Virus record (IMG/VR): IMGVR_UViG_3300048026_001019
Coordinates: 1-52,640 of that record
Strand: one strand, 5' to 3'
Length of the DNA: 52,640 nt
Source of the DNA: a virus
Shown here: one piece after another, positions 1 through 52,640 of the stretch
Layout: every line of letters begins with the position of its first letter
How positions within the stretch are numbered: position 1 is the stretch's first letter
Translations under genes and position numbers: made by a program
The notes under the pieces: model-generated
The model's input: the letters and a program-made list of their open reading frames with translations, nothing else
Told to the model about the DNA's origin: nothing
The model's database searches: none

Positions 1-121
1 AATTAAATAAAAGGGTTGCGTAACGTTCTTTTGTAATTTTCCCTGACATAAGTTCTTTTACAAACTCCTGTCTTTCTGCATTTTTATGGTGTTCCCAAGT
101 TAACTCTTTTAAATTACTCAT
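1..121 (-). CDS. Heme oxygenase-like protein, N-terminal part (runs off the window)
   Basis: The 40 visible N-terminal residues read MSNLKELTWEHHKNAERQEF followed by a segment with the pattern F-V-K-x-L-x-S-G-K-x-x-x-x-x-Y. This fits the start of the biliverdin-producing heme oxygenase family: a short helix with a histidine (candidate proximal heme ligand), then A-E, then a G-x-(I/L)-x-x-x-x-Y turn. The ATG directly follows the ClpS stop codon (TGA ATG), so the two are translationally coupled. The rest lies outside the window, so catalytic completeness cannot be judged. A TenA or other HO-fold protein is the main alternative. Confidence 0.55.
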   Translation of the reverse strand, partial: MSNLKELTWEHHKNAERQEFVKELMSGKITKERYATLLFN

Positions 122-436
122 TCATTCCGCTTCCAGCTTTACTTGTAATGGAAAGCCATTTTCTCTACTAAGAGAAGTAGCTTCGATAGTTTTATGCTCT
201 GCAATTTCGTAACTGTATGTTCCAACAATTGCACTACCATTAGTATGTATCTCCATTGTCAAGTTCTCAGCGGAAGATTGAGTGTGCTTAAAAATTCTAA
301 CTAATAAATCAACTACCCATTCCATAGGAGTTGCATCATCATTTAAAAAAATAACATTATATAAACCTGGCTCAGTAATTAAATCATTAATTTTTGTATC
401 AAGTTGTATATCGAGTTCAATATCAGTATTACTCAT
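122..436 (-). CDS. clpS: ATP-dependent Clp protease adaptor ClpS
   Basis: The 104-residue product has the ClpS core: Y-N-V-I-F-L-N-D-D-x-T-P-M-E-W-V (residues about 26-41), which carries the N-degron pocket Asn-Asp, then V-x-x-L-x-x-I-F, and a C-terminal V-G-T-Y-S-Y-E-I-A-E segment standing where cellular ClpS has the A-x-A-H-x-x-G region. ClpS delivers N-end-rule substrates to host ClpAP, so a phage copy could redirect proteolysis. The N-terminal extension that contacts ClpA is present (about 20 residues). It is preceded by TAGGAG and lies in an operon downstream of Hsp20. Confidence 0.85.
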   Translation of the reverse strand: MSNTDIELDIQLDTKINDLITEPGLYNVIFLNDDATPMEWVVDLLVRIFKHTQSSAENLTMEIHTNGSAIVGTYSYEIAEHKTIEATSLSRENGFPLQVKLEAE

Positions 437-453
437 TTTTTTCTCCTAAAGTT

Positions 454-475
454 GGGGGAGATGTTTCACTCCCCC
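454..475 (-). other. Intercistronic GC hairpin between hsp20 and clpS
   Basis: On the minus strand GGGGGAG and CTCCCCC form a 7-bp stem around an 8-nt loop, directly between the Hsp20 stop and the ClpS ribosome-binding site. No T-tract follows, so an mRNA stability or processing element fits better than a terminator. Confidence 0.5.
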
Positions 476-482
476 TAGACAA

Positions 483-944
483 TTACTTGCCTTTTTTACC
501 TTCGATTGTTACACCTTCGTTAATTTTAATTTTCTTAGGTTGTAATTCTTCTGGGATATTACGTTTTAGATGAATATTAAGCATTCCTAATTCAAGTTGT
601 GCATTTTCCACCTCAACGTGATCAGCAAGTGTAAACTCTCTGCGGAAGTTACGTCCACCAATACCTTTGTGTAGGTAGTTTACTTCTTCGTCTCCCTTAG
701 GAGCCGTGCCTTCAACTTTCAGTTGGTCTCCATCTTTCTCAATTGAAAGATTATCCATACCAAAGCCAGCAACTGCAAGAGAGATCATAAACTCATCTTC
801 GTTGATTTGTGCAATGTTATATGGGGGATACCCTTGTCCGTTTGGACTGTTAGCAAACTGTCTTTCCATTTGTTCGAAGATTCGATCAAATCCGATAGTT
901 GCTCTGTGAAAGTTGGGTAGGTCTAGGGTTGTAAGTCTTGTCAT
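483..944 (-). CDS. Small heat-shock protein Hsp20 (IbpA-like)
   Basis: The 153-residue protein has an alpha-crystallin domain: P-P-Y-N-I (about 40), E-D-E-F-M-I-S-L-A-V-A-G-F, the L-K-V-E-G strand, G-I-G-G-R-N-F-R-R-E-F-T-L-A, and the closing G-M-L-N-I-H-L strand, with a short C-terminal tail. ATP-independent holdase. The ATG at 944 is chosen over an upstream TTG (968) because AAGGAG lies just before it. Hsp20 proteins are common in T4-like marine phages, where a role in virion protein folding is assumed. Confidence 0.9.
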   Translation of the reverse strand: MTRLTTLDLPNFHRATIGFDRIFEQMERQFANSPNGQGYPPYNIAQINEDEFMISLAVAGFGMDNLSIEKDGDQLKVEGTAPKGDEEVNYLHKGIGGRNFRREFTLADHVEVENAQLELGMLNIHLKRNIPEELQPKKIKINEGVTIEGKKGK

Positions 945-1030
945 TTGTTTTCTCCTTATAAAAAGCAAGATTTATGTTGTGAGCCCTTACGGCGCTCGGT
1001 TAATGTAAAGCATACATTGCCTTACACTTT

Positions 1031-1038
1031 TATTTATC
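1031..1038 (-). promoter_or_regulatory. T4-type late promoter (GATAAATA) upstream of hsp20
   Basis: GATAAATA on the minus strand about 90 nt upstream of the Hsp20 start. A short GC hairpin (GAGC/GCTC) lies in the leader. It matches the late octamer seen at many other gene starts here. Confidence 0.45.
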
Positions 1039-1042
1039 CCAG

Positions 1043-2182
1043 TTAATTCCCCGTTGTAGCACTCTCGAACACGGAATTATGGGTTTGTGTACAACGAACA
1101 AATGTTGTACAACGATTTAGGTGCTTTAATCTAATTGCACCTGCATACGTACAAGTTGAACGTACACCGCCCAATATATCTTGTACAGTATTTCTAATAG
1201 TGCCTTTGTATGGCACTAATACTGTTCTTCCTTCTGAAGAACGATAATCTTTTAGTCCTCCAAAATGTTTTTCATTTGCACTTTTGCTACTCATTCCGTA
1301 GAACTGTACAAAACTTTTTTCTTCTTGCACAAAGTTTACACCGTCATGCATAAGTTCATTTGTTACATATGTTTTCGTAACAACTTCGCCTCCGCCTTCA
1401 TCGTGACCGGCAAGCATACCTCCAAGCATTACAAAATCTGCACCTCCTGCAAATGCTTTAGCTACGTCACCAGGAGTAGTACAACCACCATCAGCGATGA
1501 TATGACCGCCAAGTCCATGAGCCGCATCAGCACACTCGATGACAGCGGAAAGCTGAGGGTATCCCACTCCAGTTTGTATACGAGTAGTGCAAACACTACC
1601 AGGCCCAATGCCAACTTTAACAATATCTGCTCCATTTAAGATCAACTCCTCTGTCATCTCTCCTGTAACTACATTACCTGCAATAATTACTACATTAGGA
1701 TATGCTTTCCTAAACTTTCTTACAAAATTTCCAAAGCGTTCTGAATATCCATTTGCCACATCAATACACACATACTTTAAATTTGTACCTACTTGTGAAT
1801 AAACATCAGCAAATTTATTCAAATCATTGTCAGTGATGCCAATACTCATAGCAACATTTTTTGTTCTAAATGATTCAACTTGCTTGTATTGAAAATATTC
1901 AACTAATTCATCTACATTATAAGTTTTAACCAAGCAGGTAAACATATCTTGTCTTGCAAGAGTGTCTGCTATCTCAAATGTTCCAACACCATCCATATTA
2001 GATGCCATTATAGGAACGCCACGATAGTGCCTATACTCTTTTTGTTCATCTTCTGGTTGAATATAATTTCGAAATGTGAAGCCTCTTGATAAGTCTACTT
2101 CTTTACGGCTTCCTAATGTGCTACGCTTTGGACGAATAAGAACGTCCTTGTAGTCAAGTTTTACGTCTTCTTCAATACGCAT
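1043..2182 (-). CDS. guaC: GMP reductase
   Basis: The 379-residue TIM-barrel enzyme converts GMP to IMP with NADPH. It follows GMP reductase rather than IMP dehydrogenase throughout: D-V-L-I-R-P-K-R at the N terminus, [28 protein letters not shown], the catalytic Cys loop [15 protein letters not shown]-x-P-G-D-V, F-Y-G-M-S-S and V-P-Y-K-G. No CBS domains. It would recycle host GMP into the IMP pool for dATP synthesis in an AT-rich phage (inference). It lies 6 nt downstream of bS21. Confidence 0.93.
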
Positions 2183-2188
2183 AAAAAT

Positions 2189-2485
2189 TTACTTTCTCTT
2201 TTTGCCTTGGTATCCAATGTCTAGCTCTAATGACTTCTGTAGTTTTTTAAGCCATCTAGCCCGTCCTGCTGCCTTTGCTCTCTTGCGTTTTTCGCTTGGC
2301 TTTGTATAGAACTGCCGTTCTCTTACTTCCTGTAGTAAGCCGTCTTCCTGTACTTTTTTCTTAAATTTTCTTAATGCTTTATTAATATCGTTGTTACGTA
2401 CCTCAACAGTTAGGCCGTGCTTCTTATCAGATCCATACTCTTTAGGCTTCTGTGGCCGATACCCACTGTTATTGTTCCTTCTCAA
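2189..2485 (-). CDS. rpsU: Ribosomal protein bS21 homologue
   Basis: The 98-residue basic protein has the bS21 core V-E-V-R-N-N-D-I-N-K-A-L-R-K-F-K-K-K-V-Q, then E-V-R-E-R-Q-F-Y-x-K-P-S-E-K-R-K-R-A-K. bS21 sits by the anti-Shine-Dalgarno region of the 30S subunit. Phage copies are known in pelagiphages and other large phages and are thought to bias initiation. The start is TTG, justified by a perfect AGGAGG 5 nt upstream. It overlaps the upstream gene and has its own sigma-70-like promoter inside that gene. About 20 extra residues precede the core. Confidence 0.9.
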   Translation of the reverse strand: MRRNNNSGYRPQKPKEYGSDKKHGLTVEVRNNDINKALRKFKKKVQEDGLLQEVRERQFYTKPSEKRKRAKAAGRARWLKKLQKSLELDIGYQGKKRK

Positions 2486-2870
2486 ATTGTCCTCCTAGAC
2501 TAGTTAAAAACTCAAAGTTTTGTATCTTATTAATACTTAGTTTATTATACACTCTATTCTCACCATTTGTCAACCAGAAAGTTTTTGGCTTAGCAATCAT
2601 ATAACTTAGGATTGGTTGTAATACTGGTGGTACATTATCTACTTCTATAACAGTGATTTGGCTTTTTTGGAAAATAGTTAACATCCAATCTAAGTCTTCA
2701 TCGGTCAGATGTTCGTTTGCTTCATAAACATATATATTAATATCAGCGTCAATGTCTACAAGAGATTCTTGAACTTTATTTTTTACATCATCAGATGTAC
2801 ATAACAATAAGACTTCAACTGCATCGTGATATAACACATCAGGTGGAGTAATTATATTAATGTTTTTCAA
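2469..2870 (-). CDS. Conserved phage hypothetical protein
   Basis: 133 residues, acidic and soluble, with no recognised motif. The N-terminal half alternates hydrophobic strands and helices (N-I-I-T-P-P-D-V-L at the start, then I-Y-V-Y-E-A-N). The TTG start at 2870 follows the upstream stop by a few nucleotides. It resembles unnamed proteins of T4-like marine phages (from memory). The bS21 promoter lies in its coding sequence. Confidence 0.7.
   Translation of the reverse strand: MKNINIITPPDVLYHDAVEVLLLCTSDDVKNKVQESLVDIDADINIYVYEANEHLTDEDLDWMLTIFQKSQITVIEVDNVPPVLQPILSYMIAKPKTFWLTNGENRVYNKLSINKIQNFEFLTSLGGQFEKEQ
2544..2573 (-). promoter_or_regulatory. Sigma-70-like promoter for bS21/guaC
   Basis: Minus strand TTGACA (2568-2573), 18-nt spacer, TATAAT (2544-2549). 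It lies inside the preceding gene, about 60 nt upstream of the bS21 start. Confidence 0.7.
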
Positions 2871-2877
2871 TTAGAAC

Positions 2878-4827
2878 CTATTTTTTAAGTTTGTTAAACA
2901 AAGTGTCACCGTCTTGTTCACTGTTTTGTGTATAGCCTTGTTCAGATACTGCTTGGTACTTATCAATAAACTCTTTTTCTTCCCAAGGTAGTGAATCTAT
3001 TACACCTTTTGTGTACAAGTTCTTGTAGTGTTTAAGAGTTAACGAAGGATTTTCAGCTTTCCAATGTGTCCTTGCGGCAACATGATCGGCATCATTTTCT
3101 TTTTCTTCAAGATCCTTTAAACGTTCCGATGATTCTACTTTTTTTTTAGTTTCTGGTTTCTCTCTTTCTTGCCATTCTTCATCAATCTGCATATTGATAG
3201 CTGGCTGAATTTCTTTTGGAACTAATTCTTCTGCTTTTAATTCTTCAGTAAGATCAAATTTTGGTGGAACTAATTCTTCTGCTTCCATTTGTTCTTTTAC
3301 TTGGTCTTCATCTACTTTTATTGAAGGAGTAGTCTTAGCTATTTCGTAAACTACATCGTCTCCCAAAAGCGTGGTTCCAGGCTGTCCCCCAGCATCGATC
3401 TCAGCTCGTCTACTGTCAGAGCCGGTGTCTTCTTCGACATCTGTTTGTTCTTGTTTTTGATTATCTGTTTCTGCGGCGGCTGGCTGTGTAGATTCATCAT
3501 CGACACTATCAGGTGCTTCATTGTCATTGACATCTTTTTCTCCCTCTGGTCCAGGATTATTAACTATAGCTTGTGCCCTTTTATGTTCATAGTCATCCCA
3601 GTCGAAAACGTCTTTCTTTTTTTCTTTTTGTTTTCTTAGATTTTCAAAAGTATATTGACTTGCAATTAAAAGTAAAACTGCTAACGGATCAAATACGAAT
3701 ATTATTAGTAGAATTACCCAACGTACTGCTTCTTCAAGTAAGTTTTGATCTGCTTCTTCTCCGTATACAAATTCAGCGATATATTTAATAGGACCTACTT
3801 CAGCTTCTAGCTTTCTATACTCTGCTTCAAGTGCATACTTCTCTTCTGTTAATTCATCTAACTCTGTATTTGCATTTCTTATTCTTGCAGTCTGCTCATC
3901 AACGATTGCATCAATATCTTCAGCATTAGATTCCACCCTACCAATTTGTTCACGTAATCTTGATATTAGTTCATTACTGTTTGCTATTTCTGTTTCTGCT
4001 AATCCACGCTGTCTTATAATTTCTGCTCTAGCGGCAGTGACAACAGGTGATTCTAAAGACTGTAGTTCATCCATTTTATTGAGTAAGTCAATACGTTCTT
4101 GATTCTTTTGATCTCTAAACTCTTGTACCTTTGCCGCAGTTCTTCTACCATAGCTACCGTCAGCACTTGCTCCAATAAGACCCTGTGCTTTCTTAATACT
4201 ATCTCTATCTCCTGCGTTTACATAAGATTCTAGTTGTGCTAAAGATGCGGCTATTGCATCTACTTGATTTTGATAAGGTTCTAATCTCTTTTGTATTTTA
4301 GTTTCTTCAAGAGAAATAACTTCTAGTTGCTCATTAATAGCAGGCTGTATTCTTGAGTATGCACTATCTATTCTTGCTTGCTCTCTGTCAATTTGTTCTT
4401 GAATAGTATTGTCTTGGGTGTTTGTACTAGACTCTGCTTTTGTTATCTGTGCTTCTGCTCTAACAATAATTGCTTCTTGTCTAGCAATTTCAGTGGTAAT
4501 GCGTTCAACTTGTGCAATACTTTCTTCACCTGCACTTGTTTGTTCTATGTGTGCTTTGGATAAGAATCCAAAGATACCCATGCTTGTAATAAACATTAAC
4601 AGTATAACAGCAAAAGACAAGTAAGACTTTAGCCACCATACTGTTTCTTTCCAGTACCTATGTAACCATACCGCGGTCACTAGCTTACCTACTTCAAGTA
4701 CTCCGCCCATAATCATAATTGGCAATGCTGCCGCGGCAAAGATTGCAACCAATCCTACTACACTATAATAGATAGCTACAGTAGAGATGGTCAGAGCCGT
4801 AAGTAAAACAAGTAACCCTAATAACAT
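2878..4827 (-). CDS. Large coiled-coil membrane protein with peptidoglycan-binding-like motif
   Basis: 649 residues. Two or three N-terminal transmembrane helices (about 1-90), a long Gln/Glu/Ala-rich coiled coil (about 100-350), another membrane segment (V-I-L-L-I-I-F-V-F-D-P-L-A-V-L-L-L, about 367-385), and an acidic, charged C-terminal tail. Within the coiled coil, A-D-G-S-Y-G-R-R-T-A-A-K-V-Q-E-F matches the D-G-x-x-G-x-x-T-x-x-A-V-x-x-F signature of PG_binding_1 domains, suggesting wall contact. A strong AGGAG lies 7 nt before the ATG. A spanin- or wall-anchoring-like role is only a guess. It sits next to the SleB hydrolase. Confidence 0.75.
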   Translation of the reverse strand: MLLGLLVLLTALTISTVAIYYSVVGLVAIFAAAALPIMIMGGVLEVGKLVTAVWLHRYWKETVWWLKSYLSFAVILLMFITSMGIFGFLSKAHIEQTSAGEESIAQVERITTEIARQEAIIVRAEAQITKAESSTNTQDNTIQEQIDREQARIDSAYSRIQPAINEQLEVISLEETKIQKRLEPYQNQVDAIAASLAQLESYVNAGDRDSIKKAQGLIGASADGSYGRRTAAKVQEFRDQKNQERIDLLNKMDELQSLESPVVTAARAEIIRQRGLAETEIANSNELISRLREQIGRVESNAEDIDAIVDEQTARIRNANTELDELTEEKYALEAEYRKLEAEVGPIKYIAEFVYGEEADQNLLEEAVRWVILLIIFVFDPLAVLLLIASQYTFENLRKQKEKKKDVFDWDDYEHKRAQAIVNNPGPEGEKDVNDNEAPDSVDDESTQPAAAETDNQKQEQTDVEEDTGSDSRRAEIDAGGQPGTTLLGDDVVYEIAKTTPSIKVDEDQVKEQMEAEELVPPKFDLTEELKAEELVPKEIQPAINMQIDEEWQEREKPETKKKVESSERLKDLEEKENDADHVAARTHWKAENPSLTLKHYKNLYTKGVIDSLPWEEKEFIDKYQAVSEQGYTQNSEQDGDTLFNKLKK

Positions 4828-4837
4828 GTGATTTCTC

Positions 4838-5407
4838 CTATTCCCAACGGTAGAATATGTGTTTGCCGATTCTACCCGTTAAATGTAAACCACTCGCCCA
4901 GCGAGGATTTACGTATTCGGCATGATAATGTGTTGATCCTTCTGTAATTCCAACATACTTCTTTTCCCAAATCATCAAGTATGCCATATTTTGTACTAAG
5001 TGCCAAAGGTCTTGATTCTGTGGTAAATCGTGTTTGCCATCACAGTACCAACTAAATTGACACTTGTGTCTAATAGGATTATAAACCCTTTCTGATAATG
5101 GCAAGTCGGGATCCTTTTTAGTTTTCCAACTTTCTCTCACAGGTCCTTGACGTATCACTTCACAAATAGTATCTGGATATCTTGAATCCTTAACCCTATT
5201 TAGTACCACGTCACTTACTCCTGCCATATCTGCTACACTACTACCACGTGATTCAAAATACATGTTTAGTGCAAGGCAGTATTCTTGCGGACGATCTTCT
5301 TCCGCATATAGTTCATTAATTCCAATTGTTGAACCTGCTACCGCAAGACCAAAATTAGACAGTACGCCTATAATAGTAATAGTCGCAACTCGAGATATAT
5401 GTTTCAT
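4838..5407 (-). CDS. Cell-wall hydrolase, SleB (Hydrolase_2) family; probable endolysin
   Basis: 189 residues with an N-terminal hydrophobic signal or anchor segment (about 8-25). The catalytic core starts C-L-A-L-N-M-Y-F-E-S-R-G (the A-x-x-x-Y-x-E-(A/S)-R motif with the catalytic Glu) and continues with V-V-L-N-R-V, C-Q-F-S-W-Y and T-H-Y-H-A. The family cleaves peptidoglycan glycan strands as lytic transglycosylase or amidase. ATG 5407 is chosen because GAGGA precedes it; an in-frame ATG at 5446 is possible. With a membrane leader it could be exported by Sec (SAR-endolysin style). The holin-like gene is close by. Confidence 0.82.
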   Translation of the reverse strand: MKHISRVATITIIGVLSNFGLAVAGSTIGINELYAEEDRPQEYCLALNMYFESRGSSVADMAGVSDVVLNRVKDSRYPDTICEVIRQGPVRESWKTKKDPDLPLSERVYNPIRHKCQFSWYCDGKHDLPQNQDLWHLVQNMAYLMIWEKKYVGITEGSTHYHAEYVNPRWASGLHLTGRIGKHIFYRWE

Positions 5408-5461
5408 TATATTCCTCATGTTGTATTTAAGTGGGATTTTGCTCATTTTTAAGTGCGTATT

Positions 5462-5887
5462 TTAGTTTCTACGCATATTTGCTATGTCGATTGCTTGTTT
5501 TTGATTAGTTACTGGAACTGCATTACTCTTGTGCATTGTAGCAATACCTGTAATTAAAGTGCCTGTATAGGTGTTATTTTCTTTTTTATAACAATTACCT
5601 ATGCCATCACCATTGCTAGGAATGTTTGGAGTTTCCCTATAATAAGAATTTTTTGGAGCAACATAAGATTCGAACTTTTTCTTAGGCTTCGACTTGTAGT
5701 TGCCAAGAAGATACTGTTCATATTCTTGTGAGGACATTTGTTGCTGGTGTAAGCCAAGACGCTTCATACGCTTGTTATAAGCCCTACGATCAACTTCATT
5801 TCTCTCTTGTTGTTTAAGAGTAAATTTCTTAGGCTTACGCTTTTTTGTATTGAGAGTAGTTAGCCCTCTTGCCAAACTCATAGTCAT
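5462..5887 (-). CDS. Conserved basic phage protein
   Basis: 141 residues, strongly basic in the first half (K-K-R-K-P-K-K-F-T-L-K-Q-Q-E-R-N), with a low-complexity C terminus rich in Asn and Thr. GGAG lies 7 nt upstream of ATG 5887, and a near-consensus promoter lies about 30 nt further up. No enzyme motif. Unnamed proteins of this look occur in T4-like marine phages. Nucleic-acid binding is suggested by charge only. Confidence 0.7.
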   Translation of the reverse strand: MTMSLARGLTTLNTKKRKPKKFTLKQQERNEVDRRAYNKRMKRLGLHQQQMSSQEYEQYLLGNYKSKPKKKFESYVAPKNSYYRETPNIPSNGDGIGNCYKKENNTYTGTLITGIATMHKSNAVPVTNQKQAIDIANMRRN

Positions 5888-5916
5888 ATACATTCTCCAT
5901 GTTACAAATATCATTT

Positions 5917-5945
5917 ATTATAACATGTACTAAAGTATATGTCAA
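5917..5945 (-). promoter_or_regulatory. Consensus sigma-70 promoter
   Basis: Minus strand TTGACA (5940-5945), 17-nt spacer, TATAAT (5917-5922): a perfect consensus in both hexamers. It drives the basic protein ending at 5462. Confidence 0.8.
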
Positions 5946-5947
5946 CC

Positions 5948-6127
5948 TTATTCTTTGGATACTTCTGGTATACAATAGGCTTTGAGTGGAGTGCCTAGGT
6001 AGTTGAAATTAAGTTCTGTTGCCATATGTGTACAATCTGCTAACTTAGCAAAGTAAACTCTATCAGCTATTTCTTCACCCATATTTTTTATCAATAGAAC
6101 AAAATATACAACACCAAAATCAATCAA
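5948..6127 (-). CDS. Small membrane-type protein (59 aa), TTG start
   Basis: The reading frame is open from a TTG that overlaps the thermonuclease stop codon. It encodes a short hydrophobic stretch (V-V-Y-F-V-L-L-I) and then a soluble part with E-E-I-A-D-R-V-Y-F-A-K-L-A-D-C. An internal ATG at residue 16 is the alternative start. No function recognised. Support is its coupling to the upstream gene and its fit in an otherwise empty 170-nt gap. Confidence 0.5.
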   Translation of the reverse strand: MIDFGVVYFVLLIKNMGEEIADRVYFAKLADCTHMATELNFNYLGTPLKAYCIPEVSKE

Positions 6128-6572
6128 TAGTAACGATGCCTTCTGATATCAGTCTTTCACGGTTTTTTAAATGCATTTCTTGGATTTCTTCTTTGGAACC
6201 GCCAGTGTAATGAACTGCATGTCCTTCAGCAATCATTATTTCAGTTACTAGAGATCCATTTTTGTATCCACCATAACCATCTTCAACAATAAAGTCGCCG
6301 AGTATTCTTCCAAACTTGCCTTTCATATCTTCGCCGTGTTTGTTAATTTGTGTTTTTAAAGTAGGAGTGCCTTTAAGTAATTCTTTTAGTTTGGCCTTTG
6401 CAGCTAATCCAAATTTCTTTTCAACTTTATCACGTGTTCTACTTTCTGGGGTATCAATTCCCATAATTCTAACACGTTCGTCCATTTGCCAGATACCAAA
6501 ACCTAGATCAATATCAACATCAACCGTGTCACCATCTATTACCTTTACTACTTTACATCTGTATTCATACAT
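6120..6572 (-). CDS. Thermonuclease (SNase) family nuclease
   Basis: The 150-residue OB-fold nuclease has the staphylococcal nuclease signature: V-I-D-G-D-T-V-D-V-D-I-D (Ca-binding Asp), R-V-R-I-M-G-I-D-T-P-E-S (catalytic Arg and Asp), then K-F-G-L-A-A-K-A and a later K-F-G-R-I-L-G-D (second catalytic Arg). It hydrolyses DNA or RNA. No signal peptide is seen, so it may act in the cytoplasm on host nucleic acid. The start overlaps the holin-like gene stop by 1 nt. Confidence 0.87.
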   Translation of the reverse strand: MYEYRCKVVKVIDGDTVDVDIDLGFGIWQMDERVRIMGIDTPESRTRDKVEKKFGLAAKAKLKELLKGTPTLKTQINKHGEDMKGKFGRILGDFIVEDGYGGYKNGSLVTEIMIAEGHAVHYTGGSKEEIQEMHLKNRERLISEGIVTID

Positions 6573-6769
6573 TATCTGCTCCCTATATATCCAGCTATGA
6601 TACCAATCATTCCTGTTAAACTCATTTTCATTAATGTAATTACGCTTTCGTCAACTGGTCTATTTTCTTGTAAAGCAACATAGTAATCTCCTATAATAAC
6701 AATACCTAGTAAAACTAGAACTCCTGCAACCAAAACGCATATGATTAAATCTTTTAGATTTTTTACCAT
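6572..6769 (-). CDS. Small two-helix membrane protein, holin-like
   Basis: 65 residues with two transmembrane helices (L-I-I-C-V-L-V-A-G-V-L-V-L-L-G-I-V-I-I, about 8-26, and M-S-L-T-G-M-I-G-I-I-A-G-Y-I-G, about 49-63) separated by a short polar loop. Size and topology fit phage holins, and lysis-type genes are nearby, but the family is not certain. ATG 6769 has GGAAG upstream. Confidence 0.6.
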   Translation of the reverse strand: MVKNLKDLIICVLVAGVLVLLGIVIIGDYYVALQENRPVDESVITLMKMSLTGMIGIIAGYIGSR

Positions 6770-6805
6770 CTGCTTCCTTTCTATACTAACATAATATTTA
6801 GTCAT

Positions 6806-6831
6806 AAAAAAAGGCCACACAAGGCGGCCTT
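6806..6831 (-). terminator. Rho-independent terminator
   Basis: Minus strand stem AAGGCC/GGCCTT with a 9-nt loop followed by seven T residues, just after the outer-membrane barrel gene. Confidence 0.8.
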
Positions 6832-6851
6832 AATTTATACTCCACTATGTA

Positions 6852-7229
6852 TTAGAAGCTGAATGTGAATTTAGCTGATAGCTCTCCACGCTCTTCTGCT
6901 TCGAAATCATAAGTTGTGCCTGCTTCAAATTCTAAATTACTCATTACAGGATATACAACTCCAAAGTCTAATGTTGGTGCATGATCAAATTCATCATCTA
7001 GTGTAAATGAATTTGTATCGTCCCAAATATTTAATGTTGTGCCAACAGTCCATTCTGCTTGACCAGTCATGTATCCTAGTTCTGGATTAATGATCATTGT
7101 TGTAGCACCTGCATCGAACTTGTGTTCTGCTACTACATCTGTATTCATTGTCAACCCATATCCTAGGTCCATAGCTGACGCTGAAGTTGCAACCATTGCG
7201 GCTACTGCTGCGATTACGATTGTACGCAT
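6852..7229 (-). CDS. Small outer-membrane beta-barrel protein with signal peptide
   Basis: 125 residues. A classic signal peptide (M-R-T-I-V-I-A-A-V-A-A-M-V-A-T-S-A-S-A, cleavage about 19) precedes alternating strands with Asp/Glu turns, and the protein ends K-F-T-F-S-F. A terminal Phe with alternating aromatics is the BAM assembly signal of outer-membrane barrels. The start at 7229 has AAAGGA upstream. The gene is monocistronic with a strong terminator. Masking of receptors or permeability change in the infected cell is plausible but unproven. Confidence 0.72.
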   Translation of the reverse strand: MRTIVIAAVAAMVATSASAMDLGYGLTMNTDVVAEHKFDAGATTMIINPELGYMTGQAEWTVGTTLNIWDDTNSFTLDDEFDHAPTLDFGVVYPVMSNLEFEAGTTYDFEAEERGELSAKFTFSF

Positions 7230-7335
7230 TGATTTTCCTTTGTTACTCTTTAATAGGTGAGCGTTGGGGGGAATTTTATTGCTCACATAGTAGTTATCTA
7301 TATTATTGAACCTTTGTATAGATAAGGTTACCATT

Positions 7336-7370
7336 AAAAAAGAGTGTGGCATCTCTGCAACACACTCTTT
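7336..7370 (-). terminator. Terminator of the tmRNA gene
   Basis: Minus strand stem AAAGAGTGTG/CACACTCTTT followed by a T-run, directly after the tmRNA coding piece. Confidence 0.85.
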
Positions 7371-7685
7371 AGTGCTATTTTTGGTAACAAGGTATAACTA
7401 CCCCGTAACAGCCTAAGCCGCTAATGCCATCTCTGGCGCATAATTGTCATTTGCAATTATAAGTTTCGTTCGCGTTAACCGAGCTTACATCCGGGCAACT
7501 CCACTCTCCTATTAACTAACAGTCGATCCTATTTCGACCCCATCATAAACACACGACTTGCACCCTTTCGAGGTCTTGTCCTATACACAGAAAAGCAGGT
7601 GTATCTACTCTCATGTGCTTATGGTGGAGTCGCCGGGTACCGCCCCCGGGTCCTGTCTAGCGTTTGAATTGCTTCAACGTTACAA
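7371..7685 (-). ncRNA. ssrA: Permuted two-piece tmRNA (alphaproteobacterial type)
   Basis: The order on the minus strand is acceptor piece, intervening spacer, coding piece, as in permuted alphaproteobacterial ssrA. The acceptor piece ends CGACTCC-ACCA at 7622. After about 80 nt of spacer, the coding piece begins GGGGTCGAAATAGGATCGAC at 7541. GGGGTCG pairs with CGACTCC over 7 bp, including a G3-U70 wobble, the alanine identity element. CTGTTAG in the coding piece can pair with CTAGACAG in the acceptor piece as helix 2. The tag reads ANDNYAPEMALAA. A consensus promoter and a strong terminator frame the gene. tmRNA rescues stalled ribosomes and tags products for proteolysis. Confidence 0.93.
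7413..7454 (-). other. tmRNA proteolysis-tag reading frame (ANDNYAPEMALAA)
   Basis: Resume codon GCA at 7454-7452 and stop TAG at 7415-7413. The 13-residue tag begins A-N-D-N-Y and ends A-L-A-A, the hydrophobic degron expected for ClpXP/ClpAP recognition. Confidence 0.9.
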
Positions 7686-7690
7686 ATATA

Positions 7691-7719
7691 TTTATAACAC
7701 AGAAATTGTTATATGTCAA
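7691..7719 (-). promoter_or_regulatory. Sigma-70-like promoter of the tmRNA gene
   Basis: Minus strand TTGACA (7714-7719), 17-nt spacer, TATAAA (7691-7696). Predicted start about 7684, just before the acceptor piece. Confidence 0.82.
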
Positions 7720-7828
7720 CCTCGATTTCAATCACAGAGGATTGCTCGCCTCTCTTATGGAATCTGCAGAGTTCTGGATCTTCTTCAATAAACCAGCCCA
7801 AAGCGATCAACGCACAGTTTATGACAAT
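7709..7828 (-). CDS. Possible small membrane ORF, start unclear
   Basis: An open frame that reads I-V-I-N-C-A-L-I-A-L-G-W-F-I-E-E-D-P-E-L-C-R-F-H then a polar tail, ending inside the tmRNA promoter. The composition looks like real protein, but the only ordinary start codon (TTG 7810) lies inside the hydrophobic segment and no ribosome-binding site is visible. It overlaps the end of a 22-aa ORF in another frame. A frameshifted or degraded two-helix protein is possible. Confidence 0.3.
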   Translation of the reverse strand: MVINCALIALGWFIEEDPELCRFHKRGEQSSVIEIEVDI

Positions 7829-7832
7829 TCGT

Positions 7833-7901
7833 TTATATTGTAACGAGAAGTCCTAAACAAGATACTCCAATTATAAATTCAATTATTTCGAATTTAGTCA
7901 T
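7833..7901 (-). CDS. Tiny membrane peptide (22 aa)
   Basis: MTKFEIIEFIIGVSCLGLLVTI, a single hydrophobic helix preceded by a very strong AAGGAG 6 nt upstream of the ATG. It stops just before the next hydrophobic frame begins, so it may be the first half of a two-helix protein. Confidence 0.45.
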   Translation of the reverse strand: MTKFEIIEFIIGVSCLGLLVTI

Positions 7902-7927
7902 ATTGATCTCCTTCTGTTGTTGTCAAG

Positions 7928-7955
7928 AAAAAAGGCGTCCGAAGACGCCTTTTTA
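7928..7955 (-). terminator. Bidirectional-looking terminator after the HTH gene
   Basis: AAAAAAAGGCGTC-CGAA-GACGCCTTTTT: a 6-bp GC stem with a tetraloop, flanked by A-run and T-run so it can act on either strand. It lies directly after the winged-helix gene. Confidence 0.85.
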
Positions 7956-7971
7956 TAGTGTCGCTTCTAAA

Positions 7972-8223
7972 TTAAGAAGAAGCGAATACCTTAGCTCTAC
8001 TGCCGTTCACGTCACGTGCAGTGATGCCATACTTCACTTTGCCTGATGTGGCAACTGAAGTTTTTACATTCAAGCCAGCTGCTTTCAATTCACTCATTCG
8101 AGCTGCTAGTTTTTGAATGCCAAACCTTGCATTGGCATCTGCCGCAGTCAAAGTTTTACCAGTACCTCTTAGATAGTTTTCTAAGAAAGTCTTCTGGTTA
8201 GTTTTAATGGTTGTAAAAGCCAT
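7972..8223 (-). CDS. Small winged-helix/HTH-like protein conserved in T4-like marine phages
   Basis: 83 residues. A helical segment L-E-N-Y-L-R-G-T-G-K-T-L-T-A-A-D-A-N-A-R-F-G, then K-L-A-A-R-M-S-E-L-K-A-A-G-L-N-V (recognition-helix look) and a short basic wing (G-K-V-K-Y-G-I-T-A-R). It resembles an abundant unnamed cyanophage protein (from memory). It has its own sigma-70 promoter, an attenuator-like hairpin in the leader and a strong terminator, as expected for a highly expressed or autoregulated DNA-binding protein. Confidence 0.75.
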   Translation of the reverse strand: MAFTTIKTNQKTFLENYLRGTGKTLTAADANARFGIQKLAARMSELKAAGLNVKTSVATSGKVKYGITARDVNGSRAKVFASS

Positions 8224-8243
8224 AATTTACCTCTTTCAAAAGT

Positions 8244-8269
8244 TAATAAAAATGGAGTAACCTTACTCC
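8244..8269 (-). promoter_or_regulatory. Attenuator-like hairpin in the leader of the HTH gene
   Basis: Minus strand GGAGTAA/TTACTCC stem followed by ATTTTTATT, between the promoter and the ribosome-binding site. It could terminate early unless opened. Confidence 0.5.
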
Positions 8270-8310
8270 GCTTTACCAAGAAGCTATTCTCTTAGCCTCA
8301 TTGTTTATAC

Positions 8311-8339
8311 AGTATAACTTCGTTTGCAAACAAAGTCAA
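8311..8339 (-). promoter_or_regulatory. Sigma-70-like promoter of the HTH gene
   Basis: Minus strand TTGACT (8334-8339), 17-nt spacer, TATACT (8311-8316). Confidence 0.72.
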
Positions 8340-8354
8340 CCTTTATTTTGGACT

Positions 8355-8792
8355 TTACAAAATTCTTACATACTCTGCTAAATCTTGGATGTCAGTTTCA
8401 GATAAATTTGCAGCCTGTCCCCACATCATTCCACTTTTTGCTCCTACAGTTTCTCCTGCTTTGTAACTACGCAAACGACCTGTGATATACTCTACAGTCT
8501 GTCCTGCAAGTGCCGGACCCATGCCGCCACCGCCAGTGGCACCATGACATGCAGAGCAAACAGCATATTTTGCTTTGCCAGGAAGATCTTCAATTGACGC
8601 AACCTGTACAATTCCTTCACCTTTAACACTTACTATTGAAAAGGGTGTTATACGATTTTGAATTTCGTTCTTTTGTGCTGCGGTTAGTGGTCGAGCATCG
8701 ACACTATCCATACAGCCAACGAGTGCAAATAACATTATACTAATTACAATAAACAATAAAGTTCTTGTTGGAAAACAACTATAAAATTTCAT
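8355..8792 (-). CDS. Class I cytochrome c, probable lipoprotein
   Basis: 145 residues. The N-terminal hydrophobic helix with I-M-L-F-A-L-V-G-C looks like a lipobox (Cys 27). The heme site is C-S-A-C-H (about 78-82). The likely distal Met ligand lies in A-K-S-G-M-M-W-G-Q-A, and the domain closes with D-I-Q-D-L-A-E-Y-V-R-I-L, the usual C-terminal helix. It would carry electrons in the periplasm after host Ccm heme attachment. The start overlaps the IscU stop by 1 nt. Confidence 0.87.
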   Translation of the reverse strand: MKFYSCFPTRTLLFIVISIMLFALVGCMDSVDARPLTAAQKNEIQNRITPFSIVSVKGEGIVQVASIEDLPGKAKYAVCSACHGATGGGGMGPALAGQTVEYITGRLRSYKAGETVGAKSGMMWGQAANLSETDIQDLAEYVRIL

Positions 8793-9166
8793 TAATTTTT
8801 ATCCTTGTAGTCTTGTATTGCTGCTTTAATTGCATCCTCAGCTAGTACTGAGCAATGTATTTTTACTGGAGGAAGTGCAAGTTCGTTAGCTAGATCAACA
8901 TTCTTTATTGATCCTGCATCTTCCAAAGACATGCCTTTAACCCATTCTGTAAGCAAACTACTGCTTGCAATAGCACTTCCGCAACCGTATGTTTTAAACT
9001 TAGCATCTTCTATTATGCCATCTTTTACTTTTATTTGTAAACGCATAACATCTCCGCAAGCCGGAGCACCTACCATTCCAGTTCCGATCCCATCTACTGA
9101 AGGATCCCACTTTCCAACATTACGGGGATTTTCGTAATGGTCCAACACTTTATCTGAATACGCCAT
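8792..9166 (-). CDS. iscU: Fe-S cluster scaffold IscU
   Basis: The 124-residue IscU/NifU-N protein has all three cluster cysteines: G-A-P-A-C-G-D (37), Y-G-C-G-S-A-I-A-S-S-S (63) and H-C-S-V-L-A-E-D (106, with the preceding His). N-terminal Y-S-D-K-V-L-D-H-Y-E-N-P-R-N-V-G is canonical. The HscA-binding motif L-P-P-V-K is present. It would use host IscS. A separate Nfu carrier is encoded at 22.8 kb. Confidence 0.93.
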   Translation of the reverse strand: MAYSDKVLDHYENPRNVGKWDPSVDGIGTGMVGAPACGDVMRLQIKVKDGIIEDAKFKTYGCGSAIASSSLLTEWVKGMSLEDAGSIKNVDLANELALPPVKIHCSVLAEDAIKAAIQDYKDKN

Positions 9167-9254
9167 ATGATGCGTCCTCTTGTGTATATGTGTATATTTA
9201 GTGTAAATTTACGCTTATCACAAGAATAGGCGTAAATTTTAGCTTAATTTACTT

Positions 9255-9347
9255 CTAATCTGAACTCGGTGGTGCTGGATGCGGTGAAACTGGTGGTTCT
9301 ACTGGTGATGGTGGAACAGGTGGTACTGGGTCTACTGGTTTGTTCAT
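9255..9347 (-). CDS. Proline-rich micro-protein (30 aa)
   Basis: A start with a strong AAGGAG opens a frame of 13 Pro in 30 residues, built on repeats of P-V-x-P-P. It ends with TAG. A late-type octamer CATAAATA overlaps the 3' end of the tRNA-Thr gene upstream. Function unknown; polyproline stretches normally need EF-P. Confidence 0.5.
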   Translation of the reverse strand: MNKPVDPVPPVPPSPVEPPVSPHPAPPSSD

Positions 9348-9371
9348 AATATTCTCCTTATATTATATTTA

Positions 9372-9447
9372 TGGTGCCGGTGCCAAGATTCGAACTCGGG
9401 ACCTACTGATTACAAATCAGTTGCTCTACCAACTGAGCTACGCCGGC
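9372..9447 (-). tRNA. tRNA-Thr (anticodon TGT)
   Basis: 76 nt with 3' CCA encoded. The acceptor stem GCCGGCG/CACCGGC has one mismatch at position 6. The D arm contains AGTTGGTAGAG. The anticodon stem ACTGA/TCAGT encloses loop TTTGTAA, giving anticodon TGT for ACA codons, which are frequent in this AT-rich sequence. The T loop is TTCGAAT. Confidence 0.95.
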
Positions 9448-9455
9448 TCTATAAA

Positions 9456-9836
9456 CTAGTTACAGATCCTTTCGTAGTAAATGACTTGATTGCCATAATG
9501 GTCGTATCTAGAACGTCTTACGTCTCTACAAACATTATTGTGTCTACGATTACTGTTTCTAAAGATTTCGTTAATAATAATTCCACCAATAATAATACCT
9601 GCTATATCATTGTTACGTCTATGGTGTCTACCATAATAAGGTCTATGTCCGTATCTACGATTGTGGTATCCTCTAGGATCGTGCCATCTATTATAATTAT
9701 TGTTATAATATCCACCATAATTATAATTGTTATTATTATAATAATTATTATACCTATGATCTGCTTTTGCAGGTACTGCTAAAAATACAGCAAGTGCAAT
9801 AACTACCAAACATATAATTACTTTAAATTTTTTCAT
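9456..9836 (-). CDS. Secreted Asn/Tyr/Arg-rich protein
   Basis: 126 residues with a clear signal peptide (M-K-K-F-K-V-I-I-C-L-V-V-I-A-L-A-V-F-L-A, cleavage after A-K-A). The mature part is N/Y/R/H-rich low complexity (Y-N-N-Y-Y-N-N-N-N-Y-N-Y), then a Gly/Ile helix (A-G-I-I-I-G-G-I-I-I-N) like a glycine zipper, and two Cys near the end. AGGAGG precedes ATG 9836. Function unknown; periplasmic or envelope location is likely. Confidence 0.65.
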   Translation of the reverse strand: MKKFKVIICLVVIALAVFLAVPAKADHRYNNYYNNNNYNYGGYYNNNYNRWHDPRGYHNRRYGHRPYYGRHHRRNNDIAGIIIGGIIINEIFRNSNRRHNNVCRDVRRSRYDHYGNQVIYYERICN

Positions 9837-9844
9837 ATAGCCTC

Positions 9845-10054
9845 CTAAGTAAAAAATAATAACTTTGTGTTTCCTGCTATAATCATACAACATGTAACAA
9901 CGTGCAAGACGATCCAGAATGTTCTGGCCGCCAATGCACGTTTAACACTAGTCTGCGATATAGGTAAAAACTCAGGTTTGTCATCGTCAGTTAAGCCTAT
10001 TGGCATTCCAACTGTTCTTGCCCATGTTCTAAGCCATTTTCGCTGACCACTCAT
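9845..10054 (-). CDS. Small membrane-anchored hypothetical protein
   Basis: 69 residues. A conserved-looking N terminus (R-K-W-L-R-T-W-A-R-T-V-G-M-P), then one hydrophobic helix (F-W-I-V-L-H-V-V-T-C-C-M-I-I-A-G). Start and stop overlap its neighbours by 1 nt. No function recognised. Confidence 0.6.
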   Translation of the reverse strand: MSGQRKWLRTWARTVGMPIGLTDDDKPEFLPISQTSVKRALAARTFWIVLHVVTCCMIIAGNTKLLFFT

Positions 10055-10239
10055 TACATGTTGTTCTTCTTTTCTTGAATTTCAGCACGTCTTGACTTAG
10101 ACAATTTGCCGAGATCTCCAAGGGCTTTTCTGGCTCTAGCAGCCGCAGCCTTTACACCTTTTTCATCAAAAGTTTCAGCTTCTGCAAGGTATTGATTAAA
10201 CGCTTGAACAATTTGTTCGTGTTGTGATAATTCACTCAT
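10054..10239 (-). CDS. Histone H1-like (Hc1-type) small protein
   Basis: 61 residues, helical, Ala/Lys/Arg-rich at the C terminus: V-K-A-A-A-A-R-A-R-K-A-L-G-D-L-G-K-L-S-K-S-R-R. This resembles the chlamydial Hc1-type fold (a-A-x-R-x-R-K-x-L-x-x-L-x-K). It may bind DNA in packaging or host nucleoid remodelling. It overlaps the HAD gene by 8 nt. Confidence 0.6.
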   Translation of the reverse strand: MSELSQHEQIVQAFNQYLAEAETFDEKGVKAAAARARKALGDLGKLSKSRRAEIQEKKNNM

Positions 10240-10843
10240 TCTCTTCTCCTGTAATATAAGAATAAATTTCTTTCCAATTTACTACTTTATGTATGCCATT
10301 AGCAAGTTCTTCATTCATATTGTGGCCGTGTTCGACCAATATTGGACGCAAGCCCTGCTTAAGGCCTGCCTCTGCATTTTCTAACTTATCTTCAATCCAG
10401 AAACAGTTAGAGTCCTTATATTCAGCAAGGGCTTCATCTTTTGGTGCGCCTGTTGCTAAACATATAAGTTTTGTAAAAGCTGATGTTCCAAAAAGCTTTT
10501 CTAAATTCATTCTACGAAGTTTATATGCATAGGTATCTGTGCTCATTGATGTTATACAATGAAACTCATAACCTTTTTCTTCGTGTAGTTTCTTTACATA
10601 ATGCACACTATCTCTTAGTGCTGGTAGAAAGCCCATTGCGGCACTTTCGTTAAACTGCTTTACAAGTTTATGTCCTTTATTATTGGATTCAACATTAAAG
10701 CTTTTGGATATATCATATTGGAAATTTGCACCAGGTTGCTTTTCGTAACCTTGTTGTTCCATCCAACAGCTAAATGCGTACTCCCAATTAAGTAGCACAC
10801 CGTCTGCATCTGTTAATATTAGTTTTTGAGCCTTATTTTTCAT
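10232..10843 (-). CDS. HAD-superfamily hydrolase/phosphatase
   Basis: 203 residues. Motif I is L-T-D-A-D-G-V-L-L-N-W-E (catalytic D-x-D), motif II I-T-S-M-S (about 105), and motif III/IV includes F-W-I-E-D-K-L-E-N-A (paired acidic residues). Nucleotidase-like members of this size occur in T4-like marine phages. Substrate unknown. It has a perfect sigma-70 promoter 33 nt upstream. Confidence 0.78.
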   Translation of the reverse strand: MKNKAQKLILTDADGVLLNWEYAFSCWMEQQGYEKQPGANFQYDISKSFNVESNNKGHKLVKQFNESAAMGFLPALRDSVHYVKKLHEEKGYEFHCITSMSTDTYAYKLRRMNLEKLFGTSAFTKLICLATGAPKDEALAEYKDSNCFWIEDKLENAEAGLKQGLRPILVEHGHNMNEELANGIHKVVNWKEIYSYITGEENE

Positions 10844-10875
10844 ACTTGCCTATCTTTATTTTAGTTTATAATGCT

Positions 10876-10904
10876 ATTATAGCACCAAATGTGATAGTTG
10901 TCAA
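10876..10904 (-). promoter_or_regulatory. Consensus sigma-70 promoter of the HAD/Hc1-like operon
   Basis: Minus strand TTGACA (10899-10904), 17-nt spacer, TATAAT (10876-10881). Confidence 0.82.
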
Positions 10905-10909
10905 GTCTT

Positions 10910-11701
10910 TTATGGAGTACTAAATCCATTTGATTGTAGTACTGTTTGATATTGGCTAAAAACACTGCTTCTTCCGCCGTCTGGCCCCCAACATCGTTTG
11001 GCTCCTGTATCACAATGTATAAACCCATTATATACACCTATTCCTGTAAATCCAGCATCACAAGCCATTTGGATAAATTCTATGCGTTCACTAAATGTTC
11101 CAACTGGCCATCGAATATCAAAAGCAATCCCCTCTGTATGCTTGCTCTTTTTGGCTCCTCCAATTTCTCGATTATATTGTAACGGTCTAAATGCACTGTT
11201 TATTTGTAATGGTCTGCCAAATGTTTTTGCAAGGCCTTCTAGTTGTTTCCATGCACCTTCAGTAACTGCTGTACTGACTTGAGGTTCTGGTATTATCCAA
11301 TCTGATTGTCTTTGATCATCTTGAAACGGCGTTGTTGCATCTAAATCATTGCCTCTTGGATGTTGTGAAAAGCTAGGACCAGTTCCAGCCGCAGCTGAGC
11401 CAGGCGCTCCTAATATTCCGGTAAAGCCGTTTACAGGATTAAATCCTTTTCCACTACCTGGATCAAATTGCTCTAAAGGCTCATTTATATCCATATCACC
11501 GCCCGCGGCCATTTCGGCAGATAGATCTGATAATATTGCTCTTCCTTGGTCTTCACTAATGCCTTGAAGATCTTCAAATCCTAATGCATCCGAAAGTGTT
11601 CCACCAATAATCGGACCACCATTGATATAGACATCATCTGACCCTGTAACAGACATATTTTCGCCTGTATCAAAATCTCCAACTCTATGTGCTTTTGGCA
11701 T
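10910..11701 (-). CDS. Virion protein with M15-type D-Ala-D-Ala peptidase domain
   Basis: 263 residues. The N-terminal half is a low-complexity Gly/Asp-rich virion-like region. The C-terminal half is a Peptidase_M15_3 domain: L-Q-I-N-S-A-F-R-P, then S-K-H-T-E-G-I-A-F-D (zinc His and Asp of the S-x-H-x-x-G-x-A-x-D motif) and G-F-I-H-C-D (third zinc ligand). It probably cuts peptide cross-links during genome entry. It lies next to a second, divergent M15-like protein. Confidence 0.8.
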   Translation of the reverse strand: MPKAHRVGDFDTGENMSVTGSDDVYINGGPIIGGTLSDALGFEDLQGISEDQGRAILSDLSAEMAAGGDMDINEPLEQFDPGSGKGFNPVNGFTGILGAPGSAAAGTGPSFSQHPRGNDLDATTPFQDDQRQSDWIIPEPQVSTAVTEGAWKQLEGLAKTFGRPLQINSAFRPLQYNREIGGAKKSKHTEGIAFDIRWPVGTFSERIEFIQMACDAGFTGIGVYNGFIHCDTGAKRCWGPDGGRSSVFSQYQTVLQSNGFSTP

Positions 11702-11719
11702 TATAACTCCTAATTAAAA

Positions 11720-12592
11720 CTATTGAGGGCCAGTTGCTCTTGGATCAGCTACAGCCCCTAAAGAGGATCGTGCTTCTGCATCATGCACGTAATTTTTACC
11801 ATCTTCACCTGCGGATCCCGTCTTAGATTGATATCCTAATGGATCACCTAATGCTCTATCTATCGCATATTTTTCTATTACTGGGAATGTTCCAAAGCGT
11901 CCATCGTCTTCACTATCTGCTCCTTCTTTTTCCCAATAATACTTCCCACTTACTCTAATCAATACTTTTTTCATCAATGCTTCGTCATCAGTAGGAATAT
12001 TAAGTTTAACTAATATAGCATGTCTTTCGGTTTGATTTACAATAGTTTTGCTTCCGGCTGCAGCTGGAGGTGTAACACCTTTATTTCCGGATTGTTGCAT
12101 AGCTATTTTTTGAGCATCCTTAGTTAATGGGTTAATTATTCCCGTTGCTGGATTGAATATATCTGAAGATGAATTGGCATTTGGTAATGCTAGTTTTTCT
12201 CTTGATCTAACTGGTGGCCAGCGTTTGTCACTAATGCTAGGATCTACAACCTCATCGTCAGGAACAGGTGGACCAATAACAATTTTGTCAATATTTTCTT
12301 GTGTTGTGCCGTCACCGTCTTTGCCTACCTTAGTATTCATGACTTCGCCAACACCAACTTCTTTAATTTGCTTTCTTATTGCTTCTGCATTGGCAGCGCC
12401 ATTATTACTGATAGCCACTGCAAGTAAGGCTTTCTGTATGTCGTTCATTACATGACTTGTAACTGCACCTTGGTTCGGATCTTCCATTACTTTTCTAAGC
12501 AGTCTTACATCATCACGTATGCCTGTGAGAGCTACAATAATTCTATTAAGCTCGTCTGTATAATCTGTATGTGTAAAATCAACTGATGGCAT
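11720..12592 (-). CDS. Putative virion/baseplate structural protein
   Basis: 290 residues. An N-terminal helical segment (Y-T-D-E-L-N-R-I-I-V-A-L-T-G-I-R-D-D-V-R-L-L) is followed by long Gly/Pro/Asp-rich linkers. ATG 12592 overlaps the upstream stop (TAATG). No enzyme motif. The structural assignment rests on its place between the two M15-type proteins. Confidence 0.55.
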   Translation of the reverse strand: MPSVDFTHTDYTDELNRIIVALTGIRDDVRLLRKVMEDPNQGAVTSHVMNDIQKALLAVAISNNGAANAEAIRKQIKEVGVGEVMNTKVGKDGDGTTQENIDKIVIGPPVPDDEVVDPSISDKRWPPVRSREKLALPNANSSSDIFNPATGIINPLTKDAQKIAMQQSGNKGVTPPAAAGSKTIVNQTERHAILVKLNIPTDDEALMKKVLIRVSGKYYWEKEGADSEDDGRFGTFPVIEKYAIDRALGDPLGYQSKTGSAGEDGKNYVHDAEARSSLGAVADPRATGPQ

Positions 12593-13722
12593 TATGCTTT
12601 CCAAACATCTTGAAGAGCTACTGGAGCAAGAGCAAATGTTGGAGCATACTTTCTAGAAGGATCTCTACCTCCCCAACAATTGCCTGGCTTAATTCCTGTA
12701 AGATCGCCTGCCGCTTGTCCTGTAAGTGCAATATCAATATGTATTCCTGTGTCGTTCATATAGGTATTACCAAATCCTGCAGCTGTTGCTCCTGCACCTT
12801 TAGCCAATTCTACAAAATTAATCATTACTCGAAAATCTGCTTTTGATTGGGCATTTAGTGCCTTTTTAAATTTATCATGATAAAGATAGACATCTGCGCC
12901 ATACCCTAAGTCATGCCTGTTTGATCCTGTTCTTGATACGTTTTTGATACCGCCGTCTACGTATCGTAGTTGTCCACCTGAAAAGATTGCAGCATTTACT
13001 CCGGCACCACCTGCAGCTGATTTAATTATATTCATTAATGCATCTTGTATAGGTCTATTTCTAATCTTACCTTGATTAGCATATTTTACAATTCCACTGC
13101 CGCCACCGGTTGGTGACAAGCCTGAAGCTTTTAGATCTTCTAATGAAATATCATTTGGTGATTTAAATATTGGAGAGCCGTCGCCATACGGTGGAGGATC
13201 AATCTCTGGCGTTTTAATTTCATCTGATTTAGCATATCCAACAGGTTTCCCGTCAGGACCTCGTGACGTTAGCCCTCCTGAATAACTTGTATATTTGCCG
13301 CCAGCTCTTATACTAGCAAAATTCTTTTCATGTAAATCATCAAAATTACTTGGTCTTGCAAGTTCAGCATTAATATGTGCTAACACATCAGCTTCTTCGA
13401 AATTAAGTTCTTTTGCCGCTTGTAATATTCTAGCTTCAGGAGTAGGTGCGTTAGTATCTGCTGTTCTTGTATAATTACCTTTTTTATAATCTGTAGCCCT
13501 ATTAGTAATAATTCTCATATCAGCTTGAATGTCTTCAAACAAGCTAGCTATTTCACCAAAATGTAATTTGTAACCATCGTCAAAATGTAAATGACTGTGT
13601 TCACCTTCAACGGAATCACTGATATCACCATCGTCTCGGTCGATGGCCGTGTGCTGCATAGTGTTGCCAGGATGTCCTGATTCTTCTGTATTAGGAGTTG
13701 ATGGAGTAGTGTTAGCGGCCAT
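12592..13722 (-). CDS. Virion protein with divergent M15-like peptidase C-terminal domain
   Basis: 376 residues. N-terminal H-S-H-L-H-F-D-D-G-Y-K-L-H-F (hub/spike-like strand), helical middle, then a C-terminal domain with S-R-T-G-S-N-R-H-D-L-G-Y-G-A-D-V-Y-L (x-R-H-x-x-G-x-A-D), G-I-H-I-D-I-A and N-C-W-G-G-R. These are the D-Ala-D-Ala metallopeptidase ligands in order. A baseplate-hub lysozyme-equivalent role is inferred. Confidence 0.65.
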   Translation of the reverse strand: MAANTTPSTPNTEESGHPGNTMQHTAIDRDDGDISDSVEGEHSHLHFDDGYKLHFGEIASLFEDIQADMRIITNRATDYKKGNYTRTADTNAPTPEARILQAAKELNFEEADVLAHINAELARPSNFDDLHEKNFASIRAGGKYTSYSGGLTSRGPDGKPVGYAKSDEIKTPEIDPPPYGDGSPIFKSPNDISLEDLKASGLSPTGGGSGIVKYANQGKIRNRPIQDALMNIIKSAAGGAGVNAAIFSGGQLRYVDGGIKNVSRTGSNRHDLGYGADVYLYHDKFKKALNAQSKADFRVMINFVELAKGAGATAAGFGNTYMNDTGIHIDIALTGQAAGDLTGIKPGNCWGGRDPSRKYAPTFALAPVALQDVWKA

Positions 13723-13723
13723 A

Positions 13724-14023
13724 CTAGCTCACCTGTGATGCATACTGTGTCGCTACATCTTCGTCTGTTGCATTGGCGCAAAGAATATTTACACTGTTTA
13801 TTTCAACATTGCTTAATGTTGCCATTGTAGATGACAGTGGACCAAACAGGGCTTTTGTAATTCCTGTATCAGCTACTGATGTTGTTCCGTTAATAACAAG
13901 AGGTTTATTAACTTTGATTGAAGACGCAGATTCAGATATAAATTTAGCAACAATTTCAACACCCTGAACTGTTCTAATAGTAATTATATCGTCTGCTTCT
14001 ACTGTTGTTTGTAATAGTGCCAT
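13724..14023 (-). CDS. Small beta-rich structural protein (LSm/SH3-like N terminus)
   Basis: 99 residues. V-E-A-D-D-I-I-T-I-R-T-V-Q-G-V-E-I-V-A-K-F then S-I-K-V-N-K-P-L-V-I is a five-strand barrel pattern like LSm or KOW folds. The rest is Ser/Ala/Thr-rich. It lies between baseplate-type and RNR genes. Function unknown. Confidence 0.6.
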   Translation of the reverse strand: MALLQTTVEADDIITIRTVQGVEIVAKFISESASSIKVNKPLVINGTTSVADTGITKALFGPLSSTMATLSNVEINSVNILCANATDEDVATQYASQVS

Positions 14024-14286
14024 TATAATGTGTACCCCGTTCCATTAAATCCTGTGTTTTCTATATATGTATTTAACTGATTATAACCGCCAATTACTTC
14101 ACTATTGATAATAATTTGTGGCATTGTTCGGGCAGATGGTGCTATTTCTAGCAATTCTTCTCTAGTCAAATCGTCACCTAATGTTCTTGTAGTGTACTTT
14201 ATATCCATTCTGTCTAATAAAGCTTTTGCTTTATCACAGTACGGACACATTGGTTTTGATAATACAACAACATTTGGGGAACTCAT
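14023..14286 (-). CDS. Glutaredoxin
   Basis: 87 residues with active site C-P-Y-C (12-15), cis-Pro motif T-M-P-Q-I and the glutathione-binding G-G-Y-N-Q-L. It would reduce the phage ribonucleotide reductase. It overlaps nrdB by 4 nt in the same operon. Confidence 0.93.
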   Translation of the reverse strand: MSSPNVVVLSKPMCPYCDKAKALLDRMDIKYTTRTLGDDLTREELLEIAPSARTMPQIIINSEVIGGYNQLNTYIENTGFNGTGYTL

Positions 14287-15386
14287 AGTGAGAAACCTTT
14301 TAACGCATCTTCGTCAACGTCTTGCTTGATCCCGCCGATAACATAAGACTCAACTTCTGTTTCTTGCGGTGCAACTTGTAGCCCAGAGCTACTTAACCAA
14401 TGCTGTGTCCACGGTAATGGATTTTGTGTAGTTGATTGTTCAAATATTAATGGCAAGCCTAGTGCTTTAAGTCTGCGGTTAGCAATATATTCTACATACT
14501 TGTGTAGTAATGTTTCATTCAAACCAATCATAGATCCATCTTTGAATAGATACTCTGCCCAGTCCTTTTCTTCTGCAACACATTCACGCCACATGTCTAG
14601 TACTTCTTCTTGGCACTCTTTAGCAATGTCTACCATTTCAGGATCGTCTTTACCTTGCGACCATAGTTTTAATACGTGTGTGCTAAGTGCTAAATGTTGG
14701 CTTTCATCTCTAGCAATAAGACTAATAATCTTAGCACTACCTTCCATTAGTTTCAGCTCACCAAATGCAAACGTACATGCGAAACTAACATAAAACCGTA
14801 GTCCTTCTAGTATGTTTACATTATGCATTGCAAGATACAGTTTCTTCTTTACATCTCGCATTGATCCTTTTTTATGATGTGTGTAAGCATCTGCTGCTTC
14901 TGTAAATGCGTCATAGTTTTTAGTAACGCTAGTTGCTCTTGCAATGATTTTCTTATCATCAAGTATAGTATCAAATACTTCTGCAGGGTCAGGATACACG
15001 TTCTTCATAATATGTGTGTAGCTACGTGAATGAATTGTTTCAAAGAAATCCCAAGTAACAATACATCCTTCTAGTTCAGGAAGTGAAACATGCGGTAAGA
15101 ATGCCAAGCATGGACCACGACCTTGGACACTGTCTAACAAAGTTTGATATTTTAAATTACTTGTAAAAATATGCTTTTGTTCAGGACGGAAGTTTTGAAA
15201 ATCAGCACGATCCTTCTGTAGACTTACTTCTTCAGGACGCCAAAAGTACCCTAGCATTGTTTGATTTAATTTATCGAACACAGGGTGTCTAAAAACGTCA
15301 TAACGCTGTGTGTTTTGATCTGCACCAAAGAACATATGCTCTTTAGTAAAATCTACTTTTTCTTGATTGAATACTGATTTTGCCAT
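14283..15386 (-). CDS. nrdB: Ribonucleotide reductase class Ia, beta subunit
   Basis: 367 residues. Diiron/tyrosyl-radical motif F-F-E-T-I-H-S-R-S-Y-T-H-I (Glu, His and radical Tyr), the upstream W-D-F ligand region, and A-R-D-E-S-Q-H-L with the last Glu and His ligands. The C-terminal tail that binds NrdA is present. It makes the radical for dNTP synthesis. A promoter-like sequence lies between it and nrdA, so it may be boosted independently. Confidence 0.96.
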   Translation of the reverse strand: MAKSVFNQEKVDFTKEHMFFGADQNTQRYDVFRHPVFDKLNQTMLGYFWRPEEVSLQKDRADFQNFRPEQKHIFTSNLKYQTLLDSVQGRGPCLAFLPHVSLPELEGCIVTWDFFETIHSRSYTHIMKNVYPDPAEVFDTILDDKKIIARATSVTKNYDAFTEAADAYTHHKKGSMRDVKKKLYLAMHNVNILEGLRFYVSFACTFAFGELKLMEGSAKIISLIARDESQHLALSTHVLKLWSQGKDDPEMVDIAKECQEEVLDMWRECVAEEKDWAEYLFKDGSMIGLNETLLHKYVEYIANRRLKALGLPLIFEQSTTQNPLPWTQHWLSSSGLQVAPQETEVESYVIGGIKQDVDEDALKGFSL

Positions 15387-15422
15387 AGTGGCCCTACTTC
15401 CTCTTATTGTCTATGCTCTTTT

Positions 15423-15451
15423 AGTTTATACTATATTTAACAAATTGTCAA
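15423..15451 (-). promoter_or_regulatory. Promoter between nrdA and nrdB
   Basis: Minus strand TTGACA (15446-15451), 17-nt spacer, TAAACT (15423-15428); TATAAA at 15-nt spacing is an alternative -10. Confidence 0.5.
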
Positions 15452-15454
15452 GTA

Positions 15455-17773
15455 TTAAATTGCACAAGCTTCACATTCTTCCTCATTTTCTTCTGGAGTT
15501 ACATAAGGATTTTGTGTAGTTAGTGGTGCTTCAATAGTTGGCTCGTCGTCAATTTCACTAGGATCTGTTTTATAATCATATGTGTTTTGATAATAGCTTG
15601 TTTTCCAACCCATTTTATACGTAGTTAATAAGTCTTTCATCATTACACTCATCGGAACTTCGTTGTTAGGAAACTGTGTTGGATTGTATGACCAGTTACC
15701 ACTTATAGCTTGGTCAAAGAATTTTTGCATTACTGCTACAATATTAATGTAGCCTTCATTGCTAGGCATTTCCCATAATAGTGTGTATTGATTCTTTAGC
15801 TTTTGATACTGCGGAACAATCTGCTTAAGAGGCCCTTTCTTGGACTTCTTAACGGACAGGTATCCGCGTGGTGGTTCGATTCCGTTAGTCGCGTTCGACA
15901 CAACGGAACTGCTTTCTGATGGCATCTGAGCGGACAACGTGCTATGTCGAAGCCCGTGTTCTCCAATGCTCTTACGTAAACTATTCCAATCATACTTTAA
16001 TTTTTTACCAACAATATTATCTAATTCTTCTTTGTATGTGTCAATTGGTAATATGCCTTCACTGTATTTAGTGCGGTCATAGTACTCACATGCACCACGT
16101 TCTTGTGCAAGTTTGTTTGAAGCTTTAAGCAGATAGAATTGGAAAGCTTCTGATAGATCATGCACTAACTGCCATGCTTCTTTATCTTCATACTTAACAT
16201 GATTGTGTGCTAGGTAATGTGCTAGACCAATATAACCTACGCCTAGTGATCGCCTGGCCTTAGTAGACTTTTCAGCTGCCGCAATAGGATAACGCTGATA
16301 GTCAATGATTTCTTCTAACGCTCTCACAGCTAGTTCACATAGTTCTTCTAGTTCATTTAATTCTCTTAGAGTACCTACGTTAATAGCACTTAATATGCAA
16401 AGAGCAATTTCGCCTTCAGGATCATCAATATGTTCTAGTGGCTTGGTTGGTAGTGTAATCTCTTGGCATAAGTTGCTCATATAAACTTTGTCTTTAAATG
16501 AACTGTGTGTATTACAGTGATCAACATTCATAATATAGATACGTCCTGTTTCTGCACGTTCTTTTATTAGTGCTGAAAACAAGTCCATTGCTGATATCTT
16601 TTTCTTTTTAACACTAGTAGCACGTTCATACTTTTCGTACATCTCTTTAAACTCGTCTGCATCACCAAAATATGCTTCGTACAGTCCTGGTACGTCATGT
16701 GGTGAGAAAAGAGTTATGTCTCCGCCGGACAACAACCTTTCATACATTGTTTTGTTTAGTTGAATTGAATAATCTAGTTTGCGTACACGGTTGTCTTCTG
16801 TACCTTTGTTGTTCTTAAGTACAAGGATGTCTTCAATTTCTTGATGCCAAAAAGGAAAGTGTGTAGTAGCTGAACCGCCACGTACACCATTTTGTGTACA
16901 ACATCTTACAGTTGATTCGAACTTTTTTAGGAACGGAATGATGCCAGTGTGTGCTACTTCTCCTCCCCTAATTTTAGAGTTGACTCCACGGATCCGTCCA
17001 GCGTTAATTCCAATACCTGCACGTTGGGCTGTGTATCTACCAATGGCCATATCACTAGCAAAGATGCTGTCAAGAGTATCATTGCTGTCAACGAGAACAC
17101 AACTCGCAAACTGTCTAACTGGGGTTCTAACTCCTGCCATGACTGGCGTCGGAATGTTGATCTTGAAAAGCGATGTCGCATTATAGTATCTCCTTACATA
17201 CTGTAAACGTGTTTCTTTTGGGTACTGTGAAAACAATGTTGCCGCAATCATCATATACATAAATTGCGGAGTTTCAAACAATTGATTGTTGCTTCTATCT
17301 TGACAAAGATACTTGTCAACTACTTGACGCATACCTGCATAGGTAAAGTGTTCATCACGAGGGTGACAAATGTAACTGTCAAGTTTGGCAATTTCTTCTT
17401 CTGTATAATAATTTAAAAACTCAGGATCATAAACACCACGCTCAATGTTTAGGTTAATCATTTCTTTTAATGGAATAGGTTTGAACTCACCAAACACTTG
17501 CTTGTTAACTGTATAACTCAACAGTCTTGCTGCCGCTGTTTGGTAATTAGGATTTTCTAATGAAATAAGATCGTTGGCGCTACGTATTAAAATCTCTTGA
17601 ATTTCTTCTGTAGTCATACCATCATAAAACTGTAAGTTGGCATTCATTTCAATTTGACTAGAGCTAACACCAGCAAGGTCTTTACATGCTTCCTCTACTA
17701 CGAAATGTATTTTATCAATGTTTAGATTTTCTTTTGTACCGTCACGTTTGACGATCATTATGCCATTACTCAT
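15455..17773 (-). CDS. nrdA: Ribonucleotide reductase class Ia, alpha subunit
   Basis: 772 residues. An N-terminal ATP cone (I-V-K-R-D-G-T-K-E-N-L-N, about 5-90), then the catalytic barrel with Q-F-A-S-C-V-L (redox Cys), N-V-D-H-C-N-T-H-S (thiyl Cys and Asn) and N-L-C-Q-E-I-T-L-P-T-K-P-L (second redox Cys). The C terminus E-E-C-E-A-C-A-I carries the shuttle cysteine pair reduced by glutaredoxin. ATG 17773 has AGGAG; a 7-residue longer form is possible. Gene order is nrdA, nrdB, grx. Confidence 0.97.
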   Translation of the reverse strand: MSNGIMIVKRDGTKENLNIDKIHFVVEEACKDLAGVSSSQIEMNANLQFYDGMTTEEIQEILIRSANDLISLENPNYQTAAARLLSYTVNKQVFGEFKPIPLKEMINLNIERGVYDPEFLNYYTEEEIAKLDSYICHPRDEHFTYAGMRQVVDKYLCQDRSNNQLFETPQFMYMMIAATLFSQYPKETRLQYVRRYYNATSLFKINIPTPVMAGVRTPVRQFASCVLVDSNDTLDSIFASDMAIGRYTAQRAGIGINAGRIRGVNSKIRGGEVAHTGIIPFLKKFESTVRCCTQNGVRGGSATTHFPFWHQEIEDILVLKNNKGTEDNRVRKLDYSIQLNKTMYERLLSGGDITLFSPHDVPGLYEAYFGDADEFKEMYEKYERATSVKKKKISAMDLFSALIKERAETGRIYIMNVDHCNTHSSFKDKVYMSNLCQEITLPTKPLEHIDDPEGEIALCILSAINVGTLRELNELEELCELAVRALEEIIDYQRYPIAAAEKSTKARRSLGVGYIGLAHYLAHNHVKYEDKEAWQLVHDLSEAFQFYLLKASNKLAQERGACEYYDRTKYSEGILPIDTYKEELDNIVGKKLKYDWNSLRKSIGEHGLRHSTLSAQMPSESSSVVSNATNGIEPPRGYLSVKKSKKGPLKQIVPQYQKLKNQYTLLWEMPSNEGYINIVAVMQKFFDQAISGNWSYNPTQFPNNEVPMSVMMKDLLTTYKMGWKTSYYQNTYDYKTDPSEIDDEPTIEAPLTTQNPYVTPEENEEECEACAI

Positions 17774-17797
17774 GTTCTCTCCTGTTGTTTTCAATAT

Positions 17798-18223
17798 TTA
17801 GTTTAGGGCCGGCATGGGATACTCATGATGCGAAATAATACTGTTTGGAAGTTGATTAATTTGAACATGTGTACCTTCTGTGTAGCCTATGACACGATCC
17901 CCGACATATAGTAGATAATACGTTGATGACTTTTCCTGGTCGTGTGTAATATGTATCTCAAAACTTTCCCCTGATAAAATGTCAGTTAACTGCAAGGTGT
18001 AACAAATTGCAAGAATCTTAACGAAGGGACAATAAATATTTTCCTTAATTAATTCCCAAGGATCAGGCCACGAGCTTGGCGTGTAAGGATCTGTCTGTAT
18101 ATTAACTAACGGAGCATGACTAAAAAAATCTATAGTATCTTGGATTGGGTCGTGTGAAGTTTCTAGTGTGGATCTAAATTCTGCCCATGATGCTAATCTG
18201 TCTTCGTATTGCTTGTCGTACAT
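17798..18223 (-). CDS. Conserved T4-like phage protein of unknown function
   Basis: 141 residues. Y-E-D-R-L-A-S-W-A-E-F-R near the N terminus and W-P-D-P-W-E-L-I-K-E-N-I-Y-C in the middle look like a conserved cyanophage protein (from memory). Soluble, mixed alpha/beta. It lies 9 nt downstream of the tail-fibre gene and may be a chaperone or small virion part. Confidence 0.7.
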   Translation of the reverse strand: MYDKQYEDRLASWAEFRSTLETSHDPIQDTIDFFSHAPLVNIQTDPYTPSSWPDPWELIKENIYCPFVKILAICYTLQLTDILSGESFEIHITHDQEKSSTYYLLYVGDRVIGYTEGTHVQINQLPNSIISHHEYPMPALN

Positions 18224-18232
18224 TTCCTACCG

Positions 18233-19849
18233 TTATGATTTAGTCTTTACTGTGTATGTTAATTCTGCATTATCACTACTAGTAGAGTTTAACACCATAA
18301 TGGCTATTGTGTCAACCGAAGAGTTGGAATTTTCATCAAAAGTTTGAGCCTTAAATTTTAAATTTTCTGCTAAACTTGCATCACCTACGTAATCATAAGA
18401 GTCTACAAGATCAACAATGTTATTTGTTGGATTTACTATTACTTCCATTTTGCCAGTACGTTGAGCATTTACTGCACTACTTTTATAAATGTAATCAATT
18501 TCAAAAGCTCTAGTTGTATCTGCTGGAAGCCTAAATAGTTTTGAATATTCTGAAAATTGTGTTAGTGCTAGTCTATAAGTTGTTCCTAATGATGCAATTG
18601 CACTGCCTTCTATTTCAGGAACATATTTAATCCCTACTTGATAAGCAGGATCATAACCTAGATCTTCTGTTCTTTTGAACCAATCATCAACTGATTCATT
18701 TTTATATGCTAAAAATTTTATAACTGAATGTGTCGCACTGGACGAATCGGCCATGTTGTTACCTACGTCATAAAATTTATTAAGCTGACTTACATTATTA
18801 CTACCTGTTGTGATAGCGATAGCATGCTGAGATATTTGATCAAAGTGGGTATTTGTAATAATATTATTAACAGGACCTGTTAATTGTCCACTAGTACCTA
18901 ATATTGTTCCGCCACCAAAGTCAATACCTAACATGCAAGTATTCAGTCTACAGTTGTTCCATACATTCTTTGAGATATCAAAGTCTGATTTGATTCCGGT
19001 TGTAAATCCTTGCATATGCACATTGTTAAAATAATTGTTTGTACAATTTACTGCTGTGCTTAGACTAACTAGCCATATGCCATTAGTACTTCCTACTGAA
19101 GAATTATTTTCCCAAGGACCTTTAAGTTTAATATTTTCAAAATGACTGTCCTTACAGGAAGTAAGTTTTAATGCTTGTGAACTAACAACTTGAATTGTGC
19201 AATCGCTTATCAAAATATTTCTTGGTTGGTTAAGCGTAGTACTAGTCGCGTCTCCTGCATAACTTCCAGGTGTACTAATATCATTAACTGTATCAAATGC
19301 TGGTTGTGTTGTGCTTGTACAGTTAAAAATAGTTTTATCTATACCTGCTCCTTTTATAGTACAGTAAGGAGGTAGTTTAATTGTTGACGATATTGTGTAA
19401 TCACCAGCTTCGAAATATAATACAACTCTGCTAGGAGCAGTAAGTTTACTAGCTGCATTCAAATAGAGTTGGTCGACTGCTCGTTGAATTGCTGCTGTTT
19501 GGTCTGTACCATCACCGTTAGCACCAAAACTCTTAATGCTTACTCTGTCATCTAATATTGCTTGTAATGTTCTTTGTACAGGAGTGTTAACTGATGCTCC
19601 TGTTTGGTAGTTACTGCTTACACTTTTGTACGAATAAGTTTTAGCATATGCAAATAAATCATCATGCTCACTTAATATTCTTGTGTTACCCACAAATGGA
19701 GAGCCTTCTGCTACAGCGCCATTACCTATCCATAATTCTTGTGCATCAGTCGCCCAACCTAGTTCTCCACTTGCCAATTGAGGTAGTCCAGAACCTTGGT
19801 TTTTGCGTCCTCTACGAATTTGTATTCTTGAAATTGATACTACAGCCAC
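18233..19849 (-). CDS. Tail fibre/tailspike with pectate-lyase beta-helix
   Basis: 538 residues. The N terminus (R-I-Q-I-R-R-G, L-P-Q-L-A-S-G-E-L-G-W-A-T-D-A-Q-E-L) is the repeat typical of phage receptor-binding fibre attachment domains. Then F-G-A-N-G-D-G-T-D-Q-T-A-A-I-Q-R-A-V opens a pectate-lyase_3-type right-handed beta-helix (about 105-370), followed by a C-terminal beta domain. Receptor binding or glycan hydrolysis at the host surface. Confidence 0.82.
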   Translation of the reverse strand: MAVVSISRIQIRRGRKNQGSGLPQLASGELGWATDAQELWIGNGAVAEGSPFVGNTRILSEHDDLFAYAKTYSYKSVSSNYQTGASVNTPVQRTLQAILDDRVSIKSFGANGDGTDQTAAIQRAVDQLYLNAASKLTAPSRVVLYFEAGDYTISSTIKLPPYCTIKGAGIDKTIFNCTSTTQPAFDTVNDISTPGSYAGDATSTTLNQPRNILISDCTIQVVSSQALKLTSCKDSHFENIKLKGPWENNSSVGSTNGIWLVSLSTAVNCTNNYFNNVHMQGFTTGIKSDFDISKNVWNNCRLNTCMLGIDFGGGTILGTSGQLTGPVNNIITNTHFDQISQHAIAITTGSNNVSQLNKFYDVGNNMADSSSATHSVIKFLAYKNESVDDWFKRTEDLGYDPAYQVGIKYVPEIEGSAIASLGTTYRLALTQFSEYSKLFRLPADTTRAFEIDYIYKSSAVNAQRTGKMEVIVNPTNNIVDLVDSYDYVGDASLAENLKFKAQTFDENSNSSVDTIAIMVLNSTSSDNAELTYTVKTKS

Positions 19850-19887
19850 GTGTGTCTCCTACATTATAATTATATGTATTTATTCAA

Positions 19888-21486
19888 TTAAGGAAGTTGT
19901 CTTTGTTGTCTCAAACGATCAAAACCTTTTAATCGTTCTAATTCGTTCTGTTGCTGTTGTTCACCGTCTTCAAAGTCATAGATATAATCTTCTATAAGTT
20001 CTAGAGGCTCGCCTATGCCTTCTATATAAAAATCCTGCTCTGCTAGCCTAGATCTTGGGGCATCAGCACATATACTATCCTCACAATTAATTAAGCTAAC
20101 GTCATACCTTATACGATTTAAATGATATGCGGCATCTGCATAGTCACGATATCCTGCTGGATCGTCCCAAGGCGCCCACGATTTAGGATTATTTCCCCGT
20201 ATAAGATCACCGTACATCTCACCACAAGTAAGTCTAGAATTATGATGGCCTCTTTCACCTGAATCATATGACATAATGTCTGGAAAAGTTCTACCGCACA
20301 GTGATTCCCATCCATGACCAAACGCACTCCAAATGTATCCGCTTTGAGCATAAGCTCTATTCTCAGGACCATGTGCTAATCCTACTGAGTGTCCTATTTC
20401 ATGTAGATCAGTATAAGCACCGCAAACAGATCTACTTACAGGAGTTCTGTTAGAGTTTTCTTGAAAATATGTGTTAACATATGCACACCCGCATGTGTTA
20501 GGACACGTAGATCCTGTTCCTAATCCAACGTCTGCGTTAGTATTATTTTGGATAACAGATTTTAAACCTGCGTTACCGTGATAATGCATACGACCTATGT
20601 TACCTTCCTTGAGTACATAACGAATGTGTATACCTGATCTCTCATAAGCGTTGTTATAGATATCTACAGTTTTTTGAACTTTGTTCCATTCCTTAGATCC
20701 TTTTTCGAACAGTTCCGTGATATGAGAATTATGATAATTCTCATCTAAAGATTCTTCGCGATCGTAAATAAAGTATGCAAGTTCCCATTCCACAATTTGA
20801 TCGTCATCATCTCCGTAGTAGATATATCCTTGTGTGGGTCCACTGTAGGCATAGCCTTGACAATCTGGTGCATAGCCAGTGCTGGCTTTACCACATCTAG
20901 GTTCTTCAACAATTGTAAATTGTATCTCTTGACGTCCGAGTGTAACAATACCTTCTCCTGTTTCACCTGTACCATAAACAAGTATATCGTTACCTCGACG
21001 TTCTATGTGTCCTAGTGTCGTTGAAGCATGAACTATCCCCCAAGTCTCTTCTCGTCCTAAGAAGTCTGTGTAGATAACATTTATAACAGCTGGTTTAAAT
21101 CTATCACCTTCTGCTTTTTCGAGCTCTAGTACAAGAGTGGGTGGTTCCCAACCACACTCAACTGACTGATTATCCTTTTCAGAATAGGTTCCGCCTTCAC
21201 CATCAGCATACAGAAACCATTTTACACCAGGATAGCCTTGTGAACAACCTTCGCGTATTAATGTACCCACTGCTGTAACAGGAGGTGTATAACCACACTG
21301 TTCTGAGTTACCAGTTAAACTTTCTATGGCGCCGCCGTTACCGTCAGCAATTTTTTCTATTAGAATAGTGCCAGAACACGATGTACTAAGGACAGTGCCT
21401 TGTTCTGGATGTGTTGGTATTTCAGTACCGCACCAAGTTGATAAAATTCCGTAGAGGAAAAGGGTGTTACAGATATCAAAAAACAT
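19888..21486 (-). CDS. Zinc metalloprotease with metzincin motif, probable lipoprotein or virion protein
   Basis: 532 residues. An N-terminal hydrophobic segment ending T-W-C-G (possible lipobox) precedes Cys-containing repeats (about 35-130) with G-x-G-G and C-G-(Y/W)-x-P-P periodicity. The C-terminal catalytic domain has D-L-H-E-I-G-H-S-V-G-L-A-H, an exact H-E-x-x-H-x-x-G-x-x-H zinc site, followed by I-M-S-Y-D (met-turn). Many Cys suggest folding outside the cytoplasm. GGAG precedes the ATG. Substrate unknown. Confidence 0.8.
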   Translation of the reverse strand: MFFDICNTLFLYGILSTWCGTEIPTHPEQGTVLSTSCSGTILIEKIADGNGGAIESLTGNSEQCGYTPPVTAVGTLIREGCSQGYPGVKWFLYADGEGGTYSEKDNQSVECGWEPPTLVLELEKAEGDRFKPAVINVIYTDFLGREETWGIVHASTTLGHIERRGNDILVYGTGETGEGIVTLGRQEIQFTIVEEPRCGKASTGYAPDCQGYAYSGPTQGYIYYGDDDDQIVEWELAYFIYDREESLDENYHNSHITELFEKGSKEWNKVQKTVDIYNNAYERSGIHIRYVLKEGNIGRMHYHGNAGLKSVIQNNTNADVGLGTGSTCPNTCGCAYVNTYFQENSNRTPVSRSVCGAYTDLHEIGHSVGLAHGPENRAYAQSGYIWSAFGHGWESLCGRTFPDIMSYDSGERGHHNSRLTCGEMYGDLIRGNNPKSWAPWDDPAGYRDYADAAYHLNRIRYDVSLINCEDSICADAPRSRLAEQDFYIEGIGEPLELIEDYIYDFEDGEQQQQNELERLKGFDRLRQQRQLP

Positions 21487-21548
21487 AGCAGACTCCTTAC
21501 TTGCTTATGTCAGCACATGATACCACCGTAAATCTGCTGTATTTTCTA

Positions 21549-22103
21549 TTATTTACTTGAATTTAATCGTTGTATAAGTTGATTTATATCGCCGTTGTTT
21601 TTACTTAAAAAACTTGTAAATGTTGATCTTTGTTCTTGTGCCATCCAAATACCAGATACTCTTATATCGAAAACTTTATTCACATTAGATTTATTTTTTA
21701 TTACCCACCAATCTACTGATATAGGTTTAGGCCTATCTTCAAATTGTACTAAGGAATAAACTATAGTTCCTCTCTTTCCTTTATCCTCATTTTTTATAAT
21801 TTGTATTTCACCGGAAGGATATGACAAAAGTCTTTTTGCATAAACTACTGAAATAAATTTTTCTATAGACTGTAAGTATTGTTCAGAATTATTGCTATCT
21901 AAGCTTCTCCTGTATGGTCCTAAAACAAACAATGATATTCTTTTAATATCTAAATTGTTAACAAAAATTTCTTGCAATGGAGCTTCTTTATCAATTGATA
22001 CTGCATTTTGTCCAATATTTTTTACCCATAAAGAAGTTTCATTAGTAGTTGCATAAACTTGGGTGGAAAGTAAGCAAAGAATTATACTTAATAATCTAAT
22101 CAT
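21549..22103 (-). CDS. MlaC/Ttg2-like periplasmic phospholipid-binding protein
   Basis: 184 residues with a signal peptide (L-L-S-I-I-L-C-L-L-S-T-Q-V-Y-A). The mature part follows the MlaC fold: I-S-L-F-V-L-G-P-Y-R-R (usual F-V-L-G-x-Y-W-R), F-I-S-V-V-Y-A-K-R-L-L-S-Y, P-I-S-V-D-W-W-V-I, F-D-I-R-V-S-G-I-W-M-A-Q-E-Q-R-S-T-F and L-I-Q-R-L-N. MlaC ferries phospholipids between outer- and inner-membrane Mla complexes. No other mla gene is in the window. It overlaps the MGME1-like nuclease. Confidence 0.8.
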   Translation of the reverse strand: MIRLLSIILCLLSTQVYATTNETSLWVKNIGQNAVSIDKEAPLQEIFVNNLDIKRISLFVLGPYRRSLDSNNSEQYLQSIEKFISVVYAKRLLSYPSGEIQIIKNEDKGKRGTIVYSLVQFEDRPKPISVDWWVIKNKSNVNKVFDIRVSGIWMAQEQRSTFTSFLSKNNGDINQLIQRLNSSK

Positions 22104-22780
22104 CCATGCTTCTCGTAATACTGCTCACACCGTTTCCACCATTCTTGAGACCAGTCATCAAACTCATCCGGCCATAAGTCAAACTGCTGATACTCACCAG
22201 CACGACTACACATAAAAATATGTCCTTGACGTATATCAGTACCATGCACTTCATTATGACCTATTGCATATGCTGTAAGTTGTAAGAAATAATCTTCAAC
22301 CCATTCTAGTTTTTTAGGCTTGTTGGTTTGTTTAAAGTCCATTATGCAAGGATTACCTTTGTACTGACCTACTAAGTCAGTTGTACCAGCATAAATGCCA
22401 GGAACATATAGAGGGACTTCACTGCCCCATATTTCATCTACATCAACCATTGCATTATCACGCACTTTTGTTGCCATCATATGTGCTTGCTGTGCATATG
22501 GATTGCTACCTGCTGTCGGCCATTCGCCAAACTCTATGTAGTCCTCTAGATACTTGTGCATTCTAGTACCTACGCCAGACGCTTCAGTTACAATCTCTTG
22601 TGCTTTCTTTTCACCTACTCGCTTTTTCCATGCAATAAGGTGCGACATATCTTTGGTGCCGCTAAGGATAGTTGTTACACTTGCTACTGGAGGGTGACCT
22701 GGAGCTGCATACCTACGCTTTCCGTCTACTTCAACTCTTTGTAATCGTTCGTACTTGTACTTCTCAGTGATAAGGCTCAT
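22100..22780 (-). CDS. PD-(D/E)XK exonuclease, MGME1-like
   Basis: 226 residues. N-terminal Y-A-A-P-G-H-P-P-V-A-S-V-T-T-I-L, then G-T-R-M-H-K-Y-L-E-D-Y, and the nuclease core G-T-T-D-L-V-G with C-I-M-D-F-K-Q-T (D...D-x-K) and Q-L-T-A-Y. This is the mitochondrial genome maintenance exonuclease 1 type found in T4-like marine phages, acting on ssDNA or flaps during replication or recombination. Confidence 0.85.
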   Translation of the reverse strand: MSLITEKYKYERLQRVEVDGKRRYAAPGHPPVASVTTILSGTKDMSHLIAWKKRVGEKKAQEIVTEASGVGTRMHKYLEDYIEFGEWPTAGSNPYAQQAHMMATKVRDNAMVDVDEIWGSEVPLYVPGIYAGTTDLVGQYKGNPCIMDFKQTNKPKKLEWVEDYFLQLTAYAIGHNEVHGTDIRQGHIFMCSRAGEYQQFDLWPDEFDDWSQEWWKRCEQYYEKHG

Positions 22781-22791
22781 AAGTTCTCTTT

Positions 22792-23145
22792 TTAATCTTT
22801 GGCTATTACGTCATCGTCCCAGTAATCATCTGGGTTATAGTCATAGTTATGACGCATAAATGGATCAACACTTGAATTCGGATCGTCAACTCCTACAATA
22901 GTTTTAACTTCTGGAACCATAGATATCATAATACCTTCTATGCCTTGTTGGAGGGTCATTGCGGACATTGCACATCCAGAACATGCTCCGCTCATTTCAA
23001 GTGTTAATGTTCCTTCTTGAAAGTCTACAAAGTTTACTACACCGCCATGTCCAGCTACTGCTGGTGCAACGTAATTTTCTAGGGTTTGTTTTATATTAGT
23101 AACAATTCTGTCATATTGCTCTTTATTATCCATTACTTTTCCCAT
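22792..23145 (-). CDS. Nfu-type Fe-S carrier (NifU C-terminal domain)
   Basis: 117 residues with G-G-x-V-x-F-V-D, then G-A-C-S-G-C-A-M-S-A-M-T-L-Q-Q-G-I-E, the C-x-x-C cluster site of the Nfu domain, and a Pro/Asp-rich tail. It would receive clusters from IscU and pass them to targets. A second ATG at 23133 is a plausible start. Expressed from a perfect consensus promoter just upstream. Confidence 0.9.
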   Translation of the reverse strand: MGKVMDNKEQYDRIVTNIKQTLENYVAPAVAGHGGVVNFVDFQEGTLTLEMSGACSGCAMSAMTLQQGIEGIMISMVPEVKTIVGVDDPNSSVDPFMRHNYDYNPDDYWDDDVIAKD

Positions 23146-23156
23146 GTATAACTTAT

Positions 23157-23185
23157 ATTATAGCATCAAAGTATCAATTTGTCAA
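23157..23185 (-). promoter_or_regulatory. Consensus sigma-70 promoter of the nfu operon
   Basis: Minus strand TTGACA (23180-23185), 17-nt spacer, TATAAT (23157-23162). Confidence 0.82.
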
Positions 23186-23192
23186 GTATTAT

Positions 23193-23522
23193 TTAGAGAT
23201 CTTTACCAACGTCAGTTGCATTTTTCGCCATTTTGGAAACTTCATCTCCGGGACGTCCTGGATTTCCTGGCAAGTCTTCAACATCGTCAACTTCAGAAGT
23301 TTTAAGTTCTATTTTGTCTTTGTCAAAGTTTTTAACAATTTTTTGGATTTTGGGATCGCTGTCATATGCAGCTTTGAATACATCATATGAAAACTGATTA
23401 CGTCCTGTATTCTGCATAAACTTGTCAAGTTTCTTTATGCTAATTACAGTTCTATCAGATTGTTTTAAATGATCTAGGATTTGGAATATAGACGTACTGT
23501 CTACATTTTCTTCTATTTTAGC
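23193..23522 (-). CDS. Frame -1 extension of the preceding virion-type gene (programmed frameshift)
   Basis: This frame is open from the A-rich slippery site to the stop at 23193 (109 codons) with no ATG, GTG or TTG in its first 35 codons. Those 35 codons still read as ordinary protein (I-F-Q-I-L-D-H-L-K-Q-S-D-R-T-V-I-S-I-K-K). The first ATG (23417) lacks a ribosome-binding site. The simplest reading is translation by -1 frameshifting from the 24277-23513 gene, giving a product of about 361 residues. An independent gene from ATG 23417 (74 aa) is the alternative. Confidence 0.6.
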   Translation of the reverse strand, partial: AKIEENVDSTSIFQILDHLKQSDRTVISIKKLDKFMQNTGRNQFSYDVFKAAYDSDPKIQKIVKNFDKDKIELKTSEVDDVEDLPGNPGRPGDEVSKMAKNATDVGKDL

Positions 23523-24277
23523 TTTTTTTTTGGACGCTCTACAGACTCACGCTTTTCTCTGCCGCCTAGGTCTTCGCCACCTGCTTCTGCATCAGATGCA
23601 CCAAAGTCGTCATCATCGGTACCAACAGTATCTAATGCATCGTCCATTTCGTCGTCAACTGGTTCCATGTCTGGATCTGCATCCGGGTCCATATCATCTG
23701 CACCCATAGTATCCATAGGCTCAGCTTCACCAGTAAGCTGTCCTACACCCTGTGTTAGTGTACCACGTGTTGTTTCCATTACACCATACATTGATTCAAG
23801 TGCTGGCTTTACAAGACTAGTAAATGCTTCACTTGCTTCACTACCCATTTCATCACGGATTGCATCTGCTAGCTCTAACATAGATTCGGTTTGCATTTCT
23901 GCTGTATCTTCCATCCATCCAGTTAGTCTGTCAACCATATCTTTAGCTGCCATTACTAGTTCTGCTTTATCTTCTTCGCCTTCATTAACTTGCTGTACTG
24001 CTTCGTCAATAGCATCTACAATCGTGTCGTTGCGTTCTTCGATTGCTGTGTTAAGTACGTCAAGGAATAACTTACTCTTCTGATATGTTTTGTCTTGTAC
24101 AGAATCAAATGCTTCATTTGTTTCCACTTGACTTAATGAGGTTCTAAGCTTGTTTCTAGCATCTTGTAACTGCTCAGTAGTAAACTGATCAATATCAATT
24201 TTAGAACCAAACTTTTTAGCTAAACTTTCATTTAACTTTTTAGCACTGGCTGGTCTTGTAAATTCTCTAATATTCAT
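23513..24277 (-). CDS. Conserved T4-like phage virion-type protein (zero frame)
   Basis: 254 residues. N-terminal F-T-R-P-A-S-A-K-K-L-N-E-S-L-A-K-K-F-G, helical middle with Y-Q-K-S-K-L-F-L-D-V-L-N-T-A-I-E-E-R, and a very acidic Met/Asp-rich C-terminal region (about 185-240). It ends in a basic run encoded by the slippery A-tract. Similar proteins occur in T4-like cyanophages (from memory); role unknown. A late promoter lies about 30 nt upstream. Confidence 0.75.
   Translation of the reverse strand: MNIREFTRPASAKKLNESLAKKFGSKIDIDQFTTEQLQDARNKLRTSLSQVETNEAFDSVQDKTYQKSKLFLDVLNTAIEERNDTIVDAIDEAVQQVNEGEEDKAELVMAAKDMVDRLTGWMEDTAEMQTESMLELADAIRDEMGSEASEAFTSLVKPALESMYGVMETTRGTLTQGVGQLTGEAEPMDTMGADDMDPDADPDMEPVDDEMDDALDTVGTDDDDFGASDAEAGGEDLGGREKRESVERPKKKLK
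23522..23531 (-). other. Candidate -1 ribosomal slippery site (A9G)
   Basis: Nine A then G in frame as AAA AAA AAG, containing the heptamer A AAA AAG used by E. coli dnaX. Zero-frame stop TAG follows two codons later. A weak hairpin (TAGAC/GTCTA) lies about 18 nt downstream. Confidence 0.65.
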
Positions 24278-24307
24278 TGCAACGTTCCTTGAACTTTTTT
24301 ATATATG

Positions 24308-24315
24308 TATTTATA
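24308..24315 (-). promoter_or_regulatory. T4-type late promoter TATAAATA
   Basis: Perfect TATAAATA on the minus strand 31 nt before the ATG at 24277. Confidence 0.7.
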
Positions 24316-24739
24316 CTTTAGACAAAATTAATCTGTCTAAACTGTCTCGTACTTTTTGTGCTTCTACTAGAGAAATTTCTAATCTTGTTTCTCTAGTCTG
24401 TCTTGCTTGGTCACATTTACTTTTTCTTATCATATGCTTATAAAATACTGCATCATTATAGTGTTTTGCTAAATTATTTTCTATATCTATTATCTTATCG
24501 AACATATGACTCTTATTTTCAGCAAGATTCTTAGCTATTGCAATAGCTATTGACTTAAATTGTGTTTTATGTAGCTGTTTATTACAAGAACTGTCATAAA
24601 CAAGATAGCCTACTTTACTCTTCCTTACTACATATTGTTTAATACGAACACTATTACCTTTGGCAATTGGTATTGTAGTATCTTCTAGTCCTTTATCAAC
24701 AATATCTTCAAGGTCATATATCAGATTGTCAGAAATCAT
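24311..24739 (-). CDS. Hypothetical protein
   Basis: 142 residues, helical C-terminal half with many Lys/Arg. No recognised motif. It starts within the end of the 69-aa gene and is followed by the late promoter. Confidence 0.6.
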   Translation of the reverse strand: MISDNLIYDLEDIVDKGLEDTTIPIAKGNSVRIKQYVVRKSKVGYLVYDSSCNKQLHKTQFKSIAIAIAKNLAENKSHMFDKIIDIENNLAKHYNDAVFYKHMIRKSKCDQARQTRETRLEISLVEAQKVRDSLDRLILSKV

Positions 24740-24938
24740 TTTTTGTCACCATTACAGAGCGTTTGTCGAGCATTATTTTACTTACCACACTTTTACGTAT
24801 TAAGTTGTTAATTATGACTTGATCATGTTCTGTGAATGATGACAGCGGCTTTGTTTGATTGCCCAAAGTTTCTAATAATTCTTCTTCTTCATTGGTCAAG
24901 AATACTTCGAAGCTTTTAATGAGTTCGTTTAACTTCAT
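24729..24938 (-). CDS. Hypothetical protein
   Basis: 69 residues, with an acidic start (F-L-T-N-E-E-E-E-L-L-E-T-L) and a later V-I-I-N-N-L-I-R-K-S-V. This alternation resembles small winged-helix fragments, but no family is recognised. Overlaps both neighbours. Confidence 0.55.
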   Translation of the reverse strand: MKLNELIKSFEVFLTNEEEELLETLGNQTKPLSSFTEHDQVIINNLIRKSVVSKIMLDKRSVMVTKNDF

Positions 24939-25162
24939 TTTATTGCCGCTAGTTGTGTCTGTAGTTGTTTAAGCTGTTCGCGGGTAGCACGAATTTGATC
25001 TTGTATTACTTTCTTTTGTTCTTGCTTTTGCTTCGCTGCAACTGCTGGATTTTCTTCTGTACCCATTTGCTGTTTTGCTTGATCCATATTACTAACACCG
25101 GGTAGAGCGTCAGCTCTACCTTGCTGATCTGCAGGAGTGCCTACAAGTTCCATTATCTTCAT
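24935..25162 (-). CDS. Small coiled-coil protein
   Basis: 75 residues. The C-terminal half is a clear heptad helix (Q-E-Q-K-K-V-I-Q-D-Q-I-R-A-T-R-E-Q-L-K-Q); the N terminus is Gly/Ala-rich. Overlaps neighbours by 4 nt each. Function unknown. Confidence 0.6.
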   Translation of the reverse strand: MKIMELVGTPADQQGRADALPGVSNMDQAKQQMGTEENPAVAAKQKQEQKKVIQDQIRATREQLKQLQTQLAAIK

Positions 25163-25473
25163 CGTTTGCTTCCCCTTCTCTTTCTAGGTCGAAGTGTTCT
25201 ACGTGAACCAACATTTAACCTTTTAAGCTTTTGACTAGCTGGGCTAGTACGTTTTGTTCTATTAGATTTTATACTAACTGTTGCACCTTTGCTACGCCTA
25301 GTCTTTTTCATTGTAGTCATTGCTTTTACATTTTTAGGTGCTGTACATGTTCCTGGTTTAGCAACAATACGTCCCTTACGTGAGCCACTAGTACATCTAT
25401 ACTTGCGTACGACTTTGTTACCTGTCTTACCAAATATAGGTGTTGCACCTTCTATTATCTCACGTACAAACAT
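25159..25473 (-). CDS. Basic two-Cys protein, paralogue A
   Basis: 104 residues, very basic. Core K-V-V-R-K-Y-R-C-T-S-G-S-R-K-G-R-I-V then P-G-T-C-T-A-P, and an Arg/Lys-rich tail containing T-K-R-T-S-P-A-S. It shares this pattern with the adjacent upstream gene. Likely nucleic-acid binding; the paired Cys may form a disulfide or a metal site. Conserved in T4-like marine phages from memory. Confidence 0.7.
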   Translation of the reverse strand: MFVREIIEGATPIFGKTGNKVVRKYRCTSGSRKGRIVAKPGTCTAPKNVKAMTTMKKTRRSKGATVSIKSNRTKRTSPASQKLKRLNVGSRRTLRPRKRRGSKR

Positions 25474-25474
25474 A

Positions 25475-25891
25475 TTATCGCCTTCTACTTGTTGCTTTAT
25501 TCAGACGCTGTACTCTAATTGATGCAGGATTAATACGTTTTGTCCTTTTTGCTTTCCTAGCAATTCTAGAACCTAATCTAGCTTTAACCCTTTTTAATGC
25601 AATACGCTTTTTTACATTTGGTGCAGCAAAGCATTGTTGTAACTTAGACACAATTCTATTTTTGCGTGGACCAGCTGAACATCTATACTTACGTACAACT
25701 TTCTTACCAGATCTAGCCCAAGTAGGACCTTCGTCTAAGTCATCTTCCTCATGATGAACTTGAACTATCTTCCAACCTTTTTTAACTAAAGCCACAGCTT
25801 TTTTCTTGTCAACTTTGTAAGAGAACCCTGTTTTAGGATTTTCTATTTCAACTGCGTCTTTAGGTGGTATGTATAGCTCGCGTAATAACAT
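25475..25891 (-). CDS. Basic two-Cys protein, paralogue B
   Basis: 138 residues. An acidic N-terminal domain (P-K-T-G-F-S-Y-K-V-D-K-K-K-A, E-E-D-D-L-D-E-G-P) is fused to the same basic core as its neighbour: K-V-V-R-K-Y-R-C-S-A-G-P-R-K-N-R-I-V ... C-F-A-A-P, then R-T-K-R-I-N-P-A-S. This tandem duplication was kept with divergent N termini. A CTAAATA octamer lies just upstream. Confidence 0.7.
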   Translation of the reverse strand: MLLRELYIPPKDAVEIENPKTGFSYKVDKKKAVALVKKGWKIVQVHHEEDDLDEGPTWARSGKKVVRKYRCSAGPRKNRIVSKLQQCFAAPNVKKRIALKRVKARLGSRIARKAKRTKRINPASIRVQRLNKATSRRR

Positions 25892-25909
25892 ATAGTTATT
25901 TAGCGTAAT

Positions 25910-26143
25910 TTATAGGTTCATTACTAGAACTATGATGGTAGATAGCAGGCCGGCTGTAATTGTGCCTGCAGCGCCAATAATGACTTTAGTCATACTTTTT
26001 TGGCCTTCAACAACATCTTTATGTATGCTGTCTACTTTTGATTCGATTTTGGTTAGTCTGCCCTCTAAAGCTTCGTAGCGTTGTTGACATAGATCAACGT
26101 GTGCTTCAAGGTTTTCTTTTTCTAATTCTGTGGCACCAGCCAT
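25910..26143 (-). CDS. Coiled coil plus C-terminal membrane helix (XhlA/holin-associated-like)
   Basis: 77 residues: a heptad helix (L-E-A-H-V-D-L-C-Q-Q-R-Y-E-A-L-E-G-R-L) followed by one membrane helix (I-I-G-A-A-G-T-I-T-A-G-L-L-S-T-I-I-V-L). This topology matches XhlA-type lysis accessory proteins, but it is also a common phage small-protein design. Confidence 0.6.
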   Translation of the reverse strand: MAGATELEKENLEAHVDLCQQRYEALEGRLTKIESKVDSIHKDVVEGQKSMTKVIIGAAGTITAGLLSTIIVLVMNL

Positions 26144-26246
26144 CTTTAAACTCCGTAGTGCTTACGCTCAGTAAGCTTGATTAAGTAAACTCTTAGTTGG
26201 GCCTTAATTGTGTCTTTAGATGCCTGGTAGTTTTTGTGCTACAATA

Positions 26247-26645
26247 TTATTTATCTAATAATTCAAAATTGGTATTGCTTATTTTAGGTTTTTGTGTGAT
26301 AAAAACTGAATTTTTAAATTTTACTGTTTCAGCTAACTCAGTAATTATAGGAATTAAATTAAAATCATTGTTTAACATGTCTAGCGTTAATGAATCTGGT
26401 GCTGGAGATGTAAACTCAAACTGCCATATAGTTTGTTGTCCTTTGTAGTCACTTCCTAAACTTTTTTCCTTAGGAACTGCTGTAATACATGTTGGACCAC
26501 TAGTATATTCAATATTTGTTCTCAAACCTATCGTCTGTAGCACTGTGAGAAAGTTTTGCTGTTGTCTGTATGCAAGAGGATCTTCTCCACGCCTTGCTCC
26601 TGTTTCAGTAATGTCTACTAGTGTAGTAAGTCTAAACTTGTCCAT
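26247..26645 (-). CDS. Conserved T4-like phage protein
   Basis: 132 residues, mixed alpha/beta, with G-A-R-R-G-E-D-P-L-A-Y-R-Q-Q-Q-N-F and a central Q-Q-T-I-W-Q-F-E-F strand. No enzymatic motif. A strong terminator separates it from the upstream gene. Confidence 0.65.
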   Translation of the reverse strand: MDKFRLTTLVDITETGARRGEDPLAYRQQQNFLTVLQTIGLRTNIEYTSGPTCITAVPKEKSLGSDYKGQQTIWQFEFTSPAPDSLTLDMLNNDFNLIPIITELAETVKFKNSVFITQKPKISNTNFELLDK

Positions 26646-26662
26646 ACAGTATTTACAGACAT

Positions 26663-26691
26663 AAAAAAAGAGCCCACATAAATGTGAGCTC
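26663..26691 (-). terminator. Strong terminator
   Basis: Minus strand GAGCTCACAT/ATGTGGGCTC stem with a 2-nt loop, then seven T. It follows the 109-aa virion-type gene. Confidence 0.85.
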
Positions 26692-26730
26692 TCAAAATCC
26701 TAAGGTAGATTTTATTTTTAGTTACGTAAA

Positions 26731-27060
26731 TTATGCACTTACGATAAACTGTCCGCCTTCAGTTACTGTTGCGGATGATAGGTCGATTGAATCAACTGTA
26801 CCTAGTGCTTGTAAGCCAACTTGTAGACCAGCTGCGTTAGTTTGTGAAGCATCATATACGATGTTAATCAAACCAGCTGTGCCTTCACTGTTGATTGCAA
26901 TTGGCTGTAGTTGCTGTGCAATAGCTTCAATAGTGGAACCAATTCCACCTTTAGCTGCTACTGAAGCACCACATGCTACAACTGCGAAACCTAAGTTTGC
27001 TGTTGAATAGATCGTTGCGTGTGCATGACCTAATCCGTTTACTCTTGTTACTGCTGCCAT
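26731..27060 (-). CDS. Small Ala/Gly-rich probable virion protein
   Basis: 109 residues without Lys, rich in Ala, Gly, Thr and Val: V-N-G-L-G-H-A-H-A-T-I-Y-S-T then V-V-A-C-G-A-S-V-A-A-K-G-G. Its own late promoter and strong terminator suggest very high late expression, as for a decoration or structural protein. Unnamed homologues occur in T4-like cyanophages (from memory). Confidence 0.7.
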   Translation of the reverse strand: MAAVTRVNGLGHAHATIYSTANLGFAVVACGASVAAKGGIGSTIEAIAQQLQPIAINSEGTAGLINIVYDASQTNAAGLQVGLQALGTVDSIDLSSATVTEGGQFIVSA

Positions 27061-27119
27061 TTTATATTCTCCTATATTCTCTAATGACTAAAGAAGACCT
27101 CTTCTTCTTTGTATACTTT

Positions 27120-27127
27120 TATTTATC
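27120..27127 (-). promoter_or_regulatory. T4-type late promoter GATAAATA
   Basis: Minus strand GATAAATA about 60 nt upstream of the 109-aa virion-type gene. Confidence 0.6.
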
Positions 27128-27153
27128 ATCTATTAGGGAAAATATGGGGTGTT

Positions 27154-28092
27154 TTAGCTCTTTTTGGCTCGTTTATGTAATGCACGTAGGTTATTTACGT
27201 ATGCAGGTCCTGCTTGCACTATATCATCAAGCATTTCTATTGCAGGCATATATGCTTGCACCATACCACTACTAGCCGCTTGTCCATTGCTCGCTTGCTG
27301 TAGGAAACGTTTAGTTAGTGCTAGATTCTTAGATCCAACTAGATATCTATACAATGCTAGATTTTGTTGTGAGCCAGCTAGGTCTGGTTTTGATACTGTA
27401 GGCTCTGGATCAGTGACACTAGCTTTCTCCATGTTTTTAATTGCAGCCCACTTTTCAAAGTCATCAATTAAGTCTGAGCTTCTAAGCTTTGCCCTTGTCG
27501 CAAATATTAACCGTGTAGCAACTAAACGCTTATCTGATCTAGTTTGTTTATCCCAGTTCAGTATACTTCTACGAACTGCTTTGTAATCGGAGTTAGTAAT
27601 TCTCAAAGCAGATTCGAGTTTAATAAACAAAGAACTAGGATTAACTTCACTACCGTTAGCTAATGCTCGAATATATCTATTAATATCAAGTACAGGAATA
27701 CGTGAGTTTCTTTTCATTTCTTTAGCTGACTTAGGATCTTTTAACTTATTTTGTGCAGAATCACCTCCTACTATAAAATATATAAAGTTATAAAGATCTG
27801 TACCCATGATTCTATAATATCTATAAGTTTCAAAGCCCACAGTCTTTTTAGCGTATTTTTGCACTATGTTTTTAAAATCGGGATACTTACGCATAGTTTC
27901 TAATATTAATAGTGTTAGGTACAATCTCTCACAACAATCTGAGAATGTTAGCTTTTTTGAACTTCCATTATCTTTTGTCATACGTGCTTCGTGCAAGTCC
28001 TTAATGAATGAGAATGCTTCTTCTTTAGAAGTATCCATAGTATGGCCTCCTTCTATTGCTGCCCATTCAGTTGCTGTGTACCGATCAGTCAT
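27154..28092 (-). CDS. Conserved phage hypothetical protein
   Basis: 312 residues, helical and basic, no recognised motif. Segments such as R-K-Y-P-D-F-K-N-I-V-Q-K-Y and L-D-I-N-R-Y-I-R-A-L look like conserved core helices. It belongs to the co-oriented virion-type block with the genes at 28-30 kb. Confidence 0.65.
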   Translation of the reverse strand: MTDRYTATEWAAIEGGHTMDTSKEEAFSFIKDLHEARMTKDNGSSKKLTFSDCCERLYLTLLILETMRKYPDFKNIVQKYAKKTVGFETYRYYRIMGTDLYNFIYFIVGGDSAQNKLKDPKSAKEMKRNSRIPVLDINRYIRALANGSEVNPSSLFIKLESALRITNSDYKAVRRSILNWDKQTRSDKRLVATRLIFATRAKLRSSDLIDDFEKWAAIKNMEKASVTDPEPTVSKPDLAGSQQNLALYRYLVGSKNLALTKRFLQQASNGQAASSGMVQAYMPAIEMLDDIVQAGPAYVNNLRALHKRAKKS

Positions 28093-28098
28093 TAAATA

Positions 28099-28563
28099 TT
28101 AGCCTCTTGCAAAGTCTTTTGCGTCGCGATCAATTTCGTCATCACTTGGTGCTTTATCTTCTGGTTCGTCATCTGGCTCATCTTGTGGCTCAGGGTCTTT
28201 AACACCAACATCAGTTTTCATACTAGCATTTTCTTCTGCTTTTTTAAGCAGTTTCATAATAGTTGGCTTGTCACAACCACAAGCAGATTCTAAATCTTTA
28301 AAAAATTTAGCAAGCTTTTGCTTTGGATCGCCGCTGCCTTCTGATGGATCTTTGATTCCAAAGGTGTTACCAACAGTAGTTAGTGCTGACCCAAGTGATC
28401 CCATTTTATTCATCATGCCTAGTTCTTCGTCTGACATTTTAGCTAGGCTTCCCGGCTCTCCTGTGCCTTGTCCTAGTTGTTGAAGTGTACGACCAAACCT
28501 TGCCATCTTTTGGGCAAAAGGTGATGCATCGTAGTAACCTTCTGTAATTTCATGTACTTTCAT
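28099..28563 (-). CDS. Conserved phage hypothetical protein with acidic tail
   Basis: 154 residues. Helical N-terminal half with F-A-Q-K-M-A-R-F-G-R-T-L-Q-Q-L-G-Q-G-T-G, a C-G-C-D motif near residue 95, and a Glu/Asp/Pro-rich C-terminal tail. ATG 28563 is chosen for its GGAG. Function unknown. Confidence 0.65.
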   Translation of the reverse strand: MKVHEITEGYYDASPFAQKMARFGRTLQQLGQGTGEPGSLAKMSDEELGMMNKMGSLGSALTTVGNTFGIKDPSEGSGDPKQKLAKFFKDLESACGCDKPTIMKLLKKAEENASMKTDVGVKDPEPQDEPDDEPEDKAPSDDEIDRDAKDFARG

Positions 28564-28573
28564 TTCTAACTCC

Positions 28574-29659
28574 TTAGTTTGGTTGCCATCTTGTACGAGG
28601 TACAAGTTTTACTTTTGATTTTTGTGCGACATAACCTTCGCCGCCTTTTTCGCCTGCTGTAGTTGCCTTAACGTCTGCATCTGCGGAATCTAATTGATCT
28701 ATGATATTGTCCTTTACAGTCATTATTGTTTTGATAAGTCCAAATATACTTGCTAATGCTTTTGGTGAAGCATCATGCATACCTTTAATTTTTGCTTGCT
28801 TGTTTGCACTTACCTTACTAGTACTTAGCCATTCAAAGAATCCTGATTCTATATTTTTTAGCTGTTGTGTACGTGTCATATGATTGACATATGTATAAAT
28901 GATATTCTTCATATCACTTAGACCTTTTTGTGGTGCAAGAAACTGATCAATTACTTTTGCACTTGCATTTGCTTTTTTACGTATAGCATCTGTTTGTTTT
29001 GTATCAACCTTGGGTTGATGTGTTACATATGTTTGTCCTAGCACAACAACATCTCTATTATTAAAAATACTTACATCTTTAATAGGTGTGCTATCTTTAC
29101 TCCCAAAAGTTTCATATGTAGTATGTGCTACGACACCAACTTGTGAGGCCGCTATGCGTTGCCCAAGCTCGCTTTTCTTAGTCACGGTGTATGTAACTTT
29201 GTTAGGAGTAAAGACAACTGAGTCGTTGTCACTAGTAAATGGTTTGCGTGGTGTATAAAGTAAGTCTCCGTATGCATAGCCTCTAAAATTCGGAGGTGTT
29301 GCAGATTTCATCAAGTCAAACACACTAGCCATATCTCCAGCAAAGTCTTTACGCCAGTCTTCGCCTTTACCTGTGTTTAAAATAAACTTAGACAAGTCAG
29401 CTGATGTTGTTGACTTTTGTCTCCCCCAGCCATTTTTACCTACACATACAAATGTGCCGTCTGGTTCACGTCCCCAATAAAATGTAGGGTTGCCGTCCCA
29501 TTTAATAGCTACATCACCTGAGTCACTGCCCATGCCGTCTAGTATATCTGCTGCTTTCATTGCGCCAGCTGATCCGTTAACAGTCACAAGATCTTCTACG
29601 TGATTATATTCGCGACCCTTAAATTCTTCGGTCAGTATTTTAAACTCTTGATATCTCAT
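28574..29659 (-). CDS. DUF6267-type protein with KxDG (ligase-like) motif
   Basis: 361 residues, of a family seen in T4-like cyanophages. G-D-V-A-I-K-W-D-G-N-P-T-F-Y-W-G (about 48-63) carries a K-x-D-G motif as in covalent nucleotidyltransferases (DNA/RNA ligases, capping enzymes). Y-A-Y-G-D-L-L-Y (about 127) resembles motif III (x-D-G-E-L), and V-G-V-V-A-H-T-T-Y may stand for motif IV. This is pattern-level evidence only. The stop and start overlap with the next NTase-like gene suggest a two-enzyme unit. Confidence 0.65.
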   Translation of the reverse strand: MRYQEFKILTEEFKGREYNHVEDLVTVNGSAGAMKAADILDGMGSDSGDVAIKWDGNPTFYWGREPDGTFVCVGKNGWGRQKSTTSADLSKFILNTGKGEDWRKDFAGDMASVFDLMKSATPPNFRGYAYGDLLYTPRKPFTSDNDSVVFTPNKVTYTVTKKSELGQRIAASQVGVVAHTTYETFGSKDSTPIKDVSIFNNRDVVVLGQTYVTHQPKVDTKQTDAIRKKANASAKVIDQFLAPQKGLSDMKNIIYTYVNHMTRTQQLKNIESGFFEWLSTSKVSANKQAKIKGMHDASPKALASIFGLIKTIMTVKDNIIDQLDSADADVKATTAGEKGGEGYVAQKSKVKLVPRTRWQPN

Positions 29660-30426
29660 TTTGGTAGCAGTTCTTTGATCCGTCTAAGCTGTTTGTCTTC
29701 TAATGTTTCAGTTGGTGCAGGTATCTTCTTTTTCATCCAAGCACTTTCTGGATCAGCTTCGTACTTGTCTACAATTGCTTGTGCTTCTGGATTTGCTTTT
29801 ACAATACTTTCAACACTTCCTAAGTCCGCAGCTTTTGCTTTTGGATTTAAAAGAATCTTAGCTACTTGATTAAGATCGCTTGATATAAGTTCGTTAGTTT
29901 CCCTGTCAACTAGTCCTTTATACGCACTCCATTTCATGCCATTAGGATGATCGTCTGTTGTTTTTACTTTAGCAAGGTCAGCTATCATAATTTGCTTGTG
30001 TACACCTTTGTACAACGATCCTTTAGGTAAGTCGTGTACGTGAAACTTTTGGGCTGTAGCACCGTTGTCTACTACCATAATATCAACTTGTTGAGGTGTG
30101 TCACCTATTGTGGTTTTAACATGTACAATTTGTCCTGACTTGCGTGTTTCAAAGCCAGCTTGCTGAAATAACTTTTCTAATTCTATTTTTGCATTTTTTG
30201 TATCTGCAACTTTGAAGTGCTTTATTATAGTACCAGCATCAACAATCATATCTAAATCGCCACTTAGTTTACCTGGTGTTGGTGTTGCACCAGAACCAAT
30301 TGGTAGTGCTTTGGCACCTGTAACTTTCATGACTTTATTAATTTGTTTCATCATGTCCGGTATCAGCTTTTGATCGAACTCAGCTGTACCTTGGAAGATG
30401 TTGCCACCTTCGTTAAGAATTGTCAT
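29656..30426 (-). CDS. Nucleotidyltransferase-fold protein
   Basis: 256 residues. G-S-G-A-T-P-T-P-G-K-L-S-G-D-L-D-M-I-V-D is a G-S-x(9-12)-D-x-D metal-binding motif of the pol-beta-type NTase superfamily, and Q-Q-V-D-I-M-V-V supplies the third Asp. Target unknown. Overlaps the KxDG protein by 4 nt, so both probably act together. Confidence 0.7.
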   Translation of the reverse strand: MTILNEGGNIFQGTAEFDQKLIPDMMKQINKVMKVTGAKALPIGSGATPTPGKLSGDLDMIVDAGTIIKHFKVADTKNAKIELEKLFQQAGFETRKSGQIVHVKTTIGDTPQQVDIMVVDNGATAQKFHVHDLPKGSLYKGVHKQIMIADLAKVKTTDDHPNGMKWSAYKGLVDRETNELISSDLNQVAKILLNPKAKAADLGSVESIVKANPEAQAIVDKYEADPESAWMKKKIPAPTETLEDKQLRRIKELLPK

Positions 30427-30676
30427 TCTGCTTTCCTTCTCGTATTCTATGGATTGCCCTACGAAACTTACGAGGATCGCCTGATTTAATACTATTAATA
30501 AAACGGCGCTCTAGTTCAGAAGCTGTGTCTATATCATAATGACTATGTACCCGACTGAGCAGATTAATAGCACTCTCAATGATATTATTCGCAGTGGTAT
30601 CAATAAACAAATCATTATCACGATTGCCATGTACCTGGTTTAATTCGTCTAAAATTGATCTGGTACGTTTCTTCAT
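30413..30676 (-). CDS. Conserved phage helical protein
   Basis: 87 residues, all-helical and charged: R-S-I-L-D-E-L-N-Q-V-H then L-E-R-R-F-I-N-S-I-K-S-G-D-P-R-K-F-R-R-A. Unnamed but T4-like-phage in style. ATG 30676 with GAGAG; a late promoter is 25 nt upstream. Confidence 0.65.
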   Translation of the reverse strand: MKKRTRSILDELNQVHGNRDNDLFIDTTANNIIESAINLLSRVHSHYDIDTASELERRFINSIKSGDPRKFRRAIHRIREGKQNDNS

Positions 30677-30701
30677 AGTTTCTCTCACACTTCCTTATGT
30701 G

Positions 30702-30727
30702 TATTTATAAGGTTTGGAGTATAAATA
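30702..30727. promoter_or_regulatory. Divergent pair of T4-type late promoters
   Basis: TATAAATA on the minus strand (30702-30709) and TATAAATA on the plus strand (30720-30727), about 10 nt apart between divergent genes. Both are exact matches. Confidence 0.75.
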
Positions 30728-30776
30728 TTGCTGTAACGACTACTTCTAGTCGCTACTATAGCAATAAGGAGGAAAG

Positions 30777-31562
30777 ATGCCGGGTATTTTAGATCTCGAT
30801 ACATATAATCGATCATTACTTTTCGCGAAGTTATCAAAGTATGCTTATTATAACATCAATAGTGCAAAAAAGCAAGCGAAAAAATTAGGTTTTACAACAA
30901 CAGAATTTTATGACCGGGACGGTGCTCAAGCATATAGATTCCAAAATAAAACAGATATGGTTATAGCTTGTAGGGGAACACAGCCTACACAGTATAGTGA
31001 TATACAAGCAGACTTAAAGGCAATGCCTGTCGTTGCTGAAACTGTGTCCAGAGTGCATAGAGGTTTTAAGGACGAAGTAGACGACTTATGGCCTATGATA
31101 CTAGAAGATATACAACGTAAAGCAAATGCAAAGAAAACTGTTTGGTTCTGTGGACATTCGTTAGGTGCAGCTATGGCAACTATTATGGCTAGCAGATGTT
31201 ATCATCATGAAGGTATTCCAAATCCGTATGAGCTTTACACTTACGGTAGTCCAAGAGTAGGATGGACCAAGTATTGTACATCTTTAGGCGTCAGACATAT
31301 TAGATGGGTAAACAATAACGATATAGTCACAAGAGTTCCATTAAACATAATGGGATATAGACACCATGGCATGGAACACTATCTAAACACTTGGGGCAAT
31401 GTTCGTACACTCACAGGATGGCAAAGAACTAAAGACAGGTTTAGAGGTATTTGGAGAGGTATCAAAGTAATGAAAGTTGATAGTTTCTCAGATCACTCTA
31501 TTGATGCTTATGTAATGCACATTAAAAAAGCCGCTGAAGGTATGGAAACACCGCAAGTTTAG
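30777..31562 (+). CDS. Class 3 lipase-like alpha/beta hydrolase
   Basis: 261 residues. The nucleophile elbow is [12 protein letters not shown] (about 126-137). V-I-A-C-R-G-T-Q-P is the oxyanion-side strand, Y-G-S-P-R-V-G a typical Lipase_3 motif, N-N-D-I-V-T-R-V-P supplies the acid and later H residues the base. No signal peptide. AAGGAGG lies just before the ATG. Possible membrane lipid turnover at lysis. Confidence 0.85.
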
Positions 31563-32497
31563 TCAAACAGTGAACTTACGCTTTCTTCGTTAGTAACTCT
31601 ACGAATAGCTTCACCGAATAGTGTTCCAACACTTACTTCACGCAATTTCTTAAGTTTACTAAAGTCCCTAGTGTTGATACTGTCAGTAACTACTAGTTCA
31701 TCAAGTACACTCTTTTCTACACGTTTAACTGCTTCTCCACTTAGCACTCCGTGTGTAATATAAGCTCTAACACTTAATGCTCCTGCATCCATAATAGCTT
31801 GTGCCGCACCACATAGTGTTCCTCCGCTGTCTACAATGTCATCTACTAGAATAGCATGCTTGTCTTTCACATCACCAATTAGTGCCATTACTTCACTAAC
31901 ACCTGCTTGTGGTCTACGCTTATCAACGACAGCAATATCTCCATGAAACATATCAGCAAACTTTCTAGCACGAACTGCACCGCCTGCATCAGGCGAAACA
32001 AAGACAGTGCCTTGATTAACATTAACATGTGATCTAATATCATCTGCAAATACGATACGGCTTGTTAAATCGTCCACTGGAATATCAAAGAACCCCTGTA
32101 TTTGTCCTGCATGTAAATCCATTGTAAGTATTCTATCTGCGCCAGCTGTTGTAATTAAATTAGCAACCAACTTAGCAGTAATAGGTGTACGACTTGCACT
32201 CTTACGATCTTGACGAGCATAACCAAAGTAAGGAATAACTGCTGTAATACGACTAGCACTACTACGCTTGGCAGCATCAATCATTATAAGCAATTCCATT
32301 AAACTATCGTTTACAGGAGTTGATGTTGAGTTACAAATAAAAACATCTTCTCCCCTTATATTTTCTAAAAACTCTACACTGGTTTCTCCGTCCGCAAAGT
32401 TACTTACTTTAGCAGGAACTAATGTGGCAAAACAGTGTTGTGCGATTCTATCAGCTAACTCCGGATTCGCATTGCCAGTTATTATCTTCATCTTCAA
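31559..32497 (-). CDS. prs: Ribose-phosphate pyrophosphokinase (PRPP synthetase)
   Basis: 312 residues, full length. R-Q-D-R-K catalytic flexible region, [11 protein letters not shown] metal/ATP motif, V-V-D-K-R-R-P and the PRPP-binding [11 protein letters not shown]. It makes PRPP for de novo and salvage nucleotide synthesis. Co-transcribed with the nucleotide-sugar dehydrogenase (4-nt overlap). Confidence 0.95.
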
Positions 32498-33294
32498 GTG
32501 TCACCCTTCCTTACGTTATTATTATATTGAATAGCTTCTCGTATCAACGACAAGTCTATATCAAAGTCCTGTGCTGTTTTTAGAATTGCTTGGGTGTCTT
32601 TGGGAAAACAGTGACCTCCGAAACCCCGTTCTGATGTTACTCTGCTGTGGCTATCTCCTATTCGGTTGTCGTCTGTTATTAAGGGTATGACTGCTTCGTG
32701 ATCAACTTCAGCGGCTTTGCATAAATCATAAACTTGATTAAAGAAAGCAACTTTTGTAGCTAAAAAGCTGTTACGAAAATATTTAGCTAATATCAAATCT
32801 CTTGGATGTGCGTGTTTAATCTTTACTACTTTGTTGGGTCTGATCATTACTCTTTCTAATATTCTTTCCCAAAAGTAATAGTGTCCACCTCCCATATAAA
32901 AAGTTTCAGTAGCAAGCATATCTTCTACTGCATGTTCTGCTCTTATAAACTCAGGGGAGAATGTAATTGTATGTGTTGGGAACAAACTTTCTATTTGTTC
33001 CCAACCTTCAAGACTGATTGTGCTTTTGATTAGTACCGGAGTTTTTGGATCTGTATCTGTGAGTACATCAAAGACATTTGACATATCACATTCACCAGTT
33101 TCTGCTTGCGGAGTACTTACGCAGATTATTACTCCTTCAGCGTTTGTGTCACTGATTTTTAATCCGCATGTAAGATCTTTTCCTAGTATTCTATAATACT
33201 CAGGATCAACTATTTTGGTAGTTACACCACACTCTTTTAGATAGGCTTCGACAGCTCTACCAACATGGCCATACCCTGCAATAGTTATTCTCAT
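32494..33294 (-). CDS. Nucleotide-sugar (UDP-glucose/GDP-mannose-type) dehydrogenase, short form
   Basis: 266 residues against about 390-450 for cellular enzymes. Rossmann G-Y-G-H-V-G at the N terminus, [27 protein letters not shown] and the catalytic [11 protein letters not shown] are all present. The C-terminal UDP-binding Rossmann domain is missing. Similar short forms exist in T4-like cyanophages. It may still oxidise sugar nucleotides or act on another substrate. Confidence 0.85.
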
Positions 33295-33319
33295 TGATAC
33301 TTCCGCAAATGTTTCTTAT

Positions 33320-33348
33320 AGTATACTATCTAATACTAACATTGTCAA
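33320..33348 (-). promoter_or_regulatory. Sigma-70-like promoter of the dehydrogenase/prs operon
   Basis: Minus strand TTGACA (33343-33348), 17-nt spacer, TATACT (33320-33325). Confidence 0.8.
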
Positions 33349-33355
33349 GTTAAAT

Positions 33356-34315
33356 TTAAAATCCATTTGGTATTAATATATAATGGATTGTTAATACAAT
33401 AGCAACCGATGCTCCTAGTCCAATCATCATCTTTTGGAAGTCTCTTGCCACCAAAGGAAATACACTTTTGAACTTTGTCTTGCCAGTGAATTGTGCAATA
33501 GCAAGTTCTCTACCTGCAAGCATACCAACGAATACCCAAGTAGTTGACATAGGTATATCATTTAGCTCTTTGAAAAAGTACAAGCATAACCAATAGAACA
33601 AATCAATTAGTGTAGCACTTCGCACATATCTTGTGTTATGTTTTTCTAATACAATTGATTGTATCTTGCCGCCACGTTCTTTAAACATCCAGAATAAACC
33701 TGCAACAAATACAAAACTAACAAGCACCATTAAATCTACAGGAACTTGTCGTGGTAGAAATACTGCAATGTTAGCCATATCATGTGATAACCAAGTCCAC
33801 CATAGTCCGCCTGTTGCTACCCATTGTGCAACACGCCACCAAGACTTGTGTTCTTCTCTAACAGGAACTGTTTCATCAAGCTTCCTGCTTACTAGGTACC
33901 AAACACCGTATGCGAATAGTGCCGCAATACCATATCCCATTATACTTTTCATAAGCATTTTCTCTAGTACAAATGTACTTGCGAATGCACTTAGTACTAA
34001 GAAGCTAGTTGATACAGGTACACCAAGTCTAGTAAGTAATACAAGTATACCTGGTGCCGCTGCATGATACCATTGTATTTCTTGCCACGGTATTTTATTA
34101 AGACGGCCATAACTTATATCGCCGCCATTAGTTGCCCAACCATACCAAAGCGTGGCAAGTAATACTGTACTTGCTGATGCCCATAATATTTTGTAGTTGA
34201 ATCTCTCATTGTTTGATGCCATCCATGTACCGAGAGTCTGTACTGAATCGTTTGCAATAACTGCATAAGCAGCAAATAGGAACCCGACCAGGCTCCATAA
34301 GGTGAGTGCGTCCAT
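33356..34315 (-). CDS. PiT/PHO4-like inorganic phosphate permease
   Basis: 319 residues with about nine hydrophobic helices. A-V-I-A-N-D-S-V-Q-T-L-G near the N terminus and G-V-P-V-S-T-S-F-L-V-L-S-A-F-A-S match the paired A-N-D and G-x-P-V-S-T signature repeats of the PHO4 (PiT) family; the second repeat may be W-V-F-V-G-M-L-A-G-R-E. Likely phosphate import, useful in P-limited seawater. A late promoter and a structured leader lie upstream. Confidence 0.75.
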   Translation of the reverse strand: MDALTLWSLVGFLFAAYAVIANDSVQTLGTWMASNNERFNYKILWASASTVLLATLWYGWATNGGDISYGRLNKIPWQEIQWYHAAAPGILVLLTRLGVPVSTSFLVLSAFASTFVLEKMLMKSIMGYGIAALFAYGVWYLVSRKLDETVPVREEHKSWWRVAQWVATGGLWWTWLSHDMANIAVFLPRQVPVDLMVLVSFVFVAGLFWMFKERGGKIQSIVLEKHNTRYVRSATLIDLFYWLCLYFFKELNDIPMSTTWVFVGMLAGRELAIAQFTGKTKFKSVFPLVARDFQKMMIGLGASVAIVLTIHYILIPNGF

Positions 34316-34398
34316 TTGTTATCTCCTCTGCTTGATGGCTTTACCCCATCGCTCACATATTAAGACCAGGCTCGACGTTGCCCGACTGATTATTTATA
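34316..34398 (-). promoter_or_regulatory. Late promoter and structured leader of the phosphate permease gene
   Basis: TATAAATA on the minus strand (34391-34398), then a roughly 75-nt leader with hairpin potential (GATGG/CCATC around GGTAAAG) and AGAGGAG before the ATG. Confidence 0.5.
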
Positions 34399-34431
34399 AT
34401 AACTCCTATTATTAACAATATCAATAGAGTA

Positions 34432-34459
34432 TTGACACGGTATGCATATCGTGCATAGT
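34432..34459 (+). promoter_or_regulatory. Probable promoter of the micro-ORF/alternative-oxidase operon
   Basis: Plus strand TTGACA (34432-34437), 16-nt spacer, CATAGT (34454-34459). A leader of roughly 120 nt follows. GATAAATA at about 34530 is a possible second (late) site. Confidence 0.5.
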
Positions 34460-34585
34460 AGGTATTTGCAAAAAAAATGGTAAAATCGTGGTTTATCCGC
34501 TCTAAACTGTACGTTTTATAGCTTCTCGATGATAAATAAAAGCGTTACAGTAAATGTAACCACACACAGACACATAGGATAGACT

Positions 34586-34693
34586 ATGGGAGTTGAAAGC
34601 ACTCCTAAAACAGCAATTGACGATGTCCAAAGCGACATTGACGCCGAGAAAAGACTCGGGGTATTGCTTTCCTTAAGCATCCAACATTTTTAA
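34586..34693 (+). CDS. Micro-protein (35 aa)
   Basis: ATG to TAA reading M-G-V-E-S-T-P-K-T-A-I-D-D-V-Q-S-D-I-D, then A-E-K-R-L-G-V-L-L-S-L-S. Ribosome-binding signal is weak. First of a chain of short ORFs leading to the alternative oxidase; function unknown. Confidence 0.4.
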   Translation: MGVESTPKTAIDDVQSDIDAEKRLGVLLSLSIQHF

Positions 34694-34708
34694 ACTAGGA
34701 GATTCACA

Positions 34709-34894
34709 ATGAGAAATGTGACTAAAGTCCTACGGCAACTGTTTGGATCTAAGACATCCAGTGACCACAACAGTTACCTAACATGGGCAAAAACAGAGTA
34801 CGGAAGCGATTGGCGTTTCGCGTATGATCATATGGTCAGGACTAGTGGTGAAAGACCACCACAATCAAATAATAATTTGAGAGGATGGGTATAA
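34709..34894 (+). CDS. Small protein (61 aa)
   Basis: Starts after TAGGAG. N terminus R-N-V-T-K-V-L-R-Q-L-F-G, then Y-L-T-W-A-K-T-E-Y-G-S-D-W-R-F-A-Y. Resembles short alphaproteobacterial DUF1127/DUF3563-like proteins in size and composition. Stop overlaps the next start (TAATG). Confidence 0.65.
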   Translation: MRNVTKVLRQLFGSKTSSDHNSYLTWAKTEYGSDWRFAYDHMVRTSGERPPQSNNNLRGWV

Positions 34895-35058
34895 TGGTAT
34901 TATTAACTCCATTCAAAGCTATGGGTAATGCGTTGATGAGAGCAGCAGAAAGTGCTAGCTATGCTAGAGCGGCAGCTGAACTTGCTCGTCAAGGACAATA
35001 CCAAGCAGCTAAAAGGTTGTACGAAGAACAAGCTAGAATAATTTCGGAGCGTTCTTAG
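34894..35058 (+). CDS. Small helical protein (54 aa)
   Basis: M-V-L-L-T-P-F-K-A-M-G-N-A-L-M-R-A-A-E then A-R-A-A-A-E-L-A-R-Q-G-Q-Y-Q-A-A: an amphipathic Ala-rich helix like the N terminus of DUF1127-type proteins. Coupled to the preceding ORF by TAATG. Confidence 0.6.
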   Translation: MVLLTPFKAMGNALMRAAESASYARAAAELARQGQYQAAKRLYEEQARIISERS

Positions 35059-35094
35059 GACAACTATAACTTTTATCGAGCAGGGGTCTGCTTG

Positions 35095-35190
35095 ATGTTA
35101 TTAACAACATTAATGATTACTGATTCATACGGAAGGGGTATGCTTTTTACTATGAGAGGTAATCAACACACACAGGAACGAAGACTATGA
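35095..35190 (+). CDS. Possible micro-ORF (31 aa)
   Basis: An open frame from ATG 35095 (AGGGG about 9 nt upstream) that ends by overlapping the next ATG (ATGA). A short hairpin AGCAG/CTGCT lies just before it. Weak evidence. Confidence 0.35.
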   Translation: MLLTTLMITDSYGRGMLFTMRGNQHTQERRL

Positions 35191-35315
35191 TTAATAAAAT
35201 TAAAGATCTACACAGCAGATGCACTGGAGAATTTTGTGAAGCAGTCCTAATGGGCGGACTTGGCATTATTATTTTTAGTTGCATGTGGTTGTCTCTAGCA
35301 CAACTTACAACTTAG
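35187..35315 (+). CDS. Small membrane protein (42 aa)
   Basis: Polar N terminus, then one transmembrane helix V-L-M-G-G-L-G-I-I-I-F-S-C-M-W-L. Two nucleotides separate it from the next ORF. Possible oxidase-associated or signalling micro-protein (inference from location). Confidence 0.55.
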   Translation: MINKIKDLHSRCTGEFCEAVLMGGLGIIIFSCMWLSLAQLTT

Positions 35316-35317
35316 CC

Positions 35318-35404
35318 ATGTGGAAAGTATTAAAAAGCTTTTGGAAGGAGCTAACGAATCCTTACGAACCATCTAAGCATTATTTCAAAGGAAGGAAAGA
35401 CTAA
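35318..35404 (+). CDS. Micro-protein (28 aa)
   Basis: M-W-K-V-L-K-S-F-W-K-E-L-T-N-P-Y-E-P-S-K then basic. Coupled by TAATG to the DUF1127-like gene. Function unknown. Confidence 0.5.
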   Translation: MWKVLKSFWKELTNPYEPSKHYFKGRKD

Positions 35405-35574
35405 TGTTTGCTATTTTAAATAACTTTGTATCAAAGTTTAAACCAAAGTTTGATCGTAAAGTTTACAATGAACTTATTAAATTAAGTGATTATGAACTTA
35501 ACGACATGGGCATCAGCCGTTGCGATATTAAACACATTGCATCAGGTGGCCAAATTTATAGAGGCACACACTAA
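35404..35574 (+). CDS. DUF1127-like small protein
   Basis: 56 residues ending with the DUF1127 signature Y-N-E-L-I-K-L-S-D-Y-E-L-N-D-M-G-I-S-R-C-D-I (L-x-x-L-S-D-x-x-L-x-D-(I/M)-G-(I/L)-x-R-x-x-I). Such proteins are short, often stress-regulated in alphaproteobacteria and linked to small-RNA or phosphate physiology. Stop overlaps the next ATG. Confidence 0.72.
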   Translation: MFAILNNFVSKFKPKFDRKVYNELIKLSDYELNDMGISRCDIKHIASGGQIYRGTH

Positions 35575-35627
35575 TGTGGCCGTACACTGACGAAGAATCA
35601 GATTGGCTAGATGATAAAAAGAGTTGA
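35574..35627 (+). CDS. Leader-like micro-ORF (17 aa) overlapping the alternative oxidase start
   Basis: M-W-P-Y-T-D-E-E-S-D-W-L-D-D-K-K-S, coupled by TAATG to the gene before and overlapping the oxidase ATG by 17 nt in another frame. It may serve translational coupling of the oxidase. Confidence 0.45.
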   Translation: MWPYTDEESDWLDDKKS

Positions 35628-36204
35628 CATCGCCGATAGTATAGCGTTTAGGCTTACAATGATGTTTAGATGGTTTGCAGATACTTTTTTTGCAAAGCGT
35701 TATGGACACAGAGCAGTAGTACTTGAAACTGTTGCCGGAGTACCAGGTATGGTAGCAGGCATGTGGAATCACTTACGTAGCCTAAGAAAGATGCAACCTG
35801 ATGAGCGAGGCTGGATTAAGACTTTACTAGACGAAGCTGAAAACGAACGAATGCATTTAATGATCTTCATTGAAATTGCAAAACCAAATATCTTTGAAAG
35901 ATTATTAATTGCATTTGCTCAGCTTGTTTTTTGGCACTTCTATCTAGTTTTATACATTTTCTTTCCAGGCACTGCACACAGGATGATAGGATACTTTGAA
36001 GATCAAGCTGTTATTTCATACACACAATATCTAGATGAAATAAAAAGTAGCAAGGTTGAAAATATTCCTGCTCCGCAAATTGCAATAGATTATTACGGAT
36101 TGAAAAAAACTGCAAAGTTAAGTGATGTAATTAAAAAAGTAAGAGCTGACGAGCAAGGGCATGCAGATGTTAATCACGGAATGGCTGACCAAATAAACAA
36201 ATAA
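35611..36204 (+). CDS. aox: Alternative oxidase (ubiquinol oxidase, diiron)
   Basis: 197 residues. All six diiron ligands of AOX can be placed: L-E-T-V-A-G-V-P-G-M-V (Glu), L-L-D-E-A-E-N-E-R-M-H-L (Glu and His), F-E-D-Q-A-V-I-S-Y-T (Glu) and V-R-A-D-E-Q-G-H-A-D-V-N-H (Glu and His). Two hydrophobic helices of the interfacial-membrane type sit around residues 104-130. AOX moves electrons from quinol to oxygen without proton pumping, so it would bypass complexes III/IV. Cyanophages carry the relative PTOX. Last gene of a micro-ORF operon. Confidence 0.93.
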   Translation: MIKRVDIADSIAFRLTMMFRWFADTFFAKRYGHRAVVLETVAGVPGMVAGMWNHLRSLRKMQPDERGWIKTLLDEAENERMHLMIFIEIAKPNIFERLLIAFAQLVFWHFYLVLYIFFPGTAHRMIGYFEDQAVISYTQYLDEIKSSKVENIPAPQIAIDYYGLKKTAKLSDVIKKVRADEQGHADVNHGMADQINK

Positions 36205-36246
36205 AAAAGAGTGACAGAACTCTCCGCCAAGAAGGCTCTGCCACTC
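36203..36246 (-). terminator. Terminator after the small membrane protein gene
   Basis: Minus strand GAGTGGCAGA/TCTGTCACTC stem enclosing a second small stem, then TTTTTT. It overlaps the end of the oxidase gene on the other strand. Confidence 0.75.
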
Positions 36247-36264
36247 AAAAAGTGTTATAAAATT

Positions 36265-36501
36265 TTACGCTTTGCGATTGTAGATATGATATAACACCCA
36301 GACAGCAACTAAGCCAACAAGACCTTGTGCAGACAATCCTGAGATCATTGCAGTGATATTGCTAACAACGTTGATGTTTGGCCAGAACGGAATGTTTTGG
36401 CCGTTGAAGAGAACTTCCAGTACAACTGCTAAAGAAATAAGTGAAATACCTACTTCTGTGATAGCACCTGCCCATCCTCTTATTTTATTTAAGATTTCCA
36501 T
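36265..36501 (-). CDS. Small two-helix membrane protein
   Basis: 78 residues with hydrophobic helices I-S-L-I-S-L-A-V-V-L-E-V-L and G-L-V-G-L-V-A-V-W-V-L-Y. GGAGG 8 nt upstream of ATG 36501 and a strong terminator indicate high expression. Function unknown. Confidence 0.65.
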   Translation of the reverse strand: MEILNKIRGWAGAITEVGISLISLAVVLEVLFNGQNIPFWPNINVVSNITAMISGLSAQGLVGLVAVWVLYHIYNRKA

Positions 36502-36641
36502 AATGGATACCTCCTTTGTTAACTGACATAAGCTTTCGTCAGTAGTGTATTTAATCTGGTTGATTATCATCATTCAGTACTACTTTAATGTTACACACCT
36601 AGACTTAAATACCCAGTCGACAATATATAGAAAGGAATTTC

Positions 36642-37259
36642 ATGTTTAGTAATATATTCAAAGACGTTAATATGACGTTGGTACGTAACCTAGTCATATT
36701 ACACACCGCGGTAATTGCACTCAGCAACTACCTTGTTACAATTAGATTTAATGTATTTCCAGGAGCAGACCTACCATTGTTTGGAGAGTTTCCGTTAGCA
36801 GCAGCGGCGTTTACTTTTCCTATTGTTGTAGTAGCTACTGACCTTACAGTTAGACTAGTTGGCAAAGAAGCAGGACGAGCTGTTGTTGCAATGGCAATTA
36901 TTCCTGCGATTGTTGCTTCTGTGCTTGTATTATTAGCACTAGGTGATGAACATGCATATCGTGTAGGTTTAGCTAGTGGTACTGCTTATGCAATTGGTAC
37001 TATGCTTGACGTATACGTATTCCAACACATTCGTGAAAGAATGTCAGCTTGGTGGATAGCCCCTGCAGTTTCGACTGTTGCCGCTAACATCATTGATACT
37101 TACGCATTCTTTTACACAGCGTTTTATCCTGCACCATGGGTTGCAGACGTAGCGTTTAATAATACACTAACAAAAATTGTAGTAGGATTAATTGTATTCC
37201 TACCTGCATATGGTTTATTACTTAATGCACTACAAAAACGAACAACTAAAGAAGAGTAG
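36642..37259 (+). CDS. yhhQ: YhhQ/Vut_1-family queuosine-precursor transporter
   Basis: 205 residues with about six transmembrane helices. F-T-F-P-I-V-V-V-A-T-D-L-T-V-R-L-V-G-K-E-A-G-R is the family signature (D-L-x-x-E-x-x-G-x-x-x-A-x-R-like loop); A-Y-A-I-G-T-M-L-D-V-Y-V-F and the W-W-I-A-P...S-T-V-A-A-N-I-I-D-T segments follow. It would import preQ0/preQ1 for tRNA queuosine or 7-deazaguanine DNA modification. No other que/tgt gene is visible here. Confidence 0.82.
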   Translation: MFSNIFKDVNMTLVRNLVILHTAVIALSNYLVTIRFNVFPGADLPLFGEFPLAAAAFTFPIVVVATDLTVRLVGKEAGRAVVAMAIIPAIVASVLVLLALGDEHAYRVGLASGTAYAIGTMLDVYVFQHIRERMSAWWIAPAVSTVAANIIDTYAFFYTAFYPAPWVADVAFNNTLTKIVVGLIVFLPAYGLLLNALQKRTTKEE

Positions 37260-37271
37260 CGTAAAACGATT

Positions 37272-37303
37272 AACCCCCGACATAGTTTCCTGTGCCGGGG
37301 GTT
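37272..37303 (+). terminator. GC-rich terminator hairpin after yhhQ
   Basis: AACCCCCG/CGGGGGTT stem (8 bp), loop of about 16 nt, weak T content downstream. Confidence 0.6.
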
Positions 37304-37363
37304 GCTAACTATCTATATGTTGTAAGGACTATGTCCCTTTATATTATATTCTCTTTATATTAG

Positions 37364-37678
37364 TTACTTTTTATCGTTAACGAAATCATAGAACTTATTA
37401 GCAGTTTCTAAAATAGAGTCAACACCTGGAATAGGTGGCATCTCTACAGTTGTTACTATTTCGTTAGTCTCCGAATCTACGTGTGAAGTCTGTTGCCAGC
37501 CTGCAAACTTTGCATTATACTCAAAGTGTTCTTGATCTTTTGCAATTTGTAAGATCTTAGATCGGATTTCATATCCATTTTTGTTTGTGTTGATTTTTGG
37601 CATCATGTCTTTTACCATTTCTGCCATTGCTTGGGTCTGCTTTAAAATGTCAGCACCGTACTTAGTGTCTACAGTCAT
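37364..37678 (-). CDS. Conserved marine-phage hypothetical protein
   Basis: 104 residues. N-G-Y-E-I-R-S-K-I-L-Q-I-A-K-D, then F-E-Y-N-A-K-F-A-G-W and T-V-E-M-P-P-I-P-G-V-D-S-I-L-E-T-A-N-K-F-Y are the conserved blocks; the family is common in T4-like marine phages (from memory). Strong consensus-like promoter just upstream. Confidence 0.72.
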   Translation of the reverse strand: MTVDTKYGADILKQTQAMAEMVKDMMPKINTNKNGYEIRSKILQIAKDQEHFEYNAKFAGWQQTSHVDSETNEIVTTVEMPPIPGVDSILETANKFYDFVNDKK

Positions 37679-37711
37679 TATATTCTCCTATGTGTCTGTG
37701 TGTACGCTATT

Positions 37712-37740
37712 AATATAGCATAGTATTTAGCACATGTCAA
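37712..37740 (-). promoter_or_regulatory. Sigma-70-like promoter
   Basis: Minus strand TTGACA (37735-37740), 17-nt spacer, TATATT (37712-37717). It overlaps the stop of the upstream 62-aa gene. Confidence 0.78.
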
Positions 37741-37925
37741 GTGTATTTTCCTGAAAGACGGTCCTCTATATATCCTGCAACTGTTACTAATTTCTGTATT
37801 TCTGCAACATCTGGATGTTCTTCTTTAGCCAAATCTTCAATTAGTTCTGCTATTCCTTTTCTTTCTGATTCTAATAATTCTTCAACTGTCCATATTTGTG
37901 GATCATCAAATTCTACCTTAGCCAC
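37737..37925 (-). CDS. Small acidic helical protein
   Basis: 62 residues, no motif: W-T-V-E-E-L-L-E-S-E-R-K-G-I-A-E-L-I-E-D-L. Overlaps the DUF454 gene by 13 nt. Function unknown. Confidence 0.6.
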   Translation of the reverse strand: MAKVEFDDPQIWTVEELLESERKGIAELIEDLAKEEHPDVAEIQKLVTVAGYIEDRLSGKYT

Positions 37926-38332
37926 GCAATCCTCTCCTTTGATTCTACTCTGCGATTGTACTCGTTAACCGACCCCGGATACCTCCAAGACCATATTGCT
38001 ACGCCTAACATAAAAATGCCTGAGTAAAGAACTGCCTTGATATTGCCTGTAGTAAACCATGTAAATGCTAATGTACTTGACATTACAATTATCATAGCAT
38101 ATTTTGCCCATGTTGGAAAAACTTTCTTTGTGGTCCAATTTGTTAGGAACTCTCCAAACCATGGATGGTTGTATAACCATGCATGCATCCGTGGAGAACT
38201 CTTAGCAAATGCCCAAGCAGCCATTACTAGAAAAATACTAAATGGTATTCCTGGAGTAACGAAACCGATGTAGGCCATTCCTACACAAAAGAATCCAAAC
38301 CCTTGATAAAGATATTTTTTAATTAAGTCCAT
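37913..38332 (-). CDS. DUF454 (YbaN-like) inner-membrane protein
   Basis: 139 residues, about four hydrophobic helices. G-F-F-C-V-G-M-A-Y-I-G-F-V-T-P-G-I-P-F-S and A-W-A-F-A-K-S-S-P-R-M-H-A-W-L-Y-N-H-P-W-F-G are the DUF454 signature. In bacteria the gene is often near heme or RNA-related genes; here it directly follows hemA. Function of the family unknown. AAGGA precedes ATG 38332. Confidence 0.82.
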   Translation of the reverse strand: MDLIKKYLYQGFGFFCVGMAYIGFVTPGIPFSIFLVMAAWAFAKSSPRMHAWLYNHPWFGEFLTNWTTKKVFPTWAKYAMIIVMSSTLAFTWFTTGNIKAVLYSGIFMLGVAIWSWRYPGSVNEYNRRVESKERIAWLR

Positions 38333-38349
38333 GTTGTTCCTTTCTGCGA

Positions 38350-39543
38350 TCACTTTATAACCTTAACCAATGCGTCTACTAAATCGCTCATCATAGCGTC
38401 AGTGTGCAAAGGAGTTGGTGCGATCCTTAACCTTTCTGTTCCTTCTGGAACAGTTGGGTAGTTAATGGGTTGTATATAAATCCCATATTCATTAAGCAAC
38501 TCGTCACTAATTTCTTTGCAACGCTTTGCATCTCTTATCATTACAGGAACTATGTGTGTGCTTGCAACATCTAGCACTTCTATGTCAACTTCTGCTAACA
38601 TAGACTTTAACTTAGATGCACGTTCTTGATGTTGAACACGCAACTCATTATGATCCTTTAAATATTTAATTGAAGCTAAGGCACCAGCACAAATCACAGG
38701 ACTCATGCTGGTAGTGAATATAAATCCACTAGCTACTGATCTGATTGCGTCTATGACAATCCCTTCACCAGCTATGTAACCGCCTTGTACTCCAAACGCT
38801 TTGCCTAAAGTTCCGTTGACTATATCAACTACACCTTCTTGTCCGACTTCTTCTAGCTTACCGGCCCCTGATTCCCCGTACAAGCCTACAGCATGTACTT
38901 CGTCTAGATATGTTATGGCCCTATACTTTTCGGCTAGCTCGCAAACACCTTTAATTGGACTTACGTCACCATCCATGCTATACACAGATTCAAATACAAT
39001 ACATGGTATCATATCGTTAGCTACGCAATCTTGCAATTTTTCTTCTAAGTCGCTCAGATCATTGTGCTTCCATCTTGCCTTAGGAGCACCACTATGTCTT
39101 ATACCTTCTATCAGGCTGGCATGGTTCATGTCGTCACTTAAAAACATAATGTTGGGAATGATTTTGCTTAGAGCAACCAGTGTCCACTCATTGGCAACAT
39201 ATGCACTTGTATACAATAAAGCACTTGAAGTACCATGCAATTTTGCAAGCTCATGCTCTAGTGCTACATGGTAGTGCGAAGTACCGCCAATGTTTCGCGT
39301 ACCACCTGATCCACTTCCTGTTTGATCTAAGGCAGTATGCATTGCATCAATGACGACTTTATTCTGACCCATACCGAGGTAATCATTACTACACCAGTTT
39401 ACAATATTTTTTATTGCATAAGGCCCGTACCAAATTGATTTAGGAAAGTCACCGCGTTCACGAAGTATATCGTTAAACACTCTGTACCTACCTTGCTGTT
39501 TTAGGTCCCGTAGAACCTGTTCAAATGGATCCTTGTCTATCAT
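38350..39543 (-). CDS. hemA: 5-aminolevulinate synthase
   Basis: 397 residues, PLP-dependent. W-C-S-N-D-Y-L-G-M-G-Q, G-S-G-S-G-G-T-R-N-I-G-G-T-S-H-Y-H, L-S-D-D-M-N-H-A-S-L-I-E-G-I-R, Y-L-D-E-V-H-A-V-G-L-Y-G and the Schiff-base G-T-L-G-K-A-F-G are all canonical ALAS motifs. It makes ALA from glycine and succinyl-CoA, the committed heme step in alphaproteobacteria. There is no visible ribosome-binding site: a TTAAATA box ends 5 nt before the ATG, suggesting a leaderless mRNA. Confidence 0.93.
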   Translation of the reverse strand: MIDKDPFEQVLRDLKQQGRYRVFNDILRERGDFPKSIWYGPYAIKNIVNWCSNDYLGMGQNKVVIDAMHTALDQTGSGSGGTRNIGGTSHYHVALEHELAKLHGTSSALLYTSAYVANEWTLVALSKIIPNIMFLSDDMNHASLIEGIRHSGAPKARWKHNDLSDLEEKLQDCVANDMIPCIVFESVYSMDGDVSPIKGVCELAEKYRAITYLDEVHAVGLYGESGAGKLEEVGQEGVVDIVNGTLGKAFGVQGGYIAGEGIVIDAIRSVASGFIFTTSMSPVICAGALASIKYLKDHNELRVQHQERASKLKSMLAEVDIEVLDVASTHIVPVMIRDAKRCKEISDELLNEYGIYIQPINYPTVPEGTERLRIAPTPLHTDAMMSDLVDALVKVIK

Positions 39544-39582
39544 CAGTGTATTTAAGGTAAATATTAATGTAGGAGTATTATT

Positions 39583-40050
39583 GTGGCAACAGAATGTTTA
39601 GTAGTATGTGATGCATGGAAGGAACCTTTACCTCATGATGCTCAAGACTTCCCTCATCTTGCAGATGAAACAAAAGCGTTTGGCGTTTATCTAAATCAAA
39701 CACTTAAATTAATAAGATCCCGTTTTGATATTATTCATGTTGCAGATGGACGTGAAATAATGGAGGAGATGGATACAACACAAGATAAAATATTCCCTTT
39801 CATACAAGATATACCAACCCACTATGACAAATATTACTTGTGTGGATTTCATTTAGGAAGATGTACCCACGGAAAAGCAATGACTCTTGCAAAATTAGTA
39901 ACACATAATCAGATTGGTATTGTGTTTAATTTAAGTTTATTATTTCCTTGTGATGACTACAACAAAATGCGTGAACGTGACTGGTTTACTTTATACAATT
40001 ACGTACATGGTCTACAAGATTTTACAACAGATTGTGCTCCTAAAAAATGA
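39583..40050 (+). CDS. Conserved phage protein, possibly isochorismatase-like fold
   Basis: 155 residues, GTG start with AGGAG. Begins E-C-L-V-V-C-D-A-W, resembling the first strand of cysteine hydrolases (x-x-V-x-D-x-Q), and has Y-Y-L-C-G-F-H-L-G-R-C-T-H-G-K, which resembles the nucleophile Cys loop of that fold. Family not certain. It is coupled to a one-helix membrane protein. Confidence 0.55.
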   Translation: MATECLVVCDAWKEPLPHDAQDFPHLADETKAFGVYLNQTLKLIRSRFDIIHVADGREIMEEMDTTQDKIFPFIQDIPTHYDKYYLCGFHLGRCTHGKAMTLAKLVTHNQIGIVFNLSLLFPCDDYNKMRERDWFTLYNYVHGLQDFTTDCAPKK

Positions 40051-40229
40051 TAGAACAATGGACACCTATTTCACTTTTAATTTTTGTATCAGTTCTTGTA
40101 ATCCTTGTCTATGGAGTAGGATTGTGGGCAGGCACTGTACTTAAAGATCAAATTGAAAAAGATAAAATAAAAGACGCACAGCGAGCCGCTGAGGAAAAGA
40201 AAAACGCTAAGCCTGTACGAAGAAGATAA
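40047..40229 (+). CDS. Single-pass membrane protein with basic tail
   Basis: 60 residues: hydrophobic helix L-L-I-F-V-S-V-L-V-I-L-V-Y-G-V-G-L-W-A-G (about 9-28), then a charged coiled segment. It overlaps the upstream stop by 4 nt and is followed by a terminator. Confidence 0.6.
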   Translation: MIEQWTPISLLIFVSVLVILVYGVGLWAGTVLKDQIEKDKIKDAQRAAEEKKNAKPVRRR

Positions 40230-40249
40230 ATAAACAGATGAAGAAATAG

Positions 40250-40278
40250 GCTCAATTTTTTTTGAGCAAATTTTTTTT
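40250..40278 (+). terminator. Rho-independent terminator
   Basis: GCTCAA/TTGAGC stem with a T-loop followed by AAATTTTTTTT. It separates the membrane-protein gene from the synthetase gene. Confidence 0.75.
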
Positions 40279-40306
40279 AGGTTGAATTTACTAAAAGGAA
40301 AAGAAA

Positions 40307-41137
40307 ATGACGCAACTAATATCGCCGAAGAAGTTTACAAACACCGTTGACCTTTTAAGGTCATTTTTTTTGGACAAAGGATTTTTAGAAGTCCATACGC
40401 AGAATAGGCTTAGTATACTAGCCGCATGCGAAGATCCATTTAATGTAGCAACATATAATTACGCAGGCCAAGTTTGGCCATTGCCGCAAACAGGCCAGAT
40501 GTGGCTAGAACATGAATTATTAAGTAGCCCCGATAGTAAGGGGTTTTTTTGTGTCTCCACTTCCTATAGACAAGAACCAAACGCTATTCCGGGTAGACAC
40601 GATATAATATTTCCAATGTTTGAATTTGAAATGCCAGGTAGTGTTGATGATCTTAAAGCAATGGAGTATGAACTATGTGAGTACTTGGGCTTTGATGCAC
40701 TAACAGAAAAAACATATAGAGAATGGCAACAGCATTGGGGTATAAGTGCAGACACTGAAATGGATGCAAGTCACGAACTAGCAATGGAGATGAACTTTGG
40801 TAGTTGTTTGATTACAAACTTTCCAGAGCTAACATCACCTTTCTGGAACATGGCTAGAAACGATGATGGCAATACAGCAAAGAAAATGGATGTTATACTA
40901 GGCGGTATGGAAACTATTGGATCAGCAGAACGCTCATGCGATGTTGATATGATGCGTGATACATTCCATAGTATTGTAGATGGAGAGTATAGCGAATTAC
41001 TATACAAACTATTTGGCAAAGAACGTGTAGAAGCAGAGCTTGAAAAGTTTTTAGAGTTTGACTTTTTTCAAAGAGTAGGCGGAGGTATTGGTATTACACG
41101 TATGATACCTGCACTAGAAAAGATCAACAAGATATAA
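40307..41137 (+). CDS. Stand-alone class II aminoacyl-tRNA synthetase core, AsnRS/AspRS-like
   Basis: 276 residues. Motif 1 region F-F-L-D-K-G-F-L-E-V-H-T, then L-P-Q-T-G-Q-M-W-L, motif 2 C-V-S-T-S-Y-R-Q-E-P ... G-R-H-D-I-I-F-P-M-F-E-F-E, the class IIb block I-T-N-F-P-E-L-T-S-P-F-W-N-M, G-G-M-E-T-I-G-S-A-E-R-S and motif 3 V-G-G-G-I-G-I-T-R-M. The N-terminal anticodon-binding OB domain of AspRS/AsnRS/LysRS is absent. AsnA or EpmA-like activity is the main alternative. AAGGA precedes the ATG. A tRNA with an Asn anticodon begins 6 nt after the stop. Confidence 0.8.
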   Translation: MTQLISPKKFTNTVDLLRSFFLDKGFLEVHTQNRLSILAACEDPFNVATYNYAGQVWPLPQTGQMWLEHELLSSPDSKGFFCVSTSYRQEPNAIPGRHDIIFPMFEFEMPGSVDDLKAMEYELCEYLGFDALTEKTYREWQQHWGISADTEMDASHELAMEMNFGSCLITNFPELTSPFWNMARNDDGNTAKKMDVILGGMETIGSAERSCDVDMMRDTFHSIVDGEYSELLYKLFGKERVEAELEKFLEFDFFQRVGGGIGITRMIPALEKINKI

Positions 41138-41143
41138 GAATGA

Positions 41144-41243
41144 TCTGGGGTGGTGAAATGGTAGACACGCACGGCTGTTAACCGTGTGGTAAGTAACTCG
41201 CAAAGTATTTACCGTGGAGGTTCGAGTCCTTCCCCCAGAGCCA
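41144..41243 (+). tRNA. Unusual tRNA with anticodon GTT (Asn) and a class II-length variable arm
   Basis: 100 nt with CCA encoded. Acceptor TCTGGGG/CCCCAGA (7 bp), discriminator G. A three-pair D stem (GTG/CAC) with a Leu-like D loop (AAATGGTAGA). Anticodon stem CACGG/CCGTG, loop CTGTTAA, anticodon 41177-41179. The 29-nt variable region (41187-41215) folds as GGTAAGTA/TATTTACC (8 bp, one G-U). T arm GGAGG/CCTTC with loop TTCGAGT. Anticodon and G73 fit Asn, but ordinary tRNA-Asn has a 5-nt variable loop; the body looks like tRNA-Leu/Ser. Confidence 0.9.
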
Positions 41244-41326
41244 ACTAAATACTATACGTTCATCCCATAAAGGGACGGAAGTAGCACTAGCGAAGGAACG
41301 CACTTTAACCGCAAGGGAGAGGTGTT
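41244..41326 (+). other. Structured leader with a late-type box before a micro-ORF
   Basis: Directly after the tRNA CCA comes CTAAATACTATACG, then CCCATAAAGGGACGGAAG and CCGCAAGGGAGAGG before ATG 41327. CCC/GGG and other short stems suggest a compact fold. Possible regulatory RNA or leader; not assigned. Confidence 0.4.
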
Positions 41327-41413
41327 ATGAATACTTACATGCTCTGGTGCTTTAAACGTGCCATCCGCAAAATGCATGAGAACAGAATAAACTTTATATT
41401 ATCTAAACGTTAA
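41327..41413 (+). CDS. Basic micro-protein (28 aa)
   Basis: ATG after a strong GGGAGAGG: M-N-T-Y-M-L-W-C-F-K-R-A-I-R-K-M-H-E-N-R then a hydrophobic end. It ends overlapping the convergent gene by 4 nt. Function unknown. Confidence 0.5.
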   Translation: MNTYMLWCFKRAIRKMHENRINFILSKR

Positions 41414-41751
41414 CTAAAATCCATGCGCCATGGTAACATGGTATAGCCTAGTGGTGCTAGGAAGTATTGTTCGAAGCAGTACAAAAGAACTACTGCAAAT
41501 ATAGTCCTAGCCCACCAAGGCAATTTTTTTAATTGATTTATTAAGGGTGTTAGTACCCATTCCCAAAAGCCTGCTACTTTACCCCAGAACCAATCACCTA
41601 TATTAAATGGCGGCGTCTTCCATAGTACTACAGGAATTAGCAACCACCATACCCATACTGGATAGCTATCATCTGCTGCATCAAAATAGATTGCTAAAGC
41701 AATCATTCCTAATAGGTATAATCCTATGTATTTCTTTAGGTGTTCTATCAT
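41410..41751 (-). CDS. Membrane protein of unknown function
   Basis: 113 residues, Trp-rich with about three hydrophobic helices (Y-I-G-L-Y-L-L-G-M-I-A-L-A-I-Y-F; V-W-V-W-W-L-L-I-P-V-V-L-W; W-A-R-T-I-F-A-V-V-L-L-Y). Last gene of the gluconeogenic operon, overlapping its neighbour. Function unknown. Confidence 0.65.
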   Translation of the reverse strand: MIEHLKKYIGLYLLGMIALAIYFDAADDSYPVWVWWLLIPVVLWKTPPFNIGDWFWGKVAGFWEWVLTPLINQLKKLPWWARTIFAVVLLYCFEQYFLAPLGYTMLPWRMDFS

Positions 41752-42020
41752 ATAGTAATTCCTCTATCTCCTTCACCTTTTATTTCTTTAAGTTCTTCAA
41801 ACAACTTTTGAGGAATACAGTTAACACCTCTAATAGGTCCTGGTAGTGTTCCTTTGTACGCTTCTACAAGTTTCATTGTATAACTCTCTACACTTTTTTT
41901 ATCTGTTAGTGTAAACCTACACTGTGCTTCTGTTTCAAATGTTGGTTTAGTAAACACATACATTGGCTGAGATCCGTCTGCGTTCAAAGCAGCAAAAAAT
42001 ATTATCACATACCACATCAC
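41748..42020 (-). CDS. Small exported or membrane-anchored protein
   Basis: 90 residues with a short N-terminal hydrophobic stretch (W-Y-V-I-I-F-F-A-A-L) and two Cys in the mature part (Q-C-R-F-T-L; V-N-C-I-P). No family recognised. Overlaps both neighbours by 4 nt. Confidence 0.6.
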   Translation of the reverse strand: MMWYVIIFFAALNADGSQPMYVFTKPTFETEAQCRFTLTDKKSVESYTMKLVEAYKGTLPGPIRGVNCIPQKLFEELKEIKGEGDRGITI

Positions 42021-42355
42021 TCATAACTTTCGCCAGTTTCACGAAAGAAGTTTTCACTCCAAAACGCTTTGTCATCTATCCAAATATCGTAGTTCTCTTT
42101 TTCACCTACGCTTAGTTCATGGAACTTTGCACCCCATTTTACTAATTGGTTATTTGTTAGATTGTAATAGTCTACTCCACTAACACAACCTCTAGCTGTC
42201 ATATATTTAATTGTGTGTCCTGCGTCAAATAGTGCATTTACTTTTGCAATACGATCTGGCATTGGTATATGATTAGCATAGTCTTTTTTGCCACCGCTGT
42301 CAGGTATAATTACTTCTTTACAGATGGTGCCATCAATATCAATTACGTACTTCAA
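42017..42355 (-). CDS. HAD-type phosphatase (capsule-biosynthesis phosphatase-like)
   Basis: 112 residues. Motif I Y-V-I-D-I-D-G-T-I-C, motif II M-T-A-R-G, and W-I-D-D-K-A (acidic pair). Its small cap-less size is like polysaccharide or nucleotide phosphatases of phages. Stop/start overlap with PEPCK. A sugar-phosphate substrate would fit the operon (inference). Confidence 0.75.
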   Translation of the reverse strand: MKYVIDIDGTICKEVIIPDSGGKKDYANHIPMPDRIAKVNALFDAGHTIKYMTARGCVSGVDYYNLTNNQLVKWGAKFHELSVGEKENYDIWIDDKAFWSENFFRETGESYE

Positions 42356-43536
42356 TTCAATAATCCTTCCAAAGTTTGTAGTACTTGCTCACTGTTATCA
42401 GCTCTTCCTGTAACAATAGCATCTTTAACACATTGTCTAGTAAACTCTAACGGAAACCTTGCTCCGTCTTTGTCCATACCTGTGTTAACTAGATAGACAT
42501 TAGCTTTATGTGTGTCTATTTTATCCATTAATAAATCGCTATATTCAGAAACTGCCCTAGGCATAAAGGGCGAACCATAGCAAGGACTAAACAAAGGTTT
42601 GATTTCGTTTGTTCCTGCTTCTGTTCCTGGCATTTGACTAGTGTATCCTGTTTCAAAAAACCTACGCACTGTGTTGCCGCTTATTTTACTAATAGGTGGA
42701 AACATGCCTTTGGCATCCATTGTTAAAAAGAAAATGTTAGTAGGGTGATCAAAATCTGTTGTGTCATATGCATTTTCAACAAGGTTTAAAGGATAACTTA
42801 GCCTAGCATTAGCGGCGCCTGGGTTTTCTTCAACCAAACAATTGTTTGACCTTGCTAGCTCTACTGCATTAAAAATAGTTGGATGTGTTTCAGGTGTTAG
42901 CCCTTCGCTCTTAGCATAACACCCTGTTTCTATCATATTAACGCCTTCGTAGTTCCATGCTATTTCGTCATCACCAATTAGTTTGTAATCAGGATCGCTA
43001 GACAATGTAGTTTTACCAGTGCCACTAAGACCAAACATAAGATTAGTACTGTCCTTGTAAGTAAATGCACTACAATGCATAGGAAGTACTTTATGTTCTG
43101 GTAATTCAAAACTTACAATACCAAACACGCCTTTCTTAATTTCTCCTAAGAACGTAGTGCCTGCAATTAGCATTACATGTTCGTCTAGATGTACGTGTAT
43201 TTTAGGCTTTGACATTTCAATGTCTGTGTTATGTAGTATTGTCCAGTCAGCTGTATATTGTAATGGGTTATCAACCACAGGAAACATATTGCGTACAAAT
43301 TGTGCATGCCTGTCGTCATTTGTTTCTACTCTAAAACAAAGGCCGCAAGTATAAAACACAAGATTATGATTGTATTCTAATTCATACATATCGTTATGGA
43401 AGTCTTTAAAGTCTTGCTCATTACCAATCTTATTATACTTAGGCCTAGTAAGATCTAATGCTTCAGTACGATGTCCAAAAAAGTATTTGTTCTCCGGACT
43501 TCTACCTGTCGGGTGTGTCGTTATATTAATATTCAT
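42352..43536 (-). CDS. pckA: Phosphoenolpyruvate carboxykinase (ATP-type), shortened
   Basis: 394 residues against about 530 in cells. T-G-R-S-P-E-N-K-Y-F-F (substrate loop), G-T-T-F-L-G-E-I-K-K-G-V, M-H-C-S-A-F, kinase-1a loop G-L-S-G-T-G-K-T-T-L-S, kinase-2 L-I-G-D-D-E, G-C-Y-A-K, G-Y-T-S-Q-M-P-G-T-E and V-N-T-G-M are all retained. The N terminus and several surface segments are trimmed. It makes PEP from oxaloacetate and ATP, the entry step of gluconeogenesis. Overlaps gap by 11 nt. Confidence 0.9.
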   Translation of the reverse strand: MNINITTHPTGRSPENKYFFGHRTEALDLTRPKYNKIGNEQDFKDFHNDMYELEYNHNLVFYTCGLCFRVETNDDRHAQFVRNMFPVVDNPLQYTADWTILHNTDIEMSKPKIHVHLDEHVMLIAGTTFLGEIKKGVFGIVSFELPEHKVLPMHCSAFTYKDSTNLMFGLSGTGKTTLSSDPDYKLIGDDEIAWNYEGVNMIETGCYAKSEGLTPETHPTIFNAVELARSNNCLVEENPGAANARLSYPLNLVENAYDTTDFDHPTNIFFLTMDAKGMFPPISKISGNTVRRFFETGYTSQMPGTEAGTNEIKPLFSPCYGSPFMPRAVSEYSDLLMDKIDTHKANVYLVNTGMDKDGARFPLEFTRQCVKDAIVTGRADNSEQVLQTLEGLLN

Positions 43537-44497
43537 TTATTAATCCTATATGAGAAGCTGTATCGGCCATTCTATTACTGAATGCCCATTCGTTGTCGTA
43601 CCAGCATAATACTCTAACTAACTTCCCACAAACAAGTGTACTGTCGGCTGCAAAGATACAACTTTCGTTTGTAGTATTAAAGTCCATGCTTACTAATGGT
43701 CTAGTTTCAAAACCAATAATTCCTTTCATTTCATTTTCGCTTGCTGTTTTTACAATATCATTTACTGTATCAACATCAACATCTGCTTCGCTATAAAAGT
43801 GTAAGTCAATACAACTTACATTCGGTGTAGGTACTCTTATAGCACTTCCAATAATTTTCCCTTCCATTTCAGGTAGTACCGACTTAAGAGCCTTAGCGGC
43901 TCCTGTTGTAGTTGGTATCATACTCATTGCGGCCGCCCTAGCACGATATAAATCATCATGCCTCCTATCGATTGTAGCTTGGTCGCCTGTGTAGCTATGA
44001 ATTGTAGTCATTGAACCACGTATGATTCCTAAACTATCATTTAAAACTTTTACAATTGGGGCAAGGCAGTTTGTTGTGCAACTTGCACTACTAATGATAC
44101 TATCTTTTACTGATATATCATTATGATTAACACCATAAACAACTGTACGGTCTACATTCTTTCCCGGCGAACTTATGAGAACAGTCTTTGCACCGTTTTG
44201 AAGATGTACACTAGATTGATTCCCATCTCTAAACTGCCCTGTGCATTCTAACAAAACATCAACACCTTTCCAATTTAATAGATTAATATCCCTTGTGTGT
44301 GAGTATGTTGTAGTGTCTTTTAGTTTGCCCTTCCATCTGCCATGCACACTATCAAAATTTAACAAATGATTGTTTACATGTTCATCGCCTGTGGCGTTTA
44401 TTCTAACTAGTTCAAGGTCGTCTCTTTCGTCTGTGATGATTCGGGCTAGGCAACGACCTATCCTTCCAAAACCATTTATTCCAACTTTTGTTGTCAC
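43526..44497 (-). CDS. gap: Glyceraldehyde-3-phosphate dehydrogenase
   Basis: 323 residues. G-I-N-G-F-G-R-I-G-R NAD-binding start, catalytic S-C-T-T-N-C-L-A-P, H-S-Y-T-G-D-Q, R-R-A-A-A-style loop (R-A-R-A-A-A-M-S-M-I-P-T-T-T-G-A-A-K-A) and W-Y-D-N-E-W. Phosphorylating enzyme; works in either direction. Directly follows aldolase (adjacent stop/start). Confidence 0.96.
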   Translation of the reverse strand: MTTKVGINGFGRIGRCLARIITDERDDLELVRINATGDEHVNNHLLNFDSVHGRWKGKLKDTTTYSHTRDINLLNWKGVDVLLECTGQFRDGNQSSVHLQNGAKTVLISSPGKNVDRTVVYGVNHNDISVKDSIISSASCTTNCLAPIVKVLNDSLGIIRGSMTTIHSYTGDQATIDRRHDDLYRARAAAMSMIPTTTGAAKALKSVLPEMEGKIIGSAIRVPTPNVSCIDLHFYSEADVDVDTVNDIVKTASENEMKGIIGFETRPLVSMDFNTTNESCIFAADSTLVCGKLVRVLCWYDNEWAFSNRMADTASHIGLINEY

Positions 44498-45307
44498 TTA
44501 TGTACTCGCTTCTGTTATATCCTTTATGTTCATGCTCAGAGTCATATCAAATTCTACATCTGTTTGATGATGAAACAAACCTTCACTTAGGGCTCTACTA
44601 AAACTTGCAGTCATATTATCATTTTGTGCAAGTCGACGACATGCTTCCTCAGTAGAGTATCCTCCACTTAGACCAACAACTGCATGTACACTTTTATGTC
44701 CTATAAGGTCTTTATACATATTTGGTTGTTCAGGTAGCGTTAATTTAAGAATACATTTACCATCAAATTCATCTAAACGTTTCTTAAGTCCGTGTAGCAA
44801 GGCTATCTCTAGTCCTTGCTTGTGTTCATGTTCTATTGGAACTTCAGGCTCTACTATTGGCATAAGTTCCCATGCATGTATTTTTTTAGCTAGCTCAAAC
44901 TGCTGATCCAATACACTGTCTACTATTTCTTGAGTCTTAACAATACTACGCATCTTAGTACCTACACAGCCTTTGGCAACTGCATATGTAAGTATTTCAT
45001 TAGTATCAAAGTCTTTAAGTGTACCGTCATCTGCACAGCCACTGTCTATTTTTAGATAAGGGTGAATACCTTTTTGTCTAAGAATAGGAACCATACCTCT
45101 ATCAACTGTGTCACGATACAAAATAGCCGCCCATATACTATCATTATTAAAGTCTGGAGAGCTTACCATACGCAAACGCATATCATGTACTTTATCCATT
45201 TTATCTTCTTCAGTATACGCTTGTCCGTATCGTTCTAGTACTCCTCCTGTTGAACCACCACTGTGATCCATTGCGGCTATAAATCTACTCATATATAAGT
45301 TCTCCAT
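44498..45307 (-). CDS. Fructose-bisphosphate aldolase class I (bacterial type)
   Basis: 269 residues. A-A-M-D-H-S-G-G-S-T-G-G-V-L near the N terminus, L-K-I-D-S-G-C-A, P-I-V-E-P-E-V, Schiff-base strand I-L-K-L-T-L-P-E, then A-L-S-G-G-Y-S-like V-G-L-S-G-G-Y-S-T-E-E-A and A-S-F-S-R-A-L-S-E-G-L. It matches the monomer-type class I aldolase of Firmicutes, somewhat short. It condenses triose phosphates into FBP. Overlaps the HNH gene by 19 nt. Confidence 0.92.
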   Translation of the reverse strand: MENLYMSRFIAAMDHSGGSTGGVLERYGQAYTEEDKMDKVHDMRLRMVSSPDFNNDSIWAAILYRDTVDRGMVPILRQKGIHPYLKIDSGCADDGTLKDFDTNEILTYAVAKGCVGTKMRSIVKTQEIVDSVLDQQFELAKKIHAWELMPIVEPEVPIEHEHKQGLEIALLHGLKKRLDEFDGKCILKLTLPEQPNMYKDLIGHKSVHAVVGLSGGYSTEEACRRLAQNDNMTASFSRALSEGLFHHQTDVEFDMTLSMNIKDITEAST

Positions 45308-45798
45308 GCTTCATGTTTAATTGGCATATCTAATTGTTTTCTTTTTGCAACTAGATCATAATAAGTTGGGGTGTATGGTTTATTTTTAGGCTTCATACGT
45401 GTTTTATTACCTTTGAGGGTATTACATGGACTACAAGCGGCAACCATATTATCCCATTTAGTTTTACCGCCTAGGCTCAACGGAATGACATGGTCCATGG
45501 TTAGTTCTTTTCTTGTGTGGGTAGTGTTGCAGTATTGGCAAGTGTATAAGTCGCGGATGTAAAGATTAGTTTTTGAGAATCTTGGACGGCCACGCCGTCG
45601 TTGCATTTCTTTCAGCATAACTACCGCAGGAACTTTTGTTTCCCAACTAGGACTGCTTACCATCCAATCATCGTACCAATCAAGTACAACTACCTTGTCC
45701 ATCCATACATAAGTAATTGCTTCTTTCCAATTGATAACTGAAAGGGGAATGTAACTAGTAGGCTGTGCGTCTGCGTTTAATAATAGTACATCACTCAT
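45289..45798 (-). CDS. HNH endonuclease
   Basis: 169 residues. C-Q-Y-C-N (zinc knuckle), T-M-D-H-V-I-P-L-S-L-G-G (catalytic His), W-D-N-M-V-A-A-C-S-P-C-N-T-L-K-G-N (HNN end and second zinc pair). N-terminal domain with L-L-L-N-A-D-A-Q-P-T-S-Y-I-P resembles bacterial HNH proteins of this length. It is the second gene of the gluconeogenic operon. Could be a mobile-type nuclease or a host-DNA nuclease. Confidence 0.87.
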   Translation of the reverse strand: MSDVLLLNADAQPTSYIPLSVINWKEAITYVWMDKVVVLDWYDDWMVSSPSWETKVPAVVMLKEMQRRRGRPRFSKTNLYIRDLYTCQYCNTTHTRKELTMDHVIPLSLGGKTKWDNMVAACSPCNTLKGNKTRMKPKNKPYTPTYYDLVAKRKQLDMPIKHEAWRTYI

Positions 45799-45799
45799 T

Positions 45800-45976
45800 T
45801 CAAACCATAATATCTAATTTATTACCAAGATGCCAAGCACCGTTGTGAACACGCTGATGCTCTCTAAAATCTTTTATTGCTTGTTCTGTTGTTTTTGGAA
45901 GTGTATGCTCGTGAAGCTTTGTTAGACTAAGTGTCTCTGCCACATAATTGTGAATAGAAATTGGGCTTATAGACAT
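45800..45976 (-). CDS. Small hypothetical protein (58 aa)
   Basis: ATG with GGGAG upstream; reads S-I-H-N-Y-V-A-E-T-L-S-L-T-K-L-H-E-H then A-I-K-D-F-R-E-H-Q-R. Stops 1 nt before the HNH start, 21 nt after a perfect late promoter. Function unknown; first gene of the operon. Confidence 0.65.
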   Translation of the reverse strand: MSISPISIHNYVAETLSLTKLHEHTLPKTTEQAIKDFREHQRVHNGAWHLGNKLDIMV

Positions 45977-45996
45977 GTACTACTCCCTGTGTCTTC

Positions 45997-46004
45997 TATT
46001 TATA
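45997..46004 (-). promoter_or_regulatory. T4-type late promoter of the gluconeogenic operon
   Basis: Exact TATAAATA on the minus strand, 20 nt upstream of ATG 45976. The first strong promoter-like element upstream of HNH-fba-gap-pckA. Confidence 0.72.
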
Positions 46005-46028
46005 TTAGTGTATGTTGTTTGCGTTAAC

Positions 46029-46658
46029 TTACGGTTTAACGAGCATTTCGAACCCGTCTCCGCTGGCAAGTAGACATGCGTAACCGTTTGGAAAAACACC
46101 TAACATTGCATAATTCTTATTCAAAGGGTTTACCATCATTAACATTTCTGGCTTTGCAAATTCAAATGTTTGTCCGTGACGCACTACTGCATTTCCTTGT
46201 GCAAAAGGATAAAGCTGAAAATCATTCTGCATATTTTCAAGCCACGTTCCTAGTTCATGACAAGGTATCACTACAGGATAAATTACAGGGTTACTCATTC
46301 CTGGAACACTAGGATCGGCTTCTTCCTCTTCTGAAACTTTAAACGCACAACTAGATGTCGCAAAGTCATTGACGTTGTCCTGCCAATGCAACTCTCTACC
46401 GTTTGCTTTTATATTTGGACATTGTTTCTTTTTAGATTTACCTTCTTCTTTTACTACTTTAAAGCATTCTTCTGCACCAATACCTTTTAAGCATAGCTCA
46501 TATGGCATTGCGAGAATATCACAACGACAAGGAACCTTTTCTCCTTTGGGCCAAGGCATTTCCAATGGATCTTCATGGGCTTGTGCAACAAAAGAAAATG
46601 ATAGTGAGGAATAAAAGATAGTAAGTAAAGTAATTAGTACTCTATTTGACAGTCGCAT
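46029..46658 (-). CDS. Secreted cysteine-containing protein
   Basis: 209 residues with a signal peptide (V-L-I-T-L-L-T-I-F-Y-S-S-L-S-F-S-F-V-A-Q-A). Mature part has C-R-C-D, E-L-C-L-K-G, E-E-C-F-K and several more Cys, so probably disulfide-bonded in the periplasm. No family recognised. Overlap with AlgH region; ATG 46658 preferred to TTG 46670. Confidence 0.65.
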   Translation of the reverse strand: MRLSNRVLITLLTIFYSSLSFSFVAQAHEDPLEMPWPKGEKVPCRCDILAMPYELCLKGIGAEECFKVVKEEGKSKKKQCPNIKANGRELHWQDNVNDFATSSCAFKVSEEEEADPSVPGMSNPVIYPVVIPCHELGTWLENMQNDFQLYPFAQGNAVVRHGQTFEFAKPEMLMMVNPLNKNYAMLGVFPNGYACLLASGDGFEMLVKP

Positions 46659-46671
46659 TTTATTTTCCAAT

Positions 46672-47199
46672 CTAGAAATATTGTGCAGTGGTCTCTGATG
46701 CTACTAGGTTTAGAGCTCTTCTCCACTGCTTTAATCCCGTACTATTAAATAGCATAGCATCATTCGGTGTAGCTGTCAACCATTGTTTTTGTTTTTTTAT
46801 TTCGTGATTTAATTGTCCTGGTGCCCAACTGCATATACCTGTTAGGAATCTAAATGCATTTGGTTTGTTGTCCATTGCTATTTTTTCGATCATAAGCTCG
46901 TCACTACTTACTGCAAACCCTCCAGGTAGATACATAGTGTTAGTAGAGCTAAAGTCATCTGTATGAATCATTACAAGAGCAGAAGTATTAAGAGGTCCTC
47001 CTTGATATAGAACATCAGCACTAGGCCATTCAATTCCTCTATCTCTCATTATTTTGTTTAGATCAATTTGACAAGGTTTGTTTACTATAAATCCAACAGT
47101 ACCACTATCATGGTGTTCGGTTAGAATTATAACACTCTTTCCAAATAATCCGCTTTCAAGTTTAGGGTGTGCTACGAGTATTTTGCCGGGAGCTAACAT
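46672..47199 (-). CDS. UPF0301/AlgH (YqgE) family protein
   Basis: 175 residues. P-G-K-I-L-V-A-H-P-K-L, F-G-K-S-V-I-I-L-T-E-H, G-T-V-G-F-I-V-N-K-P, Y-Q-G-G-P-L and F-L-T-G-I-C-S-W-A-P-G-Q-L are the family landmarks. Family function unknown (linked to alginate regulation in Pseudomonas). A phage copy is unusual. Confidence 0.9.
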   Translation of the reverse strand: MLAPGKILVAHPKLESGLFGKSVIILTEHHDSGTVGFIVNKPCQIDLNKIMRDRGIEWPSADVLYQGGPLNTSALVMIHTDDFSSTNTMYLPGGFAVSSDELMIEKIAMDNKPNAFRFLTGICSWAPGQLNHEIKKQKQWLTATPNDAMLFNSTGLKQWRRALNLVASETTAQYF

Positions 47200-47201
47200 A
47201 A

Positions 47202-47453
47202 TCAGCCCGTTGCAGTCGGACTAATTGGTCCACCATAATCTTTGGACTTTAGTTTTTTGCCCCCGAGTTTTACACGTTTTTTACCTACTTTTTGAGTCTT
47301 GCCTGTCTGTCTTGCACGATAGCCTTGTGCTTTGCAAGATGCAAGGGCACTTGCTCCAATAGCATGATCTGGCTTGGAACTTTTACATAGACTACGTGTT
47401 GCAGCCCACTCTTCAATATCCGCTTCTAGCTGTAATAAGTCTTGTACTCGCAT
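47202..47453 (-). CDS. Conserved basic phage protein
   Basis: 83 residues. S-S-K-P-D-H-A-I-G-A-S-A-L-A-S-C-K-A-Q-G then basic G-K-K-R-V-K-L-G-G-K-K and Y-G-G-P. Looks like an unnamed T4-like cyanophage family (from memory). A CTAAATA box lies just upstream. Confidence 0.68.
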   Translation of the reverse strand: MRVQDLLQLEADIEEWAATRSLCKSSKPDHAIGASALASCKAQGYRARQTGKTQKVGKKRVKLGGKKLKSKDYGGPISPTATG

Positions 47454-47461
47454 ACAGTTAT

Positions 47462-47677
47462 TTAGCGGTATTTGTCAGCAGGAGTCTCGTAATGATTATT
47501 CTGTTGCTCACACAATTTAAACGTAAGAGCACTCCTTGGACCTTTGGTGGTATTTAATGATACCTGGCCTGACTTTTCGTGAAATTCTATCTTGGTAATC
47601 TTTGCTGGTGAATCGTTTTGTCCCACAAGAATTGTTTGCCCAACTTCGAGGTTAAGCGATATGTTTCGTAATGTCAT
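47462..47677 (-). CDS. Small beta-rich protein
   Basis: 71 residues with strand-rich L-N-L-E-V-G-Q-T-I-L-V-G-Q and I-T-K-I-E-F-H-E-K-S-G-Q-V-S-L, an SH3/KOW-like pattern. A GATAAATA late promoter lies 36 nt upstream. Function unknown. Confidence 0.62.
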   Translation of the reverse strand: MTLRNISLNLEVGQTILVGQNDSPAKITKIEFHEKSGQVSLNTTKGPRSALTFKLCEQQNNHYETPADKYR

Positions 47678-47712
47678 TGGAGTTCTCCTTTTGTGTACGA
47701 AGTGTACTCAGA

Positions 47713-47720
47713 TATTTATC
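47713..47720 (-). promoter_or_regulatory. T4-type late promoter GATAAATA
   Basis: Minus strand GATAAATA, 36 nt upstream of the ATG at 47677. Confidence 0.55.
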
Positions 47721-47761
47721 CTTGTTTTTTTCCAAAGATAAGTATGTATATAGGAGGAACA

Positions 47762-48058
47762 ATGAAGATTGAAGATATACCTGCAGGTGAAAGTTGGGCC
47801 TGTCGCTTTAAAGTAACAACATTTGTAGACAAAGATTCTGGTCTTGCTGTACAAGATAAAAATGTACAACCAGGACAAGCACATAAAGGTGTTCCAGGAG
47901 ATTACGAAAGTATTGGTTTGATTGAAGTGCGAGATATCGAGAATCGTCTTGTTCAACTTCTAGATACCGTAACAGATATTACATTCAAAGTAAATTTTGA
48001 TGATTGCTGGGACGTAGATAAAGTTGAATGGATTAATGAACCGACCGAATTGGCATAG
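47762..48058 (+). CDS. Small beta-rich hypothetical protein
   Basis: 98 residues. ATG 47762 follows AGGAGG, preferred over GTG 47693. Strand pattern: S-W-A-C-R-F-K-V-T-T-F-V, I-G-L-I-E-V-R-D-I-E-N-R-L-V-Q-L-L, I-T-F-K-V-N-F. No family recognised. Overlaps the first hydroxylase-like gene by 23 nt. Confidence 0.68.
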   Translation: MKIEDIPAGESWACRFKVTTFVDKDSGLAVQDKNVQPGQAHKGVPGDYESIGLIEVRDIENRLVQLLDTVTDITFKVNFDDCWDVDKVEWINEPTELA

Positions 48059-48620
48059 AATAAACTTAGATGTAACAGATGCTCTAAAGATTAATCTAAA
48101 AGATTATATCCTCAGCGACCCATACCGCGAAGGCGAACATGCACTTTATATAGAAGGAAAAGCAGGCGTATGGACATTAAATCCTGATACTATATTTAAA
48201 CAGGACTTTCTTAATGATCTAGGTATAAAAGTAGATCTAGCACAAATATTTTACAGAGCTCCACATTATCAACATCCAGGGGCCCATGTTGATCTTGGAC
48301 AAACAGGAGAACTGTATGGTGCAGGGTTAAATTGGACAGTTGATCCGGATGATGCTGAGATGACTTGGTATGAAATGCCTAATGTAGAAGGTACAAATAC
48401 CAAAAGAAGTGAAACAGATCAAAACATGGAATGGCCACTAGAACAATTGACAGAAATAGATAGGTTGTGCATAGGGCAAACTCCTACACTTGTACGCACA
48501 GATGTTCCTCATACTGTAGATATGGGTAGTAATGAACGTTGGTTGATTAGTGCAAGATTTTTATGGCACTGGTCATGGGACGACTATACTAAAACATTAA
48601 AAGATAGGATTGTACAATGA
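48036..48620 (+). CDS. Asp/Asn beta-hydroxylase-like dioxygenase, copy 1
   Basis: 194 residues. Core: F-Y-R-A-P-H-Y-Q-H-P-G-A-H-V-D-L-G (Fe ligands H-x-D), a later R-T-D-V-P-H-T-V-D-M-G (second His) and E-R-W-L-I-S-A-R (2-oxoglutarate Arg region). The N terminus (N-W-H-R-I-N-L-D-V) matches copies 2 and 3. Predicted Fe(II)/2OG hydroxylase of aspartyl/asparaginyl beta-hydroxylase type. Substrate unknown. Confidence 0.72.
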   Translation: MNRPNWHRINLDVTDALKINLKDYILSDPYREGEHALYIEGKAGVWTLNPDTIFKQDFLNDLGIKVDLAQIFYRAPHYQHPGAHVDLGQTGELYGAGLNWTVDPDDAEMTWYEMPNVEGTNTKRSETDQNMEWPLEQLTEIDRLCIGQTPTLVRTDVPHTVDMGSNERWLISARFLWHWSWDDYTKTLKDRIVQ

Positions 48621-49378
48621 AAAACTGGGTAAGACTTGATATCGATACCAAAGATGCAATTAATATTGATGTTAAGAAGCACTGCTTTGACAACACAGAT
48701 AGAGCTGACGTATTCATAGAAGGACACGGGGGTATTTGGACTTTTGGTAAAGATGAAATATTCAGCCAAACATGGGTAGACTATGTAAAAGAAACATGCC
48801 CATTTTTAGACGTGACTGGCGCACTTATATTTTGGAGAGCTCCAGGTTATCAACACGCTGGCGCACATATAGACGTAGCCCCTAACAATAGCCCTAGTAG
48901 GGTAGAGGGTGTAGAATATGAAAACGGATTTCATGCAACTAATTCTAGCGATAGCATGGATGTCAACGACTTTTACCCTGTAGTTAGTAGCTACAACTGG
49001 ATACTAGATGAAGGCGATGATAGTGCTATGACATGGCACGAGCCTCTAGACACTGCAAAAATAGAACTAAAGAAATTTACTGACGCTGTACACTATGATG
49101 AAATACCTGTGAGCGAATGTAAAGAAATAGATAGATGCACAATAGGACACGACAAACTTGTAATGGTTAGAACAAATGTACTACACAACGTAGACATGGG
49201 CCAACAAGAGCGTTGGGCTATTAGTGCTAGATGTATTATGAATTGGGCTACATGGGATGAAGCTGTTGACAAACTACAACCATGGATCGTACAGCCTAAA
49301 GAATTTGGTGGACCAACTGGTGCTGAGCCTACACGCTTTGGCACATGGGAACACAAAGGTAGAGAGGTTGACTTTTAA
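48617..49378 (+). CDS. Asp/Asn beta-hydroxylase-like dioxygenase, copy 2
   Basis: 253 residues. F-W-R-A-P-G-Y-Q-H-A-G-A-H-I-D-V-A, an insert of about 30 residues, W-I-L-D-E-G-D-D-S-A-M-T-W-H, and R-T-N-V-L-H-N-V-D-M-G with E-R-W-A-I-S-A-R. N-W-V-R-L-D-I-D-T at the start. It overlaps copy 1 by 4 nt. All metal-ligand positions are retained. Confidence 0.75.
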   Translation: MKNWVRLDIDTKDAINIDVKKHCFDNTDRADVFIEGHGGIWTFGKDEIFSQTWVDYVKETCPFLDVTGALIFWRAPGYQHAGAHIDVAPNNSPSRVEGVEYENGFHATNSSDSMDVNDFYPVVSSYNWILDEGDDSAMTWHEPLDTAKIELKKFTDAVHYDEIPVSECKEIDRCTIGHDKLVMVRTNVLHNVDMGQQERWAISARCIMNWATWDEAVDKLQPWIVQPKEFGGPTGAEPTRFGTWEHKGREVDF

Positions 49379-49575
49379 TGTTTAGTAAACAGTGTAAGGC
49401 ACATTTAGAAGATGTAGGTGAAACCCGTTGGCAACACTTCAAGCATGCAATGTGGGTGTCATGGCAACTAGAAAAGGCAGCATATGCTGTAGCATTACAT
49501 GCGATTGCTCCTAGATGGTTTAAAACTTATGCAACTGACAAATGCAAAGAAGTATTAGAAAGTAGGAAAAAATGA
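49378..49575 (+). CDS. Small Trp/His-containing protein (65 aa)
   Basis: C-K-A-H-L-E-D-V-G-E-T-R-W-Q-H-F-K-H-A-M then L-E-K-A-A-Y-A-V-A-L-H-A-I-A-P-R-W-F. One overlapping nucleotide with copy 2. This may be a conserved phage peptide or a hydroxylase partner; not recognised. Confidence 0.6.
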   Translation: MFSKQCKAHLEDVGETRWQHFKHAMWVSWQLEKAAYAVALHAIAPRWFKTYATDKCKEVLESRKK

Positions 49576-49790
49576 ATGTAACAGACTTAGTAGTATTAGT
49601 AGTTTCTCTATGGGGACAAACAGCAGAAGGAGAGTGGAAGTACATTGGTAATCAATATGTACAGCAACAACCAATGCCATTAACAGAATGTAGCGAACTA
49701 ATTGCCGCAAAGAATTGGAAAAAGTTTGAAAACAATCCTTATTACAAAATTCAACTAGCATGTTATTATGCCGGAGAGAAAAATGATTGA
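49572..49790 (+). CDS. Small exported-like protein (72 aa)
   Basis: N-terminal V-T-D-L-V-V-L-V-V-S-L-W-G, then W-K-Y-I-G-N-Q-Y-V-Q-Q-Q-P-M and two Cys (T-E-C-S-E; L-A-C-Y-Y). Resembles the 90-aa protein at 41.7-42.0 kb in layout. Function unknown. Confidence 0.58.
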   Translation: MNVTDLVVLVVSLWGQTAEGEWKYIGNQYVQQQPMPLTECSELIAAKNWKKFENNPYYKIQLACYYAGEKND

Positions 49791-49884
49791 TGTTATAATT
49801 GGCAATTTAATATTTTGGCCAATTTACTTTTGGGTATGCACAATACCCTACAAAATGTTTCAAGCAGCAATAGACAATGCGTAA
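49783..49884 (+). CDS. Membrane micro-protein (33 aa)
   Basis: M-I-D-V-I-I-G-N-L-I-F-W-P-I-Y-F-W-V-C-T then amphipathic; overlaps both neighbours by 8 nt. Possible membrane anchor peptide. Start GGAGAG. Confidence 0.5.
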   Translation: MIDVIIGNLIFWPIYFWVCTIPYKMFQAAIDNA

Positions 49885-50521
49885 TTGGGTAGAAACAGAT
49901 CTAAGTGTTGAAAATGCATTTAGTGTAGACCCTCGAGAATATCTACGCAATCACCCTGAGTTTATACAAATAGCCACAGGCGGAGCAACTGTTTGGCAAT
50001 GCGATCATAAATTATTACTTACAAATGAGTTTACTGCATTACTTAACAACTATTTTGAATGTAACATTACCGGTGTACTTGTATTTCATAGGAAAGCAGG
50101 ATATCAACACCCTGGTGCTCATATAGATGTAGATCCACAAGAGGGATTAAATCTTCCTGTAACTTTAAGCTACAACTGGGTACTAGAGGAAGATAATAAT
50201 CCTATGGTGTGGTACAAGCCCTGGTGGGATCCTGAAAACATGGATCAAGCTAGCCAAGCGGCTAAAGGACAACTACCTTTCCCTGGGCTAGAATCTAGTA
50301 GCCCAGATGCAGGCTCAATGACTTATCAGGAAACACCTTGTGAACTACTAGAACGTGATAGCGAACACTGTCTTAGTCATAAAGTAGTTACTGTATGTAG
50401 AACTAACGTTCCGCACAATGTTGATATGATATCTGATAAAGATAGATGGTGTGTTACTGCCCGCAGTTGGGGCGATCAAGACCCTATGTGGTCACAAGTA
50501 TATAACAGTCTAGTTAATTGA
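49877..50521 (+). CDS. Asp/Asn beta-hydroxylase-like dioxygenase, copy 3
   Basis: 214 residues. F-H-R-K-A-G-Y-Q-H-P-G-A-H-I-D-V-D, S-Y-N-W-V-L-E-E-D-N-N-P-M-V-W-Y and R-T-N-V-P-H-N-V-D-M-I with D-R-W-C-V-T-A-R. Same architecture as copies 1 and 2. Its end overlaps the convergent radical SAM gene by 12 nt. Confidence 0.75.
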   Translation: MRNWVETDLSVENAFSVDPREYLRNHPEFIQIATGGATVWQCDHKLLLTNEFTALLNNYFECNITGVLVFHRKAGYQHPGAHIDVDPQEGLNLPVTLSYNWVLEEDNNPMVWYKPWWDPENMDQASQAAKGQLPFPGLESSSPDAGSMTYQETPCELLERDSEHCLSHKVVTVCRTNVPHNVDMISDKDRWCVTARSWGDQDPMWSQVYNSLVN

Positions 50522-52129
50522 TGCCCACAGATCGCTAAGGCGTCTGTTATGAGTACACATTTCAAAATGCTTGTTCCTAGCTAGATCTAAAAAGCCTGGT
50601 CCTGCTCCGTTTTGTTTAAGTGCTTCAAGTGATTGAATTCCTTCAAGTTTACGTCTTATATAAGGTACAACTATTTCATTATGCTGTTGTCCATTATGAA
50701 TATTCCACATCATAGGACGTAGCTTTAATTCTAATAGTTCTTTGGTGCTTTTAACAAAAGGAAGATAGTTTAACAACTGAAAACTACTAACTAACTGTTC
50801 ATTCCTACAAAAGTCACCATCTTGCCATTCTTTTACAAATTTGCTTGCTTGTCCTATGTCAGCCCAATCAGCTTCCCAATATAAACTTTTGTTATCAAAC
50901 TTATGTTGGGTTCCTCCTGCTTCTCTATCATAGTAACTATGTATTTCTGCTAGACGTACAGGATCGGTTATTTCTCTATAACCATGCTGACGCCATTCTT
51001 TTGAAAAAACGCTAGTGGTTGCTGTATTGGTATCTAAGCTAATCTCTAGAGGCCACCAATCCCAATTTTGGTCTCCCCAATTTTCTCTAAGCCAATCTTC
51101 TGAACGTTGCCAACTGTCTGGAGTTTCATGTGGTAACCCTGCAATCATTCCACAACTGCCTCTGTATAACCCAAGCTCACCCATCATATGCTCACGCATA
51201 TCCATTAGACCTTGTTTGATACGCTTAGACGGCATACCTTTGGCTACTGCTTTACCTGCGTCATCGTTAAATGTTTCTACACCATAAAAATGATTCCATA
51301 CCCTAGCTCTACTGAGTAGTTTAAGCTGTTGTGGTTTCGCAATTGTTAGATCCATACGTATAAAGCAAGCAAAGTTTGGTTCAAAAGGTAGGCTCTGAAC
51401 AACATCTCCTAACATTTCTAGCTTGCTTTCCCTATCGTTTAGTGTATCATCAGCTAGTATATAATTAGTAGTGCCAAAGCGTTCATAGTTATCCATTAGC
51501 TCTGCACGTAATAGTTCTGCTTCAGTTGAAGTATCTTCTTTGACACCTAAAAATGCATAGTTACAGTATTTGCAACGAAACTTACACCCACGACTGAGTT
51601 CAACAGTTAGCATTTCATAGGGTTGAATATAGTCATCATCTCTATAGTCTATGCTGTAGTCACCTAGGTTCATAGCTTGATAGTCTGTGTTGCAGTCAAT
51701 AAACAGCCCACCTAGAATATCTTTGCCTTTGGGTTTAGGACCATTGTTGAACAGCCAGTTTACTGTGTCAGGAACTGCTTTTTCAGCATATCCAAACAAC
51801 ATAGCATCCATGCCTAAGTCAAGCTGAAAGAACTGCTGTCCGCCTGCGATATATTTACGTCCTGGGTAAGCCTCTTTGAGTTGTTCTACAAACTGTTTTG
51901 CCCACCATGGTTTCATCCATGTGTAGGATATAGCAAACAATACAGTGTCCTCACCTACAATAGCATCAAGATACCTTCGTAGATCAGCTTCTGGCCAGTC
52001 AGCTGCCCAATCAACCACAGTTGCCCTCCAGCCCATACTTTCTAGTTGATTAGCAAACCTATACGCACCTGAAGTTCTTCTTTTGATTTCTTGATTGCTG
52101 TTAAAAATTACACAGTGTTTTATATTCAT
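50510..52129 (-). CDS. Radical SAM protein with N-terminal B12-binding-like domain
   Basis: 539 residues. N-terminal Rossmann-like region (about 1-140: C-V-I-F-N-S-N-Q, V-L-F-A-I-S-Y-T-W, I-A-G-G-Q-Q-F-F) of the cobalamin-binding type but lacking a clear D-x-H-x-x-G. The radical SAM motif is S-R-G-C-K-F-R-C-K-Y-C-N-Y (C-x-x-x-C-x-x-C). G-L-P-H-E-T and later catalytic-barrel strands follow. ATG 52129 is chosen; the longer frame up to 52240 runs through promoter sequence. GATAAATA ends 7 nt before the ATG, so the mRNA may be leaderless. Confidence 0.85.
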   Translation of the reverse strand: MNIKHCVIFNSNQEIKRRTSGAYRFANQLESMGWRATVVDWAADWPEADLRRYLDAIVGEDTVLFAISYTWMKPWWAKQFVEQLKEAYPGRKYIAGGQQFFQLDLGMDAMLFGYAEKAVPDTVNWLFNNGPKPKGKDILGGLFIDCNTDYQAMNLGDYSIDYRDDDYIQPYEMLTVELSRGCKFRCKYCNYAFLGVKEDTSTEAELLRAELMDNYERFGTTNYILADDTLNDRESKLEMLGDVVQSLPFEPNFACFIRMDLTIAKPQQLKLLSRARVWNHFYGVETFNDDAGKAVAKGMPSKRIKQGLMDMREHMMGELGLYRGSCGMIAGLPHETPDSWQRSEDWLRENWGDQNWDWWPLEISLDTNTATTSVFSKEWRQHGYREITDPVRLAEIHSYYDREAGGTQHKFDNKSLYWEADWADIGQASKFVKEWQDGDFCRNEQLVSSFQLLNYLPFVKSTKELLELKLRPMMWNIHNGQQHNEIVVPYIRRKLEGIQSLEALKQNGAGPGFLDLARNKHFEMCTHNRRLSDLWASIN

Positions 52130-52136
52130 TATGCAA

Positions 52137-52155
52137 TATTTATCGTCGATAAATA
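52137..52155. promoter_or_regulatory. Divergent late promoters
   Basis: GATAAATA on the minus strand (52137-52144) and GATAAATA on the plus strand (52148-52155), between the radical SAM gene and the 104-aa gene. Confidence 0.65.
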
Positions 52156-52182
52156 CTATACAACCAGCAAAGAGGTATTTTA

Positions 52183-52497
52183 ATGAGCGATGATACAACC
52201 ACAGTAGACGAAGTAGATATTCAACAAGTAGTAGAAGCATTACTAAACATCTGTGGGCAGGCCGCAGAAATGCAACTAGACGAAGAAGCTAGAACTGCTA
52301 TATACGACATGTGTGATGCTGTAGCGGCATTCCATGATATTCCACGTTTTGATGCTGTTATTGAACAAGACGAAGAAGGCAACAGTCGAGTCAGCTATTA
52401 TGGCTCAGAGGTAGTAGCAAACATGGAAGACAAACCCAAAACCTCACTCAAACTAGTGGTCAACAACGGTGATGATGATCCAGAAACCATACACTAA
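52183..52497 (+). CDS. Acidic hypothetical protein
   Basis: 104 residues, acidic helical: D-I-Q-Q-V-V-E-A-L-L-N-I-C-G-Q-A-A-E-M-Q-L-D-E-E-A-R. AGAGG precedes the ATG. No family recognised. Confidence 0.68.
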   Translation: MSDDTTTVDEVDIQQVVEALLNICGQAAEMQLDEEARTAIYDMCDAVAAFHDIPRFDAVIEQDEEGNSRVSYYGSEVVANMEDKPKTSLKLVVNNGDDDPETIH

Positions 52498-52511
52498 ATA
52501 CCTCTTGGGGC

Positions 52512-52519
52512 TATAAATA
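52512..52519 (+). promoter_or_regulatory. T4-type late promoter TATAAATA
   Basis: Exact octamer on the plus strand, 23 nt before the ATG at 52543; CTAAATA also occurs at 52495. Confidence 0.7.
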
Positions 52520-52542
52520 TTCACAGCTAGAGAGGTATCACA

Positions 52543-52640
52543 ATGACAGACCAAACAGACGACATAGAAGCTGTATATGCAGCTGTACAAGGATTCAGCA
52601 ATGGACTTATGGGCAAAATGAGCATTGATCCGTTGGTTGT
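52543..52640 (+). CDS. Hypothetical protein, N-terminal part (runs off the window)
   Basis: At least 32 residues: D-Q-T-D-D-I-E-A-V-Y-A-A-V-Q-G-F-S-N-G-L-M-style start. AGAGAGG before the ATG and the late promoter support it. Too short to assign. Confidence 0.6.
   Translation, partial: MTDQTDDIEAVYAAVQGFSNGLMGKMSIDPLV

Follow-up and report, generated by a model that had tools for sequence, protein, structure and literature searches.

The window analysed here, a stretch of 52,640 nucleotides that forms an IMG/VR virus record, carries on its minus strand a functional-looking two-piece tmRNA, and the segment between the two pieces probably serves as a cargo slot which is filled and exchanged among these phages. 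The evidence, as read from the sequences of the window and its relatives, consists of the anatomy of the gene, the exchange of spacers between tmRNA cores, a mobile structured RNA module in the spacer of the window, and protein genes under selection in the spacers of relatives.

The gene is a complete permuted tmRNA of the alpha type and extends from 7683 to 7371 (Table 1). With ARAGORN, a minus-strand permuted tmRNA was called at 7322-7718, and its tag, ANDNYAPEMALAA, is the one read in the initial annotation. The Rfam search that had been proposed there gave 106.6 bits for alpha_tmRNA (RF01849; E 3.5e-28, cut-off 50), and the model tmRNA_permuted (RF04321) gave 106.9 bits (E 6e-20, cut-off 47), so that both scores exceed twice the curated cut-offs. 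A one-piece folding, which had been named as the result that would speak against a two-piece gene, was rejected, as the one-piece family of Rfam was unreported at this locus, also at a relaxed threshold. The order of the parts is as had been described, with the acceptor piece before the coding piece and 80 nt between them; the strand had been left unstated, and all features of the tmRNA lie on the minus strand. The acceptor stem GGGGUCG/CGACUCC (7541-7535 with 7632-7622) bears the expected G3-U70 pair and is followed by an encoded CCA, pairing between the two spacer ends makes this stem longer, and the tag frame finishes with a small hydrophobic degron end and a stop (ANDNYAPEMALAA*). The piece order, the G3-U70 acceptor stem, the T arm and the tag frame are those of the alphaproteobacterial tmRNAs in RF01849 and RF04321, whereas the window differs from the bacterial members by its far lower score, its virus-only tag and the cargo in its spacer. 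The observation is confirmed: this is a functional-looking viral two-piece tmRNA, a gene of a known type.

Table 1. Features of the tmRNA gene and of its spacer, by position in the window.
Feature	Position	Strand	Basis or remark
Promoter, sigma-70-type	7691..7719	-	Sequence and conservation among viral tmRNA genes
-35 element TTGACA	7719-7714	-	17-nt spacing to the -10 element
-10 element TATAAA	7696-7691	-	
Acceptor piece (T arm, 3' strand of acceptor stem, encoded CCA end)	7622..7683	-	RF01849/RF04321 alignments, ARAGORN
Intervening spacer, 80 nt	7542..7621	-	Ends pair, extending the acceptor stem
Structured RNA module, ~75 nt	7546..7621	-	Covariance model R1, 96.9 bits
23-codon ORF within the spacer	7543..7614	-	Judged a by-product of the RNA module
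Coding piece, first letters GGGGUCGAAAUAGGAUCGAC, G1 at 7541	7371..7541	-	ARAGORN, Rfam
Tag reading frame GCA..UAG (GCA...TAG in DNA), ANDNYAPEMALAA	7413..7454	-	ARAGORN, Rfam
Intrinsic terminator (13 pairs, 2-nt bulge, U-rich tail)	7336..7370	-	-15.3 kcal/mol, z -5.57

The consensus promoter and the strong terminator that had been noticed are likewise borne out. The predicted transcription start adjoins the 5' end of the acceptor piece. Of 204 distinct regions upstream of viral tmRNAs, 157 have a TTGACA-17-TATAAA-type promoter at equal distance, compared with 17 of 204 after shuffling. A simple promoter scan with strict definitions missed both the promoter and the terminator of the window tmRNA, the former because the scan requires a T at position 6. 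Among the scanned proteins of the window no SmpB was recognised; the host, or the missing part of the genome, would have to supply it.

As to the identity of the virus, the NrdB protein of the window is nearest to those of the pelagiphages HTVC008M and Mosig (65-66%). According to PMC9004378, 53 of 133 distinct phage tmRNAs are two-piece, 50 of these being from marine or aquatic phages, and a permuted ssrA is annotated in the record of phage DSS3_MAL1; as two-piece phage tmRNAs have thus been published already, the window tmRNA as such is not new. The Methylophilales phage Melnitz (MZ577097), a marine T4-like phage, likewise has a permuted alpha-type tmRNA with its own promoter, as described in the same paper, and its tmRNA pieces are similar to those of the window by blastn. 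It differs by the tag ANDNYVPVDYALAA and by a 142-nt spacer which holds an unannotated ORF (MFKWLSKTRLVVITRDYF...) rather than the RNA module of the window; the passages of PMC9004378 that were consulted make no mention of this ORF. The Roseobacter and Rhodobacter phages DSS3_MAL1, DSS3P8 and RcRudolph, with alphaproteobacterial hosts, have two-piece tmRNAs too, but with tags such as ANTNAAPMEMAIAA and with spacers of about 98-106 nt that contain no evident gene.

The inside of the 80-nt spacer, which the initial annotation had passed over, is the seat of the novelty. When the window is compared with its relative L009, the acceptor pieces are identical (62/62) and the coding pieces agree by 97%, yet the spacers measure 80 and 54 nt and resemble each other barely more than shuffled controls do. 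Conversely, the spacer of the window is 99% identical to those of L227/L235, although the coding piece is only 77% identical. This mismatch of identity between core and spacer shows that the spacer moves independently of the tmRNA. On the tree of viral tmRNAs, changes between spacers with and without an ORF number at least 46, some weak single ORFs being counted among the former. The tmRNA database paper (PMC11915505) describes two odd spacers in permuted tmRNAs, of which one contains a tRNA-Ala gene and the other a repetitive element; unlike the viral group, these are reported as single cases, with neither protein genes nor exchange between cores. Searches of the open-access literature brought up no description of protein-coding tmRNA spacers, and the spacer as an exchangeable cargo slot is new as far as could be checked, and has good support from the sequences.

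In the window the insert is a mobile structured RNA. The module is composed of a closing stem, a stem-loop AUACAC/GUGUAU, a variable hairpin and near-invariant joining sequences, and a pattern search found it in 45 viral contigs, where it occupies the spacers of tmRNAs that differ in acceptor stem and core, and is also present outside tmRNA, upstream of tRNA-Pro genes. Among 18 distinct copies, 98.8% of the cells of the proposed structure are paired, far above shuffled and slid controls, and seven pairs show changes on both sides. A covariance model built from these 18 copies and applied to the loci collected here recovered two further copies outside tmRNA, in L030 (82 bits) and in L034 (79 bits). 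RNAalifold proposes an alternative fold, in which GAGAGUAG pairs with CUGCUUUC, and this competes with the hand-drawn fold; both are supported, and as their helices would hardly form in full together, each is a candidate for the true fold.

Several known or simpler identities of this insert were tried. Apart from the tmRNA models, an Rfam search of the module gave no match other than a non-significant one to miR-430, and a known ribozyme or riboswitch was accordingly rejected. The manA RNA motif (RF01745; PMC2864571) is, like the module, a structured RNA of marine phages, but the manA model does not include the module, whose stem and conserved core are distinct. In L519 and L034 the module is located directly downstream of a full-length manA-like match below the gathering score, and in both the match stops before the module. 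The 23-codon ORF in the spacer of the window was rejected as a gene, for homologous modules break its frame through indels and different ends and keep the pairing. The spacer of the window thus has no credible protein gene, and what we say about protein cargo rests on the relatives. As minor observations, L034 also has, at 10670-10735 on the minus strand, a ROSE_3-like thermosensor (34.8 bits, cut-off 43) that immediately precedes a phage hsp20 gene, and upstream of both lie the manA-like RNA and a copy of the spacer module; and noncoding spacers of 65-127 nt in L113/L130, L016/L048, L127/L148 and L099/L243 look like other shared structured RNAs.

Protein genes are found in the spacers of relatives. 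Tag, acceptor or 5' sequence, regardless of the spacer, served to select 146 distinct viral genes, among which 18 spacers are 130 nt or longer; every one of these contains an ORF, which fills most of the spacer in 17, mostly 65-95% of its length and half of it in L115. With further loci included, at least 15 families of spacer ORFs have two or more distinct sequences. Several families consist of two nearly identical members, too alike for a measure of selection. When one short first ORF is set aside, the six largest families have pN/pS values of 0.15-0.37, with third codon positions changing most, and the larger families are by this measure under purifying selection. One singleton ORF is DUF6356 by Pfam (E 3e-12). 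For the MEIIWHILLTVC family, 80 loci out of 317 relatives were covered, about 30 of them nested in a tmRNA spacer (L542-L544 counted as nested) and about 49 free-standing; 28 of the non-nested set have a tmRNA acceptor piece at most 700 nt downstream. When nested, the protein has an S[MV]SL end which is encoded by the 3' strand of the spacer. No relatives of two nested proteins were found in named phages at E 0.01. Some spacers contain two overlapping ORFs; for example in L338, L340, L346 and others, an acidic ORF of 23-25 aa (..GDSDEE..) is followed by a one-helix membrane-like protein (MFK.YI.WSICAD..) that overlaps it.

The two ends of the spacer form a joint helix in nearly all of these viruses. 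Pairing over at least seven of eight positions is found in 186 of 191 distinct viral spacers, compared with 87 expected when the 3' ends are re-dealt. A Shine-Dalgarno sequence lies in the first 9 nt of 52 spacers, a sample partly selected for this motif (the count of ORFs in all 18 long spacers was not so selected), and the helix is kept in all 52. Where the 5' strand carries the Shine-Dalgarno sequence (TAAGGACA, AAAGGAGA and others), the 3' strand is altered to match (TGTCTTTA, TCTCTTTT), and these compensating changes imply that the translation start, the stop codon and the processing helix share nucleotides. Moreover, in the VVTYLLL, MDEV-LW and MDFHW families and in Melnitz the stop codon is located 13-59 nt inside the coding piece, that is beyond G1, so that a cut at G1 would leave a nonstop message.

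On this basis translation of the nested gene might be coupled to the maturation of the tmRNA, in that the RNase P cut would make a nonstop message which is then tagged by the tmRNA itself. The Shine-Dalgarno sequences inside a helix that is kept in all 52 spacers and the stop codons placed beyond G1 speak for such a coupling, but other families end within the spacer, there are only three frame options after the helix so that the stop positions may be merely tolerated, and the idea is inapplicable to the window's own spacer; we regard it as doubtful. A broader version is offered tentatively: viral permuted tmRNAs may be composite genes, whose removable spacer takes in mobile structured RNAs and small protein genes, and owing to the shared helix a transcript could either have its cargo translated or mature into tmRNA, but not both, with a nonstop, self-tagged message in some families.

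Returning to the cargo slot, which we prefer, we infer the processing and charging of the RNA, the tagging and the translation of the cargo as follows. The host RNA polymerase, starting at the strong promoter and stopping at the terminator, would make a single precursor, the spacer ends would pair and lengthen the acceptor stem, and host RNase P at G1 together with 3'-end nucleases at the CCA would excise the spacer and leave a two-piece tmRNA, by analogy with the removal known from alphaproteobacterial tmRNAs. Host AlaRS would charge the tmRNA (G3-U70), and host SmpB would aid the rescue of stalled ribosomes, with AANDNYAPEMALAA being added and the ClpXP-type degron end kept. Inserts would be tolerated in the spacer because it is removed: in the window a mobile structured RNA, and in relatives a single small protein gene or a pair, which have Shine-Dalgarno sequences of their own and whose expression the tmRNA promoter would drive. 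A circularly permuted RNA gene could in this manner serve as a cargo slot for protein genes and mobile RNA modules, while the flanks of the transcript become a ribosome-rescue RNA, and at least 15 families of small phage proteins, together with a new structured RNA motif, are added to those known. Gene callers can miss such spacer proteins because they lie inside an annotated RNA, as seen in the cultured phage Melnitz, where the spacer ORF lies inside the annotated tmRNA and has no annotation of its own. The arrangement may also offer a direct, testable link between tmRNA maturation and translation.

The initial annotation had further suggested that the tag might alter which protease clears the stalled products and that it would point to the host group. 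With the charged alanine the tag is AANDNYAPEMALAA, which keeps the AAND-N-Y start and the ALAA end; the former is the SspB/ClpA contact in E. coli, and the latter the ClpX contact. As both degron ends are kept, the sequence lends no support to a change of protease. That the phage tag differs from that of the host in order to steer stalled products toward another protease is unlikely: the tag is indeed virus-specific and unlike those of SAR11, and a ClpS adaptor is also encoded in the window, but the start and end of the degron are ordinary for alphaproteobacteria, and the middle residues of tags vary among bacteria with no known change of protease. The genes for the ClpS adaptor, Hsp20 and ribosomal protein S21 are at 122-436, 483-968 and 2189-2485 of the window (minus strand), at the end of the fragment where the tmRNA also lies, and make up a translation and protein-quality block; ClpS is a conceivable partner of the tmRNA, and among named phages it is found chiefly in large ones.

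As a pointer to the host, the tag proved weak. The exact tag, with any codon choice, was found in 56 viral contigs, and among 84,980 bacterial and archaeal species in a single contig (L007; 29,883 bp, from a MAG). This contig equals the IMG/VR viral contig L036 in size and in the tmRNA region, and its MAG has no second tmRNA; L007 (PALK01000009.1, in a 'Rickettsiales' MAG) is a viral sequence binned as bacterial. As the sole cellular match is viral, no host follows from the tag, and host assignment by the tag was rejected. The proposed comparison with the tags of candidate hosts was carried through for SAR11, in 32 genomes picked out with a 16S probe sequence and the order to which it pointed. 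Their tags are short (ANDELALAA, ANNKLALAA, ANESYALAA) and differ from that of the window, and their tmRNA spacers are 6-13 nt; by tag and spacer size, SAR11 was rejected as the donor of the tmRNA or the source of a recent capture. On the tree of cores, the viral tmRNAs are nearly wholly separate from the bacterial ones, with 3 changes where 62 are expected by shuffling, and the bacterial genes listed score about 190-313 bits, where the window tmRNA reaches 107 bits. A virus-only tag on a separate viral branch marks a viral lineage and names no host, and a phage tmRNA tag should be taken with caution rather than as a simple host pointer.

It is quite unlikely that we are dealing with an ordinary two-piece phage tmRNA with a meaningless, fast-drifting spacer, where ORFs and structures arise by chance. 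It is true that open frames are frequent in spacers below 100 nt (12 of 48 distinct spacers of 60-99 nt) and that spacer sizes vary in alphaproteobacteria as well (6-104 nt in 48 others, long ones being deliberately included). But chance is already contradicted by the data at hand, namely the ORFs in all the long spacers, the pN/pS values well under 1 that the large families show, the Pfam match, the free-standing homologues of a nested gene, and an RNA module which covaries and is mobile. The gene ssrA is a known integration site of phages. That a host tmRNA was recently captured, perhaps at such a site, and has no viral function is very improbable, since phages do integrate there but the viral tmRNAs are nearly one group, the score is far from those of the bacterial genes listed, and the gene is complete and has its own conserved promoter. 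Integration at ssrA is discussed in PMC9004378.

Besides the tmRNA, the window contains other features of some interest. At 40307-41304 (plus strand), a 276-aa class II synthetase-like protein with weak AsnRS/AspRS similarity is followed by a tRNA, a glutamine riboswitch and a 28-codon ORF; the tRNA has a long variable arm and an anticodon loop CTGTTAA that we read as GUU (Asn), where ARAGORN gives Gly(acc), and the protein and tRNA are possibly a phage synthetase-tRNA pair. At 42352-45307 (minus strand), consecutive genes for PEPCK, GAPDH and class I fructose-bisphosphate aldolase make up a phage-borne piece of gluconeogenesis. An alternative oxidase (Pfam E 3e-74) is encoded at 35611-36204 (plus strand) and a 5-aminolevulinate synthase (E 4e-165) at 38350-39543 (minus strand), in a phage whose host is probably a heterotroph. 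Finally, the neighbouring ORFs at 48024-48620, 48617-49378 and 49877-50521 (plus strand) look by eye like paralogues and share a GAHIDV-type motif.

Follow-up and report, generated by a model that had tools for sequence, protein, structure and literature searches.

A phage gene pair of an AsnRS-type catalytic core and a class II tRNA with anticodon GUU, and its possible link to pyrimidine synthesis

Introduction

The closest described counterpart of the locus studied here is found in the cyanophages P-SSM2 and P-SSM7, where a gene called 'tRNA ligase' (T4-GC 194) is accompanied by tRNA-Asn. In its accessible text, the source lists T4-GC 194 by that name and discusses neither a function nor any oddity of the tRNA (PMC3037559). 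The gene pair in our sequence is the same, the proteins being 65-67% identical. No account of a function was found in a search of the open-access literature.

Synthetase cores that stand alone are known from other systems. Archaeal asparagine synthetase A (AsnS-like; 3rex/3p8t) is an AsnRS-derived stand-alone core similar in size to the phage enzyme. EpmA (GenX), the EF-P lysine ligase, is a class II core without an anticodon domain that has been put to another use, the modification of a protein, and GluQRS is another stand-alone core. Class IIb synthetases have E or D before the motif 3 Arg. Among tRNAs, tRNA-Leu has A73 as its discriminator, and a tRNA that decodes AAU and AAC is expected to keep A37 (t6A).

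The window, by which we mean the whole stretch of 52,640 nt of viral DNA analysed here (IMG/VR record IMGVR_UViG_3300048026_001019), had been proposed in a preliminary description to carry a private tRNA/synthetase pair. Below, we describe this pair and its viral and cellular relatives, and tentatively connect it with pyrimidine synthesis.

Results

The mini-AsnRS gene (positions 40307-41137, + strand; ORF list, Pfam and AlphaFold2 model) encodes a class IIb AsnRS-type catalytic core of 276 aa. The ORF matched Pfam tRNA-synt_2 (class II D, K and N) with an E value of 4e-16. Its database label is phrog_29758 ('unknown function'), and its cyanophage relatives are labelled 'tRNA ligase' T4-GC 194. 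The enzyme scored 32.9 bits with the curated asnS model (cut-off 342.6), 21.1 bits with NCBIfam asparagine synthetase A (cut-off 389) and 13.6 bits with NCBIfam EpmA (cut-off 286.9), below the cut-off in each case. Residues 1-274 of the AlphaFold2 model (mean pLDDT 92.3, pTM 0.90) superposed on residues 233-531 of human AsnRS (Z 27.2, rmsd 2.4, 249 aligned), and this catalytic domain was the best structural match among the matches listed, which also included AspRS (1b8a; Z 25.9), archaeal asparagine synthetase A (Z 23.8) and GenX (Z 23.5); such AlphaFold and Foldseek comparisons speak of fold only, not of function, and families missing from the structure listing could still match. Human AsnRS thus came out best in the comparison with AspRS, AsnRS, AsnA and EpmA that the preliminary description had proposed. 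Since the model covers only AsnRS 233-531, no sequence is left for an N-terminal anticodon-binding OB domain. The predicted structure supports the view that the window enzyme is an AsnRS-type core that would be unable to read the anticodon in the usual way and, together with the Pfam match, bears out its earlier description as a class IIb core without an anticodon-binding domain. A protein of Pithovirus LCPAC304 (BFVD A0A481Z9R2) is 44% identical to the phage enzyme over its fold.

The enzyme resembles AsnRS in its catalytic fold, in motif 2 R-x-E (R88-Q89-E90; codons at 40568-40576, + strand, by alignments and codon count) and in a Leu/Glu pocket of the Asn type. In sequence alignments, L67 and E106 pair with Leu and Glu of AsnRS, where AspRS has Lys and Asp; we take these positions to be the residues that distinguish Asn-type from Asp-type pockets, and the pairing makes Asn a likelier ligand than Asp. 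The phage enzyme is unlike AsnRS in its missing anticodon-binding domain, its score below the asnS cut-off, a T before the motif 3 Arg and a family-specific loop, C41-E42-D43-P44 (codons at 40427-40438, + strand, by alignments and codon count from 40307), where AsnRS and AspRS have EGG. E42 aligns with E279 of human AsnRS, which, according to an excerpt of the published account, contacts the Asn moiety of Asn-AMP (PMC10831071). The GG that follows this position in AsnRS is D-P in most of the enzyme family, and so the EGG flipping loop is not found there.

Across 10 sequences of enzymes paired with a tRNA and 37 of stand-alone enzymes, 58 alignment columns were invariant; among these 47 sequences of both kinds, E42 and P44 never varied and D43 hardly did. 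Since these residues are common to the two groups, paired and stand-alone enzymes share special active-site features. An altered loop near the ligand would fit a changed chemistry common to both. When residues specific to paired or to stand-alone enzymes were compared, only weak differences were seen, none resembling a tRNA-binding patch.

A class II tRNA with anticodon GUU (41144-41240, + strand, 97 nt, discriminator G at 41240; Rfam, covariance and direct reading) starts six bases past the stop codon of the enzyme gene and scored 52.8 bits with the Rfam tRNA model over the same positions. Its acceptor stem has 7 bp (TCTGGGG/CCCCAGA), including U1-A72, and is followed by G73 and an encoded CCA end (41241-41243, + strand); the D stem has 3 bp. 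The anticodon GTT (41177-41179, + strand) lies in the loop CTGTTAA (41175-41181), which we take to be the usual anticodon loop of tRNA-Asn, with A at base 37 (41180). The giant variable arm (41188-41213, + strand) consists of an 8-bp stem, GGTAAGTA/TATTTACC (41188-41195/41206-41213), with one G-U pair, and the loop ACTCGCAAAG. The cloverleaf, perfect acceptor stem, GUU, discriminator G and 8-bp arm stem reported earlier were thus all read directly. The D arm had been called Leu/Ser-like; the class II body is indeed there, and the D arm (GGTGGTGAAATGGTAGACACG) and two unpaired bases between the variable arm and the T stem presumably make it Leu-type rather than Ser-type. Compared with tRNA-Asn, the phage tRNA has the same GUU, G73 and U1-A72, but differs in its long variable arm, its Leu-type D arm and, in most relatives, a pyrimidine at base 37. 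It shares the class II body with tRNA-Leu, and our covariance model R1 also matches bacterial tRNA-Leu genes, but GUU and G73 set it apart from them.

In 43 distinct relatives, standard pairs were found in 99.0% of alignment cells at stem positions (shuffled mean 86.0) and two-sided changes in 134 cells (shuffled mean 23.6). Such changes occurred at 19 of 28 pairs, including four of the eight pairs of the variable arm, and no shuffle reached the observed values. Judged by this covariation, the long variable arm is a real stem. A short class II form of the arm also occurs, in tRNAs of 82-84 nt. The case, raised in the preliminary description, that the arm is an insert to be spliced out was rejected as unlikely, since the arm covaries and shorter arms exist. 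ARAGORN detected the window tRNA gene but misplaced its anticodon ('Gly acc'); as it does so in giant forms, Gly, Asp or Glu labels on such genes are likely wrong. Copies of the tRNA with an extra T-stem base were seen in loci L003, L004 and L006-L008.

A protein search of IMG/VR gave at least 593 relatives of the window enzyme, the best 80 of which were taken as protein-selected loci. By the covariance model, the tRNA lay downstream in 75 of these best 80 of at least 593, with its start 8-139 nt (median 14) past the coding match. At one of the other loci (L039) the tRNA is cut by the contig end, two contigs end too soon (L060, L068), and at L037 and L046 no tRNA was found within 3.7 and 4.2 kb downstream of the enzyme. 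Conversely, searching IMG/VR for the D-arm/anticodon pattern gave a tRNA-selected set of 80 loci out of at least 119 stretches, on contigs that overlap the protein-selected set. The enzyme was directly upstream, on the same strand, in 77 of 77 testable loci among the matches listed (72 also passed a T-arm test), and the other three of the 80 start at a contig edge; no orphan tRNA was therefore seen among the matches listed. The preliminary description had suggested looking for the same pair in related contigs and had allowed that it might not be conserved there; the counts of 75 in the best 80 of at least 593 and 77 of 77 among the matches listed, and the cyanophages below, show the opposite. 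We conclude that the enzyme and the tRNA almost certainly form a functional unit.

In INPHARED, relatives occurred in nine of 50,697 records, namely the entries of P-SSM2, P-SSM5 and P-SSM7 and three huge-phage records. The tRNA is directly downstream of the enzyme in all three cyanophages. The viral tRNAs compared have an encoded CCA, which is absent in P-SSM2, P-SSM5 and P-SSM7, whose tRNAs end with G and then TTT. In the P-SSM2 record, the annotated tRNA-Asn site differs from the site given by ARAGORN and the covariance model. The huge phages LR756501 and LR756508 had no adjacent tRNA and no match to the tRNA pattern anywhere in the record. At L085, in a 735-kb phage, a hairpin-rich stretch closed by 7 bp lies upstream of position 3001, before the enzyme gene; it was not recognised as a tRNA.

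GUU, U1-A72 and G73 were present in all 75 tRNAs found among the best 80 of at least 593 protein relatives. Base 37 behaved differently. Among 40 distinct tRNAs of this protein-selected set (best 80 of at least 593), it was U in 30, A in nine and C in one, and in the tRNA-selected set a pyrimidine was found in 61 of 74 tRNAs (not distinct; among the matches listed). All 130 other distinct tRNAs found by ARAGORN in the same loci, used as controls, had a purine there (100 A, 30 G). An enzyme unable to read the anticodon in the usual way implies that GUU is kept by something else, either the ribosome or a host charging enzyme.

The search of GTDB genomes confirmed 105 relatives, of which the best 80 were analysed. 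Bacterial relatives are about 49-63% identical and mostly without such a tRNA. Of the best 80 of 105, five loci (L087, L088, L089, L093 and L126) carry a class II GTT tRNA, and their contigs look phage-like; no tRNA was found at L090 and L092. At L091, around 4870-4895, two acceptor strands appear to be joined with the tRNA body missing, through either tRNA loss or an assembly fault. In a tree of 53 rows, 12 paired enzymes formed one clade (99/96), and L093 and L126 belonged to another (94/96), the placing of the two relative to each other not being settled. A specific class II GTT pattern matched five of 30 records, all of them paired, and was absent in 23 of 24 non-phage genomes, the single match being the pair in the genome of L126. 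Matches to R1 in 28 of the 30 records were rejected as class II GTT tRNAs, as R1 is not specific and the bacterial top loci that were read are tRNA-Leu.

The other 72 GTDB loci of the best 80 of 105 make up the stand-alone set. A pyrD/E/F-like ORF lay within 4 kb in 19 of the 72, of which three (L094, L109 and L130) are backed by weak matches only, while L111/L113/L124 and L160/L161/L164/L165 are close relatives; the fraction was 12 of 36 for loci flanked on each side by 3.5 kb or more. Chance alone should account for a few percent, roughly estimated from three genes, eight neighbours and about 1,000 genes. In Midichloriaceae (L111), Pasteurella (L119), Myxococcota (L138) and Gammaproteobacteria (L165), Pfam confirmed OMP decarboxylase, dihydroorotate dehydrogenase and phosphoribosyltransferase as neighbours of the enzyme, and in Dependentiae (L146) it confirmed OMP decarboxylase. 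The gene order in L111 and L113 is enzyme-pyrF-pyrE-pyrD-prs. In L096, L111, L113, L119, L124, L138 and L165, the stand-alone enzyme and pyrD/E/F make up compact operons, in genomes mostly without CarB, PyrB and PyrC. Such operons possibly represent a new bacterial entry to UMP synthesis.

Early pathway genes were searched for in 30 genomes with the stand-alone enzyme, picked from the listed loci. In this sample, in which many genomes are small, reduced or host-dependent and completeness is not given, PyrB had no match at E 1e-3 in 26 of 30 genomes and none over the cut-off in 28, CarB had no match at E 1e-20 in 28, and PyrC had no match in 24 and none over the cut-off in 28 (with models other than the E. 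coli-type PyrC). All three matched in 14 of 14 control genomes. PyrE matched in 34 of 38 records and was over the cut-off in nine, including P-SSM2 and P-SSM7. In Pasteurellaceae, PyrB was over the cut-off in none of 121 genomes and the enzyme was present in three; the absence of PyrB there is thus no consequence of the enzyme. A survey of Patescibacteria found the enzyme in only three of 145 genomes, so no association was drawn. The idea that the stand-alone enzyme replaces a missing AsnRS was rejected as a general rule, a full AsnRS being over the cut-off in 10 of 29 genomes.

Some phages also have pyrimidine genes next to the pair. In L087 and in the IMG/VR loci L177-L181 (near-copies among them), the enzyme gene is immediately preceded by a short PyrD-like gene, giving the run pyrD-enzyme-tRNA, and in L093 a PyrD-like gene lies 1 kb downstream. 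Among the sequences compared, the phage PyrD-like gene is closest to PyrD of the Midichloriaceae and Rhodospirillaceae operons. A PyrE-like ORF was found within 5 kb of the enzyme in 10 of 59 phage groups, a naming that rests on a seed match, the tested representative having no Pfam match at 1e-4. In the window, a 52.6-kb fragment, no PyrD, PyrE or PyrF was found with these seeds, only PRPP synthetase.

Several other features were noted. Pfam matches in the window include the PRPP synthetase (31559-32497, - strand), IMPDH/GMP reductase (1043-2182, - strand) and a Vut_1 transporter (36642-37259, + strand), as well as a cluster of PEPCK, GAPDH and class I aldolase (42352-45307, - strand) and an alternative oxidase (35611-36204, + strand). 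A glutamine riboswitch aptamer (Rfam RF01739, 52.7 bits; 41255-41304, + strand) follows right after the tRNA, before a small ORF, and similar letters, as judged by eye, follow the tRNA in L042, L080 and L089. A permuted alphaproteobacterial tmRNA (Rfam RF01849 and RF04321) occupies 7338-7723 (- strand), and several tmRNAs lie beside the enzyme-tRNA pair in related loci.

Discussion

The explanation that we tentatively prefer, though it may well be wrong, is that the protein is an asparagine-activating enzyme for pyrimidine synthesis, to which phages have added a dedicated, perhaps non-decoding, tRNA(Asn) partner. The two genes would act as one unit, and the protein would be an asparagine-type adenylating enzyme derived from an AsnRS core. 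Since cellular family members adjoin genes for the late steps of UMP synthesis, mostly in genomes without CarB, PyrB and PyrC, we infer that asparagine, ATP and bicarbonate may be converted to dihydroorotate or its immediate precursor; dihydroorotate can formally be viewed as asparagine plus one carbonyl carbon that bridges the alpha nitrogen and the amide nitrogen. The phage enzyme would have acquired a dedicated tRNA(Asn), built on a class II body of the Leu type, and this tRNA would carry asparagine to or from the enzyme. Recognition by the enzyme would rest on the long arm and on U1-A72 and G73 of the acceptor end, GUU may be kept because a host enzyme, presumably AsnRS or AspRS with GatCAB, reads the anticodon, and base 37 would be free to drift because decoding is not the main job of the tRNA. 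Taken by themselves, parts of this proposal stand better than the whole: the enzyme probably acylates or deacylates its paired tRNA, and a contribution of the phage enzyme to pyrimidine supply has about even odds. The boldest form is rather doubtful, namely that a one-enzyme asparagine route replaces CarAB, PyrB and PyrC in scattered bacteria, and that marine phages run it with a non-decoding tRNA(Asn) supplying asparagine made or held on the tRNA, which would amount to tRNA-assisted pyrimidine synthesis.

Several observations count against the pyrimidine proposal. No pyrimidine gene was found within 4 kb in 53 of the 72 stand-alone loci, and in two genomes with the enzyme (G008 and G027) both PyrB and PyrC score over the cut-off. 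At five of the 10 PyrD-like phage loci, the stretch examined contained no enzyme, and no neighbour is common to more than 12 of the 59 phage groups. Stand-alone enzymes need no tRNA role, paired enzymes are strongly acidic (net charge -14 to -25), and the window tRNA keeps A37, as do eight others of the 40 distinct tRNAs.

The main rival, nearly as likely, is that the genes form a private AsnRS/tRNA(Asn) pair for translation, as first proposed: the anticodon-blind core would charge the class II tRNA with Asn through its acceptor end and long arm, making AAU/AAC decoding in phage mRNA independent of host charging. Tight linkage, an AsnRS-type fold and pocket, a covarying cloverleaf and the CCA encoded in viral tRNAs (not in P-SSM2, P-SSM5 and P-SSM7) are all as expected of such a pair, and so is GUU in 75 of 75 tRNAs (best 80 of at least 593), as decoding would require. 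With A37, decoding is possible for the window tRNA itself. This possible reading is weakened by the pyrimidine 37 of 31 of 40 distinct tRNAs (best 80 of at least 593), against none of the 130 controls, by relatives that have the same conserved active-site residues and sit in pyrimidine operons, and by the lack of such a tRNA in most family members. What stands of the private pair is a conserved unit with an AsnRS-type core and an Asn-type tRNA (GUU, G73 and U1-A72 in 75 of 75; best 80 of at least 593); a plain translation role is put in doubt by base 37 and by stand-alone relatives that often lie beside pyrimidine genes.

It is unlikely, by comparison, that the enzyme works in pyrimidine synthesis independently of tRNA and that a host-charged tRNA merely offsets the loss of asparagine from translation. 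The stand-alone relatives without a tRNA, the pyrD adjoining the enzyme in some phages and the retained GUU would agree with such a helper, but the tRNA was never found without the upstream enzyme in 77 testable loci (among the matches listed), and a class II body and pyrimidine 37 would be odd for it. We consider it very unlikely that the tRNA counters a host anticodon nuclease, as a tRNA(Asn) that resists cleavage or serves as a decoy, and is kept charged by the enzyme because the host cannot do so: phage tRNAs that resist nucleases are known, and an invariant GUU with a changing flank fits an arms race, but the pyrimidine setting of the relatives would be left unexplained. Least probable of all is an archaeal AsnS-like asparagine synthetase with the tRNA as a separate passenger, since the fold match (Z 23.8) and the several genomes without AsnRS or AsnB over the cut-off are set against 21.1 bits where NCBIfam asparagine synthetase A demands 389, a pocket lacking the Lys (at L67) and Asp of AspRS, and AsnB already over the cut-off in 15 of 30 genomes.

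On either view, a function that can be tested is now at hand for a gene pair that recurs in hundreds of marine viral contigs, three sequenced cyanophages among them. Should the pair serve translation, nature would have provided an orthogonal AsnRS of very small size together with a class II tRNA(Asn); code engineering could make use of it, and it would bear on how a core blind to the anticodon selects its tRNA. If the link to pyrimidines is real, UMP synthesis would have a new entry in this family, and the tRNA of the phages would act as a cofactor, not as an adaptor.
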